DNA from: Acidimicrobiales bacterium
Lineage (GTDB): Bacteria > Actinomycetota > Acidimicrobiia > Acidimicrobiales > Bog-793
Direction: 5' to 3'
Assembly (NCBI GenBank): GCA_035294085.1
Contig: DATGLP010000028.1
Span: forward strand, 1-55,156
DNA: 55,156 nucleotides
Below, in pieces: positions 1 through 55,156 of the stretch (the first letter of the stretch is position 1; each line of letters starts with the position of its first letter). The translations under genes were made by a program, and so were the position numbers. The notes below the pieces were generated by a model. It was not told the DNA's origin, searched no databases, and saw nothing but the letters and a program-made list of their open reading frames with translations.

Positions 1-170
1 CCCCACCAGCCGTCCAACTCCTCACCGCCTGGCGGGGCACGCTCTAGCAGTAGAGCTCGAAGCTCGGGAGCACGCAGTGCTCACCGCCAGGTGGCTCGGA
101 GACCAGCCTCCCACCGGAGGCCGTTCCGCTCCCATTAGGAGGGCCCGCGGCCCGGGGGCCAGGCGAGCCC

Positions 171-3100
171 TCAGCCGGCCGAGCTCGAGCCGGTGCTCGG
201 CGGGCGGACGGCCTCGGCGGGCCCGGCGTCGGCCGCGAGGCCGGCGAGGAGGGCGGCGAGCTCGTCGGGGAGACCCGGCCCGGCCCGCAGGGGGACCACG
301 AGCTGGCCGGGCTCCTCCTTGTACACGGCGCGCGGCGCGAGGCGCGCGAGGCGCACGCGCGCCGAGGCGCGCAGCCGCAGCGGCCCGAGCCGGGCGACGA
401 CCTCGCCCGGCCGCCCCGGTCCGGGCGAGCCCGGGCGCACCGGCACCGCGGTGATCTCCCGCACGCCCGTGCGCACGCACCAGGCGCGCAGCCGTCCGAC
501 CGACAGCAGCGCCGCCGCCGGCGCCGGCAGCGGGCCGAAGCGGTCGAGCCACTCCGAGGCGATGTCGTCGACCTCGGCGGGGTCGGTGACGGCGGCGAGG
601 CGGCGGTAGGCTTCGAGGCGCAGGTCCTCGCGCTCGACGTAGCCGGTCGGCAGGTGGGCGTCGACGGGGAGGTCGAGCTTGATCTCGGCGGGCTCGGGCA
701 CCTCCTCGCCCTTCAGCTCGGCGACCGCCTCCGCCACCATGCGCACGTACAGGTCGTAGCCGACCGCCGCGATGTGGCCGGACTGGTCCCTGCCGAGCAG
801 GTTGCCCGCGCCGCGTATCTCGAGGTCGCGCATCGCGATCTTGAAGCCCGAGCCGAGCTCGGTGTGCTCGCCGATCGTGCGCAGCCGCTCGTAGGCCTGC
901 TCGGAGAGCGTGCGGTCGCGGGGGTGGAACAGGTACGCGTAGGCACGCTGGCCGGCGCGCCCGACGCGCCCGCGCAGCTGGTGGAGCTGGCCGAGGCCGA
1001 GGAGGTCGGCGCGGTCGACGACGAGGGTGTTCACGGCGGGCATGTCGATGCCCGACTCGATGATCGTCGTGCACACGAGCACGTCGTAGCGCCCCGCCGC
1101 GAAGTCGAGGACGACCTGCTCGAGGCTGCCCTCGTCCAGCTGGCCGTGGGCGACGGCGAGGCGCGCCTCGGGCACGAGCTCCCGCAGGCGCGCCGCCACC
1201 CGCTCGATGTCGTGCACCCGGTTGTGGACGTAGAAGACCTGGCCCTCGCGCAGCAGCTCCCGGCGGATCGCCTCGGAGATGGCGCGCTCGTCGAGCTCGC
1301 CGACGTAGGTGAGGATGGGCTGGCGCCGGGCGGGCGGGGTGTCGATCACCGAGAGGTCGCGGATCCCCGTGAGGCCCATCTCGAGGGTGCGCGGGATCGG
1401 GCTCGCGGTGAGGGTGAGGACGTCGAGGCCGACCTTCAGCCGCTTCATCGCCTCCTTGTGGGCGACGCCGAAGCGCTGCTCCTCGTCCACGACGAGCAGG
1501 CCGAGGTCGGCGAAGGAGACGTCGTCGGCGAGCAGGCGGTGCGTCCCGATGACGACGTCCACCGAGCCGTCGGCCAGGCCGGCGAGCACGGCGCGCGTCT
1601 CGGCGGGGGTGAGGAAGCGCGACAGCACCTCGACGCGCACCGGGAACGGGGCGTAGCGCTCGGCGAAGGTCTGGTAGTGCTGCTGGGCGAGGATCGTCGT
1701 CGGGACGAGCACCGCGGCCTGCTTGCCGTCCTGCACCGCCTTGAACACGGCCCGGACCGCGACCTCGGTCTTGCCGAAGCCGACGTCGCCGCACACGAGC
1801 CGGTCCATCGGGGTGGGCCGCTCCATGTCCGCCTTCACCTCGGCGATGGCCCGCAGCTGGTCGGGGGTCTCGGGGTAGGGGAAGGCGGCCTCGAGCTCGG
1901 CCTGCCAGGGGGTGTCGGGCGAGAAGGCGTGGCCGCGCGCGGCGAGCCGCCGCCGGTAGAGGACGACGAGCTCCTGGGCCACCTCGCGCACCGCCTTGCG
2001 CACCCGGGCCCGCTGCCGCTGCCAGTCGCTCCCGTTCAGGCGGCTGAGCGTCGGCTGCTCCCCGCCGGAGTAGGGGGTGATGGCGTCGATCTGGTCGGAG
2101 GGCACGTAGAGCCGGTCGCCGCCCCGGTACTCGAGGAGGAGGTAGTCGCGCGCCGCGCCCCCGATCGAGCGCGTCACCATCCCGCCGTAGCGGGCCACCC
2201 CGTGCACGTGGTGGACGACGTAGCAGCCGGGCGCGAGGTCGTCGAAGAACCCCTCCACCGGACGGGTGGCGGCCCGCGGCGCGCGGTGGGGACGGCGGCG
2301 GCCCGTCACGTCGGCCTCGGCGAGCAGGGCGACGCCGGCCTCCTCGAGGACGACGCCCCGCTCGAGCGACGCGACGACCACGTGCACGCCGGGGGCGACG
2401 AGGCGCGTCGCCGCCCGGTCGTCGAGGCCCCAGAGGCGGTCCACCTCGACGCCCTCCTCCTCGAGGACGGCCGCGAGGCGCTCGGCGCTGCCGGGCCCCT
2501 CCGCGCACACCGCCACGGCGGTCCCGGCGCGCGCGAGCTCGCCGGCGCGCCGCGCGAGCGCCGCCGCGTCCCCCCGCGCCGGCGGCCAGCCGGCGGCGCG
2601 CACCGAGGGGACGCCGGGTCCCTCCGCCACGGCGGGCAGCGAGGCGACGCGCGCCGGGCAGGCGGCGAGGAGGCGGTCGAAGCCGGCGTGCAGGCGCACC
2701 GGGTCGCCCACGCCGTCGCCCCAGGTGGCGGCGAGGGAGGCGGCGAGCGCCTCCTCCTCGGCGAGCAGCTCGCTCGCCCGGTCGCGAAGGCGGCGCGGCT
2801 CGACGAGCACGACGAGGTCCGGCGCGCCGAGCAGGTCGGTCACGAGCCGCTCCTCCTCGACGAGCCAGGGCAGGAACGACTCCATGCCGTCGAAGAGCTC
2901 GCCCTCGGCGAGGCGGGCGAAGCGGTCGCGGGCGAAGCCGCCGCCCGCGGCGAGGGCGGCGGCGCGCCGGCGCATCGCCGCGTCGGGAACGAGCTCGCGG
3001 CAGCCGAAGATCGCCACCTCCTCGAGGCTGCGCACCGAGCGCTGGTCGGCGACGTCGAACTCCGTCAGGCGCTCCACCTCGTCGCCGAAGCAGTCGACCC

Positions 3101-3668
3101 GCACGCCCGCCTCGCCCGTGGACGGGAAGACGTCGAGGATGCCGCCGCGAAGCGCCACCTCGCCGCGGTGCTCGACCTGGTACTCGCGTCGGTAGCCGGC
3201 GGCGACGAGGCGCTCGAGCAGCGCCTCGGGGTCGCAGTGGGCACCTCGCCGCACGACGACCGGCGCCGCGCGCTCGGGGGTCGTCGCGAGGCGCTGGAGC
3301 AGCGCCCGCACCGGCGCGACGACGATCCCCCGGCGGCCGTCGCCGGCCAGGCGCCACAGCGCCTCGAGGCGACGCCCCATCGTCTCGACGCTCGGCGAGA
3401 CGCGCTCGAAGGGGAGCGTCTCCCACGCCGGGAGCTCGGCGACCTCGTCGTCGCCGCAGAAGGCGCCGAGGTCCCGAGCCAGGCGTTGCGCTTCGGCACC
3501 CGTCGCCGTGGCGACGAGGAGGGTGCGCCCACGGCGCGCGAGGGCCGCGAGCAGCGGGGCACGTGCCGCCTCCGGCACCGCCACGAGGGCGTCGGTGCCG
3601 CCGGCCAGCTCGTCGACGACCGGCAGGGCCCCGAGGCGGCCGACGAGGGGGGCGAGGGGCGCGCTCAC
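171..3668 (-). CDS. mfd: Transcription-repair coupling factor Mfd
   Basis: ATP-dependent translocase that strips stalled RNA polymerase from damaged template and recruits UvrA for nucleotide excision repair. The 1165 residues are full family length. In order I see a UvrB-like N-terminal module (about 1-340), the RNA polymerase interaction domain near 470-540 (HHVHGVARYGG), a superfamily 2 helicase core with Walker A GDVGFGKTE near 625 and DEEQRFG near 725, motif VI RGRVGRAG near 900, and a C-terminal domain. The start is GTG and overlaps the pth stop as GTGA, so translation is probably coupled. It closes the glmU-prs-ctc-pth-mfd run. The 170 bases after its stop show no gene and no clear terminator. 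Confidence 0.97.
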   Translation of the reverse strand: MSAPLAPLVGRLGALPVVDELAGGTDALVAVPEAARAPLLAALARRGRTLLVATATGAEAQRLARDLGAFCGDDEVAELPAWETLPFERVSPSVETMGRRLEALWRLAGDGRRGIVVAPVRALLQRLATTPERAAPVVVRRGAHCDPEALLERLVAAGYRREYQVEHRGEVALRGGILDVFPSTGEAGVRVDCFGDEVERLTEFDVADQRSVRSLEEVAIFGCRELVPDAAMRRRAAALAAGGGFARDRFARLAEGELFDGMESFLPWLVEEERLVTDLLGAPDLVVLVEPRRLRDRASELLAEEEALAASLAATWGDGVGDPVRLHAGFDRLLAACPARVASLPAVAEGPGVPSVRAAGWPPARGDAAALARRAGELARAGTAVAVCAEGPGSAERLAAVLEEEGVEVDRLWGLDDRAATRLVAPGVHVVVASLERGVVLEEAGVALLAEADVTGRRRPHRAPRAATRPVEGFFDDLAPGCYVVHHVHGVARYGGMVTRSIGGAARDYLLLEYRGGDRLYVPSDQIDAITPYSGGEQPTLSRLNGSDWQRQRARVRKAVREVAQELVVLYRRRLAARGHAFSPDTPWQAELEAAFPYPETPDQLRAIAEVKADMERPTPMDRLVCGDVGFGKTEVAVRAVFKAVQDGKQAAVLVPTTILAQQHYQTFAERYAPFPVRVEVLSRFLTPAETRAVLAGLADGSVDVVIGTHRLLADDVSFADLGLLVVDEEQRFGVAHKEAMKRLKVGLDVLTLTASPIPRTLEMGLTGIRDLSVIDTPPARRQPILTYVGELDERAISEAIRRELLREGQVFYVHNRVHDIERVAARLRELVPEARLAVAHGQLDEGSLEQVVLDFAAGRYDVLVCTTIIESGIDMPAVNTLVVDRADLLGLGQLHQLRGRVGRAGQRAYAYLFHPRDRTLSEQAYERLRTIGEHTELGSGFKIAMRDLEIRGAGNLLGRDQSGHIAAVGYDLYVRMVAEAVAELKGEEVPEPAEIKLDLPVDAHLPTGYVEREDLRLEAYRRLAAVTDPAEVDDIASEWLDRFGPLPAPAAALLSVGRLRAWCVRTGVREITAVPVRPGSPGPGRPGEVVARLGPLRLRASARVRLARLAPRAVYKEEPGQLVVPLRAGPGLPDELAALLAGLAADAGPAEAVRPPSTGSSSAG

Positions 3669-4288
3669 CGCCCGTTCAGCGCGTTCATCGCCGGCTCCAC
3701 CCCCTTCGCGGCGATGAGCTCCACGGCGTCCGCGGCGAGCTCGCGCGCCACGGCGAGCGCCTCGGCCTCGGCGCGCCCCGGCCGACGCAGGACGTACTCG
3801 GCGCCGGGCATGCGCCCCGGCGGCTTGGAGATGCCGATGCGGACGCGCACGAACTCGAGCGAGCGCAGGTGCGCCTCGATCGAGCGCAGCCCGTTGTGCC
3901 CGGCCGTGCCGCCGCCGCGCTTCACCCGCAGCGCGCCCGTCGGCAGGTCGAGGTCGTCGTGGACGACGACGAGGTGCTCGAGGTCGGCGAGGTGGTGGCG
4001 CCGGACGAGGGCGGCGACGGCGACCCCCGACTCGTTCATGTACGTCTCGGGCACGGCGAGGACGAGGACCTCCTCGTCGCGCCGGACGAGCGCGACGCGC
4101 GCGTGCGTGGAGCGCTCGCGCCGCAGGCGCGCGCCGAGGCGCGCCGCGAGCGCCTCGACCGCCTCGGCGCCCACGTTGTGGCGGGTCCCGGCGTACTCCG
4201 GGCCGGGGTTGCCGAGCCCGACGACGAGCAGGTCGACGGGCCGGGCGGACGGCGCGCCGGTGCCGGCGCGCAGCAGGGGGCGCCTCAG
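3665..4288 (-). CDS. pth: Peptidyl-tRNA hydrolase, probable CTG start
   Basis: Hydrolyses peptidyl-tRNA released from stalled ribosomes. Family motifs are clear: VGLGNPGPEYAGTRHNVG near the N-terminus (with the catalytic His), PETYMNESG, VVHDDLDLP (catalytic Asp) and GGGTAGHNGLRSI. There is no in-frame ATG, GTG or TTG between the conserved N-terminus and the upstream ctc gene. A CTG overlapping the ctc stop (CTGA), with GGAGGG nine bases upstream, is the best candidate start and gives 207 residues, an ordinary Pth length plus a short extension. A sequencing error that hides another start cannot be excluded. Its TGA overlaps the GTG of mfd. Confidence 0.93.
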   Translation of the reverse strand: MRRPLLRAGTGAPSARPVDLLVVGLGNPGPEYAGTRHNVGAEAVEALAARLGARLRRERSTHARVALVRRDEEVLVLAVPETYMNESGVAVAALVRRHHLADLEHLVVVHDDLDLPTGALRVKRGGGTAGHNGLRSIEAHLRSLEFVRVRIGISKPPGRMPGAEYVLRRPGRAEAEALAVARELAADAVELIAAKGVEPAMNALNGR

Positions 4289-4893
4289 CTCGTACCGCCC
4301 TCCGCCTCGGCCGCCTCCCCGGCGCCAGCGGCCGCCAGCCGGCCGGCGTGCGCCACGGCGACGAGGGTGGCGGGGTCCGCCTCGAGGCGCACGCCCGCGG
4401 GCAGCGCGAGGCTCGCGAGGTCGAGCGTGTCGCCGGGCGCCATCGCCGAGACGTCGACCTCGAAGGCGGCCGGGATGTCGGCCGGCTTCGCCTTGATCGG
4501 CACCGCCAGCAGGAGGTGCTCGACGGTCCCCCCGGCGCGCTGGACCGCGACCGCCTCGCCGGTGAGCACGAGGGGAACCTCGGCGCTGACGAGCTCGTCG
4601 CGCGCGACGACGTGGAAGTCGACGTGGGTGACCGTGTGGCGCACCGGATGGTGCTGGATCTCGCGGGCCATCGCCAGGTGGGACGTCCCGCCGACCTGCA
4701 GGTTGAACACGGCGTTCGCCCCCGCCTCCGTCGACAGCGCGGCGCGCAGCGCCCGCGCGTCGACGCTCACGGCGAGGGGGGCGAGCCCGCGCCCGTAGAC
4801 GACGGCAGGCACGCGTCCGGCGGCCCGCAGCCGCCGGCACGCCGCGCTGCCGCGCTCGGTGCGGACCTCGGTGACCAGGGCGATCTCAGCCAT
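4285..4893 (-). CDS. rplY: 50S ribosomal protein L25, Ctc type
   Basis: Binds 5S rRNA in the large ribosomal subunit. At 202 residues it is the long two-domain Ctc form: an N-terminal L25 beta-barrel (about 1-95, with HPVRHTVTHVDFHVV) followed by a TL5 C-terminal domain (about 96-185) and an acidic, Ala/Gly-rich tail. The neighbouring pth and prs are the usual company of ctc in Gram-positive bacteria. The stop overlaps the probable CTG start of pth. The 126 bases between this start and the prs stop show no recognisable site. Confidence 0.95.
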   Translation of the reverse strand: MAEIALVTEVRTERGSAACRRLRAAGRVPAVVYGRGLAPLAVSVDARALRAALSTEAGANAVFNLQVGGTSHLAMAREIQHHPVRHTVTHVDFHVVARDELVSAEVPLVLTGEAVAVQRAGGTVEHLLLAVPIKAKPADIPAAFEVDVSAMAPGDTLDLASLALPAGVRLEADPATLVAVAHAGRLAAAGAGEAAEAEGGTS

Positions 4894-5019
4894 CGTGGCG
4901 GGCTCCTCGTCGCGCTCTCCTGCGGCGCGCGACCCGGTTCCGGGCGCGCGAGAGCCGGTTCGTCCGGCTCGACCCAGTGTAGGGCGGCGGCGCCACCGGC
5001 TCGCGAGGCCGGCGGCGGC

Positions 5020-5991
5020 TCACGAGAGGTTCTGGCCGCCGAAGATCTCCGAGACCGAGGTGCCCTCGAACACGGCGTCGATCGCGTCGGCGATGATCCG
5101 GGCGACCGAGAGGACCTCGATCTTGTCGATGCGCCGCTCCTCGGGAAGGGGCAGCGTGTTCGTCACCACGACCCGCGCGAGGGGGGACGCCTTCAGCCGG
5201 TCGAGCGCCGAGCCGGACAGGACCGGGTGCGTCGCCATGGCGATCACCTCGCGCGCGCCCTCGGCGACGAGGCGCTCGGCGGCGGCGCAGACGGTCCCGG
5301 CGGTGTCGATCATGTCGTCGATGACGACGCAGCGCCGCCCCTCGACGTTGCCGATCACCTCGAGCGCCTCCACGGCGCCCGCCGCGCCCGGCGGCCGGCG
5401 CTTGTGGACGAAGGCGAGGTCGCAGCCGAGGCGCTGGGAGAAGCGCTCGGCGACCTTCACCCGGCCGGCGTCGGGCGAGACGACCGTGAGGTCCCTCGGG
5501 TCGAACTGGCGGAGGTACTCGACGAGGACCGGCATCGCCGTCAGGTGGTCGACGGGGAAGTCGAAGAAGCCCTGGATCTGGCCGGAGTGCAGGTCCACGC
5601 TCACGACCCGGTCGGCGCCGGCGACGGTGATGAGGTCGGCGAGGAGCTTCGCGGTGATCGGCTCGCGCCCGGTTGCCTTGCGGTCCTGGCGGGAGTAGCC
5701 GTAGTAGGGGCAGACGGCCGTGATGCGCCGGGCCGACGCGCGCTTCGCGGCGTCGATCATGATGAGCATCTCCATCACCGAGTCGTTCACGGGCCTGGCG
5801 TGCGTCTGGACGATGAAGACGTCGGCGCCGCGGATCGAGGCGTCGTAGCGGCAGTGGATCTGCCCGTCGGCGAACTCCCGCAGGTTGGCCTCGCCGAGGG
5901 AGACGCCGAGGCAGCGGGCGATCTCCTCGGCGAGCTCGCGGTGGGCGCGCCCGGTGAACAGCTCGAGCCGTTGCCTCGCCACTAGCTCCAT
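5020..5991 (-). CDS. prs: Ribose-phosphate pyrophosphokinase
   Basis: Makes PRPP from ribose 5-phosphate and ATP, feeding purine, pyrimidine, histidine, tryptophan and NAD synthesis. It has 323 residues, typical of class I enzymes. I see the ATP-binding N-terminal region (FADGQIHCRYDASIRGADVF), the VVSVDLHSGQIQGFFD segment, the flexible loop SPDAGRVKVAERF, and the PRPP-binding motif CVVIDDMIDTAGT near residue 220. It starts at ATG and overlaps the 3' end of glmU by ten bases, the common glmU-prs arrangement. Confidence 0.97.
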   Translation of the reverse strand: MELVARQRLELFTGRAHRELAEEIARCLGVSLGEANLREFADGQIHCRYDASIRGADVFIVQTHARPVNDSVMEMLIMIDAAKRASARRITAVCPYYGYSRQDRKATGREPITAKLLADLITVAGADRVVSVDLHSGQIQGFFDFPVDHLTAMPVLVEYLRQFDPRDLTVVSPDAGRVKVAERFSQRLGCDLAFVHKRRPPGAAGAVEALEVIGNVEGRRCVVIDDMIDTAGTVCAAAERLVAEGAREVIAMATHPVLSGSALDRLKASPLARVVVTNTLPLPEERRIDKIEVLSVARIIADAIDAVFEGTSVSEIFGGQNLS

Positions 5992-7118
5992 CGACGCTCC
6001 TCTCGCTCCTCGGCTCGGTCGGACGCGCCCTCGATCGGCGTGCCGGGGCCGACCACACGGCCCGCAAGGACGCGGGTGCCGGGCTCGAGGTGCACGAAGG
6101 GGCCGACGCGTGCCCCCTCGCCGATCACGGCCTGCCGGGCGACGACGTGCTCGAGGCGCGCGCCCGCCCCGACCTCGCAGTCGACGAGGTGGCAGCCCAC
6201 CCCGACGACGGCGCCCTCGCCGACCACCGTGCGCCCCTCGAGCACGGCGCCGGGGAGCACGGTGACGTCGGCGGCCAGCTCCACCGTCGTGTCGAGGTAG
6301 GTGGCCTCGGGATCGACCATCGTCACGCCACGGCGCATCCAGCGCTCGTTGATCCGGGCGCGCACCTCCGCCTCGGCCGCCGCGAGCTGGGCACGGTCGT
6401 TCACCCCCGCCGCTTCGATCGGGTCCGGTGCGACCTGGGTGACGACGGGGTAGCCGGCGTCGTGGAGGACGGCGATCGTGTCGGTGAGGTAGTACTCCCC
6501 CTTCGCGTTGTCCGGGGAGAGCCGGCGCAGCGCCGGCGCCAGGACCGCGTGCTTGAAGCAGTAGATGGAGGTGGCCACCTCGTCGATGGCCCGCTCGTCC
6601 TCCGAGGCGTCCACCTCCTCGACGATGCGGGCGACCCGCCCGTCCTTCGTGCGCACGATGCGCCCATAGCCCGTCGGGTCCTCGAGACGGGCCGTGAGCA
6701 AGGTCGCGGCGGCGTCGCAGGAGCGGTGCGCCCGGACGAGGGCGGCGAGGGTGGCCGGCCGCACGAGCGGGGCGTCCCCGGGCAGCACGACGAGGTCGCC
6801 GGCGGCGAGGTCGGCGCCCTCGGGGAAGGCGGTGAGCGCCACCGCCGCCGCGTCGCCGGTGCCGCGCGGCTCGGTCTGGTCGACGAACTCGAGCGCGAGG
6901 TGCGCCGGCGCCTCGGCGCCGATCACCTTCGTCACCTCGACGGCGCGCGCCCCGACGACGACGACGACCCGCTCGACCGAGAGCTCGGCGAGGGCGTCGA
7001 GGACGTGGAGGACCATCGGCCGCCCGCAGAGCCGGTGCAGCGGCTTGGGCAGGCTCGAGCGCATGCGCGTCCCCTCGCCGGCGGCGAGCACGATGGCCGA
7101 GAGCGGTCGGTTCGGCAC
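5982..7118 (-). CDS. glmU: GlmU, N-acetylglucosamine-1-phosphate uridyltransferase with truncated acetyltransferase domain
   Basis: Forms UDP-GlcNAc from GlcNAc-1-phosphate and UTP for peptidoglycan. The uridyltransferase domain is complete: LAAGEGTRMRSSLPKPLH at the N-terminus, GYGRIVR near 140, the GEYYLTD segment and VNDRAQL near 225. A left-handed beta-helix then begins (repeats such as VVGEGAVVG and VIGEGARVG), but the protein ends at 378 residues. Family members usually have about 450-480. The part that carries the acetyltransferase active site (the His, Tyr, Asn and Lys residues after about position 360 in E. coli) is absent. The stop lies inside the start of prs, so there is no room for a frameshifted remainder. 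The start is GTG. Glucosamine-1-phosphate acetylation would need another protein. Confidence 0.93.
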   Translation of the reverse strand: MPNRPLSAIVLAAGEGTRMRSSLPKPLHRLCGRPMVLHVLDALAELSVERVVVVVGARAVEVTKVIGAEAPAHLALEFVDQTEPRGTGDAAAVALTAFPEGADLAAGDLVVLPGDAPLVRPATLAALVRAHRSCDAAATLLTARLEDPTGYGRIVRTKDGRVARIVEEVDASEDERAIDEVATSIYCFKHAVLAPALRRLSPDNAKGEYYLTDTIAVLHDAGYPVVTQVAPDPIEAAGVNDRAQLAAAEAEVRARINERWMRRGVTMVDPEATYLDTTVELAADVTVLPGAVLEGRTVVGEGAVVGVGCHLVDCEVGAGARLEHVVARQAVIGEGARVGPFVHLEPGTRVLAGRVVGPGTPIEGASDRAEEREERRWS

Positions 7119-7185
7119 CGGCCCATTCTCGCCGACGAGGCCGCGGTGTGCAGGCCCGCCGTGGCCGCCTCCCCGAGCGGGCGCC

Positions 7186-7191
7186 TAGCGT
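7186..7191 (+). promoter_or_regulatory. -10 box TAGCGT of a leaderless M20 peptidase transcript
   Basis: TAGCGT ends eight bases before the GTG start of the M20 peptidase, and no Shine-Dalgarno sequence precedes that GTG. This predicts transcription starting at or next to the start codon. The same TAnnnT-N6-8-start layout recurs before five other genes in the window. Confidence 0.5.
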
Positions 7192-7199
7192 CTTCGTCC

Positions 7200-8624
7200 G
7201 TGGGCGAGCGACCCGGCGGCGAGGTGGCAGGCGGCCTGCGCGCGCTGCTCGAGCGGCCCTTCGAGGAGCTCGGCCTCCCGGCGCTCGAGGAGTACGTGGC
7301 GATCGCCTGCCTCTCGCCCGCCTTCGACCCCGCCTTCGCCGAGCACGGCGAGCTGCGGCGCGCCGCCGAGCTCCTCGCCGGCTTCGTGCGCCGGCACGGT
7401 CCCGCGGGAGCGGCCGTCGAGGTGCTCGAGCTCCCCGGGCGCAGCCCCCTCCTCTTCGCGCACCTCCCCGCGACGCGCGCGGGCGCCGCCACCCTCGTCT
7501 ACGGGCACCTCGACAAGCAGCCCGCCCTCGGCCCCTGGCGGGACGGCCTCGCCCCGTTCGCCGCGACGCGCGAGGGCGACCGCCTCTACGGGCGCGGCGT
7601 CGCCGACGACGGCTACGCCGCGATCGCCGCCACCCTCGCGCTGCGCGCGCTCGAGGAGGCCGGGCTGCGGCGCGGCCCGGTCGTCCTCCTCGTCGAGGGG
7701 AGCGAGGAGAGCGGCAGCCCCGACCTCGCCGCCTACCTCGACGCCCTCGCGCCTCGCATCGGCTCGCCGGGCCTCGTCGTCTGCCTCGACTCCGGTGCCG
7801 CCACCTACGACCGGCTCTGGGTGACGACGTCGCTGCGCGGCCTCGTCAACGCGACGCTCACCGTGCGGGTCCTCGAGCAGGGCGTGCACAGCGGACTCGC
7901 GGGCGGCGTCGTCCCCTCCTCGTTCCGCCTCGCGCGCCACCTCCTCGAGCGCGTCGAGGACGGCGCCACGGGCGAGGTCCGCCTCGCGCCGTGCCGGGTG
8001 ACGCCGCCCGAGCACCGCCGGGCCGAGATCGCCGCGCTCGCCGCCGAGCTCGGCGAGGACGCGGCGGGCAGCTTCCCGACCGTCCCGGGCCTCGAGCTCG
8101 CCGGCGCCAGCCCGGCCGAGCGGCTCGAACGCCTCGCCTGGCACCCCGCGCTCGAGGTGACCGGCGCCGAGGGGCTGCCCGGTCGGCTCGAGGCGGGCAA
8201 CGTGCTGCGGCCCCTCACGGCGCTGCGCCTGTCGCTGCGCCTCCCGCCCACCTGCGACGCGTCCCGTGCCGCCGAGGCGCTCGGCGCGGCGCTCACGGCC
8301 GACCCGCCGGCCGGCGCCGCCGTCACCCTCGAGGTCGAGGAGGTGGCCGAGGGCTTCGACGCCCCCCCGACCGCCCCGTGGCTCGCCGCGGCGCTCGACG
8401 CAGCGAGCCGGGCGGCCTTCGGCGCCCCGCCCGGTGCCCTCGGACTCGGCGGGACGATCCCGTTCCTGCCCGCCCTCGCCCGGCGCTTCCCCGACGCCCA
8501 GCTGCTCGCGACGGGTGTCCTCGGACCGGGGTCCGGCGCCCACGGACCGGACGAGTTCCTCCACGTGCCGACGGCCGTGTCGCTCACCGCCGTCCTCGCG
8601 GCCCTGCTCGCCGCGGCGCCCTAG
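7200..8624 (+). CDS. M20 family metallopeptidase
   Basis: Zinc-dependent exopeptidase or deacylase of the M20 family (DapE, ArgE, CNDP dipeptidase relatives); the substrate is not predictable. The metal site is visible in order: YGHLDKQP (His, Asp), GRGVADDG (bridging Asp), EGSEESGS (catalytic Glu pair), CLDSG (Asp) and the C-terminal GAHGPDEF (His). An inserted dimerisation domain spans about 205-380, including the GVHSGLAGG motif. The 474 residues fit the dipeptidase branch. The GTG start was chosen because of the TAGCGT box just upstream; a second in-frame GTG lies at 7224. It is divergent from glmU. Confidence 0.9.
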   Translation: MGERPGGEVAGGLRALLERPFEELGLPALEEYVAIACLSPAFDPAFAEHGELRRAAELLAGFVRRHGPAGAAVEVLELPGRSPLLFAHLPATRAGAATLVYGHLDKQPALGPWRDGLAPFAATREGDRLYGRGVADDGYAAIAATLALRALEEAGLRRGPVVLLVEGSEESGSPDLAAYLDALAPRIGSPGLVVCLDSGAATYDRLWVTTSLRGLVNATLTVRVLEQGVHSGLAGGVVPSSFRLARHLLERVEDGATGEVRLAPCRVTPPEHRRAEIAALAAELGEDAAGSFPTVPGLELAGASPAERLERLAWHPALEVTGAEGLPGRLEAGNVLRPLTALRLSLRLPPTCDASRAAEALGAALTADPPAGAAVTLEVEEVAEGFDAPPTAPWLAAALDAASRAAFGAPPGALGLGGTIPFLPALARRFPDAQLLATGVLGPGSGAHGPDEFLHVPTAVSLTAVLAALLAAAP

Positions 8625-8643
8625 CCAGGCGGGCGCGCCCTCC

Positions 8644-9330
8644 TCAGCTCGCCAGCACGACGGCGCGCCAGCCGAGGTCGGGGAAGCCCGCCGCCGACGC
8701 GAGCGCGGCGGACGGCGCGTTGTCCGGCCGGTGCAGGTAGAGCGCGACGGCGCCCTCGGCGTAGACGCGGCGCGCCGCCTGCGCGACGAGGCGGCGCCCG
8801 AGGCCTCGGTTGCGGTGCGCCGGCTCGGTGGCGACGGCAAGCTCCTGGCCGAGGGCGTCGTGGCGCTTGCGGCCGACGCCGGCGGCGTAGCGCCCGGCGG
8901 CGTCGAAGGCCACGAGCACCTCGCCGTTGAACGGGCGCAGCCACGCCGGGACGCGCGCGTCGTCGGGCGCCAGCCACGCGCCGGCGTCCGGTAGGTCGAC
9001 GAGCTCGCGACAGGCGCGGAACACCCCGAGCGCAGCGCGCCGCTCCGGTACGCCGAGGAGCGCCGGGAGCCGCTCGACGAGGCCCTCGAGCCCGAGGCGG
9101 CGCGCGGCGGCGGCGACCTCGCCGACGCTGCCCGGCGGCACCGAGACGACCGCCCCGGCCGGCGTGGCCACGCCGACCGCCGGCCGCACGGCCCCGTCCC
9201 AGCCGGGCCGCTCGCGCAGCGGCGAGCCGACGACCTCGAGCGGACGAGACGGGGGCCACGCGCCGAGGAAGTGGCGCAGGTGCGCGCGAAGGCGGCTCTC
9301 GAGCGCTGCCGCAGCGGTCGCCTCTGCCAT
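8644..9330 (-). CDS. GNAT family N-acetyltransferase
   Basis: Predicted acetyl-CoA-dependent acyltransferase of 228 residues. The GNAT fold occupies the C-terminal half: ELAVATEPAHRNRGLGRRL carries the RxxGxG acetyl-CoA pyrophosphate loop near residue 175, followed by LYLHRPDNAPSAALASAAGF, the alpha4/beta5 region typical of the fold. The N-terminal half (about 1-110) is a less conserved Ala/Arg-rich region that may be a second, degenerate GNAT-like unit. It starts at ATG with GAGGGTGGGG upstream. It converges on the M20 gene and is divergent from the next gene. The substrate is unknown. Confidence 0.85.
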   Translation of the reverse strand: MAEATAAAALESRLRAHLRHFLGAWPPSRPLEVVGSPLRERPGWDGAVRPAVGVATPAGAVVSVPPGSVGEVAAAARRLGLEGLVERLPALLGVPERRAALGVFRACRELVDLPDAGAWLAPDDARVPAWLRPFNGEVLVAFDAAGRYAAGVGRKRHDALGQELAVATEPAHRNRGLGRRLVAQAARRVYAEGAVALYLHRPDNAPSAALASAAGFPDLGWRAVVLAS

Positions 9331-9374
9331 GCCCCACCCTCGCTCGGCGGTGGGTGAGCCTACCGGCCGCCGAC

Positions 9375-9380
9375 TACCGT
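9375..9380 (+). promoter_or_regulatory. -10 box TACCGT of a leaderless acyl-CoA dehydrogenase-like transcript
   Basis: TACCGT is followed by seven bases and then the ATG at 9388, with no Shine-Dalgarno sequence between. This fits a leaderless mRNA starting at the A of the initiation codon. Confidence 0.5.
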
Positions 9381-9387
9381 CGGCCGC

Positions 9388-10395
9388 ATGCGAGGGCCGG
9401 ACGACGCCGTGGCGCGCGCGGCGCGCCTCGCCGAGGAGGAGCTCTTCCCCCGCGCCCTCGAGACCGACGCCGCCCCGCTGCTGCCGAGGGCGCGCCTCGA
9501 CGCGCTCGCTGCCGCCGGCCTCTACGGCGTCGCCGGCCCGCGCGAGCTCGGCGGGGCCCCGGACCTCGCGACGTTCTGCCGCGTCCTCGAGGCGCTCGCG
9601 TCCGGCTGCCTCACGACGGCGTTCGTGTTCGCGCAGCACCACAACGCCGTGCGGACCCTCGCCGGCGCGCCGGCCGACCTGCCGGCCCGACGGCTCCTCG
9701 AACCGCTGTGCCGCGGGGACGTGCGCGCCGGCGTCGCCTACTCCGCGCTGCGCCGGCCCGGCCCGCCGCTGCTCAGCGCCCGGCCGGTCGGCGCGAGCTT
9801 CGTCCTCGACGGGCGCGCCCCGTGGGTCTCGGGCTTCGGGCTCGTCGACGTCGTGCACGTGGCGGCGCTCACCGACGACGGGCGCGTCGTGTGGGGCCTC
9901 GTCGACGCGGCCGAGGGCCCGACGCTCGTCGCGCGGCCGCTCCCGCTCCTCGCGCTCGGGGCGAGCGGGACGGTCGAGCTCGCCTTCGCCGGCCACCGCC
10001 TGGCGGCCGAGCGCGTCACCCTCGTCGAGCCCCTCGAGGCCTGGCGCCGGCGCGACGCGCTCGGGCTGCGACCGAACGGCTCGCTCGCGCTCGGCGTCGC
10101 ACGCCGGGCCGCCGCCCTCGGCGGCCTCGGCGCCCTCGCCGCCGAGGTCGAGGCCTGCCGCGAGCGGCTCGACGCCTCCTCGCCCGCCGAGCTGCCCGAG
10201 GCGCGCGCCTGGGCGGCCGAGCTCGCCGCGCGGGCGGCGTCGTCCCTGCTCGCCGCCGAGGGGGCCCGGGGCGCCCTCGCCTCGTCGCACGCGGCGCGCC
10301 TCGGGCGCGAGGCGCTCGTCCTCCTCGCCTTCGGCCAGACCCCGGCGATCCGGGAGGCGCTGCGCCACCGGCTCGCGCGCCGGGCGCCGACCTGA
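9388..10395 (+). CDS. Acyl-CoA dehydrogenase-like flavoprotein, short form
   Basis: Resembles the acyl-CoA dehydrogenase superfamily. The N-terminal helical domain ends in LEALASGCLTTAFVFAQHHN. The central beta domain has the pattern AGVAYS...FVLDGRAPWVSGFGLVDVVHVAAL, equivalent to the usual G.K.W.tn....d....v...t segment. The C-terminal helical domain (about 220-335) lacks the strong motifs around the catalytic Glu, and the protein is 335 residues against about 380-400 in standard members. It may therefore not be a classical beta-oxidation enzyme. It is monocistronic or co-oriented with the MFS gene. The oxidation substrate cannot be named. Confidence 0.82.
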   Translation: MRGPDDAVARAARLAEEELFPRALETDAAPLLPRARLDALAAAGLYGVAGPRELGGAPDLATFCRVLEALASGCLTTAFVFAQHHNAVRTLAGAPADLPARRLLEPLCRGDVRAGVAYSALRRPGPPLLSARPVGASFVLDGRAPWVSGFGLVDVVHVAALTDDGRVVWGLVDAAEGPTLVARPLPLLALGASGTVELAFAGHRLAAERVTLVEPLEAWRRRDALGLRPNGSLALGVARRAAALGGLGALAAEVEACRERLDASSPAELPEARAWAAELAARAASSLLAAEGARGALASSHAARLGREALVLLAFGQTPAIREALRHRLARRAPT

Positions 10396-10424
10396 CGCAC
10401 GGCCGGGTTCGGCCGCGGCGCCCC

Positions 10425-10430
10425 TATGCT
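10425..10430 (+). promoter_or_regulatory. Candidate -10 box TATGCT for the DHA2 transporter
   Basis: TATGCT lies about 85 bases before the transporter start. The transcript would begin near 10437 and carry a leader with the Shine-Dalgarno GGAGGAG just before the GTG at 10516. Confidence 0.35.
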
Positions 10431-10515
10431 TGCTCGTGCGCAGCCCGAGACCTCGGGTCGACACCGTTCCCGACGAACCCCAGCCCGCGCGCGGCGGGCC
10501 GAGCCGGAGGAGACC

Positions 10516-12039
10516 GTGCAGGCAACGACGACGGCGAGCGCGCCCGCGACGACGGCGCACGGGCACCGCCACCTCGGCCTCGCCCTCGCCCTCATCAGCA
10601 CCGTCCAGCTCATGGTGGTGCTCGACGCCACGATCGTGAACATCGCCCTGCCCTCGATGCAGCGGGACCTGCACTTCTCGGCCACCGGCCTCGAGTGGGT
10701 GGTGAACGGCTACGCCCTCGCCTTCGGCGGCCTCCTCCTCCTCGGCGGGCGCACCGGCGACCTCTACGGGAAGCGGCGCATGTTCATGGCCGGGGTCGCG
10801 CTCTTCACCGCCGCCTCGCTGACCGGCGGCTTCGCCACGACCCAGGTCTGGCTCATCGCGGCGCGCATGGTCCAGGGCGTCGGCGGCGCCATCGCGTCGC
10901 CGACGGCGCTCTCGCTCGTCACGAGCACCTTCCCCGAGGGGCGCAGCCGCGACCGCGCGATGGGCGTCTACGCCGCCATGTCGAGCGCCGGCGCCTCGAT
11001 CGGCCTGCTCCTCGGCGGCATCCTCACCGACCTCGCCAGCTGGCGCTGGGTGCTCTTCGTCAACGTCCCCATCGGCGCCCTCGTCGTCATCGCCGCGCCG
11101 CTCGTCCTCGGCGAGACCGAGGGCCGGCAGGGCCGCCTCGACCTGCCCGGGGCCGTCTCGGTGACCGCCGGGATGTCCTTCCTCGTCTACGGGCTCTCGC
11201 ACGCCGCCTCGGCGTCGTGGTCGACGCCGCTCACGGTCGGCTCGCTCGCCGGAGCGGCCGTCCTGCTCGCAGCCTTCCTCGCCATCGAGGCGCGCTCGAC
11301 GCACGCCCTCATGCCGCTGCGCGTCTTCGCCAACCGGAACCGCTCCGGCGCCTACGGGATGATGCTCATCATCGGCGCCGGGCTGTTCGCGATGTTCTTC
11401 TACCTGACGCTGTTCGTCCAGGACATCCTCGGCTTCTCGCCGCTCAAGGCGGGCCTCGTCTCGCTGCCGATCTCCCTCACGATCGCCGCCTGCGCCGGGC
11501 TGAGCTCGCGCGTCGTCGGGCGCATCGGCGCCCGCCCCCTCCTGGCCGCCGGGCCGCTCGTCAGCGCGGCCGGCCTCGCGTGGATCTCCCGGGTGACCCC
11601 GGCGAGCACCTTCACCGGCGACGTGCTCGGGCCCGAGCTGCTCATCGCCATCGGGATGGGCCTCACCTTCGTGCCGCTCACGCTCACCGCGGTCGCCGGC
11701 GCCAGGCCGGGCGAGACCGGCCTCGTCTCGGCCCTGCTCAACACGGGCCAGCAGCTCGGGGGCTCCCTCGGGCTCGCCGTGCTCGTCACGATCGCCACCG
11801 CGGTGACCCGTCCCCGGCTCCTCGCGGCTCGCAGCCGGGCCGCGACCGCCGCGGCGCTGACCGCCGGCTACTCGCGCGCCTTCCTCGTCGCCGGAGCGTT
11901 CCTCCTCGCCGGTAGCGTCATCGCCCTCGTCGTCGTGCGAGCCGGGCGCCCGCCGGCTCCGGCCACCCTGGGCCGTGCTCAGCGCGAGCTCGGGCTCGAG
12001 CGCGGCGGCTCGCGTCCAGAGGTAGCGACGGATCCGTAG
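10516..12039 (+). CDS. MFS transporter, DHA2 (EmrB/QacA-type) drug:proton antiporter
   Basis: Predicted proton-coupled exporter with 14 membrane helices (507 residues). Family signatures are strong: VVLDATIVNIALPSMQRDL in helix 1, GGRTGDLYGKRRMF in the loop 2-3 motif A, RMVQGVGGAIASPTALSLV in helix 4, and GASIGLLLGGILTD (motif C, antiporter signature) in helix 5. The start is the GTG at 10516 because GGAGGAG lies five bases upstream; an upstream ATG at 10426 would bury a -10-like box. Its last 61 bases overlap the 3' end of the opposing XRE-cupin gene. The substrate is unknown. Confidence 0.92.
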   Translation: MQATTTASAPATTAHGHRHLGLALALISTVQLMVVLDATIVNIALPSMQRDLHFSATGLEWVVNGYALAFGGLLLLGGRTGDLYGKRRMFMAGVALFTAASLTGGFATTQVWLIAARMVQGVGGAIASPTALSLVTSTFPEGRSRDRAMGVYAAMSSAGASIGLLLGGILTDLASWRWVLFVNVPIGALVVIAAPLVLGETEGRQGRLDLPGAVSVTAGMSFLVYGLSHAASASWSTPLTVGSLAGAAVLLAAFLAIEARSTHALMPLRVFANRNRSGAYGMMLIIGAGLFAMFFYLTLFVQDILGFSPLKAGLVSLPISLTIAACAGLSSRVVGRIGARPLLAAGPLVSAAGLAWISRVTPASTFTGDVLGPELLIAIGMGLTFVPLTLTAVAGARPGETGLVSALLNTGQQLGGSLGLAVLVTIATAVTRPRLLAARSRAATAAALTAGYSRAFLVAGAFLLAGSVIALVVVRAGRPPAPATLGRAQRELGLERGGSRPEVATDP

Positions 12040-12650
12040 GCGATGACGGAGAGGAAGCGCACCGGCAGCTCGCACAGCTCGGCGGGGCCGTGCGCGACCT
12101 CGCCGTCGAACTGCAGGGCGTCGCCGGGCTCGAGGTGGTAGACGGCGCCGGCGTAGGAGTAGTCGACGACGCCCTCGAGCACGTAGAGGAGCTCGGTGCC
12201 CGGGTGCTGGTAGAGGGGGAAGACCTCGCGGCGGCTCGTGAGCGTGACGAGCATCGGCTCCATCCGCTTGGCGGGCCCCCGCATCGAGCCGAGCAGCTGG
12301 TAGCGGTGGCCGGAGGCCGTCCCCGGCCGCACGAGCTCCGGGCCGGTGCCCGCCCGGGTGAACAGGGCGTCGCGCTCCTCGTCGAGCCCCTGGAACAGCG
12401 AGGTGACGGGCACCTCGAGCGCGGCCGCCAGGCGGGCGAGCGTCTGCAGGTTCGCCGCCCCCTGGGCGTTCTCGACCTTCGAGACGACCGCCTTGGAGAG
12501 CCCGGCTCGCCGGGCGAGGCCCGCGAGCGACAGCCCCCGGTCCATGCGCCGCTCGCGCGTGCGCGCCCCGATGACGGCGGCGAGGCGCGCGACGTCGGCC
12601 TCGACGCGGTGCGCGCCGGGCGGCGTGCCGGCCGGCGCTTCGTCGGCCAC
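11979..12650 (-). CDS. XRE-family regulator with C-terminal cupin
   Basis: DNA-binding regulator of 223 residues. An N-terminal XRE helix-turn-helix (about 20-80, with LSLAGLARRAGLSKAVVSKVE) is followed by a cupin sensor domain (about 110-200, with HPGTELLYVLEGVVDY and LEPGDALQFDGEVAHGP). This architecture is common in single-target regulators of transport or amine/aldehyde metabolism. The GTG start follows GAGG and lies four bases beyond the hsp20 stop, so it is probably co-transcribed with hsp20. It is also tail-to-tail with the MFS exporter. Either neighbour could be its target; the inverted repeat at the hsp20 promoter is the most obvious binding site. Confidence 0.9.
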   Translation of the reverse strand: MADEAPAGTPPGAHRVEADVARLAAVIGARTRERRMDRGLSLAGLARRAGLSKAVVSKVENAQGAANLQTLARLAAALEVPVTSLFQGLDEERDALFTRAGTGPELVRPGTASGHRYQLLGSMRGPAKRMEPMLVTLTSRREVFPLYQHPGTELLYVLEGVVDYSYAGAVYHLEPGDALQFDGEVAHGPAELCELPVRFLSVIAYGSVATSGREPPRSSPSSR

Positions 12651-12654
12651 GTCC

Positions 12655-13113
12655 TCAGGCGCCGCTCGGCACCTCGCCCGCCGGCACCCGCTCGCGGGGT
12701 GCCGGCGGGGTGGCCGACGGCTCGCGCACCGGCACCTGGCGCGTCGGGCGGGAGCGAACGAGGGGCACCCGTATCGACAGCACGCCGGCCTCGAGGCTCG
12801 CCTCGAGCCGGTCGACGTCGCAGGCGTCGCCGAGCAGCAGCCTCCGCCGGGCCGAGCCGTGCGGACGCCCGCTGATCAGCGGGTCGATGCGCGCCCCCTC
12901 GGCGAGGACCCGCTCGGCCTCGACGACGAGCACGTGCGACTCGAGGCGCACGCGCAGGCGGTCGCGGGGCACGCCGGGGACGTCGAACTCGAGGTGGAGC
13001 GCACCCCGGGCGAGGTAGGCGTCGTAGGCGAGCGGCGGCCGGCGAGCGGGCGAGACGCCGTCCGCCTCGTCGGCGAGCGGCTGGACGTAGCAGGGGACGT
13101 CGGGTTCGAACAT
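12655..13113 (-). CDS. Hsp20/alpha-crystallin small heat-shock protein
   Basis: ATP-independent holdase of 152 residues. The alpha-crystallin domain runs from about 30 to 125: YLARGALHLEFDVPGVPRDRLRVRLESHVLVVEAER is the canonical first half, and LEASLEAGVLSIRVPL carries the conserved GxLxIxxP-like strand. A Pro-rich tail follows. I chose the ATG at 13113 over the in-frame GTG at 13122 because GAGGTGG precedes it at usable spacing. It is followed directly by the XRE-cupin gene. A promoter framed by a perfect inverted repeat lies just upstream. Confidence 0.9.
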   Translation of the reverse strand: MFEPDVPCYVQPLADEADGVSPARRPPLAYDAYLARGALHLEFDVPGVPRDRLRVRLESHVLVVEAERVLAEGARIDPLISGRPHGSARRRLLLGDACDVDRLEASLEAGVLSIRVPLVRSRPTRQVPVREPSATPPAPRERVPAGEVPSGA

Positions 13114-13132
13114 CGGCACCACCTCGCGGCGT

Positions 13133-13175
13133 CTCGTTCACGATTCTAGAGCAGCAGCTGTGAATCGTGAACGAG
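13133..13175 (-). promoter_or_regulatory. hsp20 promoter within a perfect 14-bp inverted repeat (candidate operator)
   Basis: CTCGTTCACGATTC at 13133-13146 and GAATCGTGAACGAG at 13162-13175 are perfect inverted copies separated by 15 bases. On the minus strand, TTCACG (13171-13166) and TAGAAT (13148-13143) form a -35/-10 pair with exactly 17 bases between, so each arm covers one promoter element. The sequence matches neither CIRCE (TTAGCACTC-N9-GAGTGCTAA) nor HAIR (CTTGAGT-N7-ACTCAAG). As a hairpin it could also end the diguanylate cyclase transcript, but no T-run follows. The coupled XRE-cupin regulator is the natural candidate binder. Confidence 0.65.
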
Positions 13176-13187
13176 CCGGGTGCCCGA

Positions 13188-14213
13188 TCAGGGGCCTCGG
13201 CGCGCCGCCTGGTCGCTCGCCGGTGGCTGCCGCTGCAGCTTGCGCACGTAGAGCTGCTCGTCGGCACGCCGCAGCGCCGCCTGGAGGCCCTCGCCCGGCT
13301 CGAGCTCGGTGACGCCGGCCGTGAAGCGGATCGGGTGCCCCGCGCGCAGGCGAGCGAGGAGGCGCTCGGCGCCGGCCAGGGGAGCCCGGGCGACGAACGC
13401 GAACTCGTCGCCGCCGAGCCGGCCGAGGACCGCGTCGGCCCCGAGCACCGCCAGCCACGCCCGCGCCGCCTCGGCGAGCAGGCGGTCCCCCGCCTCGTGG
13501 CCCTCCACGTCGTTCACGAGCTTGAAGTCGTCGAGGTCGATCACCGCGAGCACGAGCGGCCGCTCGAGGCGGTCGGCGATCGCCTGCTCGAGCTCGGCGA
13601 CGCGCTGGAAGCCGCGCCGGTTGAGCACGCCGGTGAGGACGTCGGTGTCCGCCTGGCGGCGCAGCCGGCCGACGGCGCGCTCGAGGACGAGGCCGGTCAT
13701 CACGATCGTGCCGGCGACGACGGCCCAGACCACCCCCCAGCGCGCCAGCCCGTTCGCCGCGAGGCCGGCCGCGCAGCCGGCGCTGATGAGGGCGAGCTCG
13801 GCGAGCACGGCGAGGCGCGGGAGGAAGGAGGCGGCGTAGACGGCCATCGAGACGAAGGGGAAGGTGGTGAGCACCTTGCCCTGGGGGGTCCGCGCGGTCG
13901 CGACGAAGACGCTGTTGAGCACGACGCCGCACGCGAGGACGCCAGCCCAGGTCGCCGGGCCGGTGCGCCCCCCGGCGAGCCAGAGCACGGCCGCCGTCGC
14001 GGCGCACAGGAGGCCGACCGCGAGGTAGAGGTCGACCACCTCGAGGCGGGAGGTCGGCACGGCGAAGGAGCCGAGGCAGGCCACCGCGGCGAGCAGCTCG
14101 AGGAGGACGAGGACGCGCACCTCGACGCCCCCGCGCGGCGCGAGGGCGGCGAGGCGGCCGTAGGCGGCGGGCCGGCGAGGTTCCACGGCGGGCACGGGCC
14201 AATTCCAGCCCAC
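13188..14213 (-). CDS. Membrane-bound diguanylate cyclase (GGDEF)
   Basis: Makes cyclic di-GMP from two GTP. About six hydrophobic helices fill residues 30-190 (for example VLVLLELLAAVACLGSFAV and VVWAVVAGTIVMTGLVL) and probably form an input module. The GGDEF domain covers about 200-325, with DTDVLTGVLNRRGF at its start, VIDLDDFKLVND in the middle and an intact RLGGDEFAFV active-site loop near 270. I see no RxxD inhibitory site immediately before it. The start is GTG with GCGAGG upstream; an in-frame GTG 18 bases later is possible. It lies 27 bases after the ureohydrolase stop and may share its transcript. Confidence 0.92.
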   Translation of the reverse strand: MGWNWPVPAVEPRRPAAYGRLAALAPRGGVEVRVLVLLELLAAVACLGSFAVPTSRLEVVDLYLAVGLLCAATAAVLWLAGGRTGPATWAGVLACGVVLNSVFVATARTPQGKVLTTFPFVSMAVYAASFLPRLAVLAELALISAGCAAGLAANGLARWGVVWAVVAGTIVMTGLVLERAVGRLRRQADTDVLTGVLNRRGFQRVAELEQAIADRLERPLVLAVIDLDDFKLVNDVEGHEAGDRLLAEAARAWLAVLGADAVLGRLGGDEFAFVARAPLAGAERLLARLRAGHPIRFTAGVTELEPGEGLQAALRRADEQLYVRKLQRQPPASDQAARRGP

Positions 14214-14240
14214 GGCGGCCTCGCCCGCCAGGATCGCGGC

Positions 14241-15260
14241 TCAGGCCGGCCGCACGGGGCTGCCCCGGCGCGCCGCCAGGCCGGCGAGCACCTCGAGCAC
14301 GACGCGGTGGGCGTTGTTCAGCGTGACCTCGCCGTGGTCGTAGGGCGGGGCGACCTCGACGACGTCGAGCGCGACGAGCGGCGCCTCGATCGCGAGGCGC
14401 CGGACGGCGCGCAGCAGCTCGACCGGGGAGAGGCCACCGGGCTCGGGCGTCCCGGTGCCGGGGGCGAAGCCGGGGTCGAGCACGTCGATGTCGACCGACA
14501 GGTAGACGGCGTCGCAGCCGGCCGTCGCCTGCGCGAGCGCGTCGTCGAGGACCGCGTCGAGGCCGCGCTCGACGACCTCCTGCATGCGGTGGTAGTGCAT
14601 GCCCTGGGCGCGCATCCACGCGAACGTGGCGGCGTCCGGCCAGTACCCGCGCAGGCCGACCTGGACGAAGTTCGAGCCGGCGACCGCCCCCGACTCGATG
14701 AGCCGGCGCATCGGGGTGCCGTGGCTCGCGAGGTTCCCGTCGATGGAGTCGGCGGTGTCGGCGTGGGCGTCGAAGTGGACGACGCCGATCGTCCCGAAGC
14801 CGTGGGCGGCCGACACGGCGGTCGCCGACGGCCAGGTGATCGAGTGGTCCCCGCCGAGGACGACGGGGAAGATCCCCCGCTCGGCGACCTCCGCCACGCG
14901 CGCGCGGATGGCGGCGTGCGAGGGCTCGACGAGCCCGTGGGGGCAGGCGGCGTCGCCGTAGTCGACGACGTCGAGCGCCTCGAACAGCTCGATCCCGAGG
15001 TCGAGGTGGAAGCTGCCCGGGTGGTAGGCGAGGGCGCGCAGCGCCCGGGGCGCGAAGCGGGCGCCGGGGCGGTGCGTCGTCGACCCGTCCCAGGGGGCGC
15101 CGACCACCGCGACGTCGGGGCGCCGCGCGTCGAGCTCGGCCGGCTCGAGCAGGAGCGGGCGCCGGGCGAAGGTGGCGGGGCCCTCGTAGGAGGGGGCGTC
15201 GCCGCGGTCCGGGGCGCGCCAGGCTGGGTCGGCGCCGGCCACACGCCATTGGTAGCACAC
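14241..15260 (-). CDS. Agmatinase/ureohydrolase family enzyme
   Basis: Binuclear manganese hydrolase of the arginase/agmatinase family that releases urea from a guanidino compound. All metal motifs are present: GGDHSITWP near residue 125, VHFDAHADT near 150 and SVDIDVLDPGFAPG near 235. The 339 residues, with the SHGTPMRRLIE segment, favour agmatinase-type or related guanidino acid ureohydrolases over arginase. The gene begins ten bases after a PLP-dependent decarboxylase, so a decarboxylation followed by urea removal (for example arginine to agmatine to putrescine) is a reasonable inference, not proven. The start (GTG at 15260, or in-frame GTG at 15242) is uncertain because neither has a strong ribosome binding site. 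Confidence 0.9.
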   Translation of the reverse strand: MCYQWRVAGADPAWRAPDRGDAPSYEGPATFARRPLLLEPAELDARRPDVAVVGAPWDGSTTHRPGARFAPRALRALAYHPGSFHLDLGIELFEALDVVDYGDAACPHGLVEPSHAAIRARVAEVAERGIFPVVLGGDHSITWPSATAVSAAHGFGTIGVVHFDAHADTADSIDGNLASHGTPMRRLIESGAVAGSNFVQVGLRGYWPDAATFAWMRAQGMHYHRMQEVVERGLDAVLDDALAQATAGCDAVYLSVDIDVLDPGFAPGTGTPEPGGLSPVELLRAVRRLAIEAPLVALDVVEVAPPYDHGEVTLNNAHRVVLEVLAGLAARRGSPVRPA

Positions 15261-15270
15261 GAGGCCCCGG

Positions 15271-16623
15271 CTAGCGCATCGTGTCGAGGACGAGCTCGAT
15301 GTCCTCGAGCGTCGTGCGCGGGTTGACGACCACGAGGCGGGCGAGCGGCTCGCCGCGGTGGCTCGTCGGGGTGACGAAGGCCGTCCCCGCGGCGCGCAGG
15401 CGCTCCGACCAGGCGTAGTAGTCCGCCTCGCGCCAGGCGTGCCGGCGGAAGCACAGGACCGTCAGCTCCGGCTCGTCGAGCAGCTCGAGCTCGGGGCGCT
15501 CCCGGATCGCGGCGGCGGCCTGGCGCGCCACCTCGAGGGTGCGCTCGATCGCCGCGACGTAGGCGTCGGTGCCGTGCGTCGCGAGCGAGAACCAGAAGGG
15601 CAGCCCGCGAGCCCGGCGGGTGAGCTGGATGGCGTAGTCGGACGGGTTCCACTCGCCGGTCCGCTCGACCGCCTCGAGGTAGTCGGCGCGCTGGGCGTGC
15701 GCCGCGCGGGCGAGCTCGGGGCGCCGGTAGAGGAGGGCGGCGCAGTCGAAGGGGGCGAACAGCCACTTGTGGGGGTCGATCACGACCGAGTCGGCGCGCT
15801 CGATGCCGGCGAAGCGCGCGCGGGCGCTCGGGGCGGCGAGCGCGCCGCCGCCGTAGGCCGCGTCGACGTGCAGCCACAGCCCGCGCCGGCTCGCCTCGTC
15901 GGCGACCGACCCGAGGTCGTCGATCACGCCGAGGTTCGTCGCGCCCGCGCTCGCCACCACGGCGAAGACCTCGGTCCCGCGCGGACGCCCGTCGATCGCC
16001 GCTGCCACCGCCGCGCCGTGCAGCCGGCCGTGCTCGTCGGGGATCGCTTCGAGCACCTCGACGTCCATCACACGTGCCGCCGCCGCGACCGAGGCGTGCG
16101 CCTCGTCGCTCGCCACGAAGGCGAGGCGCGCCCGACGAGACCCGCCGGCATCCCGGTACGCGTGGCGCGCCGCCACGAGGGCCGACAGGTTGCCGAGCGT
16201 GCCCCCCTGGACGAAGGTGCCGCCGGCTCCCGGCGGCAGGCCGGCGAGGTCGCGCAGCCACGCCAGGGCCTCGTTCTCGGCGAAGACGGCCCCGGCCCCC
16301 TCGAGCCAGCTCCCCGCGTAGATCGAGGAGGCGCCGACCACGAGGTCGAAGAGCGCGGCTGCCTTCGTCGGCGCGCAGGGGACGAAGGCGAGGTAGCGAG
16401 GGTGGTCGATCGAGATGCAGGCGGGGGCGAGCACCTCGGCGAACAGCTCCAGCGCCGCCTTGCCCCCGATGCCGGCCGGCGTCACGGTCTGCCCCGCCGC
16501 CGCGGCGAGCTCGGCGAGCGGTCGCGGGCCGTCGAGCGGGACGGGGTCGAGGCGAAGGCGCTCGCGGGCGTACGCGAAGACGGCGTCGGCGAGCTCCTCG
16601 AGCTCCTCGCCCCAGCGGTGCAC
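15271..16623 (-). CDS. PLP-dependent group II (aromatic-L-amino-acid type) decarboxylase
   Basis: Pyridoxal phosphate enzyme of the DDC/glutamate decarboxylase family (450 residues). Visible features are GGTFVQGGTLGNLSALVAAR (cofactor phosphate region) near 140, LWLHVDAAYGGGAL (Asp that contacts the pyridine nitrogen) near 250, and DPHKWLFAPFDC with the Schiff-base Lys near 285. The substrate could be an aromatic amino acid, glutamate, diaminobutyrate or arginine; the sequence does not decide. The ureohydrolase ten bases downstream hints at a guanidino amino acid. The GTG start lies eight bases after TAGGCT on the minus strand, so the transcript may be leaderless. Confidence 0.9.
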   Translation of the reverse strand: MHRWGEELEELADAVFAYARERLRLDPVPLDGPRPLAELAAAAGQTVTPAGIGGKAALELFAEVLAPACISIDHPRYLAFVPCAPTKAAALFDLVVGASSIYAGSWLEGAGAVFAENEALAWLRDLAGLPPGAGGTFVQGGTLGNLSALVAARHAYRDAGGSRRARLAFVASDEAHASVAAAARVMDVEVLEAIPDEHGRLHGAAVAAAIDGRPRGTEVFAVVASAGATNLGVIDDLGSVADEASRRGLWLHVDAAYGGGALAAPSARARFAGIERADSVVIDPHKWLFAPFDCAALLYRRPELARAAHAQRADYLEAVERTGEWNPSDYAIQLTRRARGLPFWFSLATHGTDAYVAAIERTLEVARQAAAAIRERPELELLDEPELTVLCFRRHAWREADYYAWSERLRAAGTAFVTPTSHRGEPLARLVVVNPRTTLEDIELVLDTMR

Positions 16624-16695
16624 CGGTCCCGAGCCTACGGGCAGGGGACCTCCTCGCGAGCCGGTGGCCCGCGCCCGGCGGGAGCGCCGGCGACC

Positions 16696-16701
16696 TAGCC
16701 T
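16696..16701 (+). promoter_or_regulatory. Candidate -10 box TAGCCT for the thiolase gene
   Basis: TAGCCT lies 51 bases before the thiolase ATG in the divergent interval with the decarboxylase gene. A leader of about 45 bases would end in GGAGGAGGGAGCG before the start. Confidence 0.35.
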
Positions 16702-16752
16702 GGAGCGCGACGCGGTCGCCAGGGCGGCTCGCCGCCCGGGGAGGAGGGAGCG

Positions 16753-17931
16753 ATGCCGGACTCGGTCGTCCTCGCAGGGGCCCGGACCCCCATCGGGAAG
16801 CTGTCAGGCGCCCTCGGCGCGCGACGCGCCAGCGAGCTCGGGGCCGTTGCGATCGCCGAGGCCCTGCACCGAGCTGGCGTCGCCCCCGACGCCGTCGACT
16901 ACGTCGTGATGGGACAGGTCCTCCAGGCCGGGCAGGGTCAGAACCCCGCCCGCCAGGCCGCGATCGCGGCGGGCATCCCGATGAGCGTCCCGGCGGCGAC
17001 GCTCAACAAGGTCTGCCTGTCGGGGCTCAACGCCATCCAGCACGCCCGCCTCCTCATCGCCGCCGGCGAGGCCGACGTCGTCGTGGCCGGTGGGATGGAG
17101 TCGATGACGAACGCGCCCCACCTCCTGGCGGCCGGACGGCGCGGCCTGCGCTTCGGCTCGGGCGAGCTCGAGGACGCCATCATGGCCGACGGCCTCACCT
17201 GCGCCTTCGGGCACCAGTCGATGGGCGCAGCCACGGAGCAGGACGCCGCGGCCGCGGGCATCGGCCGGGAGCGCCAGGACGCCATCGCCCTCGCCTCCCA
17301 CGAGCGCGCCGCGGCGGCCCAGAAGGAGGGGCGCCTCGCCGAGGAGATCGTCCCCGTGCACCTCGAGGGGCGCGCCGGCACCGTCGAGGTCCGCGACGAC
17401 GAGGGGATCCGCCCCGACACGACGCTGGCCTCCCTCGCCGCCCTCAAGCCCGCCTTCGCGGCCGGCGGCTCCATCACCGCGGGGAACGCGAGCCAGATCT
17501 CCGACGGTGCGGCCGCCCTCGTCGTGGCGTCGACGGACGCCGCGGCGCGCCTGGGCGTGCAGCCGCTCGCCGAGCTCCTCGCCTACGGTCAGGTCGCCGG
17601 CCCCGACACCTCCCTGCTCACCCAGCCCTCCCGGGCGGTGCGCGCCGCGCTCGGGCGTGCCGGGATGACGCTCGCGCAGGTCGACCTGTTCGAGATCAAC
17701 GAGGCCTTCGCCGCCGTCTCGGCGGCCTCCATCGCCGACCTCGGCGTGCCCGACGACGTCGTCAACGTGAACGGGGGGGCGATCGCCCTCGGCCACCCGA
17801 TCGGCATGTCCGGCGCTCGGCTCGCCCTCACGCTCGCCTACGAGCTGCGCCGCCGGGGCGGCGGGGTCGGCGCGGCGGCGCTGTGCGGCGGGGGCGGCCA
17901 GGGCGACGCCCTCCTGCTGCGGGTGGCCTGA
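16753..17931 (+). CDS. Acetyl-CoA acetyltransferase (thiolase)
   Basis: Condenses two acetyl-CoA to acetoacetyl-CoA or cleaves 3-ketoacyl-CoA. It has 392 residues, standard for the family. The nucleophile Cys88 sits in NKVCLSGLNAI, GGMESMTNAPHLL follows, NEAFAAVS and GGAIALGHPIGMSGAR carry the catalytic His residues, and CGGGGQGDALL carries the second Cys. A good Shine-Dalgarno (GGAGGAGGGA) precedes the ATG. It converges on pyruvate carboxylase with three bases between the stops. Short-chain biosynthetic thiolase is more likely than a beta-oxidation enzyme, but no partner genes adjoin it. Confidence 0.95.
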   Translation: MPDSVVLAGARTPIGKLSGALGARRASELGAVAIAEALHRAGVAPDAVDYVVMGQVLQAGQGQNPARQAAIAAGIPMSVPAATLNKVCLSGLNAIQHARLLIAAGEADVVVAGGMESMTNAPHLLAAGRRGLRFGSGELEDAIMADGLTCAFGHQSMGAATEQDAAAAGIGRERQDAIALASHERAAAAQKEGRLAEEIVPVHLEGRAGTVEVRDDEGIRPDTTLASLAALKPAFAAGGSITAGNASQISDGAAALVVASTDAAARLGVQPLAELLAYGQVAGPDTSLLTQPSRAVRAALGRAGMTLAQVDLFEINEAFAAVSAASIADLGVPDDVVNVNGGAIALGHPIGMSGARLALTLAYELRRRGGGVGAAALCGGGGQGDALLLRVA

Positions 17932-17934
17932 GCC

Positions 17935-20900
17935 TCAGGGTCCGAGCACGACGAGGAGGTCGCCCGCCTCGACGCGCGCCGAGGCGGGGACGACGACGCG
18001 CTGCACGACGCCGCCGACCGGCGTCGTCACCCGCGCGTCCATCTTCATCGCCTCGATCGTGGCGATGACCTGACCGGCCTGGACGCGCTCGCCCGGGCGA
18101 ACGGCGACGGACACGACGCCGCTGAAGGGCGCGCCGACCTGGTTCGGGTCGTCGGGCGCCGCCTTCTCGCCGGAGGGCTTGCGCGCCTCGACGGCGAGGT
18201 CGCGCACGACGACCGAGCGGGGACGGCCGTTCATCCTGCAGTAGACGGTGCGGAAGCCCCGCTCGTCGGGCTCGGTCATCGCGTCGACGGCGAGGTAGAG
18301 CGCCACGCCCGGCTCGAGCTCGACCTCGATCTCCTCGCCGAGGCGCGGACCGTAGAAGAAGGCGGCGGTGGGCAGCACGCCGAGGTGGCCGTAGCGCTCG
18401 AGCGCCTCGGCGTAGTCGCGTGCCGGACCGGGGAAGAGCAGCTCGGACAGGACGCGCCGGCGCTCGGGTCCGTGGAGCGCCTGCTTGTCGGCCTCGGAGA
18501 GCTCCTGGGTCCGGGCGAGGGGCGGGCGCCCGGCGAGCGCCTTGGTCCGGAACGGCTCGGGCCAGCCGCCCGCCGGCGTGCCGAGCTCCCCGTGGAGGAA
18601 GGCGATGACGCTGTCGGGGATGTCGAAGCGGGCCGGGTCCTCGGCGAAGGCCGCCGCGTCCGCGTCCTGGGCAGCCAGGTGCAGCGCCAGGTCGCCGACC
18701 ACCTTGCTCGTCGGGGTGACCTTGACGATGTCGCCGAGGATGTCGTTCGCCTTGGCGTAGAGGTCCTCGACCACCTCGAAGCGATCGCCGAGGCCGAGGG
18801 CGATGGCCTGCTGGCGGAGGTTGGAGAGCTGGCCCCCGGGGATCTCGTGGCGGTAGACGCGCCCGGTCGGGGCGGGCAGTCCCGACTCGAAGGGGCGGTA
18901 GAGGAGGCGGACGGCCTCCCAGTAGGGCTCGAGGTCCAAGAGCGCGTCGAGCGAGATGCCGCTCGCCCGCTCGGTGTGGTCGGTCGCCGCGACGATCGCG
19001 GCGAGCGAGGGCTGGCTCGTCATCCCCGACAGGGGGGCGATCGCTCCGTCGATCGCGTCCACGCCCGCCTCGACGGCCGCGAGGTAGGTGGCGAGCTGGC
19101 CGCCGGCCGTGTCGTGCGTGTGCAGGTGCACCGGCTGGTCGAAGCGCTCGCGAAGGGCGCGGATCAAGATCGCGGCGGCCGGGGCCCGCAGGAGGCCAGC
19201 CATGTCCTTCACGCACAGCACGTGCACGCCGCAGCCGACGAGGCGCTCGGCGAGGCGCAGGTAGTAGTCGAGGGTGTAGAGCCGCTCGGCGGGGTCCGCG
19301 AGGTCGCCCGTGTAGCACAGCGTCCCCTCGGCGATCTTGCCCGCCTCGAGCACGGCGTCGACGGCGGGCCGGATCTGGTCGACGTCGTTCAGGGCGTCGA
19401 AGACGCGGAAGATGTCGACGCCGGTGGCCGCCGCCTCGGCGACGAAGGCGTGGCCGACCTCGTCGGGGTAGGGGGTGTAGCCGACCGTGTTGCGGCCCCG
19501 GATCAGCATCTGCAGGCAGAGGTTGGGCACCGCCTCCCGCAGCGCCGCGAGCCGCTCGAAGGGGTCCTCCTTCAGGAAGCGCAGCGCCACGTCGTAGGTG
19601 GCGCCGCCCCAGCACTCGAGGCTGAGCAGCCCGGGGAGGAGGCGTGCCACGTAGGGGGCCGCCACGAGCATGTCGTAGGTCCGAAGGCGCGTCGCGAGGA
19701 GCGACTGGTGGGCGTCGCGAAACGTCGTGTCGGTGAGCGCGATCGCCCGCTGGTGGCGGAGGCGCCGGGCGAAGCCGTCCGGGCCGAGCTCGTCGAGGAG
19801 CTGGCGGCTCCCCGCCGGCGCCGGCGCGTCGAGGTCGAGGGGCGGGAGCTTCGAGCGCGCGGCCGGGACCGCGGGGGGCTCGCCGTGCGGCCGGTTCACG
19901 ACCGCCTCGGCGAGGTAGGTGAGCAGGCGCGTCCCGCGGTCCGCGCTCTGGCGGGAGTGGAGCAGCTCGGGCTTGCGGGCGATGAACTCCGTCGACAGCC
20001 GTCCGGCGCGGAAGTCCTCGTCGTCGAGGATCGCCTGGAGGAAGGGGATGTTCGTCGCGATGCCGCGGATGCGGAACTCCGCGACCGCGCGCCGGGCGCG
20101 GTCCACCGCCTCGTCGAAGGTCCGGCCGCGGCAGGTGAGCTTGGCGAGCAGGGAGTCGAAGTAGGGGAGCACCTCGGTCCCGGCGGCGGTGCCCTCGTCG
20201 AGGCGGATCCCGGTCCCGCCGGGGGTGCGGTAGGTGGTGATGATCCCGGTGTCCGGGCGGAAGTCGTGCGCCGGGTCCTCGGCGGTGATGCGGCACTGGA
20301 GGGCGGCGCCCTGCAGGCGGATCGAGTCGCGGCTGATGCCGAGGTCGGCGAGGGTCTCCCCCGACGCGATGCGCAGCTGGGCCTGGACGAGGTCGACGGC
20401 GGTGACCTCCTCGGTCACGGTGTGCTCGACCTGGATGCGCGGGTTCATCTCGATGAAGACGTGGCGGCCGCGCGGGTCCACGAGGAACTCGACGGTCCCG
20501 GCGCCCGTGTAGCCGATCGAGGTGGCGAAGGCGACGGCGTGCTCGCACATCCGCTCGCGAAGCGCCGGGTCGAGGTTCGGGGCGGGGGCGATCTCCACCA
20601 CCTTCTGGTGACGGCGCTGGATGGAGCAGTCGCGCTCGAAGAGGTGGACGACGTTGCCCACCTGATCGGCGAGGACCTGCACCTCGACGTGGCGCGGGCT
20701 GTCGACGGCCTCCTCGAGGAAGACCGTGTCGTCGCCGAAGGCGGACGCCGCCTCGCGCATCGCCGCCGCGATCGCGTCGGGGAGCTCCGCCGGCTGCGCC
20801 ACGCGCCGCAGCCCGCGACCGCCGCCGCCGGCCGCGGCCTTGACGAAGAGGGGGAAGCCGAGCTCCTCGCCTGCGGCGACGAGCGCGGCGACGTCGCGCT

Positions 20901-21312
20901 GGGGAGGGACCGAGCCGAGCACCGGCAGCCCGGCCGCCCGGGCCGCCTCGAGGGCAGCGACCTTGTTCCCAGCGAGCCGCAGCACCTCGGCGCTCGGCCC
21001 GACGAAGACGATCCCCGCCGCGGCGCACGCCTCGGCCAGGTGGGGGTTCTCCGAGAGGAAGCCGTAGCCCGGGTAGATGGCGTCGGCCCCGACGCGCCGG
21101 GCGAGGCCGACGATCTCCTCGACGTCGAGGTAGGCGCGCACCGGATGGCCCGGCGTGCCGATCATGTAGCTCTCGTCGGCCTTCTGGCGGTGCAGGGAGT
21201 GGCGGTCCTCGTAGGGGTAGATGGCCACCGAGCGGATCCCGAGCTCGTTGGCAGCACGGAAGGCGCGAATCGCGATCTCGCCACGGTTGGCAACGAGCAG
21301 CTTCGTGATCAA
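17935..21312 (-). CDS. pyc: Pyruvate carboxylase
   Basis: Biotin enzyme that carboxylates pyruvate to oxaloacetate to refill the TCA cycle. The 1125 residues hold every module on one chain: biotin carboxylase with ATP-grasp (about 1-455; KAAAGGGGRGLR, QRRHQKVVEIAP, EMNPRIQVEHTVTEE), carboxyltransferase (about 530-800; DTTFRDAHQSLLATR, the metal-ligand motif HLHTHDTAG), the PYC-specific tetramerisation segment, and a C-terminal biotinyl domain with EAMKMDARV (modified Lys near 1090). The TTG start was chosen because GGAGG lies just upstream and it aligns with the usual first residues before LLVANRGEIAIRAF; a longer in-frame ORF extends to 21357. Confidence 0.97.
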   Translation of the reverse strand: MITKLLVANRGEIAIRAFRAANELGIRSVAIYPYEDRHSLHRQKADESYMIGTPGHPVRAYLDVEEIVGLARRVGADAIYPGYGFLSENPHLAEACAAAGIVFVGPSAEVLRLAGNKVAALEAARAAGLPVLGSVPPQRDVAALVAAGEELGFPLFVKAAAGGGGRGLRRVAQPAELPDAIAAAMREAASAFGDDTVFLEEAVDSPRHVEVQVLADQVGNVVHLFERDCSIQRRHQKVVEIAPAPNLDPALRERMCEHAVAFATSIGYTGAGTVEFLVDPRGRHVFIEMNPRIQVEHTVTEEVTAVDLVQAQLRIASGETLADLGISRDSIRLQGAALQCRITAEDPAHDFRPDTGIITTYRTPGGTGIRLDEGTAAGTEVLPYFDSLLAKLTCRGRTFDEAVDRARRAVAEFRIRGIATNIPFLQAILDDEDFRAGRLSTEFIARKPELLHSRQSADRGTRLLTYLAEAVVNRPHGEPPAVPAARSKLPPLDLDAPAPAGSRQLLDELGPDGFARRLRHQRAIALTDTTFRDAHQSLLATRLRTYDMLVAAPYVARLLPGLLSLECWGGATYDVALRFLKEDPFERLAALREAVPNLCLQMLIRGRNTVGYTPYPDEVGHAFVAEAAATGVDIFRVFDALNDVDQIRPAVDAVLEAGKIAEGTLCYTGDLADPAERLYTLDYYLRLAERLVGCGVHVLCVKDMAGLLRAPAAAILIRALRERFDQPVHLHTHDTAGGQLATYLAAVEAGVDAIDGAIAPLSGMTSQPSLAAIVAATDHTERASGISLDALLDLEPYWEAVRLLYRPFESGLPAPTGRVYRHEIPGGQLSNLRQQAIALGLGDRFEVVEDLYAKANDILGDIVKVTPTSKVVGDLALHLAAQDADAAAFAEDPARFDIPDSVIAFLHGELGTPAGGWPEPFRTKALAGRPPLARTQELSEADKQALHGPERRRVLSELLFPGPARDYAEALERYGHLGVLPTAAFFYGPRLGEEIEVELEPGVALYLAVDAMTEPDERGFRTVYCRMNGRPRSVVVRDLAVEARKPSGEKAAPDDPNQVGAPFSGVVSVAVRPGERVQAGQVIATIEAMKMDARVTTPVGGVVQRVVVPASARVEAGDLLVVLGP

Positions 21313-21415
21313 GGCGCCTCCGCGCGCACGCCTGCCTCCTCGGGGGGAGGGCTCCACCTCGCTTCGACGAGCCTACGGTACTCGTCGGCGCCGCCGCCGA
21401 GGTCGACGACGAGCG

Positions 21416-22309
21416 TCAGCCGAGCGTGGCGGGCTCGGCGACGATGTCGATCGCGAGGGCGTAGGGGGGGTTCGACGAGCTCTTCGGGATCTCGAGGAGG
21501 ACCCGGCTGCCGACCCGGACGCCGGCGAGGACGTCGAGGGCGCTCGGCTGCGCGGGATCGCCGACCGGCGCATCCTCGGGGATGCCCGTCTTCCAGGTGG
21601 AGGTCGCCACCTTGCGGCTCGACAGGTTCACGGCCACGAACTGGAAGACGACGAGCCCGGGGACGATCTTGCGCCCGTGGCCCCGGTCGAGCACGGCGAC
21701 GGACACGGCCCTCGGCAGCGGGGCGTCGCGCGCGACCGAGACCGTGGGCACCTTGCCGGGCCGGCCCGTGACCGTCACGCCGTGGGCAGAGCGCGCGAGG
21801 AAGACCGCGCGCGGGTCGGCGCCCGCCCCCCGGCCGTAGGTGGCGAGCAGGTCGACGACGAACACGATCGTGTCGCTGCCGGTGATGCCCGCCTGCGGGT
21901 TGCCGGCCTTGCCGTAGCCGTCGGCGGGCGGCAGCACGAGGAGGAGACGGCTGCCGACGCGCCGCCCGACGAGCGCCCGGTCCCAGCCGGGGATGACCTG
22001 GCCGACGCCGATGGGGAACGCGGCCGCGAGCCGGCCGAAGGACGAGTCGAACACCTTGCCGCGCCAGATCTGCCCGACGTAGTTGGCGACGACCAGGTCG
22101 CCGCGCCGGACGAGCGCGCCGGTCCCGTCCCGCAGTACCCGCACCTCGAGCGAGGCGGGCGGTGCCGCCCTGGGGAAGCTGATCGTCGGCGCGTGCCCGA
22201 ATCCACCGTGCACGGACGGCAGCGCGGGCGGACGCGAGGCCGCGGCGACCGAGGCGGCGAGCGGGCCGGCGACGAGGGCGAGGACGAGGAGGAGGGCGAT
22301 GCGTCGCAC
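21416..22309 (-). CDS. Exported FKBP-type peptidyl-prolyl isomerase with two FKBP-like domains
   Basis: Protein of 297 residues. It begins with a signal peptide or N-terminal anchor (RRIALLLVLALVAGPLAASVAAA). A recognisable FKBP domain follows (about 50-150: GDLVVANYVGQIWRGKVFDSSF, PIGVGQVIPGWDRALVGRRVG, LVLPPADGYG). A second, diverged FKBP-like domain is at about 165-295 (VVFQFVAVNLSSRKVATSTW, LAGVRVGSRVLLEIP). It probably assists folding outside the membrane. No lipobox Cys is present. The GTG start follows GAAGG. The second copy lacks some aromatic residues of the active pocket and may be structural. Confidence 0.88.
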   Translation of the reverse strand: MRRIALLLVLALVAGPLAASVAAASRPPALPSVHGGFGHAPTISFPRAAPPASLEVRVLRDGTGALVRRGDLVVANYVGQIWRGKVFDSSFGRLAAAFPIGVGQVIPGWDRALVGRRVGSRLLLVLPPADGYGKAGNPQAGITGSDTIVFVVDLLATYGRGAGADPRAVFLARSAHGVTVTGRPGKVPTVSVARDAPLPRAVSVAVLDRGHGRKIVPGLVVFQFVAVNLSSRKVATSTWKTGIPEDAPVGDPAQPSALDVLAGVRVGSRVLLEIPKSSSNPPYALAIDIVAEPATLG

Positions 22310-22407
22310 GGCGGGACCTTCGGTCGGCGAGGAGGCGGTCGGCGGGAAGACAGCCAGCCTAGCCTCCACGCGGCTCGGCGCGGCCTCGGCGGCGGGCGGA
22401 CGGGCGC

Positions 22408-23532
22408 TCAGCCGTGCGCGCCGGGGTCGTCCCTCGGGCCGAAGGCGATCGGCAGCGTCGGCGCGTCCTCGCCGGCTACCGGCCGCTCGCGCACCTCGGC
22501 GCGAGGAACCGGCCGCGACGGCGGTGCCGGCCGCCGGCCGGGCAGCACCGTGATCGCCGCGGCCCAGGCGTCGGCCTCGTCGATCGCCCACAGCGACGTG
22601 CCGAGGCGACGCGTCCGGCCGGCGACGAGGCGGCCCATCGCGCCGAACCCGACGAGCGCGACGAGCAGGGAGGCCAGGACGCGGGCCGCGCCGGCCGCGT
22701 CGCTCGCCGCCACGTACAGCAGGTAGCCGGTCAGCGCGCCGAGCACGGCGAGCTCGGCCGCCGAGCGCAGCGCGACCTCGCGCACGACCGCAGCCGAGCG
22801 GCGTAGCGCGCCCCTCGCCGCCTCGGCGAGGTGCGCGCGTCCGGCGAGACGGCCGACGGGCTTCTCCCCCGCGAGGACCGAGCGCCAGACCTCGCCCTGC
22901 GCCCGCAGGGACTCGACGTCGTCGCCCACGATGTCGCCGCCCGCGACCGCCCCCGGGCCGGCCGCGAAGCGCTCCCGCCAGCGCGCCAGGGAGGCGGCGA
23001 CCGCAGCTGCCGCGCCAGGCGCGAGGAGCGGGTCCGCGTCCTGCAGCCAGCTCGTGGCGAGGACCGCCTGCCGGGGCCCGAACGCCGCCGCGAAGTCGCC
23101 CACAGACAGCGTGCCCCAGCACAGGTCGTGGAGGTAGCGCCCGAGGTTGAAGGCGCTCGCCAGCCTCGGCTCGTCGACGAGGAGGCGGGCGAGGAGGGCG
23201 AGGTACAGCTCGCGCACCGCGCCGACGAAGCCGCGCTGGTCCGCCCAGGCGCGGCGCAGGTCGTCGGTGGAGAGCTCGACGCGCAGCACCGGTGCGATCC
23301 TCGCCAGCTCGCCGTCGACCTGCTCGAGGGCGAGGGGCACCCGCTCCGCGGAGGCGAGGTCCTCCAGGCCGGGGAGGCCGGGACGAGGCGCCCCTCCCCG
23401 GTGCAGGAGCGGGCCGCACAGGTCGGCGAGCAGCCAGCCGAGCTGGAAGGCCGCCCCCCCGAGGGGCCGGGCGTGCGCCGCGTCGAGCCGGGCGCCGCCT
23501 GGCGGGGCCGTCTGGTCGGTCACTCGATCCAT
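22408..23532 (-). CDS. Hypothetical protein with two predicted C-terminal membrane helices
   Basis: I do not recognise this 374-residue protein. The first 240 residues are Ala/Leu/Arg-rich and helical in character, with LARWRERFAAGPG and QRGFVGAVRELYLALLARLL. Two hydrophobic helices follow at about 255-275 (ELAVLGALTGYLLYVAA) and 285-305 (VLASLLVALVGFGAMG), and the tail is Pro/Arg-rich. The ATG has the strong Shine-Dalgarno GGGAGG seven bases upstream. It lies 98 bases upstream of the FKBP gene in the same direction. No catalytic motif is visible. Confidence 0.75.
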   Translation of the reverse strand: MDRVTDQTAPPGGARLDAAHARPLGGAAFQLGWLLADLCGPLLHRGGAPRPGLPGLEDLASAERVPLALEQVDGELARIAPVLRVELSTDDLRRAWADQRGFVGAVRELYLALLARLLVDEPRLASAFNLGRYLHDLCWGTLSVGDFAAAFGPRQAVLATSWLQDADPLLAPGAAAAVAASLARWRERFAAGPGAVAGGDIVGDDVESLRAQGEVWRSVLAGEKPVGRLAGRAHLAEAARGALRRSAAVVREVALRSAAELAVLGALTGYLLYVAASDAAGAARVLASLLVALVGFGAMGRLVAGRTRRLGTSLWAIDEADAWAAAITVLPGRRPAPPSRPVPRAEVRERPVAGEDAPTLPIAFGPRDDPGAHG

Positions 23533-23693
23533 GCCGAACCTCCCTGCCACCGGCCACCGCCGCCCGCACCGGTCGGCGGGGCCGCGCCGAGCCAAGGATG
23601 TCACCGGCTCGGCCCGCGCCGCCAGGGGCTGCGCCGGCCGAGCCTCGTACCGACCGGCCGGCCTGCGACGACGCGACCTGCCCGGCGCGAGCG

Positions 23694-23927
23694 CTAGCGG
23701 AGCTCCTCGTCGTCGTAGGGCTCCGGGCGCGCCTGCTCGAGCGCGTCCGCCTCGGGCACCTCGGCGGCGATCGCGGGCGGCCACGGCGGCGCAGCCTCCT
23801 CGGCGACCGGCTCGAGCTGCTCGAGCGCGTCGGCCTCGGGCACCTCCGGCTCGACGTCGAGCCCGGGAACGCCGGCGACCGCCTCGTCGGCGCGCTCCTC
23901 CTCGCCCGGGGGCTCGAGCCCCGTCAC
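23694..23927 (-). CDS. Small acidic repeat protein, coupled to PEBP gene
   Basis: Unrecognised protein of 77 residues, very acidic (about 20 Asp/Glu). It contains two copies of EVPEADALEQ, around residues 28-37 and 55-64, separated by an Ala/Pro-rich stretch, and ends in PYDDEELR. There is no membrane segment and no Cys. The GTG start overlaps the TGA of the PEBP gene as GTGA, the same coupling seen at other real gene pairs here, and this is the main reason to believe it. It is probably intrinsically disordered. Confidence 0.6.
   Translation of the reverse strand: MTGLEPPGEEERADEAVAGVPGLDVEPEVPEADALEQLEPVAEEAAPPWPPAIAAEVPEADALEQARPEPYDDEELR
23733..23846 (-). repeat. Two 30-bp direct repeats encoding EVPEADALEQ
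   Basis: Bases 23733-23762 and 23817-23846 match at 29 of 30 positions and are 84 bases apart start to start, a multiple of three, so they encode the same ten-residue peptide in frame. Confidence 0.85.
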
Positions 23928-24394
23928 CGGCCGAAGGTCCCCGTAAGCGTCCCGCTGGCGAGCACGTGCTCACGCACGAGGAAGCGCAGCAGCGCGTAGG
24001 TCGTCCGCTCCCCGGCCTCGAGCGCGTCGACGTCGAGGGCGTAGACGGTGAAGACGTAGCGGTGCGGGGGCCCGGGCGGCGGCGCCGGGCCGTCGTAGCC
24101 GCGCTCGCCGAAGTCGTTGAGGCCGTCGATCCCGGGCTCGGCGCCGACCGCCTCGGGCAGCTCGAGCACCGAGGCAGGGAGGTTGAAGCGGACCCAGTGG
24201 CTGAAGCCCACGCCCGTCGGCGCGTCCGGGTCGTGGCAGGTGAGCGCGTAGCTCCTCGTCCCCGCCGGTCCGGGGCTCCAGGCGAGCTGTGGGCTGCGGT
24301 TCTCCCCGCCAGCGCTCGTGTGGACCGCCGACATCGGCAGCACGCCGCCGTCGGCGAACTGCCGGCTCGTCACGCTGAGCGTCTGCTCGGCCAT
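23924..24394 (-). CDS. YbhB/YbcL family phosphatidylethanolamine-binding-like protein
   Basis: PEBP/Raf-kinase-inhibitor-like protein of 156 residues, probably cytoplasmic. The ligand-pocket motifs are YALTCHDPDAPTG near 55 and FSHWVRFNLPA near 70, followed by GLNDFGERGYDGPAPPPGPPHRY near 110 (split here by the usual GY.GP.PP.G pattern) and FTVYALD. The ATG at 24394 was chosen over an upstream ORF start because GGGGAGGG lies four bases before it. The biological role of bacterial members is poorly known. It shares a GTGA junction with the small acidic repeat gene downstream. Confidence 0.9.
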   Translation of the reverse strand: MAEQTLSVTSRQFADGGVLPMSAVHTSAGGENRSPQLAWSPGPAGTRSYALTCHDPDAPTGVGFSHWVRFNLPASVLELPEAVGAEPGIDGLNDFGERGYDGPAPPPGPPHRYVFTVYALDVDALEAGERTTYALLRFLVREHVLASGTLTGTFGR

Positions 24395-24446
24395 CACACC
24401 CTCCCCTCGTCCCAGCGGCGGCACCGCCTGGCCGGCGGGCGCGCGC

Positions 24447-25340
24447 TCAACCTAGCGCCCCGGGCGGCACGCCACCGGCGCCGCTGCCGTCGCTGTCGGG
24501 CGGCGACGAGCCGGCCTCGCCGGCCGCCCCGGCCGGGGCGCCCGCCACCCCGACCGTGTAGGCGGTCATCGAGAGGGATCCCATCGTGCAGCCTTCGACG
24601 AGGACCTCGGCGCGCTCGCCACGGGCCGCGGCGATCCCCGCGACGTACAGGAGCGGGAGGAAGTGGTCGGGGGTCGGCGCAGCGAGGTGGAAGTCGGCGT
24701 GCGCCGACAGGCCGGGCGCCTCGCTCGGGCGCTGGGTCATCACGGCCCTCGCCGCCTCGTCGAAGCGCAGCGCCCAGTCGAACGCCGCCTCCGGACGCCG
24801 CCAGGCGAGCGCGCGGAGGTTGTGCACGACGTTGCCGCTCGCGAGCACGAGCACGCCGCGCTCGCCGAGCGCCGCGAGGCGGGACCCGAGCTCGAGGTGG
24901 TACTCGGGGGGCTCGAGGGCGTTCACGGAGAGCTCGAGGACGGGCACGTCCGCCTTCGGGAAGAGGTGGCACAGCACCACCCAGGCGCCGTGGTCGAGCC
25001 CCCAGCCGTCGCGCGCCAGCCCGACGCGCGCGGGGCGGGCGAGCGCAACGACCTCCTCCGCGACCTCGGGCGCGCCCGGCGCCGGGTACTCGAACGCGAA
25101 GAGCTCGGGGGGGAAGCCGTAGAAGTCGTGGATCGTGCGCGGCCGGGGCATGGCCGTCACCGCTGTGGCGTCGACGTACCAGTGCGCCGAGACGACGAGC
25201 ACGGCGCGCGGGGGCGCCTCCAGCGACGCCCCGAGCGCGCGCCACGCGGCCGTGTAGCGGTTCTCCTCGATCGCGTTCATCGGGCTGCCGTGCCCGAGGA
25301 AGGCAGCCGGCTGCCGCCGCGGCCTGGTCACCTCGTCCAC
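24447..25340 (-). CDS. 4,5-DOPA extradiol dioxygenase-like protein (LigB/YgiD family)
   Basis: Non-haem metal dioxygenase-fold protein of 297 residues. Likely metal ligands lie in FLGHGSPMNA near 18, VVSAHWYVD near 50, DHGAWVVLCHLFP near 115 and SAHADFHLAAPTPDHFLPLL near 215. The bulk matches the YgiD/DODA family, which is usually about 260 residues; the last 35 are an unusual Gly/Ala/Ser/Pro-rich tail. The GTG start has GGGGGAGG four bases upstream. The true substrate is uncertain because many family members are only presumed catechol dioxygenases. Confidence 0.9.
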   Translation of the reverse strand: MDEVTRPRRQPAAFLGHGSPMNAIEENRYTAAWRALGASLEAPPRAVLVVSAHWYVDATAVTAMPRPRTIHDFYGFPPELFAFEYPAPGAPEVAEEVVALARPARVGLARDGWGLDHGAWVVLCHLFPKADVPVLELSVNALEPPEYHLELGSRLAALGERGVLVLASGNVVHNLRALAWRRPEAAFDWALRFDEAARAVMTQRPSEAPGLSAHADFHLAAPTPDHFLPLLYVAGIAAARGERAEVLVEGCTMGSLSMTAYTVGVAGAPAGAAGEAGSSPPDSDGSGAGGVPPGALG

Positions 25341-25414
25341 CAGTCCTCCCCCAACCCACCGGCGCCGCCCGCCGCGTCGAGCTCCACCGTACCGGGCCGG
25401 CGCCAGCCACCCGC

Positions 25415-25834
25415 TCAGTCGACGCGCGCCGACCAGCCGCTGAAGCGCCGGACGTCGACCGCCAGCACCGGGCCGGGCGGCGGCTGCTCGCGGTACTGGG
25501 GGTAGCGGGCGGCGAGGAGCGCGAGCGCGCCGGCGCCCTCCTCGGCGCCGGCGTCGACGAGGCGGGCGACGCCGTCCGCCCGCGCCCACCACAGGGCCGA
25601 CCAGTCCTCCTCGTAGTGGTCGACGAGGAGGGCGACCGCGGGGTTCTCCGCGACGTTGGCGAGGCGGCGCAGCGACGCGGACCGCTTCGGCTTGGCGTCG
25701 ACGGCGCTGTAGATGCAGTCGCCGGCCAGCGCGAAGACCACCGGGACGAGGTGCGGGCGCCCCGACGCGTCGGCGCTCGCCAGGCGGGCGACCCGCGCCG
25801 TCGCGAAGCGCCGCCGCGCCTCGGCCGGGCTCAC
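25415..25834 (-). CDS. PPOX-class F420/FMN-dependent oxidoreductase
   Basis: Split-barrel flavin/deazaflavin-binding protein of 139 residues, pyridoxamine 5'-phosphate oxidase-like. Features include ARVARLASADASGRPHLVPVVFAL at the N-terminus, YSAVDAKPKRSASLRRLANV (cofactor phosphate contacts near 50), NPAVALLVDHYEEDWSALWW and the terminal RRFSGWSA. This pattern matches the F420-type PPOX group of Actinobacteria. It starts 11 bases after the stop of an LLM-class F420 enzyme, so the two are probably co-transcribed. The weak ribosome binding site AGGCGG fits coupling to the upstream gene. Confidence 0.88.
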   Translation of the reverse strand: MSPAEARRRFATARVARLASADASGRPHLVPVVFALAGDCIYSAVDAKPKRSASLRRLANVAENPAVALLVDHYEEDWSALWWARADGVARLVDAGAEEGAGALALLAARYPQYREQPPPGPVLAVDVRRFSGWSARVD

Positions 25835-25845
25835 GGCGCCGCCGC

Positions 25846-26676
25846 CTACTCGCCGTGCAGCTCGGCGATCGCCGCCTCGAAGCGCTCGAGCTCCGCCTCG
25901 ACTCGCGACCTGCCGGCGGAAGGCAGCCAGCGCACCGCGCGGCGGAAGCCGGCGCGCTCGAAGACCTCGAGCACGCGTGGGTCGGCGGGGGCGGACATGA
26001 GGGTGCACTCGATCGGCCGCTCGGCCTTCGCCCAGATCTCCTCGGCGCGCTCGAGGATCCCCTCGGACGCGTAGTTCGGCAGCCACCCGTCGCCGTAGGC
26101 GAGGACGCGCTCGACGACCGTCGGACCGCGCCCCGCCACGAGGACCGGCGGGTGCGGCCGCTGCGCCGGCTTCGGCCAGGACCAGATGCGCTCGAAGGAC
26201 ACGTGCTCGCCCTGGAAGCTCGCCTCCTCCTCGGTCCAGATCGCCTTCAGCGCACCGACGCGCTCGGCGAGCACGGCACGGCGCCGGCGAGGGTCCGTGC
26301 CGTGGTTCTCCATCTCCTCCCGGTTCCAGCCGAGGCCGACGCCGAACTCGAGACGCCCGCCCGAGAGCACGTCGACGCTCGCCACCTCCTTCGCGGTGAT
26401 GATCGGGTCGCGCTCGACGAGGAGGCAGACGCCGCTCCCGAGGCGGAGCTTGCTGGTCGCTGCCGCCGCTGCCGTCAGCGCCACGAAGAGGTCGAAGGTG
26501 TGCGCGTAGCGCCGGGGCAGCTCGCCACCGGCGGGGGGCGGCGTGCGGCGGCTCGCCGGGATGTGGGTGTGCTCGGGGAAGAAGAGCGACTCGAACCCGT
26601 GCTCCTCGACGAGGCGGGCGAGCGAGCCCGGGTCGATGGCGTCGTGAGTCGGGAACATCGCCACGCCGAAGTCCAT
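25846..26676 (-). CDS. LLM-class F420-dependent oxidoreductase
   Basis: Luciferase-like TIM-barrel oxidoreductase of 276 residues that probably uses coenzyme F420. Signatures are MDFGVAMFPTHDAIDPG, GFESLFFPEHTHIP (near 30), LRLGSGVCLLVERDPIITAKEVASVDVLSGGR (the classic LLM core near 78-108), GVGLGWNREEMENHG and RPHPPVLVAGRGPTVVERV. It looks most like the TIGR03619 group. A strong Shine-Dalgarno AGGAGG precedes the ATG. It is first in a two-gene unit with the PPOX protein. Confidence 0.93.
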   Translation of the reverse strand: MDFGVAMFPTHDAIDPGSLARLVEEHGFESLFFPEHTHIPASRRTPPPAGGELPRRYAHTFDLFVALTAAAAATSKLRLGSGVCLLVERDPIITAKEVASVDVLSGGRLEFGVGLGWNREEMENHGTDPRRRRAVLAERVGALKAIWTEEEASFQGEHVSFERIWSWPKPAQRPHPPVLVAGRGPTVVERVLAYGDGWLPNYASEGILERAEEIWAKAERPIECTLMSAPADPRVLEVFERAGFRRAVRWLPSAGRSRVEAELERFEAAIAELHGE

Positions 26677-26786
26677 GGGGCCTCCTGTGCGAGCTACCGC
26701 GCCGGACGCGCGCGGCCGAGGCTAGCGACTGCGCCCTGGGTCTGGTCGCTCGGCGCACAATCCACTGCGATCACGTGCCGTGCAGC

Positions 26787-26792
26787 TACACT
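26787..26792 (+). promoter_or_regulatory. Candidate -10 box TACACT before the zinc-ribbon membrane gene
   Basis: TACACT lies 29 bases before the TTG start in the divergent interval with the LLM gene. The short predicted leader contains GAGGGG. Confidence 0.35.
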
Positions 26793-26821
26793 CCACCAGG
26801 CTCTACGCCAGAGGGGATGCA

Positions 26822-27478
26822 TTGTTCTGCTCGCAGTGCGGTGCCGAGCTGCCGATCGCGGCCCGTTTCTGCCCGGGCTGCGGCGCTGCAGCGCCGACGA
26901 CCGGCGAGGGCAGGGACGCCGCTGCGGCCAGCGGCGGCACCGGTGCGCTCCGCTTCGACCTGCGACGGTGGACGCTCGGGGACCTGGTCGTCGCGGCCGC
27001 GACGCTCGTCGCCTTCCTCGCCCTCTTCCTGCCGTGGTACAGCTGGTTCGACAGCTTCTCGTCCACCTCCTACAGCGAGAGCGTCCTGAGCGGCCACGCC
27101 TGGACCTACCTCGTGCTCCTCGTCGACCTCGCCCTCCTCGCCTACCTCGCCGGGCGTGCCCTGTCCGTGCGGGTCCGGCTCCCCCTCCCCCACCACCAGG
27201 CGGTCGCCCTCGCCACGGGCTTCAACGCCCTGCTCCTGCTGATCGCCTTCGTCGCCGTCCCCGGGGCAACGTCGTGGTCCTTCGGCGCCTACCTCGGCCT
27301 CCTCGCCGGCCTCGCGGCGCTCGCCGGCAACGCGAGGGCTCTCCGCCGGGCACCGGGCGCGCTGCGACCGGCCGCGCGTGCCGCCACGGCGACCGGCCAC
27401 TGCCCGGCCTGCCACGCGCCGCGTGGCTCCGGCGACGTCTGCGCGTCGTGCGGCGCACCGCTCGACGCGCCCGGCTGA
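26822..27478 (+). CDS. Zinc-ribbon membrane protein
   Basis: Unrecognised protein of 218 residues with zinc ribbons at both ends. The first is FCSQCGAELPIAARFCPGCG (residues 2-21) and the second is HCPACHAPRGSGDVCASCG near 195. Between them lie four hydrophobic helices (such as LGDLVVAAATLVAFLALFL, YLVLLVDLALLAYLAG and GFNALLLLIAFVAV). The TTG start with GAGGGG upstream gives the typical beginning of such proteins; an earlier in-frame GTG at 26780 is less likely. The same ribbon-helices-ribbon layout occurs in two larger proteins encoded at 31.7-34.9 kb. Confidence 0.78.
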   Translation: MFCSQCGAELPIAARFCPGCGAAAPTTGEGRDAAAASGGTGALRFDLRRWTLGDLVVAAATLVAFLALFLPWYSWFDSFSSTSYSESVLSGHAWTYLVLLVDLALLAYLAGRALSVRVRLPLPHHQAVALATGFNALLLLIAFVAVPGATSWSFGAYLGLLAGLAALAGNARALRRAPGALRPAARAATATGHCPACHAPRGSGDVCASCGAPLDAPG

Positions 27479-27508
27479 GGCGCTGCCCCCCTCCCGCTCC
27501 GGTCCCTC

Positions 27509-29872
27509 TCAGCCCCCGGGCGGCGCTCCTCCCGCCTCGAGGCCGGCCGGAGCGCGCGCCGTCGCCTGGCGGCGGAGGACGTCGCCTGCCACCTCGAAGA
27601 GCAGCACGAGGAAGAGGACCGGGAGGGCGAAGCGGAACAGGGCGTCCTGCGTGATGGCCTCCGGCTCGAACAGCGACTCGGCGGCGCGGCCCGTGGCGGT
27701 GACCTTCTCCGCCGAGTAGAAGAGGACGTTGCCGGCGAGCAGGATGGCGTAGCCGTAGACGGCGAGCAGGCGCGTCGCCCGTGGCAGGTGCGCCGTGGAC
27801 CGGTTCGTGAGCGACTCCCCGGACATCGCGACGTCCCAGGTCACCGCGACGAGGAGCACGATCGCGGCCCAGATGCTGATGCGGCTCGCGGACAGCGCGC
27901 GCCCGTAGAGCCAGTACATGCACCGGAGGGCGGCCACGGCGGCCTCGAGCGCCACGACGCCCGCGACGAGGCGGCGCCCGCGCGCGCCGGCGCCCCACCC
28001 CGCGGCTCTCGCCACGGCGAGGACCCCGAGGCCGAGGACCCCGCAGCCGAACACGGTCCCGGCGACGTCGAGGGAGGGGAGGTGGACGTGCGCCCCGAAC
28101 AGGTAGTGGCCGATGTCCGTCGCGAACACCGCCGCGTCGAAGAGCGCGACGAGGACGAGGAGGAGCGCCCCCCCGACGAGCTGGGGCGCCGCACGCCGTC
28201 GGCGCAGCGCCACGAGCGCGACGGCGGCGGCGGCGAGGGCGGCGGTGAGGCCCGTGTCGAGCGCGAGCTGCTTGTCCTGCGACGCCTGGCTCGAGGCTGT
28301 CTCGGCGGGCGGGGGCAGCGCGGCCGGACGCTCGCCGAAGCCTCGGAAGGAGTGGACGACGGCCAGGAACAACGGACGCGCGCCGGCGAGGGTGAAGCCG
28401 CCGTGCACCTGCGCCTCGATCACGTAGGTACCCGGCGTCGGCCGGTCGAAGGGCTCGACCCACAGGACGCCGCGCAGCGCGGCCGCCGTGAAGTCGGCCA
28501 CCTCGAGGTGCCCGACGACGCGCGCCGGCCCCGCGTCGAGCTTCAGCGTGCGCGCGATGAGCGGGAGGTCGGCGGGCACCGGGACCTCGAGCGCGAGGAC
28601 GCGCTCGAAGCCGCCCCTTCCGTCGTAGTTGGAGACGACGACCGCCGCGTCCCCGAGCCGCCGCACCGCCCACCCGCGAGGAACCTGGAAGCTGAACGCG
28701 GTCGAGCCCACGCCGGCGCGGACGACGACGACGTCGGCTCCCGCTGCGAAGGTGCCGGACGGGGTCGTCAGGCTCGGCGCCGCGACGTGCGACAGCCCGC
28801 CGCCGAGCCAGAGGGCGAACGGGGGCACGAGCACGGCCGAGACGGCCGAGACGGCCACGAGCGTCGCGAACGAGAGCTCTCTCGGCCGCGCCCGAGCCCG
28901 GAGGAGCACCCCGATCACCGCCGTCCCGGCGAGCACCACCCCGAGGAGCACGGTGCCGCGCAGCGCGTGGAGGGCGAGCTCGGGCCAGCGCGGACCGCCG
29001 GCCGCCATCTCGAAGCCGCCGAGCACGCTCGTCGCCGCGGCCGTCGCGGCCGCCAGGAGCCACAGGCGCCACGTCGAGGAGCCTGCCACCGACACGAGCC
29101 GGCGACCGACGAGCTCGCCCCACTCGCCGAAGTCGACGGCGGCTACCTGGAGGATCGGGTACATCAAGAAGACGAGGAAGCCGAGGATGAGCGAGATCAC
29201 CGGCCCGAAGAGGTTGAGCCCACCGATCGTCGGCGAGGCGACGCGCTGCGAGAAGAAGTACCCGGCCGTGAGGAGGCTGAAGGCGGCGAGGAGCCCGAGG
29301 CGCGCCCGGCGGGCACCCGGGGCGCGCCCGGCGCGCGCCTCGAGCGCCTGGACGGCGAGGGCGAGGGCGAGGATGACGGCGAGCAGCCCCCGCGCCACCC
29401 AGGGTGCCCAGCGCGGCAGGGTCGCCATGAGGTCGAGGCCGCCGATGAGCTGGCCGAACGAACCCGTGTAGAGGCCGACGAGGAAGAGGAGGAGGAGCAT
29501 CGTCGGCACGGCGACGCGTGCGCTCGCGGTGGCGACCGCCGTGAAGACGTAGCCGAAGCCGATCGAGACGAGCGCGAGCACGGCGACGAAGACCGGCGTC
29601 GCCATCATCGTCGGGGCGCCGTTCGACGTGCCGAGCGGGACGCCCGCACCCCCGACGTCGCGCAGGACGACGAAGGCGCAGGTCGCGAGCACGGCCGCGA
29701 GGGCCCCGGCGCTCGCGACGCGAAGCGGCCGGTCCATCGTGCGCACCGACAGTCGGCGGTCGGCGAACAGGCGCCGCAGCGACACGGCGGCGTGCTCCTC
29801 GAGCGCCTCGGCCTCCTCGACGAGCTCGGCACCCTCCTCGCGCAGCTGCGCGGCGACCCGTTCCCGCTCCAC
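27509..29872 (-). CDS. Large multi-pass membrane protein with an exported domain, function unknown
   Basis: Unrecognised 787-residue protein. A short N-terminal coiled-coil (about 5-40: EEGAELVEEAEALEEHAA) precedes about eight membrane helices up to residue 360. A non-membrane domain follows (about 385-550) with VPRGWAVRRLGDAAVVVSN, reminiscent of the GW-containing PsbP/LpqN-like exported domains. About six further helices follow to the C-terminus. The GTG start is four bases after the stop of the ion-channel gene, so the pair is probably one transcript. No enzyme motif is visible. It could be a scaffold or transporter. Confidence 0.8.
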   Translation of the reverse strand: MERERVAAQLREEGAELVEEAEALEEHAAVSLRRLFADRRLSVRTMDRPLRVASAGALAAVLATCAFVVLRDVGGAGVPLGTSNGAPTMMATPVFVAVLALVSIGFGYVFTAVATASARVAVPTMLLLLFLVGLYTGSFGQLIGGLDLMATLPRWAPWVARGLLAVILALALAVQALEARAGRAPGARRARLGLLAAFSLLTAGYFFSQRVASPTIGGLNLFGPVISLILGFLVFLMYPILQVAAVDFGEWGELVGRRLVSVAGSSTWRLWLLAAATAAATSVLGGFEMAAGGPRWPELALHALRGTVLLGVVLAGTAVIGVLLRARARPRELSFATLVAVSAVSAVLVPPFALWLGGGLSHVAAPSLTTPSGTFAAGADVVVVRAGVGSTAFSFQVPRGWAVRRLGDAAVVVSNYDGRGGFERVLALEVPVPADLPLIARTLKLDAGPARVVGHLEVADFTAAALRGVLWVEPFDRPTPGTYVIEAQVHGGFTLAGARPLFLAVVHSFRGFGERPAALPPPAETASSQASQDKQLALDTGLTAALAAAAVALVALRRRRAAPQLVGGALLLVLVALFDAAVFATDIGHYLFGAHVHLPSLDVAGTVFGCGVLGLGVLAVARAAGWGAGARGRRLVAGVVALEAAVAALRCMYWLYGRALSASRISIWAAIVLLVAVTWDVAMSGESLTNRSTAHLPRATRLLAVYGYAILLAGNVLFYSAEKVTATGRAAESLFEPEAITQDALFRFALPVLFLVLLFEVAGDVLRRQATARAPAGLEAGGAPPGG

Positions 29873-29876
29873 GCGC

Positions 29877-30824
29877 CTACCACTCCTCTCGCGCGCCGGT
29901 CCCCCCGGCGACCTGCTCGCCGCTGCGCGCCGACGCCTCGCCTGTCACCGTCGTCTCGGGCTCGGCCACGGCGGAGCGCAGCCCGGCCCCCTCCCCCCCG
30001 AGGCGGGCGAGCCGGTCGCGCAGCTCGCCCACCAGGCTCGCCAGGGCCGCGACCTCGGCGCGAAGCTCCGCCTCGGGGCCGGTTCGCTCCTCGGCTCGCA
30101 CGAGCCAGGCGGCGAGGCTCGCCGTGACCGTGCCGAGCAGGCCGACCCCCGCCACCATGAGCAGGGTCGCCGCCGCCCGTCCGGCGGGAGTCACCGGGAA
30201 CAGGTCGCCGTAGCCGACGCTCGTCACCGTGGCGATGGCCCACCACAGCGCGTCCCCGAAGGACGTGATGGTGGCGTGCGGCGCTCCCCGCTCCAAGTCG
30301 AGCTCGACGAGCGAGCCGACGAGGACGAGGCCAGCGGTGACGAGCCCGGCCCAGGCGGCGGTCCTCGCGGCGAGCCGGTGGCGCGACCGCCCGCTCGCCG
30401 AGGCGACGCTCGCGCCCGTCCGCACGAGGCGATCGAGGCGCAGCGCCCGCGCCGTGCGCACGATCCGCAGCGGGCGCAGGATCGGGACGGCGACGAGCAG
30501 GAGGTCAGGGACGTGCGTGCGCACGAAGTGCCACCGGTCGGGCGCCAGCGCGAGGAGCAGGCCGTACTCGAGCGCGAAGCAGGCCCAGACGACGTAGTCG
30601 CCGACGTCGAACCAGCTGCGCACCGACGGCGCGAGGTGCGGTTCGACCACCGGGACGACGAGGAGGGGGACGAGCGCGAGGGACAGCACGAGCATCGGGA
30701 GGTCGAGCGATCGCTCCACGCGCTCGTAGAGGTACGCGCGCGCCGCGACCTCACCCGGCGTGCTCACGGGCGAGCCCGACGGTCGTTCGAACGCCGCGCC
30801 CCGCTGCACCGCCACGGACCTCAC
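29877..30824 (-). CDS. Voltage-gated-like potassium channel
   Basis: Six-helix channel of 315 residues. Helices S1-S3 fill about 40-115. S4 is the Arg-repeat segment LRPLRIVRTARALRLDRLVR near 118-137. S5 is near 150-175, the pore loop reads WWAIATVTSVGYGDLFPVT (selectivity filter SVGYGD) near 190-208, and S6 follows. After S6 a cytoplasmic coiled-coil (EAELRAEVAALASLVGELRDRL) ends the folded part. The GTG at 30824 was kept, but an internal GTG near 30766 is possible. The gene sits between an exported-domain gene and the 787-residue membrane protein. Confidence 0.92.
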   Translation of the reverse strand: MRSVAVQRGAAFERPSGSPVSTPGEVAARAYLYERVERSLDLPMLVLSLALVPLLVVPVVEPHLAPSVRSWFDVGDYVVWACFALEYGLLLALAPDRWHFVRTHVPDLLLVAVPILRPLRIVRTARALRLDRLVRTGASVASASGRSRHRLAARTAAWAGLVTAGLVLVGSLVELDLERGAPHATITSFGDALWWAIATVTSVGYGDLFPVTPAGRAAATLLMVAGVGLLGTVTASLAAWLVRAEERTGPEAELRAEVAALASLVGELRDRLARLGGEGAGLRSAVAEPETTVTGEASARSGEQVAGGTGAREEW

Positions 30825-30865
30825 GCCTCAGCGCGCGCGCGTCTCCTGGACGTGGCGTCCGGACG

Positions 30866-31663
30866 TCACGCCGGCTGGAGGAGTGAGTTCACCATCTGCA
30901 GGACCGAGGAGGAAACGCTCTTGAAGTCGCTCGCCGAGTCGGAGAAGGCGACGACGAAGGCGTTCGCCCCCGTCTGGGCGTCGAGGAGATCGAAGAACTC
31001 CCCGGCCACCGGCTGGGTCCCCTGGTTGGTGGACAGCGTGCCGGTAAATCCCTGGGCGATGGCCGCCTGGAAGTTGACGTTCCCGCCCAGGTGCTGGACG
31101 CCGGTCGACCCGGTGATCGTCACGTTGGTGATCGCGCTGAGCGACTGGAGCTCCGCATCGAGGGCGGCGCCCGGGTCCGAGGCGCTCGACTGGTCCAGGT
31201 TGACGAGGCACGCAGCCTGCGGGCTCGCGTAGGTGAGGACGAGCGGCGGTCCCTGGTTCGCCACCGACCACCCGCTGGCGAGCACGAGCGCCACGCCGTT
31301 GCCGAGCGGGATCGCTCCCGACGAGCCACCCGGCGCCGGCGAGGTGGACGGCGGTGCGGTCGTCGGCGGCGCAGTGGTCGGCGGCGCGCTGGGCGGCGGC
31401 GCAGTGGTCGGCGGCGCGCTGGGTGGGGGCGCGCTGGGTGGGGGCGAGGTGGCCTGCGTCGTCGGCAGGTTGGCCACGGGTGCCGCGTTCGTCGGCCCGC
31501 CGCGCAGGAAGCCCAGGTAGACGACGAGCCCGGCGAGGACCACGATCACCGCGGTCACGATCGCGAGGGTCCGCGGGGAGAGCTTCGCGCCCTCGTGCCG
31601 CGGCGGCGGGGGCGTGGCCGCGGGGTTCGCGTCGACCGGGGGAGGCGTCGAGGTGGTGGTCAT
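30866..31663 (-). CDS. Membrane-anchored exported protein with Pro/Thr linker
   Basis: Unrecognised 265-residue protein in four parts: a cytoplasmic Pro-rich N-terminus (1-30), one membrane helix (about 32-53: LAIVTAVIVVLAGLVVYLGF), a low-complexity linker of PPTTAPP/PPSAPP units (about 65-112), and a C-terminal domain (about 115-265) beginning GNGVALVLASGWSVANQG. The topology is N-in, C-out, placing the last domain outside the cell behind a stretchable linker. The GW motif and length resemble LpqN/PsbP-like domains, but I cannot confirm that. It pairs with the zinc-ribbon gene upstream. Confidence 0.8.
   Translation of the reverse strand: MTTTSTPPPVDANPAATPPPPRHEGAKLSPRTLAIVTAVIVVLAGLVVYLGFLRGGPTNAAPVANLPTTQATSPPPSAPPPSAPPTTAPPPSAPPTTAPPTTAPPSTSPAPGGSSGAIPLGNGVALVLASGWSVANQGPPLVLTYASPQAACLVNLDQSSASDPGAALDAELQSLSAITNVTITGSTGVQHLGGNVNFQAAIAQGFTGTLSTNQGTQPVAGEFFDLLDAQTGANAFVVAFSDSASDFKSVSSSVLQMVNSLLQPA
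31371..31445 (-). repeat. 30-bp tandem repeats in the Pro/Thr linker
   Basis: Units at 31371-31400 and 31401-31430 match at 28 of 30 positions, and a 15-bp partial unit follows at 31431-31445. They encode the SAPPTTAP-type linker, a likely slippage hotspot that would change linker length in ten- or five-residue steps without breaking the frame. Confidence 0.85.
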
Positions 31664-31690
31664 GGTCCCGACCTTTCGTCGTGTCGTGGG

Positions 31691-32839
31691 CTAGCGGTCT
31701 TCGGCCAGGGCCGGCGCGGCCGACCAGCGGAGGGCACCCTTGGGCAGCGTGGCCACGGACACCCCGCAGGCCACGCAGAAGGCCGCCCCGTCGAGCAGGG
31801 GCATCCCGCAGTTCTCGCAGACGTCCCCGGCGGCGGAGCGCACGAGGGTGCCCCGTCCCTGGCGCACCGCGTCGATCGCCTCGTCGACGAGCGCACCGTG
31901 GACGGCGTCGCGCACGGCGACGAGGCCAGCGGCCGCGAGGACTGCGGTGAGGAGGAAGCTGAGGGTCACGCCCCGCCCCCCGTAGGGCGCGAGGAGGACG
32001 ACCTCGAGGTCGAAGAGCACGATGAGCGCGAGCCCGGTGATCGAGGCCCAGAGGCGCCGGCTCGCGCCGCGCCGGCCGAGCAGGCCGAGCGCGATCAGGG
32101 CTGTGCCGGCCGCGTAGAGCACCGGCTTGGCCAGACCGAGGGTGATGGCGACCAGCGTGTCCTGGGCCGGGTTCGTCGCCGACAGGCCGATCGACTGGAA
32201 CGCGCCGTGCTGGATGGCGACGCTCTCGCCGAGCGAGAAGGCGGTCCCCACGACGGCACCGAAGTTCACCGCGTCGACCGCGTGGGCGAAGGCTGGACGG
32301 CGCAGCAGGCCGAGGGTGAGCACCCCGAGGATGGCCGCGGCGATGGCCGGGAGCGCGACGCCGAGCTCGAGGACCGTGCCGGCGGGCGGCAGGTCGTGGG
32401 AGATGCTCGTGAGCAGCGAGGGCGTGCCCCAGTGGACGGCGAGGATGCCGGTCCCGATCCCGAGGCCGAGCGCCGCCAGGAACACGGCGCCGAGCAGCGC
32501 CGGGCGCACGTCGATCCACACGTCGTGGTCGTGCTGGTAGAGCAGCACCACCGTGGGGAGGGCGATCGCCGCGCACACGAGGGCCACGGCGAGCGCCCCG
32601 AACGCCCCGGCGACGATCGTCGCCACGAGCGCGAGCGCGAGCGCGGCTCGGTAGGCGGCGTGGCGGTGGCCGGAGACGTGGGGGAAGAGCGTGCTCACGA
32701 GCGCGAGCGCGCGGACCGGCTCGGCCGGGTGCGCCGCGTAGTGCGCGGCGCGCGCCCGCGACGACCCGAGCGGCTCGCCGCAGCGGTGGCAGAAGCGGGA
32801 GGCAGGGGGGTTCGCCGTCGAGCAGCGGGGACAGGTCAT
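31691..32839 (-). CDS. Zinc-ribbon multi-pass membrane protein, copy 2
   Basis: Unrecognised 382-residue protein. The N-terminal zinc ribbon CPRCSTANPPASRFCHRCG (3-21) is followed by PVRALALVSTLFPHVSGH, about nine membrane helices, and a C-terminal ribbon CENCGMPLLDGAAFCVACG near 345-363. It shares order, size and the segment LALVSTLFPHVS (LSVVTSLFPHLS in the other copy) with the protein at 33686-34870, so they look like paralogues. The LLYQHDHDVW segment after the third helix aligns with LFQLYVHETGHYGDD of that copy. The ATG has GAGGGAG upstream. Confidence 0.78.
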   Translation of the reverse strand: MTCPRCSTANPPASRFCHRCGEPLGSSRARAAHYAAHPAEPVRALALVSTLFPHVSGHRHAAYRAALALALVATIVAGAFGALAVALVCAAIALPTVVLLYQHDHDVWIDVRPALLGAVFLAALGLGIGTGILAVHWGTPSLLTSISHDLPPAGTVLELGVALPAIAAAILGVLTLGLLRRPAFAHAVDAVNFGAVVGTAFSLGESVAIQHGAFQSIGLSATNPAQDTLVAITLGLAKPVLYAAGTALIALGLLGRRGASRRLWASITGLALIVLFDLEVVLLAPYGGRGVTLSFLLTAVLAAAGLVAVRDAVHGALVDEAIDAVRQGRGTLVRSAAGDVCENCGMPLLDGAAFCVACGVSVATLPKGALRWSAAPALAEDR

Positions 32840-32882
32840 GGGCGTATCTCCCTCGGGTGGGTGGGCATCGACGAGACCCCGG

Positions 32883-33689
32883 TCACGGCGCGCGCTCGCC
32901 GGGCCACAGCACGCTGTCGATCGATGGGTCGGCGAACAGCGCGGGGAACACGTCGGCGATGGCGGGGTGGTAGATCGAGCCGGCGAGCGCCGGCTGGCTG
33001 AAGTCGACGTACGGCCCGTCGGCGACGACGACGACGGCGAGTCCGGCGCGCACCGCGGCGAGCACGACGAGCCGGAACCGCTGCCCGTTCCCTGCGCCCG
33101 AGTTCGGGTAGTAGTCGTAGGCGGCGCCGTACCCCGCCTGGTAGCCGACGCTCGCATTCGGCACCACGTAGGCGAGCTGGGCCCCAGGCGCGATCTGGTT
33201 GGCGACGTCGGCGACGACCTGGTCGGGCGAGGTGGCCGTCTTCATCGCCGCGAACTGCAGCTCGCCGCGGTAGGTGCCAGCCGGCGTCGAGCTGTCGGGG
33301 AAGCCGGCCCCGTTCTCGTAGTCGAGCTGGAGGACGCCGCCGCTCGTCGAGACCGAGGACGCCTGCCAGTAGCGCACGGAGAAGCCCGTCCTCGGGTCGA
33401 CGAAGAGCGTGCCGCTCGTCACGGGACTGCCGACGGGCGCGTGGACACCGCAGACGAGCTGCCGACAGGTCATCGGTGGCCCGAGGCGGGTGAGCACGGC
33501 GACCACGACGAGGAGGCCGACGAAGCCGGCGAGGCCGCCGAGGAGGAGGGCGAGGAGCCGCCGGTGGCGCAGGCGGGCGGTCGCGTCCACCCGGTCGGGC
33601 GCGGCCGCCGGGAACGCGCAGGTCCCCGCGCTCGCACCGGGCACGGCGAGCCGCCAGCCGCCCGGCGTGGGCCCCGTCGTGGTGCTCAC
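32883..33689 (-). CDS. Membrane-anchored exported protein, module partner of copy 1
   Basis: Unrecognised 268-residue protein. A cytoplasmic N-terminus (1-50) is followed by one membrane helix (about 52-72: LLALLLGGLAGFVGLLVVVAV) and an exported domain (about 80-268) with CRQLVCGVHAPVG, GFSVRYWQASSV, YGAAYDYYPNSGAG and DPSIDSVLWPGE. Two Cys near the start of the exported part could form a disulphide. The GTG start overlaps the stop of the upstream zinc-ribbon gene as GTGA. It has the same topology as the 265-residue protein at 30866-31663, but the exported domains are only weakly alike by eye. Confidence 0.8.
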   Translation of the reverse strand: MSTTTGPTPGGWRLAVPGASAGTCAFPAAAPDRVDATARLRHRRLLALLLGGLAGFVGLLVVVAVLTRLGPPMTCRQLVCGVHAPVGSPVTSGTLFVDPRTGFSVRYWQASSVSTSGGVLQLDYENGAGFPDSSTPAGTYRGELQFAAMKTATSPDQVVADVANQIAPGAQLAYVVPNASVGYQAGYGAAYDYYPNSGAGNGQRFRLVVLAAVRAGLAVVVVADGPYVDFSQPALAGSIYHPAIADVFPALFADPSIDSVLWPGERAP

Positions 33690-34870
33690 GGCTCGCCCGC
33701 TCCGATGCGCGCGAGCTCGTGGCGGCGGTGCGCCTTCGCCGTGGCGTGGGTCGCGACCCCGCACTGCGGGCAGAAGGGCATCGCCGGCCGGATGTGGTGG
33801 CAGCTCGGGCAGACGACCGGTGGACCCACCGCGAAGTCGTGGTCTTCGTGCAACAGGAGGTGGTGGAGCCCGACGCGGGCAGCGACGACGAAGGTGGCGA
33901 TGGCGCCGAGGTGGACCGCGATGAGGGCGAGGTCCCCGAGCCGGGCGAGATCTGCGAACCCGAGACCGACGTCGACCGCCAGCGCGACGGCGAGGGCCAC
34001 CAACGGCGAGGTGAGCCAGCGTCCGCCGGCGCTCGAGCGGGCGCTTCGGCGGGTCCAGGCGGCAGCACCGACGATCCCGGTGGCGAGCGCGCCGACGAGC
34101 GGCACGCCGAGGCCGCGGATCGCCGCCTCGGCGAGGGTGGCGGTGACCGGCTCGTGGGCGAGGATGCCGCCGGGCAGCCGACCCGCGAGGTCGACGATCG
34201 TGGCGGCGAAGGTGAAGCCGAGGGCGCCCGACGCCGCGATGACGAAGCCGTCCAGGGACTCGGGGTGGCGCGAGCGGCGAGGCACCATCACGGCGAGCGG
34301 GGCGAGCATGAGGAGCTGACCGACGATCGGCACGACGGTTGCCGCCAGGAGCGACTCGGTGCTCGTGAGCGACGCCGACAGGGCGGGCAGCAGCGCTCGC
34401 GCCACGTACGGCCCGCCGAGCTCGGCCCAGGCGACCCCGAGGCCGCCGCCGAGGCCGAGCGTGACGAGCGAGGCGACGAGTGCGTCGTCGCCGTAGTGGC
34501 CGGTCTCGTGGACGTAGAGCTGGAACAGGAGCGGGATGCCGAGCGCGCTCACCGCGACGAGCGGCACCTCGAGACCGGCGACGGCGAGGACGAGGAGGAG
34601 GAGGCCGATGGTGCCGACGGCGATGCGGAACGGCGCGAGCGAGCGCCGGCTGAGGTGGGGGAAGAGCGAGGTGACGACCGACAGCCGCAGGATCGGCTCG
34701 TCGGGGGCCGCCGCGTACGCATGGGCGCGGCGAGCCTGCGCCTGGGCGCCACCGGGGTGCGTGAGGTGTGCGCCGCACCTGCCGCAGAAGTGGCCGGCAG
34801 GCACGACCGTCCCGCAGTGCGGGCAGACGACCGTCGGCAGCTCGGGCAGGGACGGGATCGCGTCGCTCAT
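33686..34870 (-). CDS. Zinc-ribbon multi-pass membrane protein, copy 1 (HETGH motif)
   Basis: Unrecognised 394-residue protein with zinc ribbons at both ends (VCPHCGTVVPAGHFCGRCG at 15-33; VCPSCHHIRPAMPFCPQCG near 360-378) and about nine membrane helices. After the third helix the sequence reads QLYVHETGHYGDDAL, which contains an HExxH string. The placement recalls the conserved loop of PrsW-type membrane proteins, yet the usual Glu-Glu-Lys motif is not seen, so I do not call it a protease. The ATG overlaps the sedolisin stop (ATGA), so the two are translationally coupled. Confidence 0.78.
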   Translation of the reverse strand: MSDAIPSLPELPTVVCPHCGTVVPAGHFCGRCGAHLTHPGGAQAQARRAHAYAAAPDEPILRLSVVTSLFPHLSRRSLAPFRIAVGTIGLLLLVLAVAGLEVPLVAVSALGIPLLFQLYVHETGHYGDDALVASLVTLGLGGGLGVAWAELGGPYVARALLPALSASLTSTESLLAATVVPIVGQLLMLAPLAVMVPRRSRHPESLDGFVIAASGALGFTFAATIVDLAGRLPGGILAHEPVTATLAEAAIRGLGVPLVGALATGIVGAAAWTRRSARSSAGGRWLTSPLVALAVALAVDVGLGFADLARLGDLALIAVHLGAIATFVVAARVGLHHLLLHEDHDFAVGPPVVCPSCHHIRPAMPFCPQCGVATHATAKAHRRHELARIGAGEP

Positions 34871-36453
34871 CTTCCACCCCGCTCGATCTGGAGGAGGTAC
34901 TGCGCGAGGGCGGCGACGTCCGGCGAGCCGAGCCCGGTGACCGGGTCGTAGCCCGGCCCCGCGGCGTAGAAGTCGTTGCTCCCCACGGTGACGTCGTGGA
35001 AGGGCGGCGGCGAGAGGCGGTGGTCGTTGGCGAGCTCGTAGAGGACCGGGTTGGCGAAGCCGATCGGCTTGGCGCCCGACGCCGCGAGGTACTCGTCGAT
35101 CAGCGCGGTGAACCCGGCCCACACCGGCGCGGCGAGCGACGTCCCGCCGCCGGTCTCGCCGCTCCCGCCGACGACGATCGCGTTCCCCGTCGTGGGGTCG
35201 GCGACGGCGGAGACGTCGGGCACCTCCCGGTACGGCGACTGCCCCACACCGGTCCCGACCTGCCAGGAGGGGCGAGGGATCACCGTCGAGACGCCGCCAC
35301 CGGATCCCTGGGACATCATCGGCATCGACCACACCGTCTCGCCGAGGTAGTCGCCGCTCGTCGTCACGCTCAGCGACGTCCCGCCGACGCCGGTGACGGC
35401 CGGGAGCACCGCCGGGTACCAGACTCCTTTGCCCGAGGACACCGAGTCCTCCCCGAACTGGCCGCAGTCGGAGCCGCCGGTGTCGCCGCTCGACGCGAAG
35501 ACCGTGGTCCCGGTCGACTCCGCGCTCGCCACCGCGTCGTCCATCGCGGCGAGGTCCGTGCTCGACACCGCCTGCTCGCAGCTGCCGAGGCTCAGGCTCC
35601 ACACGGCGCCGGGGAACCGCCGCGCCGCGTCGGCGAAGGCCGAGGCCAGCGCGGCCGAGAACTGCGCGTCGGTGGCCGTCCCGACGTCACCGATGTTGTA
35701 GTAGACGAGCCTCGCGCGGGGGGCGATCTCGTGGACCGTCTCGATGTCCATGTCGGCCTCCCCGAGCGAGCCCGACCCGCCCGGAGCGATGCCGTTGACC
35801 GTGGCGACGTCGAAGGGCGGGAGGCCGAACCTCTTGGCGAACTGGTTGAGGTCGGCCTGGGAGAAGGGCGTGAACTCGAAGAAGACCACCGTCTCGCCCT
35901 GGCCCTGGTCCCCCCGCTGGATCAGGGGCGTCGCGTCGTAGGCGCGGTCGAGGCCCGTGGGCGTGAGGCCACCGTCGGGCACGTAGGCGGTGACGGGTCG
36001 GCTGTAGGAGCTGATCCGCCCGATCCCCGCGAGCACGCTGTGCAGTGCGGGGGGCACCTTCGGGGCCTGGAGGCTGGCGTAGAAGCGCTCTCCGCTGCGA
36101 GCCGAGAAATCGTGCACGGAGACGCCGAATTTGACACCGAGCGTGGTCGGCGGACCACTCAGCGTGGCCCACCGCTGTCCGGGGAACCAGTGAGCCAGCA
36201 GCCCGTTGCCCGACGCCCACCGCTCGAGGCGCCGCGCGCTCGAGGGCGGCCACCCAGCCAGCGTGACGAGCACCTCGGCCGCGCGTGCACGGCTCGGCCC
36301 GAGATCCTCGGAGGTGGCGAGCAGGCGCTGCCACGCCGATCCGGCGGGCGCGTGCTGTCGGGCTACGGCGCTCGAGCGGACGGCGGCGACGCCGACGAAC
36401 GCGACGAGCACCGCGCAGAGCGCGCGCGAAGCGCGCGGGGTGGGATGCTGCAT
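34867..36453 (-). CDS. Secreted S53 (sedolisin/kumamolisin-type) serine-carboxyl peptidase
   Basis: Acid-active endopeptidase of 528 residues. A signal peptide (about 1-30, ALCAVLVAFVGVAAV) leads into an activation prodomain (about 40-170; FGVSVHDFSARSGERFYAS). The catalytic domain has the Glu/Asp pair in GEADMDIETVH near 245, the oxyanion Asp in SSGDTGGSD near 320 and the catalytic Ser in GGGTSLAAPVWAG near 450. A calcium-site-like end (GPGYDPVTGLGSPD) closes it. The ATG at 36453 gives the proper signal peptide, although its ribosome binding site is poor. It heads a coupled run with the zinc-ribbon and exported-domain genes. An acidic niche is suggested by the family, not shown here. Confidence 0.94.
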   Translation of the reverse strand: MQHPTPRASRALCAVLVAFVGVAAVRSSAVARQHAPAGSAWQRLLATSEDLGPSRARAAEVLVTLAGWPPSSARRLERWASGNGLLAHWFPGQRWATLSGPPTTLGVKFGVSVHDFSARSGERFYASLQAPKVPPALHSVLAGIGRISSYSRPVTAYVPDGGLTPTGLDRAYDATPLIQRGDQGQGETVVFFEFTPFSQADLNQFAKRFGLPPFDVATVNGIAPGGSGSLGEADMDIETVHEIAPRARLVYYNIGDVGTATDAQFSAALASAFADAARRFPGAVWSLSLGSCEQAVSSTDLAAMDDAVASAESTGTTVFASSGDTGGSDCGQFGEDSVSSGKGVWYPAVLPAVTGVGGTSLSVTTSGDYLGETVWSMPMMSQGSGGGVSTVIPRPSWQVGTGVGQSPYREVPDVSAVADPTTGNAIVVGGSGETGGGTSLAAPVWAGFTALIDEYLAASGAKPIGFANPVLYELANDHRLSPPPFHDVTVGSNDFYAAGPGYDPVTGLGSPDVAALAQYLLQIERGGR

Positions 36454-36464
36454 CCCTACTGACA

Positions 36465-36482
36465 GTGACCGGTCGCGGTCAC
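36465..36482. promoter_or_regulatory. 7-bp inverted repeat upstream of the sedolisin gene
   Basis: GTGACCG and CGGTCAC flank the four bases GTCG, 12 bases before the sedolisin ATG in the 293-base divergent interval with the next gene. It could be an operator or a small hairpin in the leader. Nothing else stands out in that interval apart from the TACGCT box at 36734. Confidence 0.4.
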
Positions 36483-36733
36483 AGCACTCGAACGGCTGCC
36501 GACCCCCCTGCCGCCTTGCCGGCCACGCTCGCACCGGAGCGCGGTCGCGACCACGAGCGACTCCACGCAGCCCTCCCTCCAGAGCTCTGGCCGCGCCTCG
36601 CAGATCTCGGCCCGGCTCTAGCGGTCGGCACGATACCAGCGGCCGCGTCCTCCTTCAATCACCTTGTTCAATCGTCGTTCAAGCACTCCTCGCAGGATTG
36701 CCGCAGAGTCTCGACAGGCCGGGCGCAACTCGG

Positions 36734-36739
36734 TACGCT
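36734..36739 (+). promoter_or_regulatory. -10 box TACGCT of a leaderless small-gene transcript
   Basis: TACGCT ends seven bases before the ATG at 36747, the same spacing as at 9375 and 54193, and no Shine-Dalgarno sequence intervenes. Confidence 0.5.
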
Positions 36740-36746
36740 CCCGCCC

Positions 36747-37151
36747 ATGGCGCCCCTGCGCGAGAAGCTGGCGGCACGAGTCCAGCGATTCCTCGAACCC
36801 GGCGAGCGCGTGGAGCACGTCTTCCTGGCGCAGTCCGGCCCGAATCCGAACCTGACCTTCCTCACGTTCCTCACGCTGCTCGTCACGAAGTTCAGGATCG
36901 TGGCGGTGACCGACCGGGCGATCGTCGTGCTGCGCGCCGGCTGGCGCCAGACGGTCCCGAAGGGCGTCCTCGACCGCCTGCCGCGCACGACCCAGCTCGG
37001 CCCGGCGACGGGCGCGCTGTGGTCGCGCCTCAACCTCGGCGACGGGAGGCCGACGTGGGTGCACCGCCGTTTCTACGGCGACGTCGAGGCGGCCGACGCG
37101 CAACGGGGATCGGCGCAGCCTCCGTCGGGCGCGCCCGCCGGCACGGCGTGA
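36747..37151 (+). CDS. Conserved-looking hypothetical protein, PH-like fold possible
   Basis: Unrecognised 134-residue protein. LAARVQRFLEPGERVEHVFLAQSGPN is followed by a hydrophobic stretch LTFLTFLTLLVTKFRIVAVTDRAIVVLRAG, then PKGVLDRLPRTTQLGP. The pattern of a short amphipathic lead, a strand reading FRIVAVTDRAIVVL and a strand-rich remainder recalls bacterial PH-like (bPH) domains. There is no full membrane helix and no Cys pair. It is divergent from the sedolisin gene, with decayed DNA downstream. Confidence 0.7.
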   Translation: MAPLREKLAARVQRFLEPGERVEHVFLAQSGPNPNLTFLTFLTLLVTKFRIVAVTDRAIVVLRAGWRQTVPKGVLDRLPRTTQLGPATGALWSRLNLGDGRPTWVHRRFYGDVEAADAQRGSAQPPSGAPAGTA

Positions 37152-37183
37152 CGTGACGCTCGAGAGCGCCGGCGCCTCGCGCG

Positions 37184-37672
37184 TCTGCTTCGGCCGGCTC
37201 GCTCGGACGAGGACGTCGATCGCCTGCCGCGCGCCGGCTTCGGTCTCGACGGTCCGAACGACGCGTCCGGCGTGCTCCACCGCGACCGCCGGCGAGCGGT
37301 CCGACACGATGCCCTCGGACCCGTACGCACCGAGGAGTCCTGGAGGTCCGCCGTAGCCCTCGGTGAGGATCGACGCGTCGTGACCGATGAGAGCGTCGTG
37401 CCTCCGGGCGCGACCGCGCCGGTGAGGCGGGCCAGGTCTCGAGGTCGGCTTCAACGCACTCGACCACGACGCGGCGCGCGGCCGCGAGACGGTGTGCCGT
37501 GGAGAGCGCAACCGACGAGGAGTCAATGGCGGTGACCCGCGAGCCCCGGCTCGCCGGCCAGAGCGCAGTGCCTGGCTCGAGGTCCCTCACCTGCTTAGGG
37601 GAAGCGGTTCGGTTCTGCTCCCCCGACGAGCTCGCTCGCCCGGTAGCGCTCATCCGACGCCCGCCGGTCCAC
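37184..37672 (-). pseudogene. Broken class I SAM-dependent methyltransferase (TehB-like)
   Basis: Three reading frames on the minus strand together rebuild a small methyltransferase. They are DERYRASELVGGAEPNRF (start, near 37655-37605), then GSRVTAIDSSSVALSTAHRLAAARRVVVECVEADLETW (motifs I-II, split here as VTAIDSSSVAL and ECVEADLETW), then GHDASILTEGYGGPPGLLGA and VVRTVETEAGARQAIDVLVR (C-terminal half, ending near 37190). The glycine-rich SAM-binding loop expected between GTAL and RGSRVTAID is deleted, and at least two frameshifts separate the parts. A GTG at 37672 would have been the original start. No intact product can be made. Confidence 0.8.
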
Positions 37673-38558
37673 GCCGGAACGCCACCCCGCCCGCACCTTG
37701 GCCCTCGGGCGCCGTGTGCGACGCCGTGGAGTGCCTTGCCGTCGACGGGCCTGACCGCCGGAGGCGCGCACGAGCGCACGTCGGCTCGTCCAGCTTCGCG
37801 TGCGCGCGCTCGTCGGCCCCCGCAGCGAGCGCACGCCCGAGGAGGGGATCGCCTCGCTCGTATCGCTCGCCGATGCGATGCCCGGTCGGCTCGTCGTCGG
37901 CCTCGCCCTCGCCTCTTCGCTCCCCGCCCGGCGCCGCGGCGCGGCGCCGGCGAGGCCGCAGGCCCGTGGGACGTCCTGCGCCCAGAGGGCGAGCAACCGC
38001 TCGCGAGCTGCCGGTCGGCCTTCTACGGTCGGCGCGAGCCGTGAGGACGTACCCGTCCGCCGTACCCGCGTTGTTCCAGCGGATCCCGCGGCGCCAGGTC
38101 CTCAACTCGCAGTCCGTCTCCCACGGTCGAAGGTGCGGCGCCGTCGCAGCCGCCGGTCGGCGGGACCGTCCGTGCCTCCCGTTGCTCCGGCGCACCGGCT
38201 GCAACATTGACACTCCGAGGCCCGCGGCGCACGGACCCTCGTCGAGGTCTACCCGCGCGTCCTTCAAGCGCCGGTCGCGTGCGGCGCCCGGCGCAGCGCG
38301 CCGCCGACCTCGAGACAGCGCCCCCGTCGCTGCCCGGCCGCCCCGCCGATCACCCCTCGCGAGCGAGGACGCCGCCGACTCGGCCGTGTCGGCCCTCGCC
38401 CTGTCGCGCCGTGCCAGCACCGTCCACGCGACCGCGATCGACGAACCATCCGTCTCGCGGGCACGATCGGGGCGTCACCGGCCCCGAGCCAGCAGGACGT
38501 GCACCAGGCGGGGACGGGTGGTGGCCGTGTCCGCACCGACGCGGCGACGAGCGCGCCC
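37673..38558. other. Gene-poor interval, no supported feature
   Basis: This stretch of 886 bases has open frames on both strands but none with a convincing start, ribosome binding site or family motif. A VDGKAL string on the minus strand near 37730 resembles the ISAs1 transposase core but stands alone. I read the interval as decayed accessory DNA continuous with the methyltransferase pseudogene. Confidence 0.6.
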
Positions 38559-39668
38559 TCAGGGCCAGGCGAGGCGGGCCACCTCGGCCACGAGCTTGAG
38601 CTTGGCTCGCTGGTCGGCTTCGCTCAGCGGGTTGCCGGCGATCTCGGAGGCGAAACCGCACTGAGGAGAGATCGCGAGTTGCTCGCGCGCGAAGTGGCGC
38701 GCCGCCTCGTCGATGCGGCGCAGGAGCGCATCGGTCCGCTCGAGCTCCGGTCGCTTCGTCGTGACGAGCCCGAGGACCGCCACCTTGTCGTCGGGCAGGT
38801 CGGCGAGCGGCTCGAAGGAGCCGGAGCGCTCGTCGTCGTACTCGAGGAGGAACCGTTGGAAGGCGGTCGCCCGCCTGAAGACGGCCTTCGAGATGGCCTC
38901 GTAGCCGCCGCTGCTGCGCCACCTGCCCCGGCTGTTGCCGCGGCACAGGTGTATGCCGAAGGTGACGCCGGGCACGCCCTCGACAATCCGGTTGAGCAAG
39001 TCGACGCCGTCGGTGAGGATCCGGTCCGGATCGGCACCGGCATCGGCGAAGAAACGGCGGCCCTCCTCGTCGACGAGCTTCGCGAGGTCCGGGGCGTCGA
39101 TCTGAATGTAGGTGCACCCGAGCGCCGCGAGGGCCTCCACCTCGGCGCGGGTGACCACGGCGAGATCTTCGTAGAGCTCGAAGGTGTCCGGGTAGACCGA
39201 CGGCGTGTAGCGCGGATGCCACAGCAGCGTCAGGGTCATGGGACTGACGAGCGTCACCTTGACGGGCCTCGCGGCCCGCGCCCGGGCGTACACGAACTCC
39301 TCGGTGACGAGCGATCGGCGGGGCCGCACCCTGCCGGTGACGGCGAGGGTCCACTCCGCAACCTGCTGCTCGTCGGACCCGCCCTCCCCGTGCCACACGA
39401 CGCGCTGTCCCGGCTCGGGCGTCCGGGTGATGCCCTCCACGGCCTCGGCCACCGAGTCGATGAAGATGCTCCGCCGCAGCTCCCCATCCGTCACGACGTC
39501 GACGCCGGCCTCCTCCTGCAGGGCGATCGCGTCGTCGACGGACCGGTCCTCGATCCGCTTGAACGCCGCCGCGCTGAGGCGACCGGCCTCGTAGGAGGCT
39601 CGTGCCTGCTTCAGCGCCGGCGAGCGCAGGAGCGAACCGACGACCTCCGCCCGGTAGCTAGCTGCCAT
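38559..39668 (-). CDS. MetE-like (cobalamin-independent methionine synthase II family) protein
   Basis: TIM-barrel protein of 369 residues, corresponding to the C-terminal catalytic half of MetE. That group includes methyltransferases and epoxyalkane:coenzyme M transferase-like enzymes. It begins RAEVVGSLLRSPALKQAR (the family's VGSxxRP-like start), with DVVTDGELRRS near 60, QIDAPDLA near 200, FGIHLCRGNSRG with the zinc-ligand His and Cys near 245, and PQCGFASEIAGNPLS with the second Cys near 345. The ATG has GGAGGGCG eight bases upstream. There is no N-terminal MetE half, so it may use a small thiol or corrinoid partner. It is isolated between two decayed intervals. Confidence 0.9.
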   Translation of the reverse strand: MAASYRAEVVGSLLRSPALKQARASYEAGRLSAAAFKRIEDRSVDDAIALQEEAGVDVVTDGELRRSIFIDSVAEAVEGITRTPEPGQRVVWHGEGGSDEQQVAEWTLAVTGRVRPRRSLVTEEFVYARARAARPVKVTLVSPMTLTLLWHPRYTPSVYPDTFELYEDLAVVTRAEVEALAALGCTYIQIDAPDLAKLVDEEGRRFFADAGADPDRILTDGVDLLNRIVEGVPGVTFGIHLCRGNSRGRWRSSGGYEAISKAVFRRATAFQRFLLEYDDERSGSFEPLADLPDDKVAVLGLVTTKRPELERTDALLRRIDEAARHFAREQLAISPQCGFASEIAGNPLSEADQRAKLKLVAEVARLAWP

Positions 39669-40542
39669 GCCCAGACGCCCTCCTGCACTCGGTCGACGGC
39701 CGCCGCCGGCTCGACGGCGTTGGGGATGCACCGAGCGCGCTCGTCGGCGGTCCACCGCCCGCGCGTCCTCGCGCCCAGTACCTCGCGATGCCAGACGGGG
39801 CGGGAGAGCGGCCGTACGACGACGCACCCGGCGCACTCGCTCGTGGCGAGGCACCGTCGCTGACGGGCGCTGCAAGGGGTGGCACGAGCCCTCTCGTCCC
39901 TTCGGGATGCGAGCACACCGCAGCGTAGTAGAAGGCGCCTGGCCGGCGCCCTCGTGTCAGCTCGTCGGTGGGTCCCACCGGCCGGAGTGCGAGCGATGCA
40001 GTCCCCTCCGCGTCGGCGCGCCTCGGTCGTGCGCCGACGCGTCGAGGGACGTCGTACCGGGCTCCTGCAGGCGGGCGGGCGCGACGGCGCGTCGCGACGC
40101 CGCCCTGCCAGGCAGGCCCGCACTACCCGGGCGACGAGACCGGCGCATCGACCAGCTGCCACGCGAGGAACGCCACAGCGTGGACGCGGCGGTCGGCCGT
40201 CGCACGGAACCAGCCCTCGCGAGAGCAGGCGAGAGCAGCGGCGCGGCTCCCCTCGGCACGCACGCGGGGAATCGGGACGACACCATGGCCTCGGAGGACT
40301 GGCGGCCGGCACCCGACGTCGCCGCGTCGCCCAGGTCGCCAGGCGCGCCTTGCCGGACGCACGCGACGAGCACGCAAGGTCGGCGTCGCAGGTACCGGCC
40401 GAGGTCGCGCGCCGCCCGGCTGCCGGCGACGCCGACCACGAGCCGAGCGACCGGCAGGTCCTGCGGTAGCCCGCGACCGCGACGCTCGCGCCGGGCGGCA
40501 CGCCGCTCCCCCGGAACGTCGCGGCCGCGCGTGGCGCGGCGC
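39669..40542. other. Gene-poor interval upstream of the fluoride riboswitch
   Basis: I find no convincing gene in 874 bases. On the minus strand near 40135-40230 the string EGWFRATADRRVHAVAFLAW reads like the end of a real protein, and near 40370-40440 RLVVGVAGSRAARDLGRYLR reads similarly in another frame. Together they may be a decayed gene of unknown family. Confidence 0.5.
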
Positions 40543-40548
40543 TATCGT
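40543..40548 (+). promoter_or_regulatory. Candidate -10 box TATCGT of the fluoride-riboswitch operon
   Basis: TATCGT ends five bases before the first aptamer stem at 40553, so transcription would begin right at the riboswitch. No good -35 is visible, although GGAAC occurs at 40513-40517, too far away for a standard pair. Confidence 0.45.
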
Positions 40549-40552
40549 GGAC

Positions 40553-40624
40553 CCGCCGGATGAGGCTCCGGCGGGCGACCGGGTTCCGGTCGCTCGAACC
40601 GCCACCAGGCTGATGGCCTCTACG
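40553..40624 (+). ncRNA. Fluoride (crcB-motif) riboswitch
   Basis: The conserved core is present. Stem P1 CCGCCGG/CCGGCGG (40553-40559 with 40568-40574) encloses the loop ATGAGGCT. An extra hairpin GCGACCGG-GTT-CCGGTCGC at 40575-40593 follows. Then comes AACCGCC (40597-40603) and GGCTGATGGCCTCTAC (40608-40623), the hallmark 3' part. GAGGC in the P1 loop (40562-40566) can pair with GCCTC (40616-40620) to make the pseudoknot of the fluoride aptamer. The topology matches the well-studied Thermotoga aptamer, apart from the inserted hairpin. It lies about 20 bases before the ribosome binding site of a hydrogenase-4-like operon. Confidence 0.88.
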
Positions 40625-40642
40625 CACGGACGTTCGTGTCGT

Positions 40643-40655
40643 GGAGGTGGCGGTG
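40643..40655 (+). promoter_or_regulatory. Ribosome binding site and GTG start, complementary to an aptamer strand
   Basis: GGAGG at 40643-40647 stands five bases before the GTG at 40653, which decides this start over the upstream GTG at 40641. GGTGGCGGT at 40646-40654 is an exact reverse complement of ACCGCCACC at 40598-40606, the 5' side of aptamer stem P3 and its loop. Aptamer folding and RBS masking are therefore mutually exclusive, as expected of a translational ON switch. Confidence 0.65.
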
Positions 40656-41615
40656 GCGGTAGACCTGGCGCCGGTCGAGATCCAGGCCCTCCAGGTGCTC
40701 ACGATCGCCGCGTGCGCGCCGCTCGTGAGCGGCGCGATCGCCCACCTCGAGGCCCGCCTCCAGGGACGCCGCGGGCCGCGGATCCTCCAGCCCTACTACG
40801 ACCTCTCGAAGCTGTTCCACAAGGAGACGCTGATCCCGGCCGATGCGAGCTGGGCGTTCGTCGTCGGCCCCCTCCTCGCCTTCACCTGCTACCTCGTCGT
40901 CCCGCTCCTCATCCCGGTGCTGACGGCCTACCCGCTGCCCTTCGGCTACCTGGGCGACATCCTCGGCGGCGGGTTCATCCTGGGCCTGGCGGGATTCGCC
41001 CTGGCGGTGGCCGCCGCGGAGACCGGCAGCCCCTACGCCCAGCTCGGCAGCAGTCGCGCGATGAGCTTCGGCGCGCTGATCGAGCCGTCGATCCTGTTCG
41101 TCACGTTCACGGTCGCCCTCGTCACCACGACCGACCTGCCGTACTTCGAGGCGGCAGCGGCTCGCGCCTCGCTCGGCCAGGCGCTCCGCCCCGCGCACCT
41201 GCTCGCGGCGATCGCCTTCTTCCTCGTCGTGCTCAGCGACACCGGGCGCATCCCCGTCGAGACGCACACGGGCACCCTCGAGTTCGGGATGATCGACGAG
41301 GCACGGACGCTCGAGCACTCCGGCCCCCTCCTCGCGCTGGCGAGGTGGGGGTCGGCCATGAAGCAGCTGATCCTCTACACGATCCTCGTCGACGTCTTCG
41401 CTGCACCCTGGGGCCTCGCCGGCACGACCGCGCTCGGAGCAGTCCTCGTCGCCATCCCAGTCCTGCTCGCCAAGGCGCTCGGCGTCGGCGCGATCTTCGC
41501 CGTCCTCGACAACAGCTTCTCGAAGCTGCGCCTGTTCAAGATCACCGAGTTCATGGCGGGGGCCTTCCTGGTGGCGGTGCTCGCCGTCCTGGCCCTGTAC
41601 CTGGGGGGCGGCTAG
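40653..41615 (+). CDS. hyfC: Hydrogenase-4 subunit C / NuoH-like membrane subunit
   Basis: Membrane subunit (320 residues, about eight helices) that couples the peripheral arm to the ion-pumping arm in complex I-like enzymes. The NuoH signatures RGPRILQPYYDLSKLFHKE near 40-58 and the acidic E-channel residues in AAAETGSPYAQLGSSR and DTGRIPVETHTGTLEFGM are conserved, with IDEARTLEHSGP just after. This is the first gene of a six-gene operon and is directly under the fluoride riboswitch. Because the acidic channel residues are kept, I expect it is still under selection for proton movement although the redox subunits of this complex are degenerate. Confidence 0.92.
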   Translation: MAVDLAPVEIQALQVLTIAACAPLVSGAIAHLEARLQGRRGPRILQPYYDLSKLFHKETLIPADASWAFVVGPLLAFTCYLVVPLLIPVLTAYPLPFGYLGDILGGGFILGLAGFALAVAAAETGSPYAQLGSSRAMSFGALIEPSILFVTFTVALVTTTDLPYFEAAAARASLGQALRPAHLLAAIAFFLVVLSDTGRIPVETHTGTLEFGMIDEARTLEHSGPLLALARWGSAMKQLILYTILVDVFAAPWGLAGTTALGAVLVAIPVLLAKALGVGAIFAVLDNSFSKLRLFKITEFMAGAFLVAVLAVLALYLGGG

Positions 41616-42307
41616 TGCCCGCCCTCGGCCTCCTCGGCGCGGCGACGTTTGCTCCCCCCGCCCGATCGGGAGGCGCCGACGCCATCGCGCTCGTCGTGCT
41701 GCTCACCCAGTTCGCCATGCTGCGCGCGCCGTTGGCGCGCTCGCAGGTGCGCCTCTACGCGTGGCAGTCGACGGCGGTGAGCGCGCTCGCCATCTTCCTC
41801 GCGTCGACCCGGCACGCGCCTGACCTGTACGCGCTCGCCGCGCTGTCCTTCAGCCTCAAGGCGGTTCTCGTCCCCCGCGTCGTGCTGCGCCTCCTGCGAG
41901 ACGCGCCTGCCGACGTCGCGACGAGCAGCCGCCTCGGCGTCGCGACGACGGTGCTCGTCGCCCTGGCGCTCTCGGTGTTCGGGTTCTTCGTCGTGGGCAG
42001 GGTGCCGATCGGCGGCGGGTCGCTGCCCGCTCCCGCCCTCGGCATGGCGGCGGCCGTCGTCCTCGTCGCCTTCCTCCTCGCCGTCGTGCGCGCCGACGTC
42101 GTGTCCCAGGCGGTGGGCTTCTTCTCGCTCGAGAACGGGGTCTCGGTGGCAGGCCTCGTCGTGGCGAGCGGGCTTCCGCTCCTCGTGGAGGTCGCGTTCC
42201 TCTTCGACCTGCTCGCCGCCGCCGTCGCCTTCGGGATCTTGATGCGAGCACACCACAGCCGCGCCAAGACGCTGTCGGCGGACGTGCTCGGCCGGCTGCG
42301 AGGGTAG
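41615..42307 (+). CDS. hyfE: Hydrogenase-4 subunit E / NuoK-like membrane subunit
   Basis: Small multi-helix subunit of 230 residues. The N-terminal half is a run of helices (ADAIALVVLLTQFAMLRAP, LYAWQSTAVSALAIFLAS) and the C-terminal half carries the NuoK-like stretch VVSQAVGFFSLENGVSVAGLVV, with a conserved membrane Glu in SLENG. It ends in a short basic tail. The GTG start overlaps the last base of the upstream TAG (TAGTG), so it depends on coupling. HyfE-type subunits are found in hydrogenase-4, not in ordinary complex I, and so point to the Hyf/Ehr family. Confidence 0.88.
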   Translation: MPALGLLGAATFAPPARSGGADAIALVVLLTQFAMLRAPLARSQVRLYAWQSTAVSALAIFLASTRHAPDLYALAALSFSLKAVLVPRVVLRLLRDAPADVATSSRLGVATTVLVALALSVFGFFVVGRVPIGGGSLPAPALGMAAAVVLVAFLLAVVRADVVSQAVGFFSLENGVSVAGLVVASGLPLLVEVAFLFDLLAAAVAFGILMRAHHSRAKTLSADVLGRLRG

Positions 42308-42309
42308 CG

Positions 42310-43764
42310 GTGAGCTGGGACCTCTTCGCCGTCGCGATCGTTCCGGTCGCGGCCGCCGTCGCCTGCTGGCTCGTCCCGCCGTCGGCAGGACGAGCCCTGA
42401 CCGTCACGAGCGGCGCGGCGAGCTTCGCCCTCACCCTGCTGCTCGTGCCGGCGAGCTCGGTGACGGCTGCAGGGGGCTGGCTGCGAGTCGACGCCCTCTC
42501 GACGGTGTTCCTCGTGGCCGTGAGCTTCCTGTACGCCGCCACGGGGCTGTTCGCGCTCGGATACCTACGGCCGGCGGGCCATCGCGACGCCCGGGCGCGC
42601 TACAGCCGGCGATTCTTCGCCGGCCTGAACCTGTTCGCCTGGTCGATGTCGATGGCCCTCGTCGTGAACGAGCTCGCCCTCCTCTGGGTTGCGATCGAGG
42701 TGACGACGGTCGTCTCGGCGCTGCTCGTCGCCATCGATGAGACGGACGTGGCGACGGAGGCCGCCTGGAAGTACCTGCTCCTCGCCTCCATGGGCCTCGG
42801 AGTCGCCCTGCTCGCGACCGTGGTCATGTACGACGCCGGCAGCGTTGTCCTCGGGGGCTCCTACGACCTCTTCTACCCGAAGCTGCTCGCTGCAGCCGGG
42901 CGCTTCCCGGCGCAGGCGGTGCGGCTGTCCTTCGTGCTCGCCCTCCTCGGCTACGGCACCAAGATGGGGCTCGTCCCGATGCACACGTGGCTCCCCGACG
43001 CGCACTCCGAGGCGCCGACACCCGTCTCGGCGCTGCTGTCGGGTTCGCTGCTCGCCGTGAGCTTCTACGCCATCCTGCGCTTCTACCAGATCGCCGTCCG
43101 GGCCATCGGACCCGCGTTCCCCCGCGGCGCCCTGCTCGCCTTCGGCGTCGCCTCCCTCGGCCTCGCCGCTCTCTACCTCGCCGGGCAGCGGGACCTGAAG
43201 CGGCTCCTCGCCTACTCGAGCATCGAGCACATGGGCGTGCTCGCCGTCGGGATGAGCTTCGGGGCCCCCGTGGCGGTGGTCGGCGTGCTCCTCCACGTGC
43301 TCGCACACGCCGCCGCCAAGGGGACCGCCTTCTTCGGTGCCGGAAGCGTGCTACGCAAGTTCGGGACGAAGGACATGACCCGCATCCGAGGCGGGCTGGG
43401 CGCCCTCCCCTGGAGCGGCCCGATGCTGGTGCTCGCCGTGCTCGGCCTGTGCGCCCTGCCGCCGTCGGGGATCTTCCGCAGCGAGTTCCTCATCGTCTCC
43501 GGCGGCTTCGGCGACCCCGCGGACGCGGCGACGGCGGTCCTCGTCGTGCTCGTGACCCTCGCGAGCCTCGGTCTCACCTGGCACGCCTCGCAGACGATGC
43601 TCGAGGCGACGCCGGGGGGCGTCGTACCCGGCGAGACGAGCCGTCTCATCGTGGCTGCGATGCTCGTCGGACTCGTGGCGCTGACGCTCCTCGGCCTCCA
43701 CCCGCCGGGCCAGCTCTCGGACCTGCTCACTCGGGCCGCGCGCGAGCTCGGGAGCGGCACGTGA
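42310..43764 (+). CDS. hyfF: Hydrogenase-4 subunit F / Mrp-type antiporter-like subunit
   Basis: Proton-translocating subunit with about 13-14 helices (484 residues), of the NuoL/M/N family. The channel residues are in place: membrane Glu in LLWVAIEVTTVVSA near 120, Lys in LGYGTKMGLVPMHTWLPDAH near 220, and the central Lys/His region in LKRLLAYSSIEHMG and HVLAHAAAKGTAFFGAG. This intact proton path contrasts with the lost redox ligands in the G and I subunits. It starts two bases after hyfE, and its stop overlaps the next gene as GTGA. Confidence 0.93.
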   Translation: MSWDLFAVAIVPVAAAVACWLVPPSAGRALTVTSGAASFALTLLLVPASSVTAAGGWLRVDALSTVFLVAVSFLYAATGLFALGYLRPAGHRDARARYSRRFFAGLNLFAWSMSMALVVNELALLWVAIEVTTVVSALLVAIDETDVATEAAWKYLLLASMGLGVALLATVVMYDAGSVVLGGSYDLFYPKLLAAAGRFPAQAVRLSFVLALLGYGTKMGLVPMHTWLPDAHSEAPTPVSALLSGSLLAVSFYAILRFYQIAVRAIGPAFPRGALLAFGVASLGLAALYLAGQRDLKRLLAYSSIEHMGVLAVGMSFGAPVAVVGVLLHVLAHAAAKGTAFFGAGSVLRKFGTKDMTRIRGGLGALPWSGPMLVLAVLGLCALPPSGIFRSEFLIVSGGFGDPADAATAVLVVLVTLASLGLTWHASQTMLEATPGGVVPGETSRLIVAAMLVGLVALTLLGLHPPGQLSDLLTRAARELGSGT

Positions 43765-45254
43765 GCGCCGTCGCGACCTCGGCGCGCGTCGCGGCCGGGG
43801 AGCTGGCCGAGACCGTCGCCGACGAGGTCCGCGCCGGAGGGCGCTTCGCCGGCCTGTTTGCGACCGGCCGTGCGGGCGGCTCGACGACGCTTCGCGCCGT
43901 GGTGGCGCGCGCTGGCTCCTTGGTGCTCACCGAGGCCGAGCTCGGCCCGGGCGAGTCGCGCTACCCCGCCCTCACACCCCTCGTCCCCGCCGCCTCCTGG
44001 TACGAGCGCGAGATCCATGACCTCTTCGGCATCGAGCCGAGCGGCCACCGCCGGCTCGATCCCCTCGTCCTGCCGCTTCGCGCCGGCTGTCACCGTCCGC
44101 GGCCCGGCGACCCGGCCGGGACGGACCGCATCGAGCTCGACGTTGCCCCGCTGCCAGCGCACGTGCGCGGCGAGGGCGTGTTCACGATCCCCTACGGTCC
44201 GGTGCGCTCGGGGGTCTTCGAGAGCGTCGAGTACCTCGTCGAGACGCGAGGCGAGGAGATCTCCCACCTGCGCACCCGCGTGTACCACAAGCATCGGGGC
44301 CTGGACCGTCGCTTCAGCGAACTCGGCGTCGACGACGCGCTCCTCCTCGCGGAGCGCGTCGAGGGTACGGCCGCGGTCGCTCACGCCCTCGCCTTCAGCC
44401 AGGCCATCGAGGAGCTCGCCGGGATCGAGCCGCCCCGGTCCGCGCAGCTCCTGCGGGTGCTGCACGCCGAGCTCGAGCGCGTCGCGGTGCACCTCGACTC
44501 CGTCATCCGCCACGCTGAGGGCGCCGGCCAGGCGGTCGCCTACGCCCGGATGTCGCGACACCGCGAGGAGCTGCTCCGGCTGCGCGCCCGCCTGTGCGGC
44601 CACCGCTTCGGGCGGGGGGTCGTCGTCCCGGGCGGCGTGACCGGACCGGCGCGCGCCGAGCCCGAGCAAGCCTTGGCGCACGTGAACGCGCTCGAGGCCG
44701 CGATCGCCGAGGACGCGCGGGCGCTCATGGCAACGCCCTCGTTCCTCGACCGGCTGCGCGGGACCGGGGTGCTGCCTCGCGACGTCGCGGCCGCGCACGG
44801 CGCCCTCGGGCCGGTCGGGCGCGCCTCGGGCCAGGGCGAGGACGTGCGCGTCCAGCGACCCTACGGCGCCTACCGCCACCTCGGCTGCGAGCCCGCCGCG
44901 ACCGACGCCGAGGGCGACGCGCTCGCGCGGCAGCACGTCCGGCTCGCCGAGATCCGGCAGGCCTTCCACCTCGCGCGTCAGGCGCTCGAGGAGCTGGTGG
45001 ACGGCGCGAGCTCGACGTGGCGAGTCGCCGTCCCCCCGGTGAGCGGCGTCGCCGTCGCCTCCGTCGAAGCGCCCCAGGGCGAGCTCCTCTACCTCGTCGA
45101 GGCGGAGGGGGGCAGGCTGGCACGGGTCAAGCCTCGCTCCGCCTCCTTCCACAACCTCGCACTGCTCCCACGGGCATTCGGCGGCGACATCTTCACGGAC
45201 TTCGTGTTCATCGAGGCCAGCTTCGGACTCTCGATCGCGGGGGTGGCCGGCTGA
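43761..45254 (+). CDS. Hydrogenase-4 large-subunit homologue (NuoC-NuoD fusion) lacking the NiFe ligands
   Basis: Fusion of 497 residues. A NuoC-like domain (about 1-125) ends in SWYEREIHDLFGIEPSGHRRLDPLVL (shown here by its WYEREIHDLFGIEPSGH core). A NuoD/hydrogenase large-subunit domain (about 135-497) includes VYHKHRGLDRRFSEL. The L1 motif that binds nickel, normally ERVCGxCxxxHALA, reads ERVEGTAAVAHALA, so both Cys are gone. The C-terminal L2 motif, normally DPCxxC, is replaced by DFVFIEASFGLSIAGVAG, again without Cys. It therefore cannot hold a NiFe centre and resembles Ehr (hydrogenase-related) large subunits. It begins with GTGA coupling to hyfF. Its job could be structural, quinone-related or ligand-sensing. 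Confidence 0.9.
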   Translation: MSAVATSARVAAGELAETVADEVRAGGRFAGLFATGRAGGSTTLRAVVARAGSLVLTEAELGPGESRYPALTPLVPAASWYEREIHDLFGIEPSGHRRLDPLVLPLRAGCHRPRPGDPAGTDRIELDVAPLPAHVRGEGVFTIPYGPVRSGVFESVEYLVETRGEEISHLRTRVYHKHRGLDRRFSELGVDDALLLAERVEGTAAVAHALAFSQAIEELAGIEPPRSAQLLRVLHAELERVAVHLDSVIRHAEGAGQAVAYARMSRHREELLRLRARLCGHRFGRGVVVPGGVTGPARAEPEQALAHVNALEAAIAEDARALMATPSFLDRLRGTGVLPRDVAAAHGALGPVGRASGQGEDVRVQRPYGAYRHLGCEPAATDAEGDALARQHVRLAEIRQAFHLARQALEELVDGASSTWRVAVPPVSGVAVASVEAPQGELLYLVEAEGGRLARVKPRSASFHNLALLPRAFGGDIFTDFVFIEASFGLSIAGVAG

Positions 45255-46054
45255 TGGCCTGGGTCTGGCGCGGCCTGCGCGACGGCATCGTCACGACGCG
45301 CTACCCGCGTCGCCCCGACGACTACGGCGAGGGCTTCCACGGCACGATCGTCGTCGTCGACCACGGCATCGCCCACGGCGACGCGAGCCACCGCGCGGCG
45401 GCGAGCGCCGCCTTCCGCTGCCCGACCGGTGCGATCGCCGAGTCGGGAGGGGAGGTGCGCGTCGATCGCGGACGCTGCATCCTCTGCGGCCGGTGCGTCG
45501 CCGCTCGGCCCGACGTCTTCGCCTTCTCGAGCTCGCTCGAGGCGGCGGCGGTCGCGCGCACGGCCCTCGTCGTCCCGCAGACCGAGGAGGACGACGGCGC
45601 GCTCGTCGCGGTGCGTGAGGCGCTCCAGCGACGGGTGCGGGCCCTGCGCAGGTCGATCCACGTCCGCCACGTCGACGCCGGCTCGGACGGCTCGGAGGAG
45701 TGGGAGGTCGCCGCCTTGACCAACCCGATCTACGACGTCCAGCGCCTCGGGATCTTCTTCACCGCGTCGCCGCGGCACGCCGACGTGCTCCTCGTCACCG
45801 GCGCCGGCACCCTCGCCATGGCCGAGCCGTTGCGCGCGACCTTCGAGGCCATGCCGGATCCGAAGGTCGTCATCGCCGCGGGGACCGACGCAACCAGCGG
45901 CGGCCTCCTCGCTCCTTCGTACGCGACCTCGGCGGGCGTCGATTCGGTCGTCCCGGTGGACGTCTGGGTGCCCGGTTCGCCGCCCAGCCCGTTCAGCCTG
46001 CTCCACGGCATCCTCCTCGGCGTCGGCCTGCTCGGGAGCTCGAGGCCGCGATGA
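45254..46054 (+). CDS. Ferredoxin/NuoB-like (HyfI) fusion lacking the proximal Fe-S cluster
   Basis: Fusion of 266 residues. The N-terminal ferredoxin region (about 45-95) keeps FRCPTGAI and RGRCILCGRC, the four Cys that build one [4Fe-4S] cluster of a 2[4Fe-4S] domain; the Cys of the other cluster are missing. The C-terminal NuoB/HycG domain (about 130-265) aligns well (NPIYDVQRLGIFFTASPRHAD, VVPVDVWVPGSPPSP), but its four cluster ligands are changed: GSCxxC reads GSDGSE, the GxCxxxGG Cys reads GTDATSGG, and VPGCPP reads VPGSPP. Electron transfer to a hydrogenase-type site is therefore excluded. It starts at TGATG, one base into the preceding stop. Confidence 0.9.
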   Translation: MAWVWRGLRDGIVTTRYPRRPDDYGEGFHGTIVVVDHGIAHGDASHRAAASAAFRCPTGAIAESGGEVRVDRGRCILCGRCVAARPDVFAFSSSLEAAAVARTALVVPQTEEDDGALVAVREALQRRVRALRRSIHVRHVDAGSDGSEEWEVAALTNPIYDVQRLGIFFTASPRHADVLLVTGAGTLAMAEPLRATFEAMPDPKVVIAAGTDATSGGLLAPSYATSAGVDSVVPVDVWVPGSPPSPFSLLHGILLGVGLLGSSRPR

Positions 46055-48084
46055 CCGAGGCGCTCCTCGTCGCGGCCGCCCTCGTCCTCGCGCTCGGCGC
46101 AACCTTCGACCTCGCCAGTCGGTCCCGGCGAGGGTGGCGGCGCACCCTCCCCTTCGCCGCCGGCGCGGCGGGCAGCGCCCTCGCGACGGCAGCGGGCGTG
46201 GCGATGGTGCTCGGCCCGGCGCGCACCGCCGAGCTCGGCTCGGCGCTCGGCACGGGGGCGACCTCGCTCCGGCTCGATCCGCTGGCCGGCCTCTTCCTCA
46301 CCCTCGTCGGCGGTCTCGGCGTCGCGGTCTCGGCCTGCCTCGTCAGCTGGTGCGGACCGGCCGGGCGTGTCCCGGCGCGTGGCACCGGTGCCTCCTACCT
46401 GCTGCTCCTCGCGGCGGCGGGCGGCACGATCCTCGCCGGGGATGCCTTCACCTTCCTCTTCGGCTTCGAGGCCCTGACCCTGGCGTCCTACCTCCTCGTC
46501 GGCTCGGGAGGGCGCAGCGGACGGGTGCGGTCGGCCTGGGCGACGCTCGGGGCCGGCAAGCTGAGCGGGGCGGCGCTGCTCCTCGGGCTCCTCCTGCTCG
46601 CCGCGCAGGCGCACGACGGCGCCTTCGCGTCCTGGTCTCGGCTCCCCTCCGGCGCGGGGCGCGACGCCGCCTTCGCCCTCGTCGTCGTCGGCTTCGCCGC
46701 GAAGGTCGGGCTCGTCCCGTTCGAGGTGTGGATCCCGCTCGGCTACCCCGGTGCGCCCGGTCCGGTACGCGCCGCGCTCGCCGGGGTCGCGGCGAACGTC
46801 GGCTTCTACGGGCTGTGGCGCTTCCTCGGCCTGCTGGGTCCGCCGCCTGCCTGGCTCGCCGTGGCGCTGCTCGTCCTCGGAGGAACGAGCGCGCTCCTCG
46901 GCAGCGCCTTCGCCAGCGTGCAGTCCAGGCTCGACCGGACCATCGCCTACTCGAGCGTCGAGAACGCAGGCCTGATCACCGTCGGCTACGGCGTGGCCCT
47001 GGCCGGAGGCGCCACGCGCAACGTCGAGGTCGTCGCGGCCGGGCTCGTGGCGGCGACCCTCCAGGTCCTCGCCCACGGCGTCGCCAAGTCGTCGCTGTTC
47101 GCCTCGGCCGCCTTCTTCGAGGCCGACTTCGGCACCGAGGAGCTCGAGTCGCTGCGCGGCATCCACCGGAGCCACCCCGTCAGCGCAGCTGCCTTCTCGC
47201 TCGGCTCGGTCACCTTGGCCGGGCTGCCACCGACGATCGGCTTCGTCTCCGAGTGGTTCATCCTGGAGGCGCTGCTGCAGCAGTTCCGGATCCACGACCT
47301 GGCGCTGCGCCTCGCGATGGCCCTCGCAGCCGCGCTGGTGGCGCTGAGCGTCGGGGTGGCGCTGCTGTGCTTCGCCCGGCTCCTTGGCCTCGTCGTCCTC
47401 GGGCGCCACGACCGACGCCGGCGCGCCAGCCCGCCGCTCGACGGCGGCGCGGCGGGGCGAGGCGGCCTCCTCCTCCTGGCATCGGCGTGCCTCGGGCTCG
47501 CCGCGGCGGCACCGTGGGTGCTGCGCTTCGTCGCCGACGGCCTCGCTCCCGTCGTCCCCCGAACGGTGGTGCTGCGCGCGCTCAAGACGCCTTGGGTGAT
47601 CCAGCCCGTCGTCTCGGGATTCTCGAGCCTGTCGCCGTCGTGGCTCGCGCTCGTCCTGCCCGCCGGCTTCGCCGCGGTGAGCCTGGTGGCGCTCGCGCTC
47701 TCGCGCGGTAGCCTGGCCCGTCCCAGGCGGGTGCCGGCGTGGCGCTCGGCGACGCCGGGCGTCGCGGGGCCGACCGGCTACGGCGCCTTCGGGTACGCGA
47801 ACATCCTGCGCTACGTGCTCGCGAACGTCCTCGGCCCGCGGCACACGGTTGCGGCATCCACGGACGCCCTCGAACCTGCTGGAGCCGCCGGATCGGCCCA
47901 CCTCGAGGTGCGCACCGACCTCGTGGAGCCTGTCGAAGCCCACCTCTACCGACCTGCGCACGCGGCGTGGCTGCGGCTGGCGGCAGCCGCGACGCGGCTC
48001 CAGTCCGGCCACCTGTTCGCCTACGTCGGGTACCTCCTAGGGGTGCTGTGCACGCTGATCGCAATCGTCGCGGCCATGCGGTAG
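46051..48084 (+). CDS. hyfB: Hydrogenase-4 subunit B / NuoL-like antiporter subunit
   Basis: Large antiporter-like subunit of 677 residues with about 15-16 helices. The proton-path residues are present: Glu in FLFGFEALTLASYLLV near 145, Lys in VVGFAAKVGLVPFEVWIP near 215, SRLDRTIAYSSVENAG near 290 and Lys in LAHGVAKSSLFASAAFF near 345. The last third (about 500-677) has extra hydrophilic stretches and a terminal helix (LFAYVGYLLGVLCTLIAIVAAM), like HyfB/HycC. It starts as ATGA over the previous stop and is the last gene of the operon. Confidence 0.93.
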   Translation: MTEALLVAAALVLALGATFDLASRSRRGWRRTLPFAAGAAGSALATAAGVAMVLGPARTAELGSALGTGATSLRLDPLAGLFLTLVGGLGVAVSACLVSWCGPAGRVPARGTGASYLLLLAAAGGTILAGDAFTFLFGFEALTLASYLLVGSGGRSGRVRSAWATLGAGKLSGAALLLGLLLLAAQAHDGAFASWSRLPSGAGRDAAFALVVVGFAAKVGLVPFEVWIPLGYPGAPGPVRAALAGVAANVGFYGLWRFLGLLGPPPAWLAVALLVLGGTSALLGSAFASVQSRLDRTIAYSSVENAGLITVGYGVALAGGATRNVEVVAAGLVAATLQVLAHGVAKSSLFASAAFFEADFGTEELESLRGIHRSHPVSAAAFSLGSVTLAGLPPTIGFVSEWFILEALLQQFRIHDLALRLAMALAAALVALSVGVALLCFARLLGLVVLGRHDRRRRASPPLDGGAAGRGGLLLLASACLGLAAAAPWVLRFVADGLAPVVPRTVVLRALKTPWVIQPVVSGFSSLSPSWLALVLPAGFAAVSLVALALSRGSLARPRRVPAWRSATPGVAGPTGYGAFGYANILRYVLANVLGPRHTVAASTDALEPAGAAGSAHLEVRTDLVEPVEAHLYRPAHAAWLRLAAAATRLQSGHLFAYVGYLLGVLCTLIAIVAAMR

Positions 48085-48408
48085 GGGAGGGCGCGGGGCG
48101 AACGGGCAGGAAGCCGTTCGGACCCCTCCTCGTCGGCTTCGCTGGATGGAGGGACCTGCTCGGGCGCTTCGCGCCACGAGGACCCTCTCGGGGCGCTCCG
48201 CGTGCAATGACGGCGGTGATCGTCGCGTCGGTCAGTCACGGCTCGAGGCCGAGGACGCCACGCCGCGTTCGAGGCAACGGCCGCGCCGCTGCTCGCCGAG
48301 GCGCAACGAGGGCCGGCGGCACCGCCGAGCGGCGAGCGGTGCCCGGGCGCGAGCGACCGCCTCCGCTCGCGCCCGACGAGGCGGATCGCGCCGGACGAGC
48401 CGCGGCCG
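48085..48408. other. Interval after the hyf-like operon, one hairpin
   Basis: The only structure I see in these 324 bases is a hairpin, CGAACGG (48099-48105) pairing with CCGTTCG (48114-48120), 15 bases after the hyfB stop. No T-run follows, so it would be an atypical terminator at best. It lies between convergent operons (hyf-like and glpKD), where a terminator would be expected. No gene is supported. Confidence 0.4.
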
Positions 48409-49902
48409 TCACGGGCGCGCCCAGCGGGCGCTTCGCGCCACGGCCTCCTGCCACCGGCGGTAGGCGGACTCGCGCTCGTCGTCGCTGGCATTCGGCTCGA
48501 AGCGTCCGGCGCTCCGACGGAGGCGAGCGACGTCCTCGCGACGCCAGATCCCCGCGACGATCCCCGCGAGGTAGGCGACGCCGAGAGCGGTCGCCTCCCG
48601 GCTCGCGGCGACGTCGACCGGGATCCCGAGCGCGTCGGCCTGGAACTGCATGAGCCACCGGTTGGCCGTGGCTCCCCCGTCGGCTCGCAGCTCGCGCACC
48701 GGGGATCCGGCGCGGGCCATCGCCTCGAGAACGTCCCGGGTGCGCCAGGCGATGCCCTCGAGCACCGCGCGCGCGACGTGCGCGCGCGTCGTCGCCCGGG
48801 TCACCCCGAGGAGCGTGCCCCGCGCGCCCGGGTCCCAGTAGGGAGCCCCGAGCCCTGCAAGTGCCGGGACGAACCAGACGTCGTCGTTGCCGGGGAGGCT
48901 CGCGGCGAGCTGCTCGGTCTCCGCCGCGGCCCGGATCACACCCAGCCCGTCGCGCAGCCACTGCACGGCCGAGCCGGTGCTGAGGATCGAGCCCTCGAGC
49001 GCGTAGGTCGAGCGCCCCGCCCGCTCGCCGACGGCGACGGTGCACAGCAGCTCGCCGCCCCCTGCGACGCGTCCCTCGCCAGCGTGGCCGAGCACGAACG
49101 AGCCGGTCCCGTACGTGCTCTTGGCCAGCCCAGGCTCGAGGCAGGCCTGCGCGAAGAGCGCGGACTGCTGGTCGCCGAGGACGGCGAGGATCGGCACGGA
49201 CTCACCTGCGAGGTGCGCGTCGGGTCGCTCGCCCGTGGGCGTCCCCGACGGGACGATCGTCGGGAGCACCTCCGGGGGGATGCCGAAGAGATCGAGCAGG
49301 TCGGGGGCGAAGGCGAGCGCTCGGAGGTCGAGGAGGAGGGTGCGCGAGGCGTTCGTCGGTTCGGTGACGTGGCACGCGCCCCCGGTGAGCTTCCATACCA
49401 GCCAGGCGTCGATGGTGCCGAAGCAGATCTCGCCGCGGCGCGCGCGCTGCACGAGCAGCGGATCGTGGCGGAAGCTCCAGGCGAGCTTCGTTGCCGAGAA
49501 GTACGGGTCGACGGTCAGCCCGGTGCGGTCGGCGATCGTCTCTGCCACGCCGCTCGCGCGGAGCTCTTCGCAGATCGCCGTGCTCCGGCGATCCTGCCAG
49601 ACGATGGCCCGCTGAACGGGCCGACCCGTCGACCGCTCCCAGAGGACGGTGGTCTCTCGCTGGTTCGCGATCCCGATGCCCGCGAGGTCGCGAGCGCTGC
49701 GGCCGGCCTGGTCGAGAACCTCGAACGCGCACTCGAGGACCGACCGCCAGATCTCCTCGGGATCGTGCTCGACCCAGGATGGGTGCGGGTAGTACTGACG
49801 GATCTCCCGACTGCAGCGCGCGAGCACCCCGCCCGCCGGATCGACGAGGAGGGCACGGGTGCTCGTCGTGCCCTGATCGATGGCGAGCAGGAGCGATCTC
49901 AC
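48409..49902 (-). CDS. glpK: Glycerol kinase
   Basis: Phosphorylates glycerol to sn-glycerol 3-phosphate with ATP. It has 497 residues, standard for FGGY kinases of this type. LAIDQGTTSTRALLVD is the N-terminal ATP-binding loop, IANQRETTVLWERSTGRPV and IVWQDRRS follow, GLTVDPYFSATKLAW marks the glycerol site, and GDQQSALFAQACLEPGLAKSTYGTGSF lies near 265. ALEGSILSTGSAVQWLRDGL follows in the second ATPase lobe. The GTG start overlaps the glpD stop as GTGA, giving a tight glpD-glpK unit for glycerol use. Confidence 0.96.
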   Translation of the reverse strand: MRSLLLAIDQGTTSTRALLVDPAGGVLARCSREIRQYYPHPSWVEHDPEEIWRSVLECAFEVLDQAGRSARDLAGIGIANQRETTVLWERSTGRPVQRAIVWQDRRSTAICEELRASGVAETIADRTGLTVDPYFSATKLAWSFRHDPLLVQRARRGEICFGTIDAWLVWKLTGGACHVTEPTNASRTLLLDLRALAFAPDLLDLFGIPPEVLPTIVPSGTPTGERPDAHLAGESVPILAVLGDQQSALFAQACLEPGLAKSTYGTGSFVLGHAGEGRVAGGGELLCTVAVGERAGRSTYALEGSILSTGSAVQWLRDGLGVIRAAAETEQLAASLPGNDDVWFVPALAGLGAPYWDPGARGTLLGVTRATTRAHVARAVLEGIAWRTRDVLEAMARAGSPVRELRADGGATANRWLMQFQADALGIPVDVAASREATALGVAYLAGIVAGIWRREDVARLRRSAGRFEPNASDDERESAYRRWQEAVARSARWARP

Positions 49903-51611
49903 CGGGGCGGCGGGACCTGGGCCGAGCGCACGATCGCCTCCGCCGAGGCGTCGTCGGGTGCCTGCGCCGCCGCCATCTCGGCGCGTGCGGCGGCACGGTA
50001 GGCCTCGGCCTCGGCGCGCTGGCGCGCATCCGACCAGCCGAGCGGCCCGGCCAGGAGCCTGGCCACCTCGTCGGCGAGGGCGCTGCCTCGATCGGGCAGC
50101 TCGAGCGCGACGCGGGTCCGGCGCTCGAGCACGTCGTCGACGTGGCGAGCCCCCTCGTGGGTCGCCGCGTACACGACCTCGGCGCACGTGTAGGCAATAC
50201 GGCCGTCGAGGCGCCGGCGCAGCGCCGGGTCGCGCTCGCCGAGCTCCAGCACCTCCGACGCCAGCGCGCCGTAGCGGCTGAGCAGCCGGTCGAGCTCCGG
50301 CCCGGGCACGTCGGCCGATCCCGCTGCACCCCTGAGCGCGGCTCGCGCGCCGTCCAGACCGGCGGCGCCGACCAGCTCGATCTCCGCGGTGCGCGACGGT
50401 CCAGCGCGAAGGCGCGCCGAGCCCACGGCGGCGTCGATCGCGTCTCGCGCCATGACGCGGTAGGTGGTGAGCTTCCCGCCGGAGACGACGACGAAGCCCG
50501 GCGCAGGGACGTCGACGACGTGCTCACGCGACACGTGCGCCGTGTCGGCGCGCGCGTGGCCCGCGAGCGGCCTGATCCCGGCGAAGACGGCGACGACGTG
50601 CCCGCGCTCGACGGGGGGATCGACGACCCTGTTGACCCAGTCGACGAGGTACTCGACGTCGGCGCGGCACGCCACCGGCCGATCGACCTCGAGGCGCCAC
50701 GGCGTGTCGGTCGTGCCGACGAGCCAGTGGCCGTTCCACGGCACGGCCAGGAGCACGCTCTTGTCGGTGGGGACGATGAGCGCGCTCGACGAGGCGATGC
50801 AGTCGCGCTCGAGGACGACGTGCACGCCCTTCGACGGCTGCAAGCGGGACCCGGCGCGCGCGAACGGTGAGATCTGGTCGCCCCACGGTCCGCTCGCCAC
50901 GACGACGGATCGGGCACGCACGTCGAAGGAGCCGTCTTGATCGGTCAGCTGCAGGCGGGCCTCGACGGTGCCACCCCGACCGATCCGCAGCTCGGTTACC
51001 GCCACCCGGTTCGCTGCGATCGCGCCGTAGGACACGGCGGTGCGAACGAGCGTCGAGACGAGCCTCGCGTCGTCGACCTGGGCGTCGTAGTACTGCACCG
51101 CACCGATCAGCCCGTCGGCGCGCAGGGCGGGCGCGACGTCGAGCGCTTCGGCGCGCGAGAGCGGGCGGTGGCGCGGGACGCCAGCCGCCGCGCTCGGCGA
51201 GCGCGCCAGGAGGTCGTAGAGGGACACGCCGATCCCGACGAGCGCTCGCTCGCTCGGCCGCCGGAGCGGGTAGAGGAAAGGCGTCAGGCGAACGAGGTGC
51301 GGCGCCAGCTGCAGGAGACGTGCGCGCTCGACGAGCGCCTCCCGCACGAGGCGGAAGTCGAGCATCTTGAGGTAGCGCAGCCCGCCGTGCACGAGCTTGC
51401 TCGAACGGCTGGACGTTCCCGCTGCCCAGTCCTGCGCCTCGACGACGGCGACCGAGAGCCCGCGCGAGGCAGCGTCGAGTGCCGCTCCAGCACCGACGAC
51501 GCCGCCTCCGACGACGAGGACGTCGAGCAGCCGCCCGTCGGCGAGCGCGCCGACGTCACGCTGCCACTGCTGCGGTGACAGGGCCGAATGCGCCATCGCG
51601 CCATCCACCAT
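49899..51611 (-). CDS. glpD: Glycerol-3-phosphate dehydrogenase, FAD-dependent
   Basis: Oxidises glycerol 3-phosphate to dihydroxyacetone phosphate and passes electrons to the quinone pool. It has 570 residues. The FAD-binding Rossmann motif VVGGGVVGAGAALDAASRG is near residue 32, followed by SSRSSKLVHGGLRYL, GVHVVLERDC, the DUF-like FAGIRPLAG region near 350, SREHVVDVPAPGFVVVSGGKLTTYR near 375-400 (here given by its GGKLTTYR core), and a C-terminal helical domain. The ATG at 51611 was chosen for the GAGAGG upstream; an in-frame ATG 15 bases later is possible. It is divergent from a MIP channel gene. Confidence 0.95.
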   Translation of the reverse strand: MVDGAMAHSALSPQQWQRDVGALADGRLLDVLVVGGGVVGAGAALDAASRGLSVAVVEAQDWAAGTSSRSSKLVHGGLRYLKMLDFRLVREALVERARLLQLAPHLVRLTPFLYPLRRPSERALVGIGVSLYDLLARSPSAAAGVPRHRPLSRAEALDVAPALRADGLIGAVQYYDAQVDDARLVSTLVRTAVSYGAIAANRVAVTELRIGRGGTVEARLQLTDQDGSFDVRARSVVVASGPWGDQISPFARAGSRLQPSKGVHVVLERDCIASSSALIVPTDKSVLLAVPWNGHWLVGTTDTPWRLEVDRPVACRADVEYLVDWVNRVVDPPVERGHVVAVFAGIRPLAGHARADTAHVSREHVVDVPAPGFVVVSGGKLTTYRVMARDAIDAAVGSARLRAGPSRTAEIELVGAAGLDGARAALRGAAGSADVPGPELDRLLSRYGALASEVLELGERDPALRRRLDGRIAYTCAEVVYAATHEGARHVDDVLERRTRVALELPDRGSALADEVARLLAGPLGWSDARQRAEAEAYRAAARAEMAAAQAPDDASAEAIVRSAQVPPPR

Positions 51612-51970
51612 ACGACGGCGCCTCTCGGCCCGGCCGTGCCGCCAGCCGAGCCGCCCGGCGCCGGCCACGATGACCAGACGGAGCCTCAGCCCAAGGCGAC
51701 GCGGGCGACTTCAAGCGCTCACGGGACGAGATGATGGTGCTGCACCGACGCAGCGCGAGGATGCGCTGCGCCGACGAGCAGTTCCACCGAGTGCGGGGCG
51801 GGCGCCACCTGCCAGCCCCGCGGGCTGTCCTCGAAGCCGTCGTCACCCCTGAGGTGGGACCACGGAGGAGTAGGTGCCGCGCCGAGCGCTCCCCGATTCG
51901 GACCGAGGTTCGACGCGATCCGGGACATCCTCCGGCCCCCAGCAGGGAGAGGAGGGCGTAGCGTCGTGGC
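51612..51970. other. Divergent regulatory interval between glpD and the MIP channel gene
   Basis: These 359 bases hold no convincing gene. TAGCGT at 51959-51964 ends six bases before the channel's ATG and is a likely -10 box. No clear glycerol-regulator operator stands out by eye. A minus-strand open frame through 51719-51900 (SPRGWQVAPAPHSVELLVG) has no ribosome binding site and I leave it uncalled. Confidence 0.5.
51959..51964 (+). promoter_or_regulatory. -10 box TAGCGT of a leaderless MIP-channel transcript
   Basis: TAGCGT is identical to the box before the M20 peptidase and is followed by six bases and ATG. An alternative is translation from a leader, because GGAGAGGAGG lies upstream of the box at 51946-51955. 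Confidence 0.45.
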
Positions 51971-52831
51971 ATGGTCGACGACCACGGACAGGTGAGCCTC
52001 GAGCGAGGAACGTTCCTCGGCCGGGGACCGCACGAGGCGGAGCCGCCCTGGGTACGCAACCCGAGCGCCAGGCGCCACGAGTGGCGGCGCCTCTTCTCGG
52101 AGGTGCTCGGCACCTTCCTGCTCGTCGTCGTTGCCGCCGGCGCCCCGGTCGTCGACGCCGTCTCCCACGGCCGGGTTCCCCTCGACGCCCAGGTGGTCGC
52201 GCCGGGCCTCATGGTGATGGCGATCATCTACTTCATGGGCATGGTGAGCGGCGCCCACCTGAACCCGGCGGTGACCCTGTCCTTCGCCGTCCGGGGCAAC
52301 TTTCCCTGGGGCCGGGTGCCGGGCTACATCCTCGCCCAGCTGATCGGTGCCACCGCCGCGTCGCTCCTCCTACGGGCGCTGTTCGGAACCGTCGGTCATC
52401 TCGGCGCGACGCTCCCCGGCCCGGGCATCTCCTCGGGCACAGCTTTCCTCATCGAGACGCTGCTCACCTTCGGCCTCATTAGCGTCATCCTCGGAACCGC
52501 TTCCGGGGCACGCAACGTGGGCGCCAACGCCGCGCTCGCAGTCGGCGGGTACATCGCCCTCGCTGGTCTGTGGGCGGCCCCCATCAGCGGAGCATCGATG
52601 AACCCGGCCCGCTCCTTCGGTCCGCAGCTCGTCACCGACGACTGGACGAGTTGGTGGGCGTACGTCGCCGGACCGGTCGCCGGTGGCCTGCTCGCCGTCG
52701 CCGTCGCCTGGATCCTGCGGGGGCCTCCGAGCCTGGCCGCCAACATCGTGGCCCAAGGGGAAGCCCTCGGCGGCAACCTCCCCGAATCCCGAGCACCGGG
52801 AGCCGATCGGAGCAGCAGCCGCGACAACTAA
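51971..52831 (+). CDS. MIP-family channel (aquaporin-type)
   Basis: Six-helix channel of 286 residues with both half-helix motifs, GAHLNPAVT near 95 and GASMNPARSFGP near 215. Glycerol facilitators usually carry NPARD after the second NPA, whereas this one has NPARS as in water channels. The N-terminal extension (about 1-38) and the C-terminal tail are hydrophilic and variable. The neighbouring glpD and glpK suggest that glycerol could still be a substrate, so the water or glycerol choice is open. Confidence 0.92.
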   Translation: MVDDHGQVSLERGTFLGRGPHEAEPPWVRNPSARRHEWRRLFSEVLGTFLLVVVAAGAPVVDAVSHGRVPLDAQVVAPGLMVMAIIYFMGMVSGAHLNPAVTLSFAVRGNFPWGRVPGYILAQLIGATAASLLLRALFGTVGHLGATLPGPGISSGTAFLIETLLTFGLISVILGTASGARNVGANAALAVGGYIALAGLWAAPISGASMNPARSFGPQLVTDDWTSWWAYVAGPVAGGLLAVAVAWILRGPPSLAANIVAQGEALGGNLPESRAPGADRSSSRDN

Positions 52832-52861
52832 ATGCCATGAAGCGAGGCCTCCCCCCGGTGA

Positions 52862-52881
52862 GAACCTTGGGTTCTCTACGG
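52862..52881. repeat. Possible terminal inverted repeat of an ISL3-type element
   Basis: GGTTCTCTACGGAACC within this stretch resembles the start of ISL3-family ends and can form a small hairpin. I found no matching opposite end before 54200, consistent with a decayed copy. Confidence 0.3.
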
Positions 52882-53002
52882 AACCAACCACCGAAAGGGA
52901 GGCTCTCCTGTCGTATCCGTGCGTGCCGTGACCAGCTGAAAGGCGAGGAACGCTGCTTCCTGCCTAGGTTCTGGGCTGTTCAAAGGTCCAGACGAGAGGC
53001 GG

Positions 53003-53745
53003 AGGAGAACGGCGTGGCTCGGGTCCAACGTATGGCGCAGGATCGTCGGTGTCGACCACCACGTCGTGATCGAGGACGTGGAGCTCGAAAGCGAGGGCAA
53101 CACGGCTGCGGTCGTCGTGCACGTGCGCCTTCGCAAGGGCGCCCGGCGCCGCTGCGGGCGCTGCGGGGCGCATGCTTGTGGCTATGACCAAGGCGAGGGG
53201 CGACGCAGGTGGCGCTGTCTCGATCTCGGGACCCTCCAGTGCTTCCTCGAGGCCGACGCCCCGAGGGTGGCCTGTCCCACCCACGGGCCGACGGTCGCGC
53301 TCGTTCCCTGGGCGCGTCACGGTGCGGGCCACACCCGGGCTTCGACGACCGGGTGCCTGGCTCGTCACCCACACGGCGAAGTCGAAGATCTGCGAGCTGC
53401 TGCGCGTCGGGTGGCGAACGGTCGGCTCGATCATCGAGCGCGTCGTCGCCGACGGCCGTGCGAGCCACGGCCCCTTCGCCGGCCTCGTGCGCATCGGGAT
53501 CGACGAACCCGCTCATCCGCTCTCTCTCGGGCGCGCTCGACCTGCCCCGCCTCGAGCCGGCGCGGCTTCGCTCGAGCTGCCTCGTCGCTGTGGCCAAGGC
53601 GATCGGGCTTCAGGCCTTCATGGACGCGGCGGGGATCACCTGCTCCCAGCGCCTCGGCGACCTCATCGCCCACCTCGAGCCCCCGCCAGAGGAGACGGCC
53701 GTGGCCCTCCTCGGTGCCGGCGCGTCCCTCGGTGCCGGCGCGTCA
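53003..53745 (+). pseudogene. Degenerate ISL3-family transposase, 5' part only
   Basis: Frame-broken remnant. VWRRIVGVDHHVVIEDVELE begins it; then comes the ISL3 zinc finger (CGRCGAHACGYD, then RVACPTHGPTVALVPWARHG); then, after two frame changes around 53335-53365, VTHTAKSKICELLRVGWRTVGSIIERVV, the helix-turn-helix (here split as SKICELLRVGWRTV), ending FAGLVRIGIDE at the start of the DDE domain. From about 53510 the frame runs into unrelated sequence (VAKAIGLQAFMDAAGITC) that I cannot place. There is no DDE catalytic core, so it is inactive. Confidence 0.75.
53709..53744 (+). repeat. 18-bp perfect tandem duplication
   Basis: CCTCGGTGCCGGCGCGTC occurs twice in a row (53709-53726 and 53727-53744), a recent slippage-type duplication inside the transposase remnant. 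Confidence 0.9.
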
Positions 53746-53747
53746 CG

Positions 53748-54160
53748 ATGAACCTGCTCGGGCGCATCGAGGCCGCGCTCGATGAGCCACAGCTCGCCAG
53801 CGAGATCGCCGAGCTCGAGGCACGCCTCCCGGTCGGGGTGCGCCCCGGCAGTGCGCGCTGCGCACGCTTCTTGTCGGGATGCGCCTCTGCCTTGCGACCG
53901 GCCACCAGAGCGCGCACCTCACGGCGGTGGCACGCCGCCTTTTGTGGTTTCGATCGGTGCGACCAAGAACGCCTCGGGGTGGTGGCCGCCTGGCGGGCCG
54001 GGCCGCATGTGCTCACCTACTGCCAGATCACCTACACGACAGAGCGCCTCTGTGCGGTGCTCCAGAAGGACCGCCCTCGTGGTGGACCTCGGCAGACAGC
54101 ATACGAACCGGGTGCTCCTCCTCACATCCGACGCCACCACCCTCGGCCGGAAGCGGTGAG
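53748..54160 (+). pseudogene. Degenerate second transposase, N-terminal fragment
   Basis: LGRIEAALDEPQLASEIAEL and LPVGVRPG begin in one frame, CLATGHQSAHLTAVARRLLW continues in another, and ERLGVVAAWRAGPHVLTYCQ then TYTTERLCAVLQKDRP return to the first. The pieces resemble the N-terminal part of an actinobacterial transposase that I recognise by pattern but cannot assign to an IS family. The rest is absent. It is directly followed by hicBA. Confidence 0.6.
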
Positions 54161-54192
54161 CCGACGCCACGGCCGTCCGCGACCCTTGGCGG

Positions 54193-54198
54193 TAGCAT
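54193..54198 (+). promoter_or_regulatory. -10 box TAGCAT of the hicBA transcript
   Basis: TAGCAT is followed by seven bases and the ATG at 54206, matching the leaderless spacing seen at 9375 and 36734. Confidence 0.5.
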
Positions 54199-54205
54199 GG
54201 GGATG

Positions 54206-54418
54206 ATGGACGTGCAGGAGATCGTGTTCGTCGTGGAGGAGGCGCCGGAGGGTGGCTATATCGCCCGCGCTCTCGGCGAGACGATCGTCACCGAGGCCGA
54301 CGACCTCGGCGCGCTCCGGGAGATGGTGCGCGACGCGGTCGTCTGTCATTTCGACGAAGACGAGCGTCCACGGCTCATCCGCCTCCACGTTGTTCGCGAT
54401 GAGCTGCTCGCCGTGTGA
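54206..54418 (+). CDS. hicB: HicB-like antitoxin, minimal form
   Basis: Antitoxin of 70 residues with the HicB partial-RNase-H-like fold: VVEEAPEGGYIARALGETIVTEADDLGALREMVRDAV (shown by its EGGYIARALGETIVTEADDL core). It has no C-terminal ribbon-helix-helix or helix-turn-helix, so it may neutralise without binding DNA. The ATG at 54206 was chosen for its spacing from TAGCAT; in-frame ATGs at 54197 and 54203 are alternatives. The TGA overlaps the GTG of hicA. Confidence 0.82.
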   Translation: MDVQEIVFVVEEAPEGGYIARALGETIVTEADDLGALREMVRDAVVCHFDEDERPRLIRLHVVRDELLAV

Positions 54419-54660
54419 GGCTTTTTCGTGACCTGACTGGACGCGAGCTGTCGACGCTGCTGCGGCGGCACTTCGGCTACGAGATCGTCCGCCAGTCCGG
54501 AAGCCATCTTCGATTGTCCACCCTGGTGAACGGCGAGCACCGCGTCACCGTGCCTGCTGGCGGCCCACTGCGGGTCGGTACCCTGGCGGCCATACCCGGC
54601 GACATCGCCACGCACCACGGGATCGCGCGGGCCGAGCTCGAGGAGCGCCTCTTCGCATAG
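54415..54660 (+). CDS. hicA: HicA toxin (mRNA interferase)
   Basis: RNase toxin of 81 residues with the double-stranded RNA-binding-like fold. DLTGRELSTLLRRHFGYEIVRQSGSHLRL places the catalytic His in SGSHLRL near residue 31, and the conserved RVTVPAGGPLRVGTLAAI strand and IPGDIA helix follow. It is translated from a GTG that overlaps the hicB stop. The antitoxin-first order and the position next to dead transposases fit an acquired toxin-antitoxin pair. Confidence 0.88.
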   Translation: MRLFRDLTGRELSTLLRRHFGYEIVRQSGSHLRLSTLVNGEHRVTVPAGGPLRVGTLAAIPGDIATHHGIARAELEERLFA

Positions 54661-54834
54661 CCGAGGCCCGGTTTCGCCGCCATCGGCCGCCCACGGTGGC
54701 TCGTGCACCCCCCCCGGCCACGCGCGCATTTGTCCTAGTCGCGGGTCAAGTCACGTCCTCGCGGTCGAGGCGTTGAACACCAAGAGCGCCGGCCGGCGCC
54801 GCGCACCGGGGGCGGTTCGTGTTGGCCGAATTTG

Positions 54835-54907
54835 TGGAGGTGAGCGGACTCGAACCGCCGACTTCCACGTTGCGAACGTGGCGCTCTACCAGCTGAGCTA
54901 CACCCCC
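54835..54907 (-). tRNA. tRNA-Ala (CGC)
   Basis: The reverse complement folds as a full cloverleaf starting GGGGGTGTAGCTCAG. The anticodon loop TTCGCAA is closed by CCACG/CGTGG, giving anticodon CGC for the codon GCG. The T-arm is GGCGGTTCGAGTCCGC (GTTCGAGTC core). The acceptor stem has the G3:U70 pair that defines alanine tRNAs. The discriminator is A, and CCA is not encoded. Confidence 0.95.
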
Positions 54908-55007
54908 GGGGTGCCGGCTCCTGCGCGCGGGTGCGCCCAGCAGCCACGGAAAGGATAGCCACACCGCATCGGGCGCCTGCTGCGCCCCGGCCTGCGACGA
55001 TGTCCTG

Positions 55008-55156
55008 GTGGCCACCCGGCGGAGGAGGAGCCAGCGCAGCGTCCCGCACTTCCTCGCTCGATCCCTGCGCGAGTCCCTCCGCTTCGACGCCTCCGCGCTC
55101 AACCCGCTGTCCGCGCTGCGCATCACGATCGGGATCGTCGCGATGCTGCTCGTCGG
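55008..55156 (+). CDS. Membrane protein, N-terminal fragment cut by the window end
   Basis: The frame from this GTG reads VATRRRSQRSVPHFLARS and continues with LNPLSALRITIGIVAMLLVG, a basic lead and the start of a membrane helix, running off the window. The LSALRITIGIVAMLL stretch resembles the first helix of FUSC/aromatic-acid exporter-like proteins, but 49 residues are too few to be sure. No ribosome binding site is evident. Confidence 0.55.
   Translation, partial: MATRRRRSQRSVPHFLARSLRESLRFDASALNPLSALRITIGIVAMLLV

Follow-up and report, generated by a model that had tools for sequence, protein, structure and literature searches.

The DNA analysed here (hereinafter the window, 55,156 nucleotides from an Acidimicrobiales bacterium) contains a fluoride riboswitch aptamer directly followed by six overlapping reading frames, namely, hyfC, hyfE, hyfF, hyfG, an H-I fusion and hyfB. 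From observations of sequence, synteny, ligand loss, conservation, monophyly and covariation, we consider it rather probable that the operon encodes a fluoride-switched, non-hydrogenase complex, derived from hydrogenase 4, that moves H+ (or Na+) and supports or replaces fluoride export. The features of the locus are as follows.

40538..40551, + strand: putative promoter -10 region (CTATCGT), a TAnnnT-like motif at a fixed short distance 5' of P1
40552..40629, + strand: fluoride (crcB) riboswitch aptamer with an extra P2 hairpin (RF01734; core of the homologues; fold z -5.1)
40614..40648, + strand: expression platform, in which GCCUCUACGCACG pairs with CGUGUCGUGGAGGU and masks the Shine-Dalgarno sequence (MFE fold and covariation, 53 homologues)
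40653..41615, + strand: hyfC/NuoH-like membrane subunit (PF00146, E=2.3e-31)
41615..42307, + strand: hyfE-like membrane subunit, start GTG 41615 (NF008556, hydrogenase 4 membrane subunit, E=2.2e-21)
42310..43764, + strand: hyfF-like antiporter-type subunit (NF005044, E=5e-107; invariant residues)
43761..45254, + strand: hyfG-like (NuoC+D) large subunit without NiFe ligands (PF00346, E=8.5e-37; ligand survey)
45254..46054, + strand: fused hyfH-hyfI (PF13370, PF01058)
46051..48084, + strand: hyfB-like antiporter-type subunit (NF005086, E=3.8e-105)

Fluoride aptamer and expression platform

The aptamer contains the core elements of the fluoride riboswitch, namely, P1, AACCGCC-P3, GCUGAUGG..CUAC and the pseudoknot, both strands of which are found (GAGGC/GCCUC), and this core is kept in the homologues. 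P1 is formed by CCCGCCGG/CCGGCGGG (40552-40575) and differs from the P1 in the Rfam alignment; between P1 and AACCGCC lies an extra hairpin, GCGACCGG-GUU-CCGGUCGC. The operon leader folds 5.1 SD better than shuffled sequences. When the window is scored by E-value, RF01734 matches 40561-40629 (+) over its full length (model 1-64 of 64) with 22.0 bits and E=3.9e-4, and the operon aptamer is the sole full-length match in the 2.4 Mb genome (E=9.2e-4). The gathering cut-off of the family is 34 bits, and the gathering-threshold Rfam scan of the window gave no fluoride riboswitch match, whereas cultured relatives exceed this cut-off at the equivalent position; both the low score and the misplaced Rfam P1 are attributable to the extra P2 hairpin. 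Thus, the covariance-model search proposed in the initial annotation is negative at the gathering level and positive by E-value, and the aptamer that it placed directly before the operon is borne out by the full-length match and its recurrence in homologues, which also support the postulated control by fluoride, the predicted ligand of the aptamer. The segment 40538..40551 is the probable promoter -10 region, judging by motif and spacing rather than by a promoter-model score; most close homologues have counterparts at about equal spacing (for example, CTATGGT, ATATAAT and CTACCAT).

The Shine-Dalgarno sequence GGAGG (40643-40647) lies inside the platform hairpin, which is mutually exclusive with the aptamer pseudoknot. 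The hairpin covaries among 53 homologues, with 162 of the 212 cells paired compared to 121.8 in shuffles (maximum 141), when the Shine-Dalgarno site is fixed by GGAGG alone, a choice by best pairing being biased. This covarying pairing between the 3' strand of the aptamer and the Shine-Dalgarno sequence points to a translational ON switch. In the absence of fluoride, the strand GCCUCUACG would pair with the hyfC Shine-Dalgarno sequence; in its presence, this strand would join the pseudoknot and free the ribosome site, so that translation of the six-gene membrane complex would be turned on.

Retained membrane arm and replaced redox ligands

Of the six overlapping hyf-like genes initially annotated, all six frames stand; the starts of hyfC and hyfE had to be corrected, and the fifth gene proved to join a HyfH-like ferredoxin domain to HyfI. 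The hyfC frame is open from GTG 40641, and the better placed GTG 40653 is probably the start, with the Shine-Dalgarno sequence upstream. The structure match of the hyfG product is 7z0s_E (FHL subunit 5), and the AF2 model of the HI fusion (pLDDT 82.6) matches 6cfw_J with a TM of 0.84 by target length. Formate dehydrogenase or maturation genes, a NuoEFG-like gene and an electron donor module are all missing from the operon.

The membrane arm is retained, as had been proposed: the ion-path residues of HyfF (Glu130, Lys218, His333, Lys337, Glu392) and HyfB (Glu143, Lys221, His345, Lys349, Glu404) are invariant in all 65-68 readable homologues, and the NuoH-like subunit keeps its charged residues. 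These residues suggest that the complex translocates ions.

The catalytic and proximal Fe-S ligands are gone, again in agreement with the earlier proposal. In G, the four NiFe cysteines (RxCGxC + DPCxxC) are absent from the window, and 0 of 80 homologues retain NiFe ligands, the retention of which the initial annotation had named as a potential refutation; the position of the first NiFe cysteine is occupied by Glu in 81/81 sequences. In the I domain, the four proximal [4Fe-4S] cysteines are replaced by D (75/75), E or D (73/75), D (73/74) and S (68/74). By contrast, CP + CxxCxxC is preserved in the H domain of each of the 78-79 sequences that could be read, and this motif would suffice for one [4Fe-4S] cluster, so that the statement that the operon has lost its redox centres was too strong. 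The loss of the I-domain cysteines does not reflect a decaying gene: the replacement residues and the H cysteines are near-invariant over 75-79 homologues.

Complex I (NuoB/CD/H/L/M/N) and Mrp share with the window complex the membrane-arm architecture and the key Glu, Lys and His residues, and complex I also has an acidic residue at the first Ni cysteine position (Asp in the sampled NuoD sequences). In complex I structures, the quinone site of NuoD contains His and Tyr residues. These have no counterpart in the window complex, which also differs from complex I in having no N2-cluster cysteines in I and no NADH-oxidising module in the operon. Because the cavity-adjacent cluster is gone and the His/Tyr pattern is missing, a complex-I-like electron route is unlikely in the window complex.

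A separate, riboswitch-linked clade

The 80 named actinobacterial homologues have their genes in the order C-E-F-G-HI-B. The aptamer lies directly 5' of the operon in 57 of 63 testable loci (41 by the strict pattern and 16 by eye; the other 17 of the 80 loci were untestable), and the strict pattern does not occur in Markov-shuffled sequence. RF01734 scores 43-51 bits in cultured Amycolatopsis, Sciscionella, Actinocatenispora, Streptantibioticus and Actinacidiphila, and the aptamer of Leifsonia is recognized by pattern. Identification combined pattern, Rfam and inspection instead of a covariance model of our own because the MAFFT aptamer alignment misplaced the window and one homologue (L042). 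On plasmids of Burkholderia and Mycobacterium branderi, the operon lies among several fluoride riboswitches, a diphosphatase, DUF190, crcB and enolase.

In the tree of G, all riboswitch-linked complexes belong to one clade (support 99/97), which is separate from the true group-4 hydrogenases and adjoins the Ehr/RISGD clade (98/86), whose Ehr members were assigned from motif and gene order rather than by comparison with named Ehr enzymes. No fluoride riboswitch at the gathering level was detected in 7 true NiFe loci or in 8 Ehr-type loci. The window complex resembles Hyf/Hyc (group 4 NiFe) in the homology of subunits C, E, F, G, H, I and B, in the membrane-arm ion-path residues and in the alignment of the I domain with FHL subunit 7 and MBH J; unlike Hyf/Hyc, it has neither NiFe ligands nor a proximal cluster, a single cluster motif in H, which is fused to I, no D, A or J, and a fluoride riboswitch. 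The initial designation as Ehr-like holds in part: as in Ehr, the complex is group-4-like, without NiFe ligands and with antiporter-type subunits, but it is not an ordinary Ehr, given its own clade and gene order. The sampled Ehr-type loci have other orders, typically with B before C-E-F-G, and mostly keep the I cluster cysteines. As in riboswitch-controlled nhaA, crcB and CLC-F operons, the aptamer directly precedes ion-transport genes, which here encode a multi-subunit hydrogenase-derived complex rather than a single transporter; the extra P2 hairpin is a further difference.

Possible roles under fluoride stress

The link of crcB motifs to formate hydrogenlyase, mentioned in the initial annotation, is indeed on record: Weinberg 2010 placed the motif 5' of 'genes encoding formate hydrogen lyase' (PMC2864571), and a 2024 review repeats this as a catalytic role (PMC11139923). 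In the literature, formate hydrogenlyase is among the commonest fluoride-riboswitch targets, read as a shift to fermentation. These reports and the subunit homology notwithstanding, a genuine, fluoride-induced formate hydrogenlyase or hydrogenase-4 that moves metabolism towards fermentation is very improbable: with the catalytic ligands gone, the fermentation reading is untenable for the clade, the proximal cluster is lost too in the window's branch, the operon offers no formate dehydrogenase or maturation genes, and the riboswitch is absent at the seven true NiFe loci. The suspected misannotation is thereby supported, and the label is probably wrong for such genes; Ehr complexes, too, were once called putative formate hydrogenlyase (PMC12342949, PMC6349859). 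Even less credible is the idea that the very high GC content of the genome produced an aptamer-like sequence by chance and that the operon is unrelated to fluoride; the sub-gathering score speaks for it, and it is contradicted by comparison, as close relatives share the core and cultured ones reach up to 51 bits, the element recurs at the equivalent place in dozens of homologues, the platform shows compensatory changes, and fluoride genes lie nearby on the Burkholderia and M. branderi plasmids.

A pump of the Ehr/Mbx/ferredoxin-complex-I type that is induced by fluoride and driven by redox chemistry, in which electrons would enter at the H cluster and reduce quinone in the old NiFe cavity to pump protons, appears unlikely although far from negligible. 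The invariant H cluster argues for residual electron chemistry or redox sensing, needless for a pure antiporter; clade members from Burkholderia (L216/L217) and L047 keep the proximal-cluster cysteines; and Ehr complexes have been proposed to link redox reactions with the movement of charge (PMC6349859). The Fe-S relay of the Burkholderia operon is intact, so that the ancestral complex may have been redox-driven. Against such a pump in the window's branch stand the conserved carboxylates in place of proximal-cluster ligands in all homologues, the missing quinone-site residues and the lack of a donor module. We regard as doubtful a fluoride exporter proper, a third class beside Fluc and CLC-F with the membrane arm or an H+ cycle coupled directly to F- removal. 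No Fluc was found in the window genome, and a CLC-F exporter there was rejected, as GNNLI/GMGLI, GREGT/V and GEVTP are all missing from both CLCs of this genome; Fluc is missing in 9/10 genomes of the order with the complex compared to 24/108 without it (Fisher p=3.5e-5, a statistic that ignores phylogeny and MAG incompleteness), and readable CLC loci of 17 Fluc-less carriers lack the CLC-F signature. Yet the ion-path residues are all of the ordinary proton-path type, a halide site is not recognisable, and many cultured carriers have both the complex and Fluc. A related, speculative and rather unlikely scenario is a third class of fluoride resistance in which a carboxylate site, possibly metal-binding, takes the place of Fe-S, and the membrane arm replaces Fluc and CLC-F where both are absent.

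Under the favoured reading of a hydrogenase-derived ion-moving complex, the complex would, upon HF entry, move H+ (or Na+) and restore pH and membrane potential, and this movement would support or replace fluoride export. Ion movement under fluoride stress, which the initial annotation had offered as one possible role, is still inferential. The rarity of Fluc among carriers of the order counts in favour of this reading too, and the cultured carriers with both count against it. Na+/H+ antiporters are the next commonest riboswitch-controlled genes after exporters (PMC11139923). A literature search, which did not reach subscription papers (e.g., Baker 2012), found no prior fluoride-linked Ehr-like complex. 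A direct test is feasible in cultured Amycolatopsis, Streptantibioticus or Leifsonia. The formate hydrogenlyase label may thus hide a so far unrecognised fluoride-stress machine: hydrogenase-like complexes of obscure role would gain a function-bearing context, and a relative of complex I and hydrogenases would be seen evolving away from redox chemistry, with conserved carboxylates replacing Fe-S ligands.

The operon and its leader

The hydrogenase-4-like operon C-E-F-G-HI-B occupies positions 40653-48084 of the plus strand. All six reading frames proposed in the initial annotation are present, but the starts of C and E and the make-up of the fifth gene needed correction:

40653 (+), probable GTG start: C, NuoH/HyfC-like, behind GGAGG at 40643-40647
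41615 (+), GTG start: E
45254-46054 (+): fifth gene, an H-I fusion; residues 1 to ~110 HyfH-like ferredoxin domain, remainder HyfI/NuoB-like

The predicted structure of the fusion (mean pLDDT 82.6) matches both FHL subunit 7 and, with a TM of 0.84 by target length, MBH J. G is NuoC+D-like; the best relatives among solved structures are FHL subunit 5 and the alpha subunit of MBH. The operon flanks, read by eye as translations of 48409-51668 and 38559-39875, look ordinary: one holds glycerol kinase and glycerol-3-phosphate dehydrogenase, the other holds a MetE-like protein, and no fluoride genes were seen in either.

The fluoride aptamer originally proposed to precede the operon is recovered by E-value scoring but not at gathering level. 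A scan of the window at the gathering cut-off of RF01734, the Rfam fluoride (crcB) riboswitch model (34 bits), gave no match, but E-value scoring yields a match of full model length at 40561-40629 (+), with 22.0 bits and E=3.9e-4. This is the only full-length match in the 2.42-Mb genome (E=9.2e-4 in the whole-genome scan), the runners-up being fragments of 14-37 bases. In the leader, P1 (CCCGCCGG/CCGGCGGG, with AUGAGGCU in the loop) is followed by an extra hairpin, GCGACCGG-GUU-CCGGUCGC, and then by CGAACCGCC-ACCA-GGCUGAUGGCCUCUAC. The bit score is low because the extra hairpin disrupts the fit to the model, whose alignment sets P1 on the wrong strands to bypass it. The two strands that form the pseudoknot (GAGGC, GCCUC) are both preserved, and the folding energy of the leader lies 5.1 SD below that of shuffled sequences.

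In the minimum-free-energy fold of the window leader, GCCUCUACGCACG pairs with CGUGUCGUGGAGGU, hiding the ribosome-site GGAGG; because the pseudoknot needs the same strand, the two structures are mutually exclusive. When the ribosome site was fixed on GGAGG in 53 loci, with pairing ignored, positions 6-9 were paired in 162 of 212 cells, compared with a mean of 121.8 and a maximum of 141 in 2000 shuffles, a comparison that does not correct for sequence relatedness. Pair exchanges at the platform across the 53 loci include G-C/C-G (28/11) and also A-U/G-C. We infer a switch that is turned on by fluoride.

Linkage of riboswitch and complex

A search of the phylum (396 genomes), together with a single scan across 84,980 species genomes, recovered 80 named actinobacterial loci, those with genome handles being additional. 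The closest relatives are Acidimicrobiaceae-type MAGs (~60-74% identity in G), and the cultured carriers are Amycolatopsis, Sciscionella, Actinocatenispora, Streptantibioticus, Actinacidiphila, Aciditerrimonas, Leifsonia and Microbacterium; every complete operon has the order C-E-F-G-HI-B. Among the 63 loci with sufficient sequence upstream of C, 41 carry a strict-pattern aptamer on the correct strand, 22-162 bases before C, a pattern that never occurred in 1.27 Mb of Markov sequence. The aptamer is apparent by eye in 16 of the 22 leaders missed by the pattern; it lies one gene further upstream in L159 and L167, and is absent or doubtful in the remaining pattern-negative loci. Rfam scores reach 43-51 bits upstream of C in 6 of the 7 cultured-strain loci scanned and 36-47 bits in the loci L043-L047; in the seventh cultured-strain locus, from Leifsonia (L202), the upstream site is found by pattern only and a 50.5-bit Rfam site precedes a neighbouring gene.

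When 57 large subunits were placed on a maximum-likelihood tree, all those linked to riboswitches formed one clade (99/97), beside an Ehr-like clade (98/86; Ehr, energy-converting hydrogenase related) and apart from true NiFe group 4 enzymes, NuoD and the RACxAC group. No RF01734 match at gathering level was found in 7 true NiFe or 8 Ehr-type loci. The association between fluoride riboswitch and complex is genuine, occurs widely and is restricted to a single clade.

The G subunits of L060, L064, L068-L072 and L075 represent the RACxAC group, a separate actinobacterial group-4 relative with an altered, cysteine-rich active site (RACxAC replaces RxCGxC, and CYAC or CYSC replaces DPCxxC), which may hold a different metal centre; no fluoride riboswitch was noticed at these loci. 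In L266 (G486:C35) and L251 (G467:C128), two different hyf-like complexes are adjacent, either convergent or in tandem with riboswitch-like pattern matches at +3050, +12190 and +14035, which suggests two subfamilies with different jobs.

Metal ligands and the formate hydrogenlyase label

The complete NiFe ligand set is kept in none of 80 homologues and the window, the first Ni cysteine being Glu in 81/81. The four cluster cysteines of I are replaced almost invariantly (Asp 75/75, Glu or Asp 73/75, Asp 73/74, Ser 68/74), bearing out the initial claim that the catalytic and proximal Fe-S ligands of the window's operon are gone. The broader claim that the redox centres are lost goes too far, because the CP cysteine and the three CxxCxxC cysteines of H persist in every readable sequence; these presumably ligate, by the usual ferredoxin wiring, the second (N6b-like) cluster adjoining the missing one. 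Other members of the clade retain more: the I cysteines are kept in L047 and L049 and partly kept in L043-L046, and Burkholderia retains all of them along with both H motifs, so that NiFe loss is clade-wide and cluster loss limited to some members. The complex cannot be a NiFe hydrogenase, and a search for close homologues that keep the NiFe ligands in the same context found none.

The occurrence of crcB motifs upstream of formate hydrogen lyase genes, mentioned in the initial annotation, is indeed in the literature (Weinberg 2010, PMC2864571), and a 2024 review lists formate hydrogenlyase, described as oxidising formate, among the most common targets (PMC11139923). Missing NiFe ligands define the Ehr complexes, earlier named putative formate hydrogenlyase (PMC6349859, PMC12342949). 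Our literature search found no report joining these riboswitch targets with Ehr complexes.

Plasmid islands, exporters and the ion path

In Burkholderia multivorans and B. cenocepacia, plasmid-borne copies of the operon have the actinobacterial gene order and are surrounded by four and six fluoride riboswitches, respectively (47-58 bits), an inorganic diphosphatase and a DUF190 gene, with HAD hydrolase and crcB also present in B. cenocepacia. The B. cenocepacia region (L217; NZ_CP073671, 94097-111509) is a fluoride island on a plasmid typed conjugative, its six RF01734 matches (49-58 bits) lying around the complex, diphosphatase, HAD, DUF190 and crcB. A Mycobacterium branderi plasmid also has enolase, NUDIX and DUF190; here the NUDIX gene (L215:4338-4793) intervenes between riboswitch and hyfC, so that both genes would come under control of the aptamer. 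Other plasmids (L219-L221) carry Ehr-type operons, with B before C-E-F-G, in unrelated contexts.

In the neighbourhood of the operon, riboswitches also lead genes for MutS domain V, dynamin-like GTPase, DUF190, NUDIX and histidine phosphatase proteins. Dynamin-family GTPases lie directly 3' of fluoride riboswitches in several genomes, including the Burkholderia islands; we know of no link between bacterial dynamins and fluoride stress. The ~515-aa proteins with MutS domain V only, short MutS-like rather than full MutS, agree with the association between mutS and crcB RNAs that has been reported.

Positions of the riboswitch-led dynamin and MutS genes (locus:coordinates)
Dynamin_N GTPases: L171:17392-19461, L144:11572-13431, L049:3215-4990, L120:589-2331
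MutS domain V proteins: L192:18436-19983, L202:3555-5096, L155:14064-15611, L158:5041-6576, L165:17208-18791

The window genome lacks Fluc, the crcB-type exporter (PF02537), and its two CLC proteins are without the three signatures of the fluoride-type CLC-F exporters given in PMC11139923. Among 118 genomes sampled from the same order, Fluc is missing from 9/10 that carry a close copy of the complex vs 24/108 others (Fisher p=3.5e-5), and from 12/15 with any inspected C-E-F-G-HI-B locus vs 21/103 (p=1.0e-5), both values being uncorrected for ancestry and for incomplete MAGs. Many cultured carriers have Fluc.

Across 65-68 readable homologues, Glu130, Lys218, His333, Lys337 and Glu392 of F and Glu143, Lys221, His345, Lys349 and Glu404 of B are invariant, and the charged membrane residues of C and E are kept almost as strictly. 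The conservation of the ion-path residues places the membrane arm under full selection although the catalytic site is gone, and the best inference is that the complex moves ions under fluoride stress.
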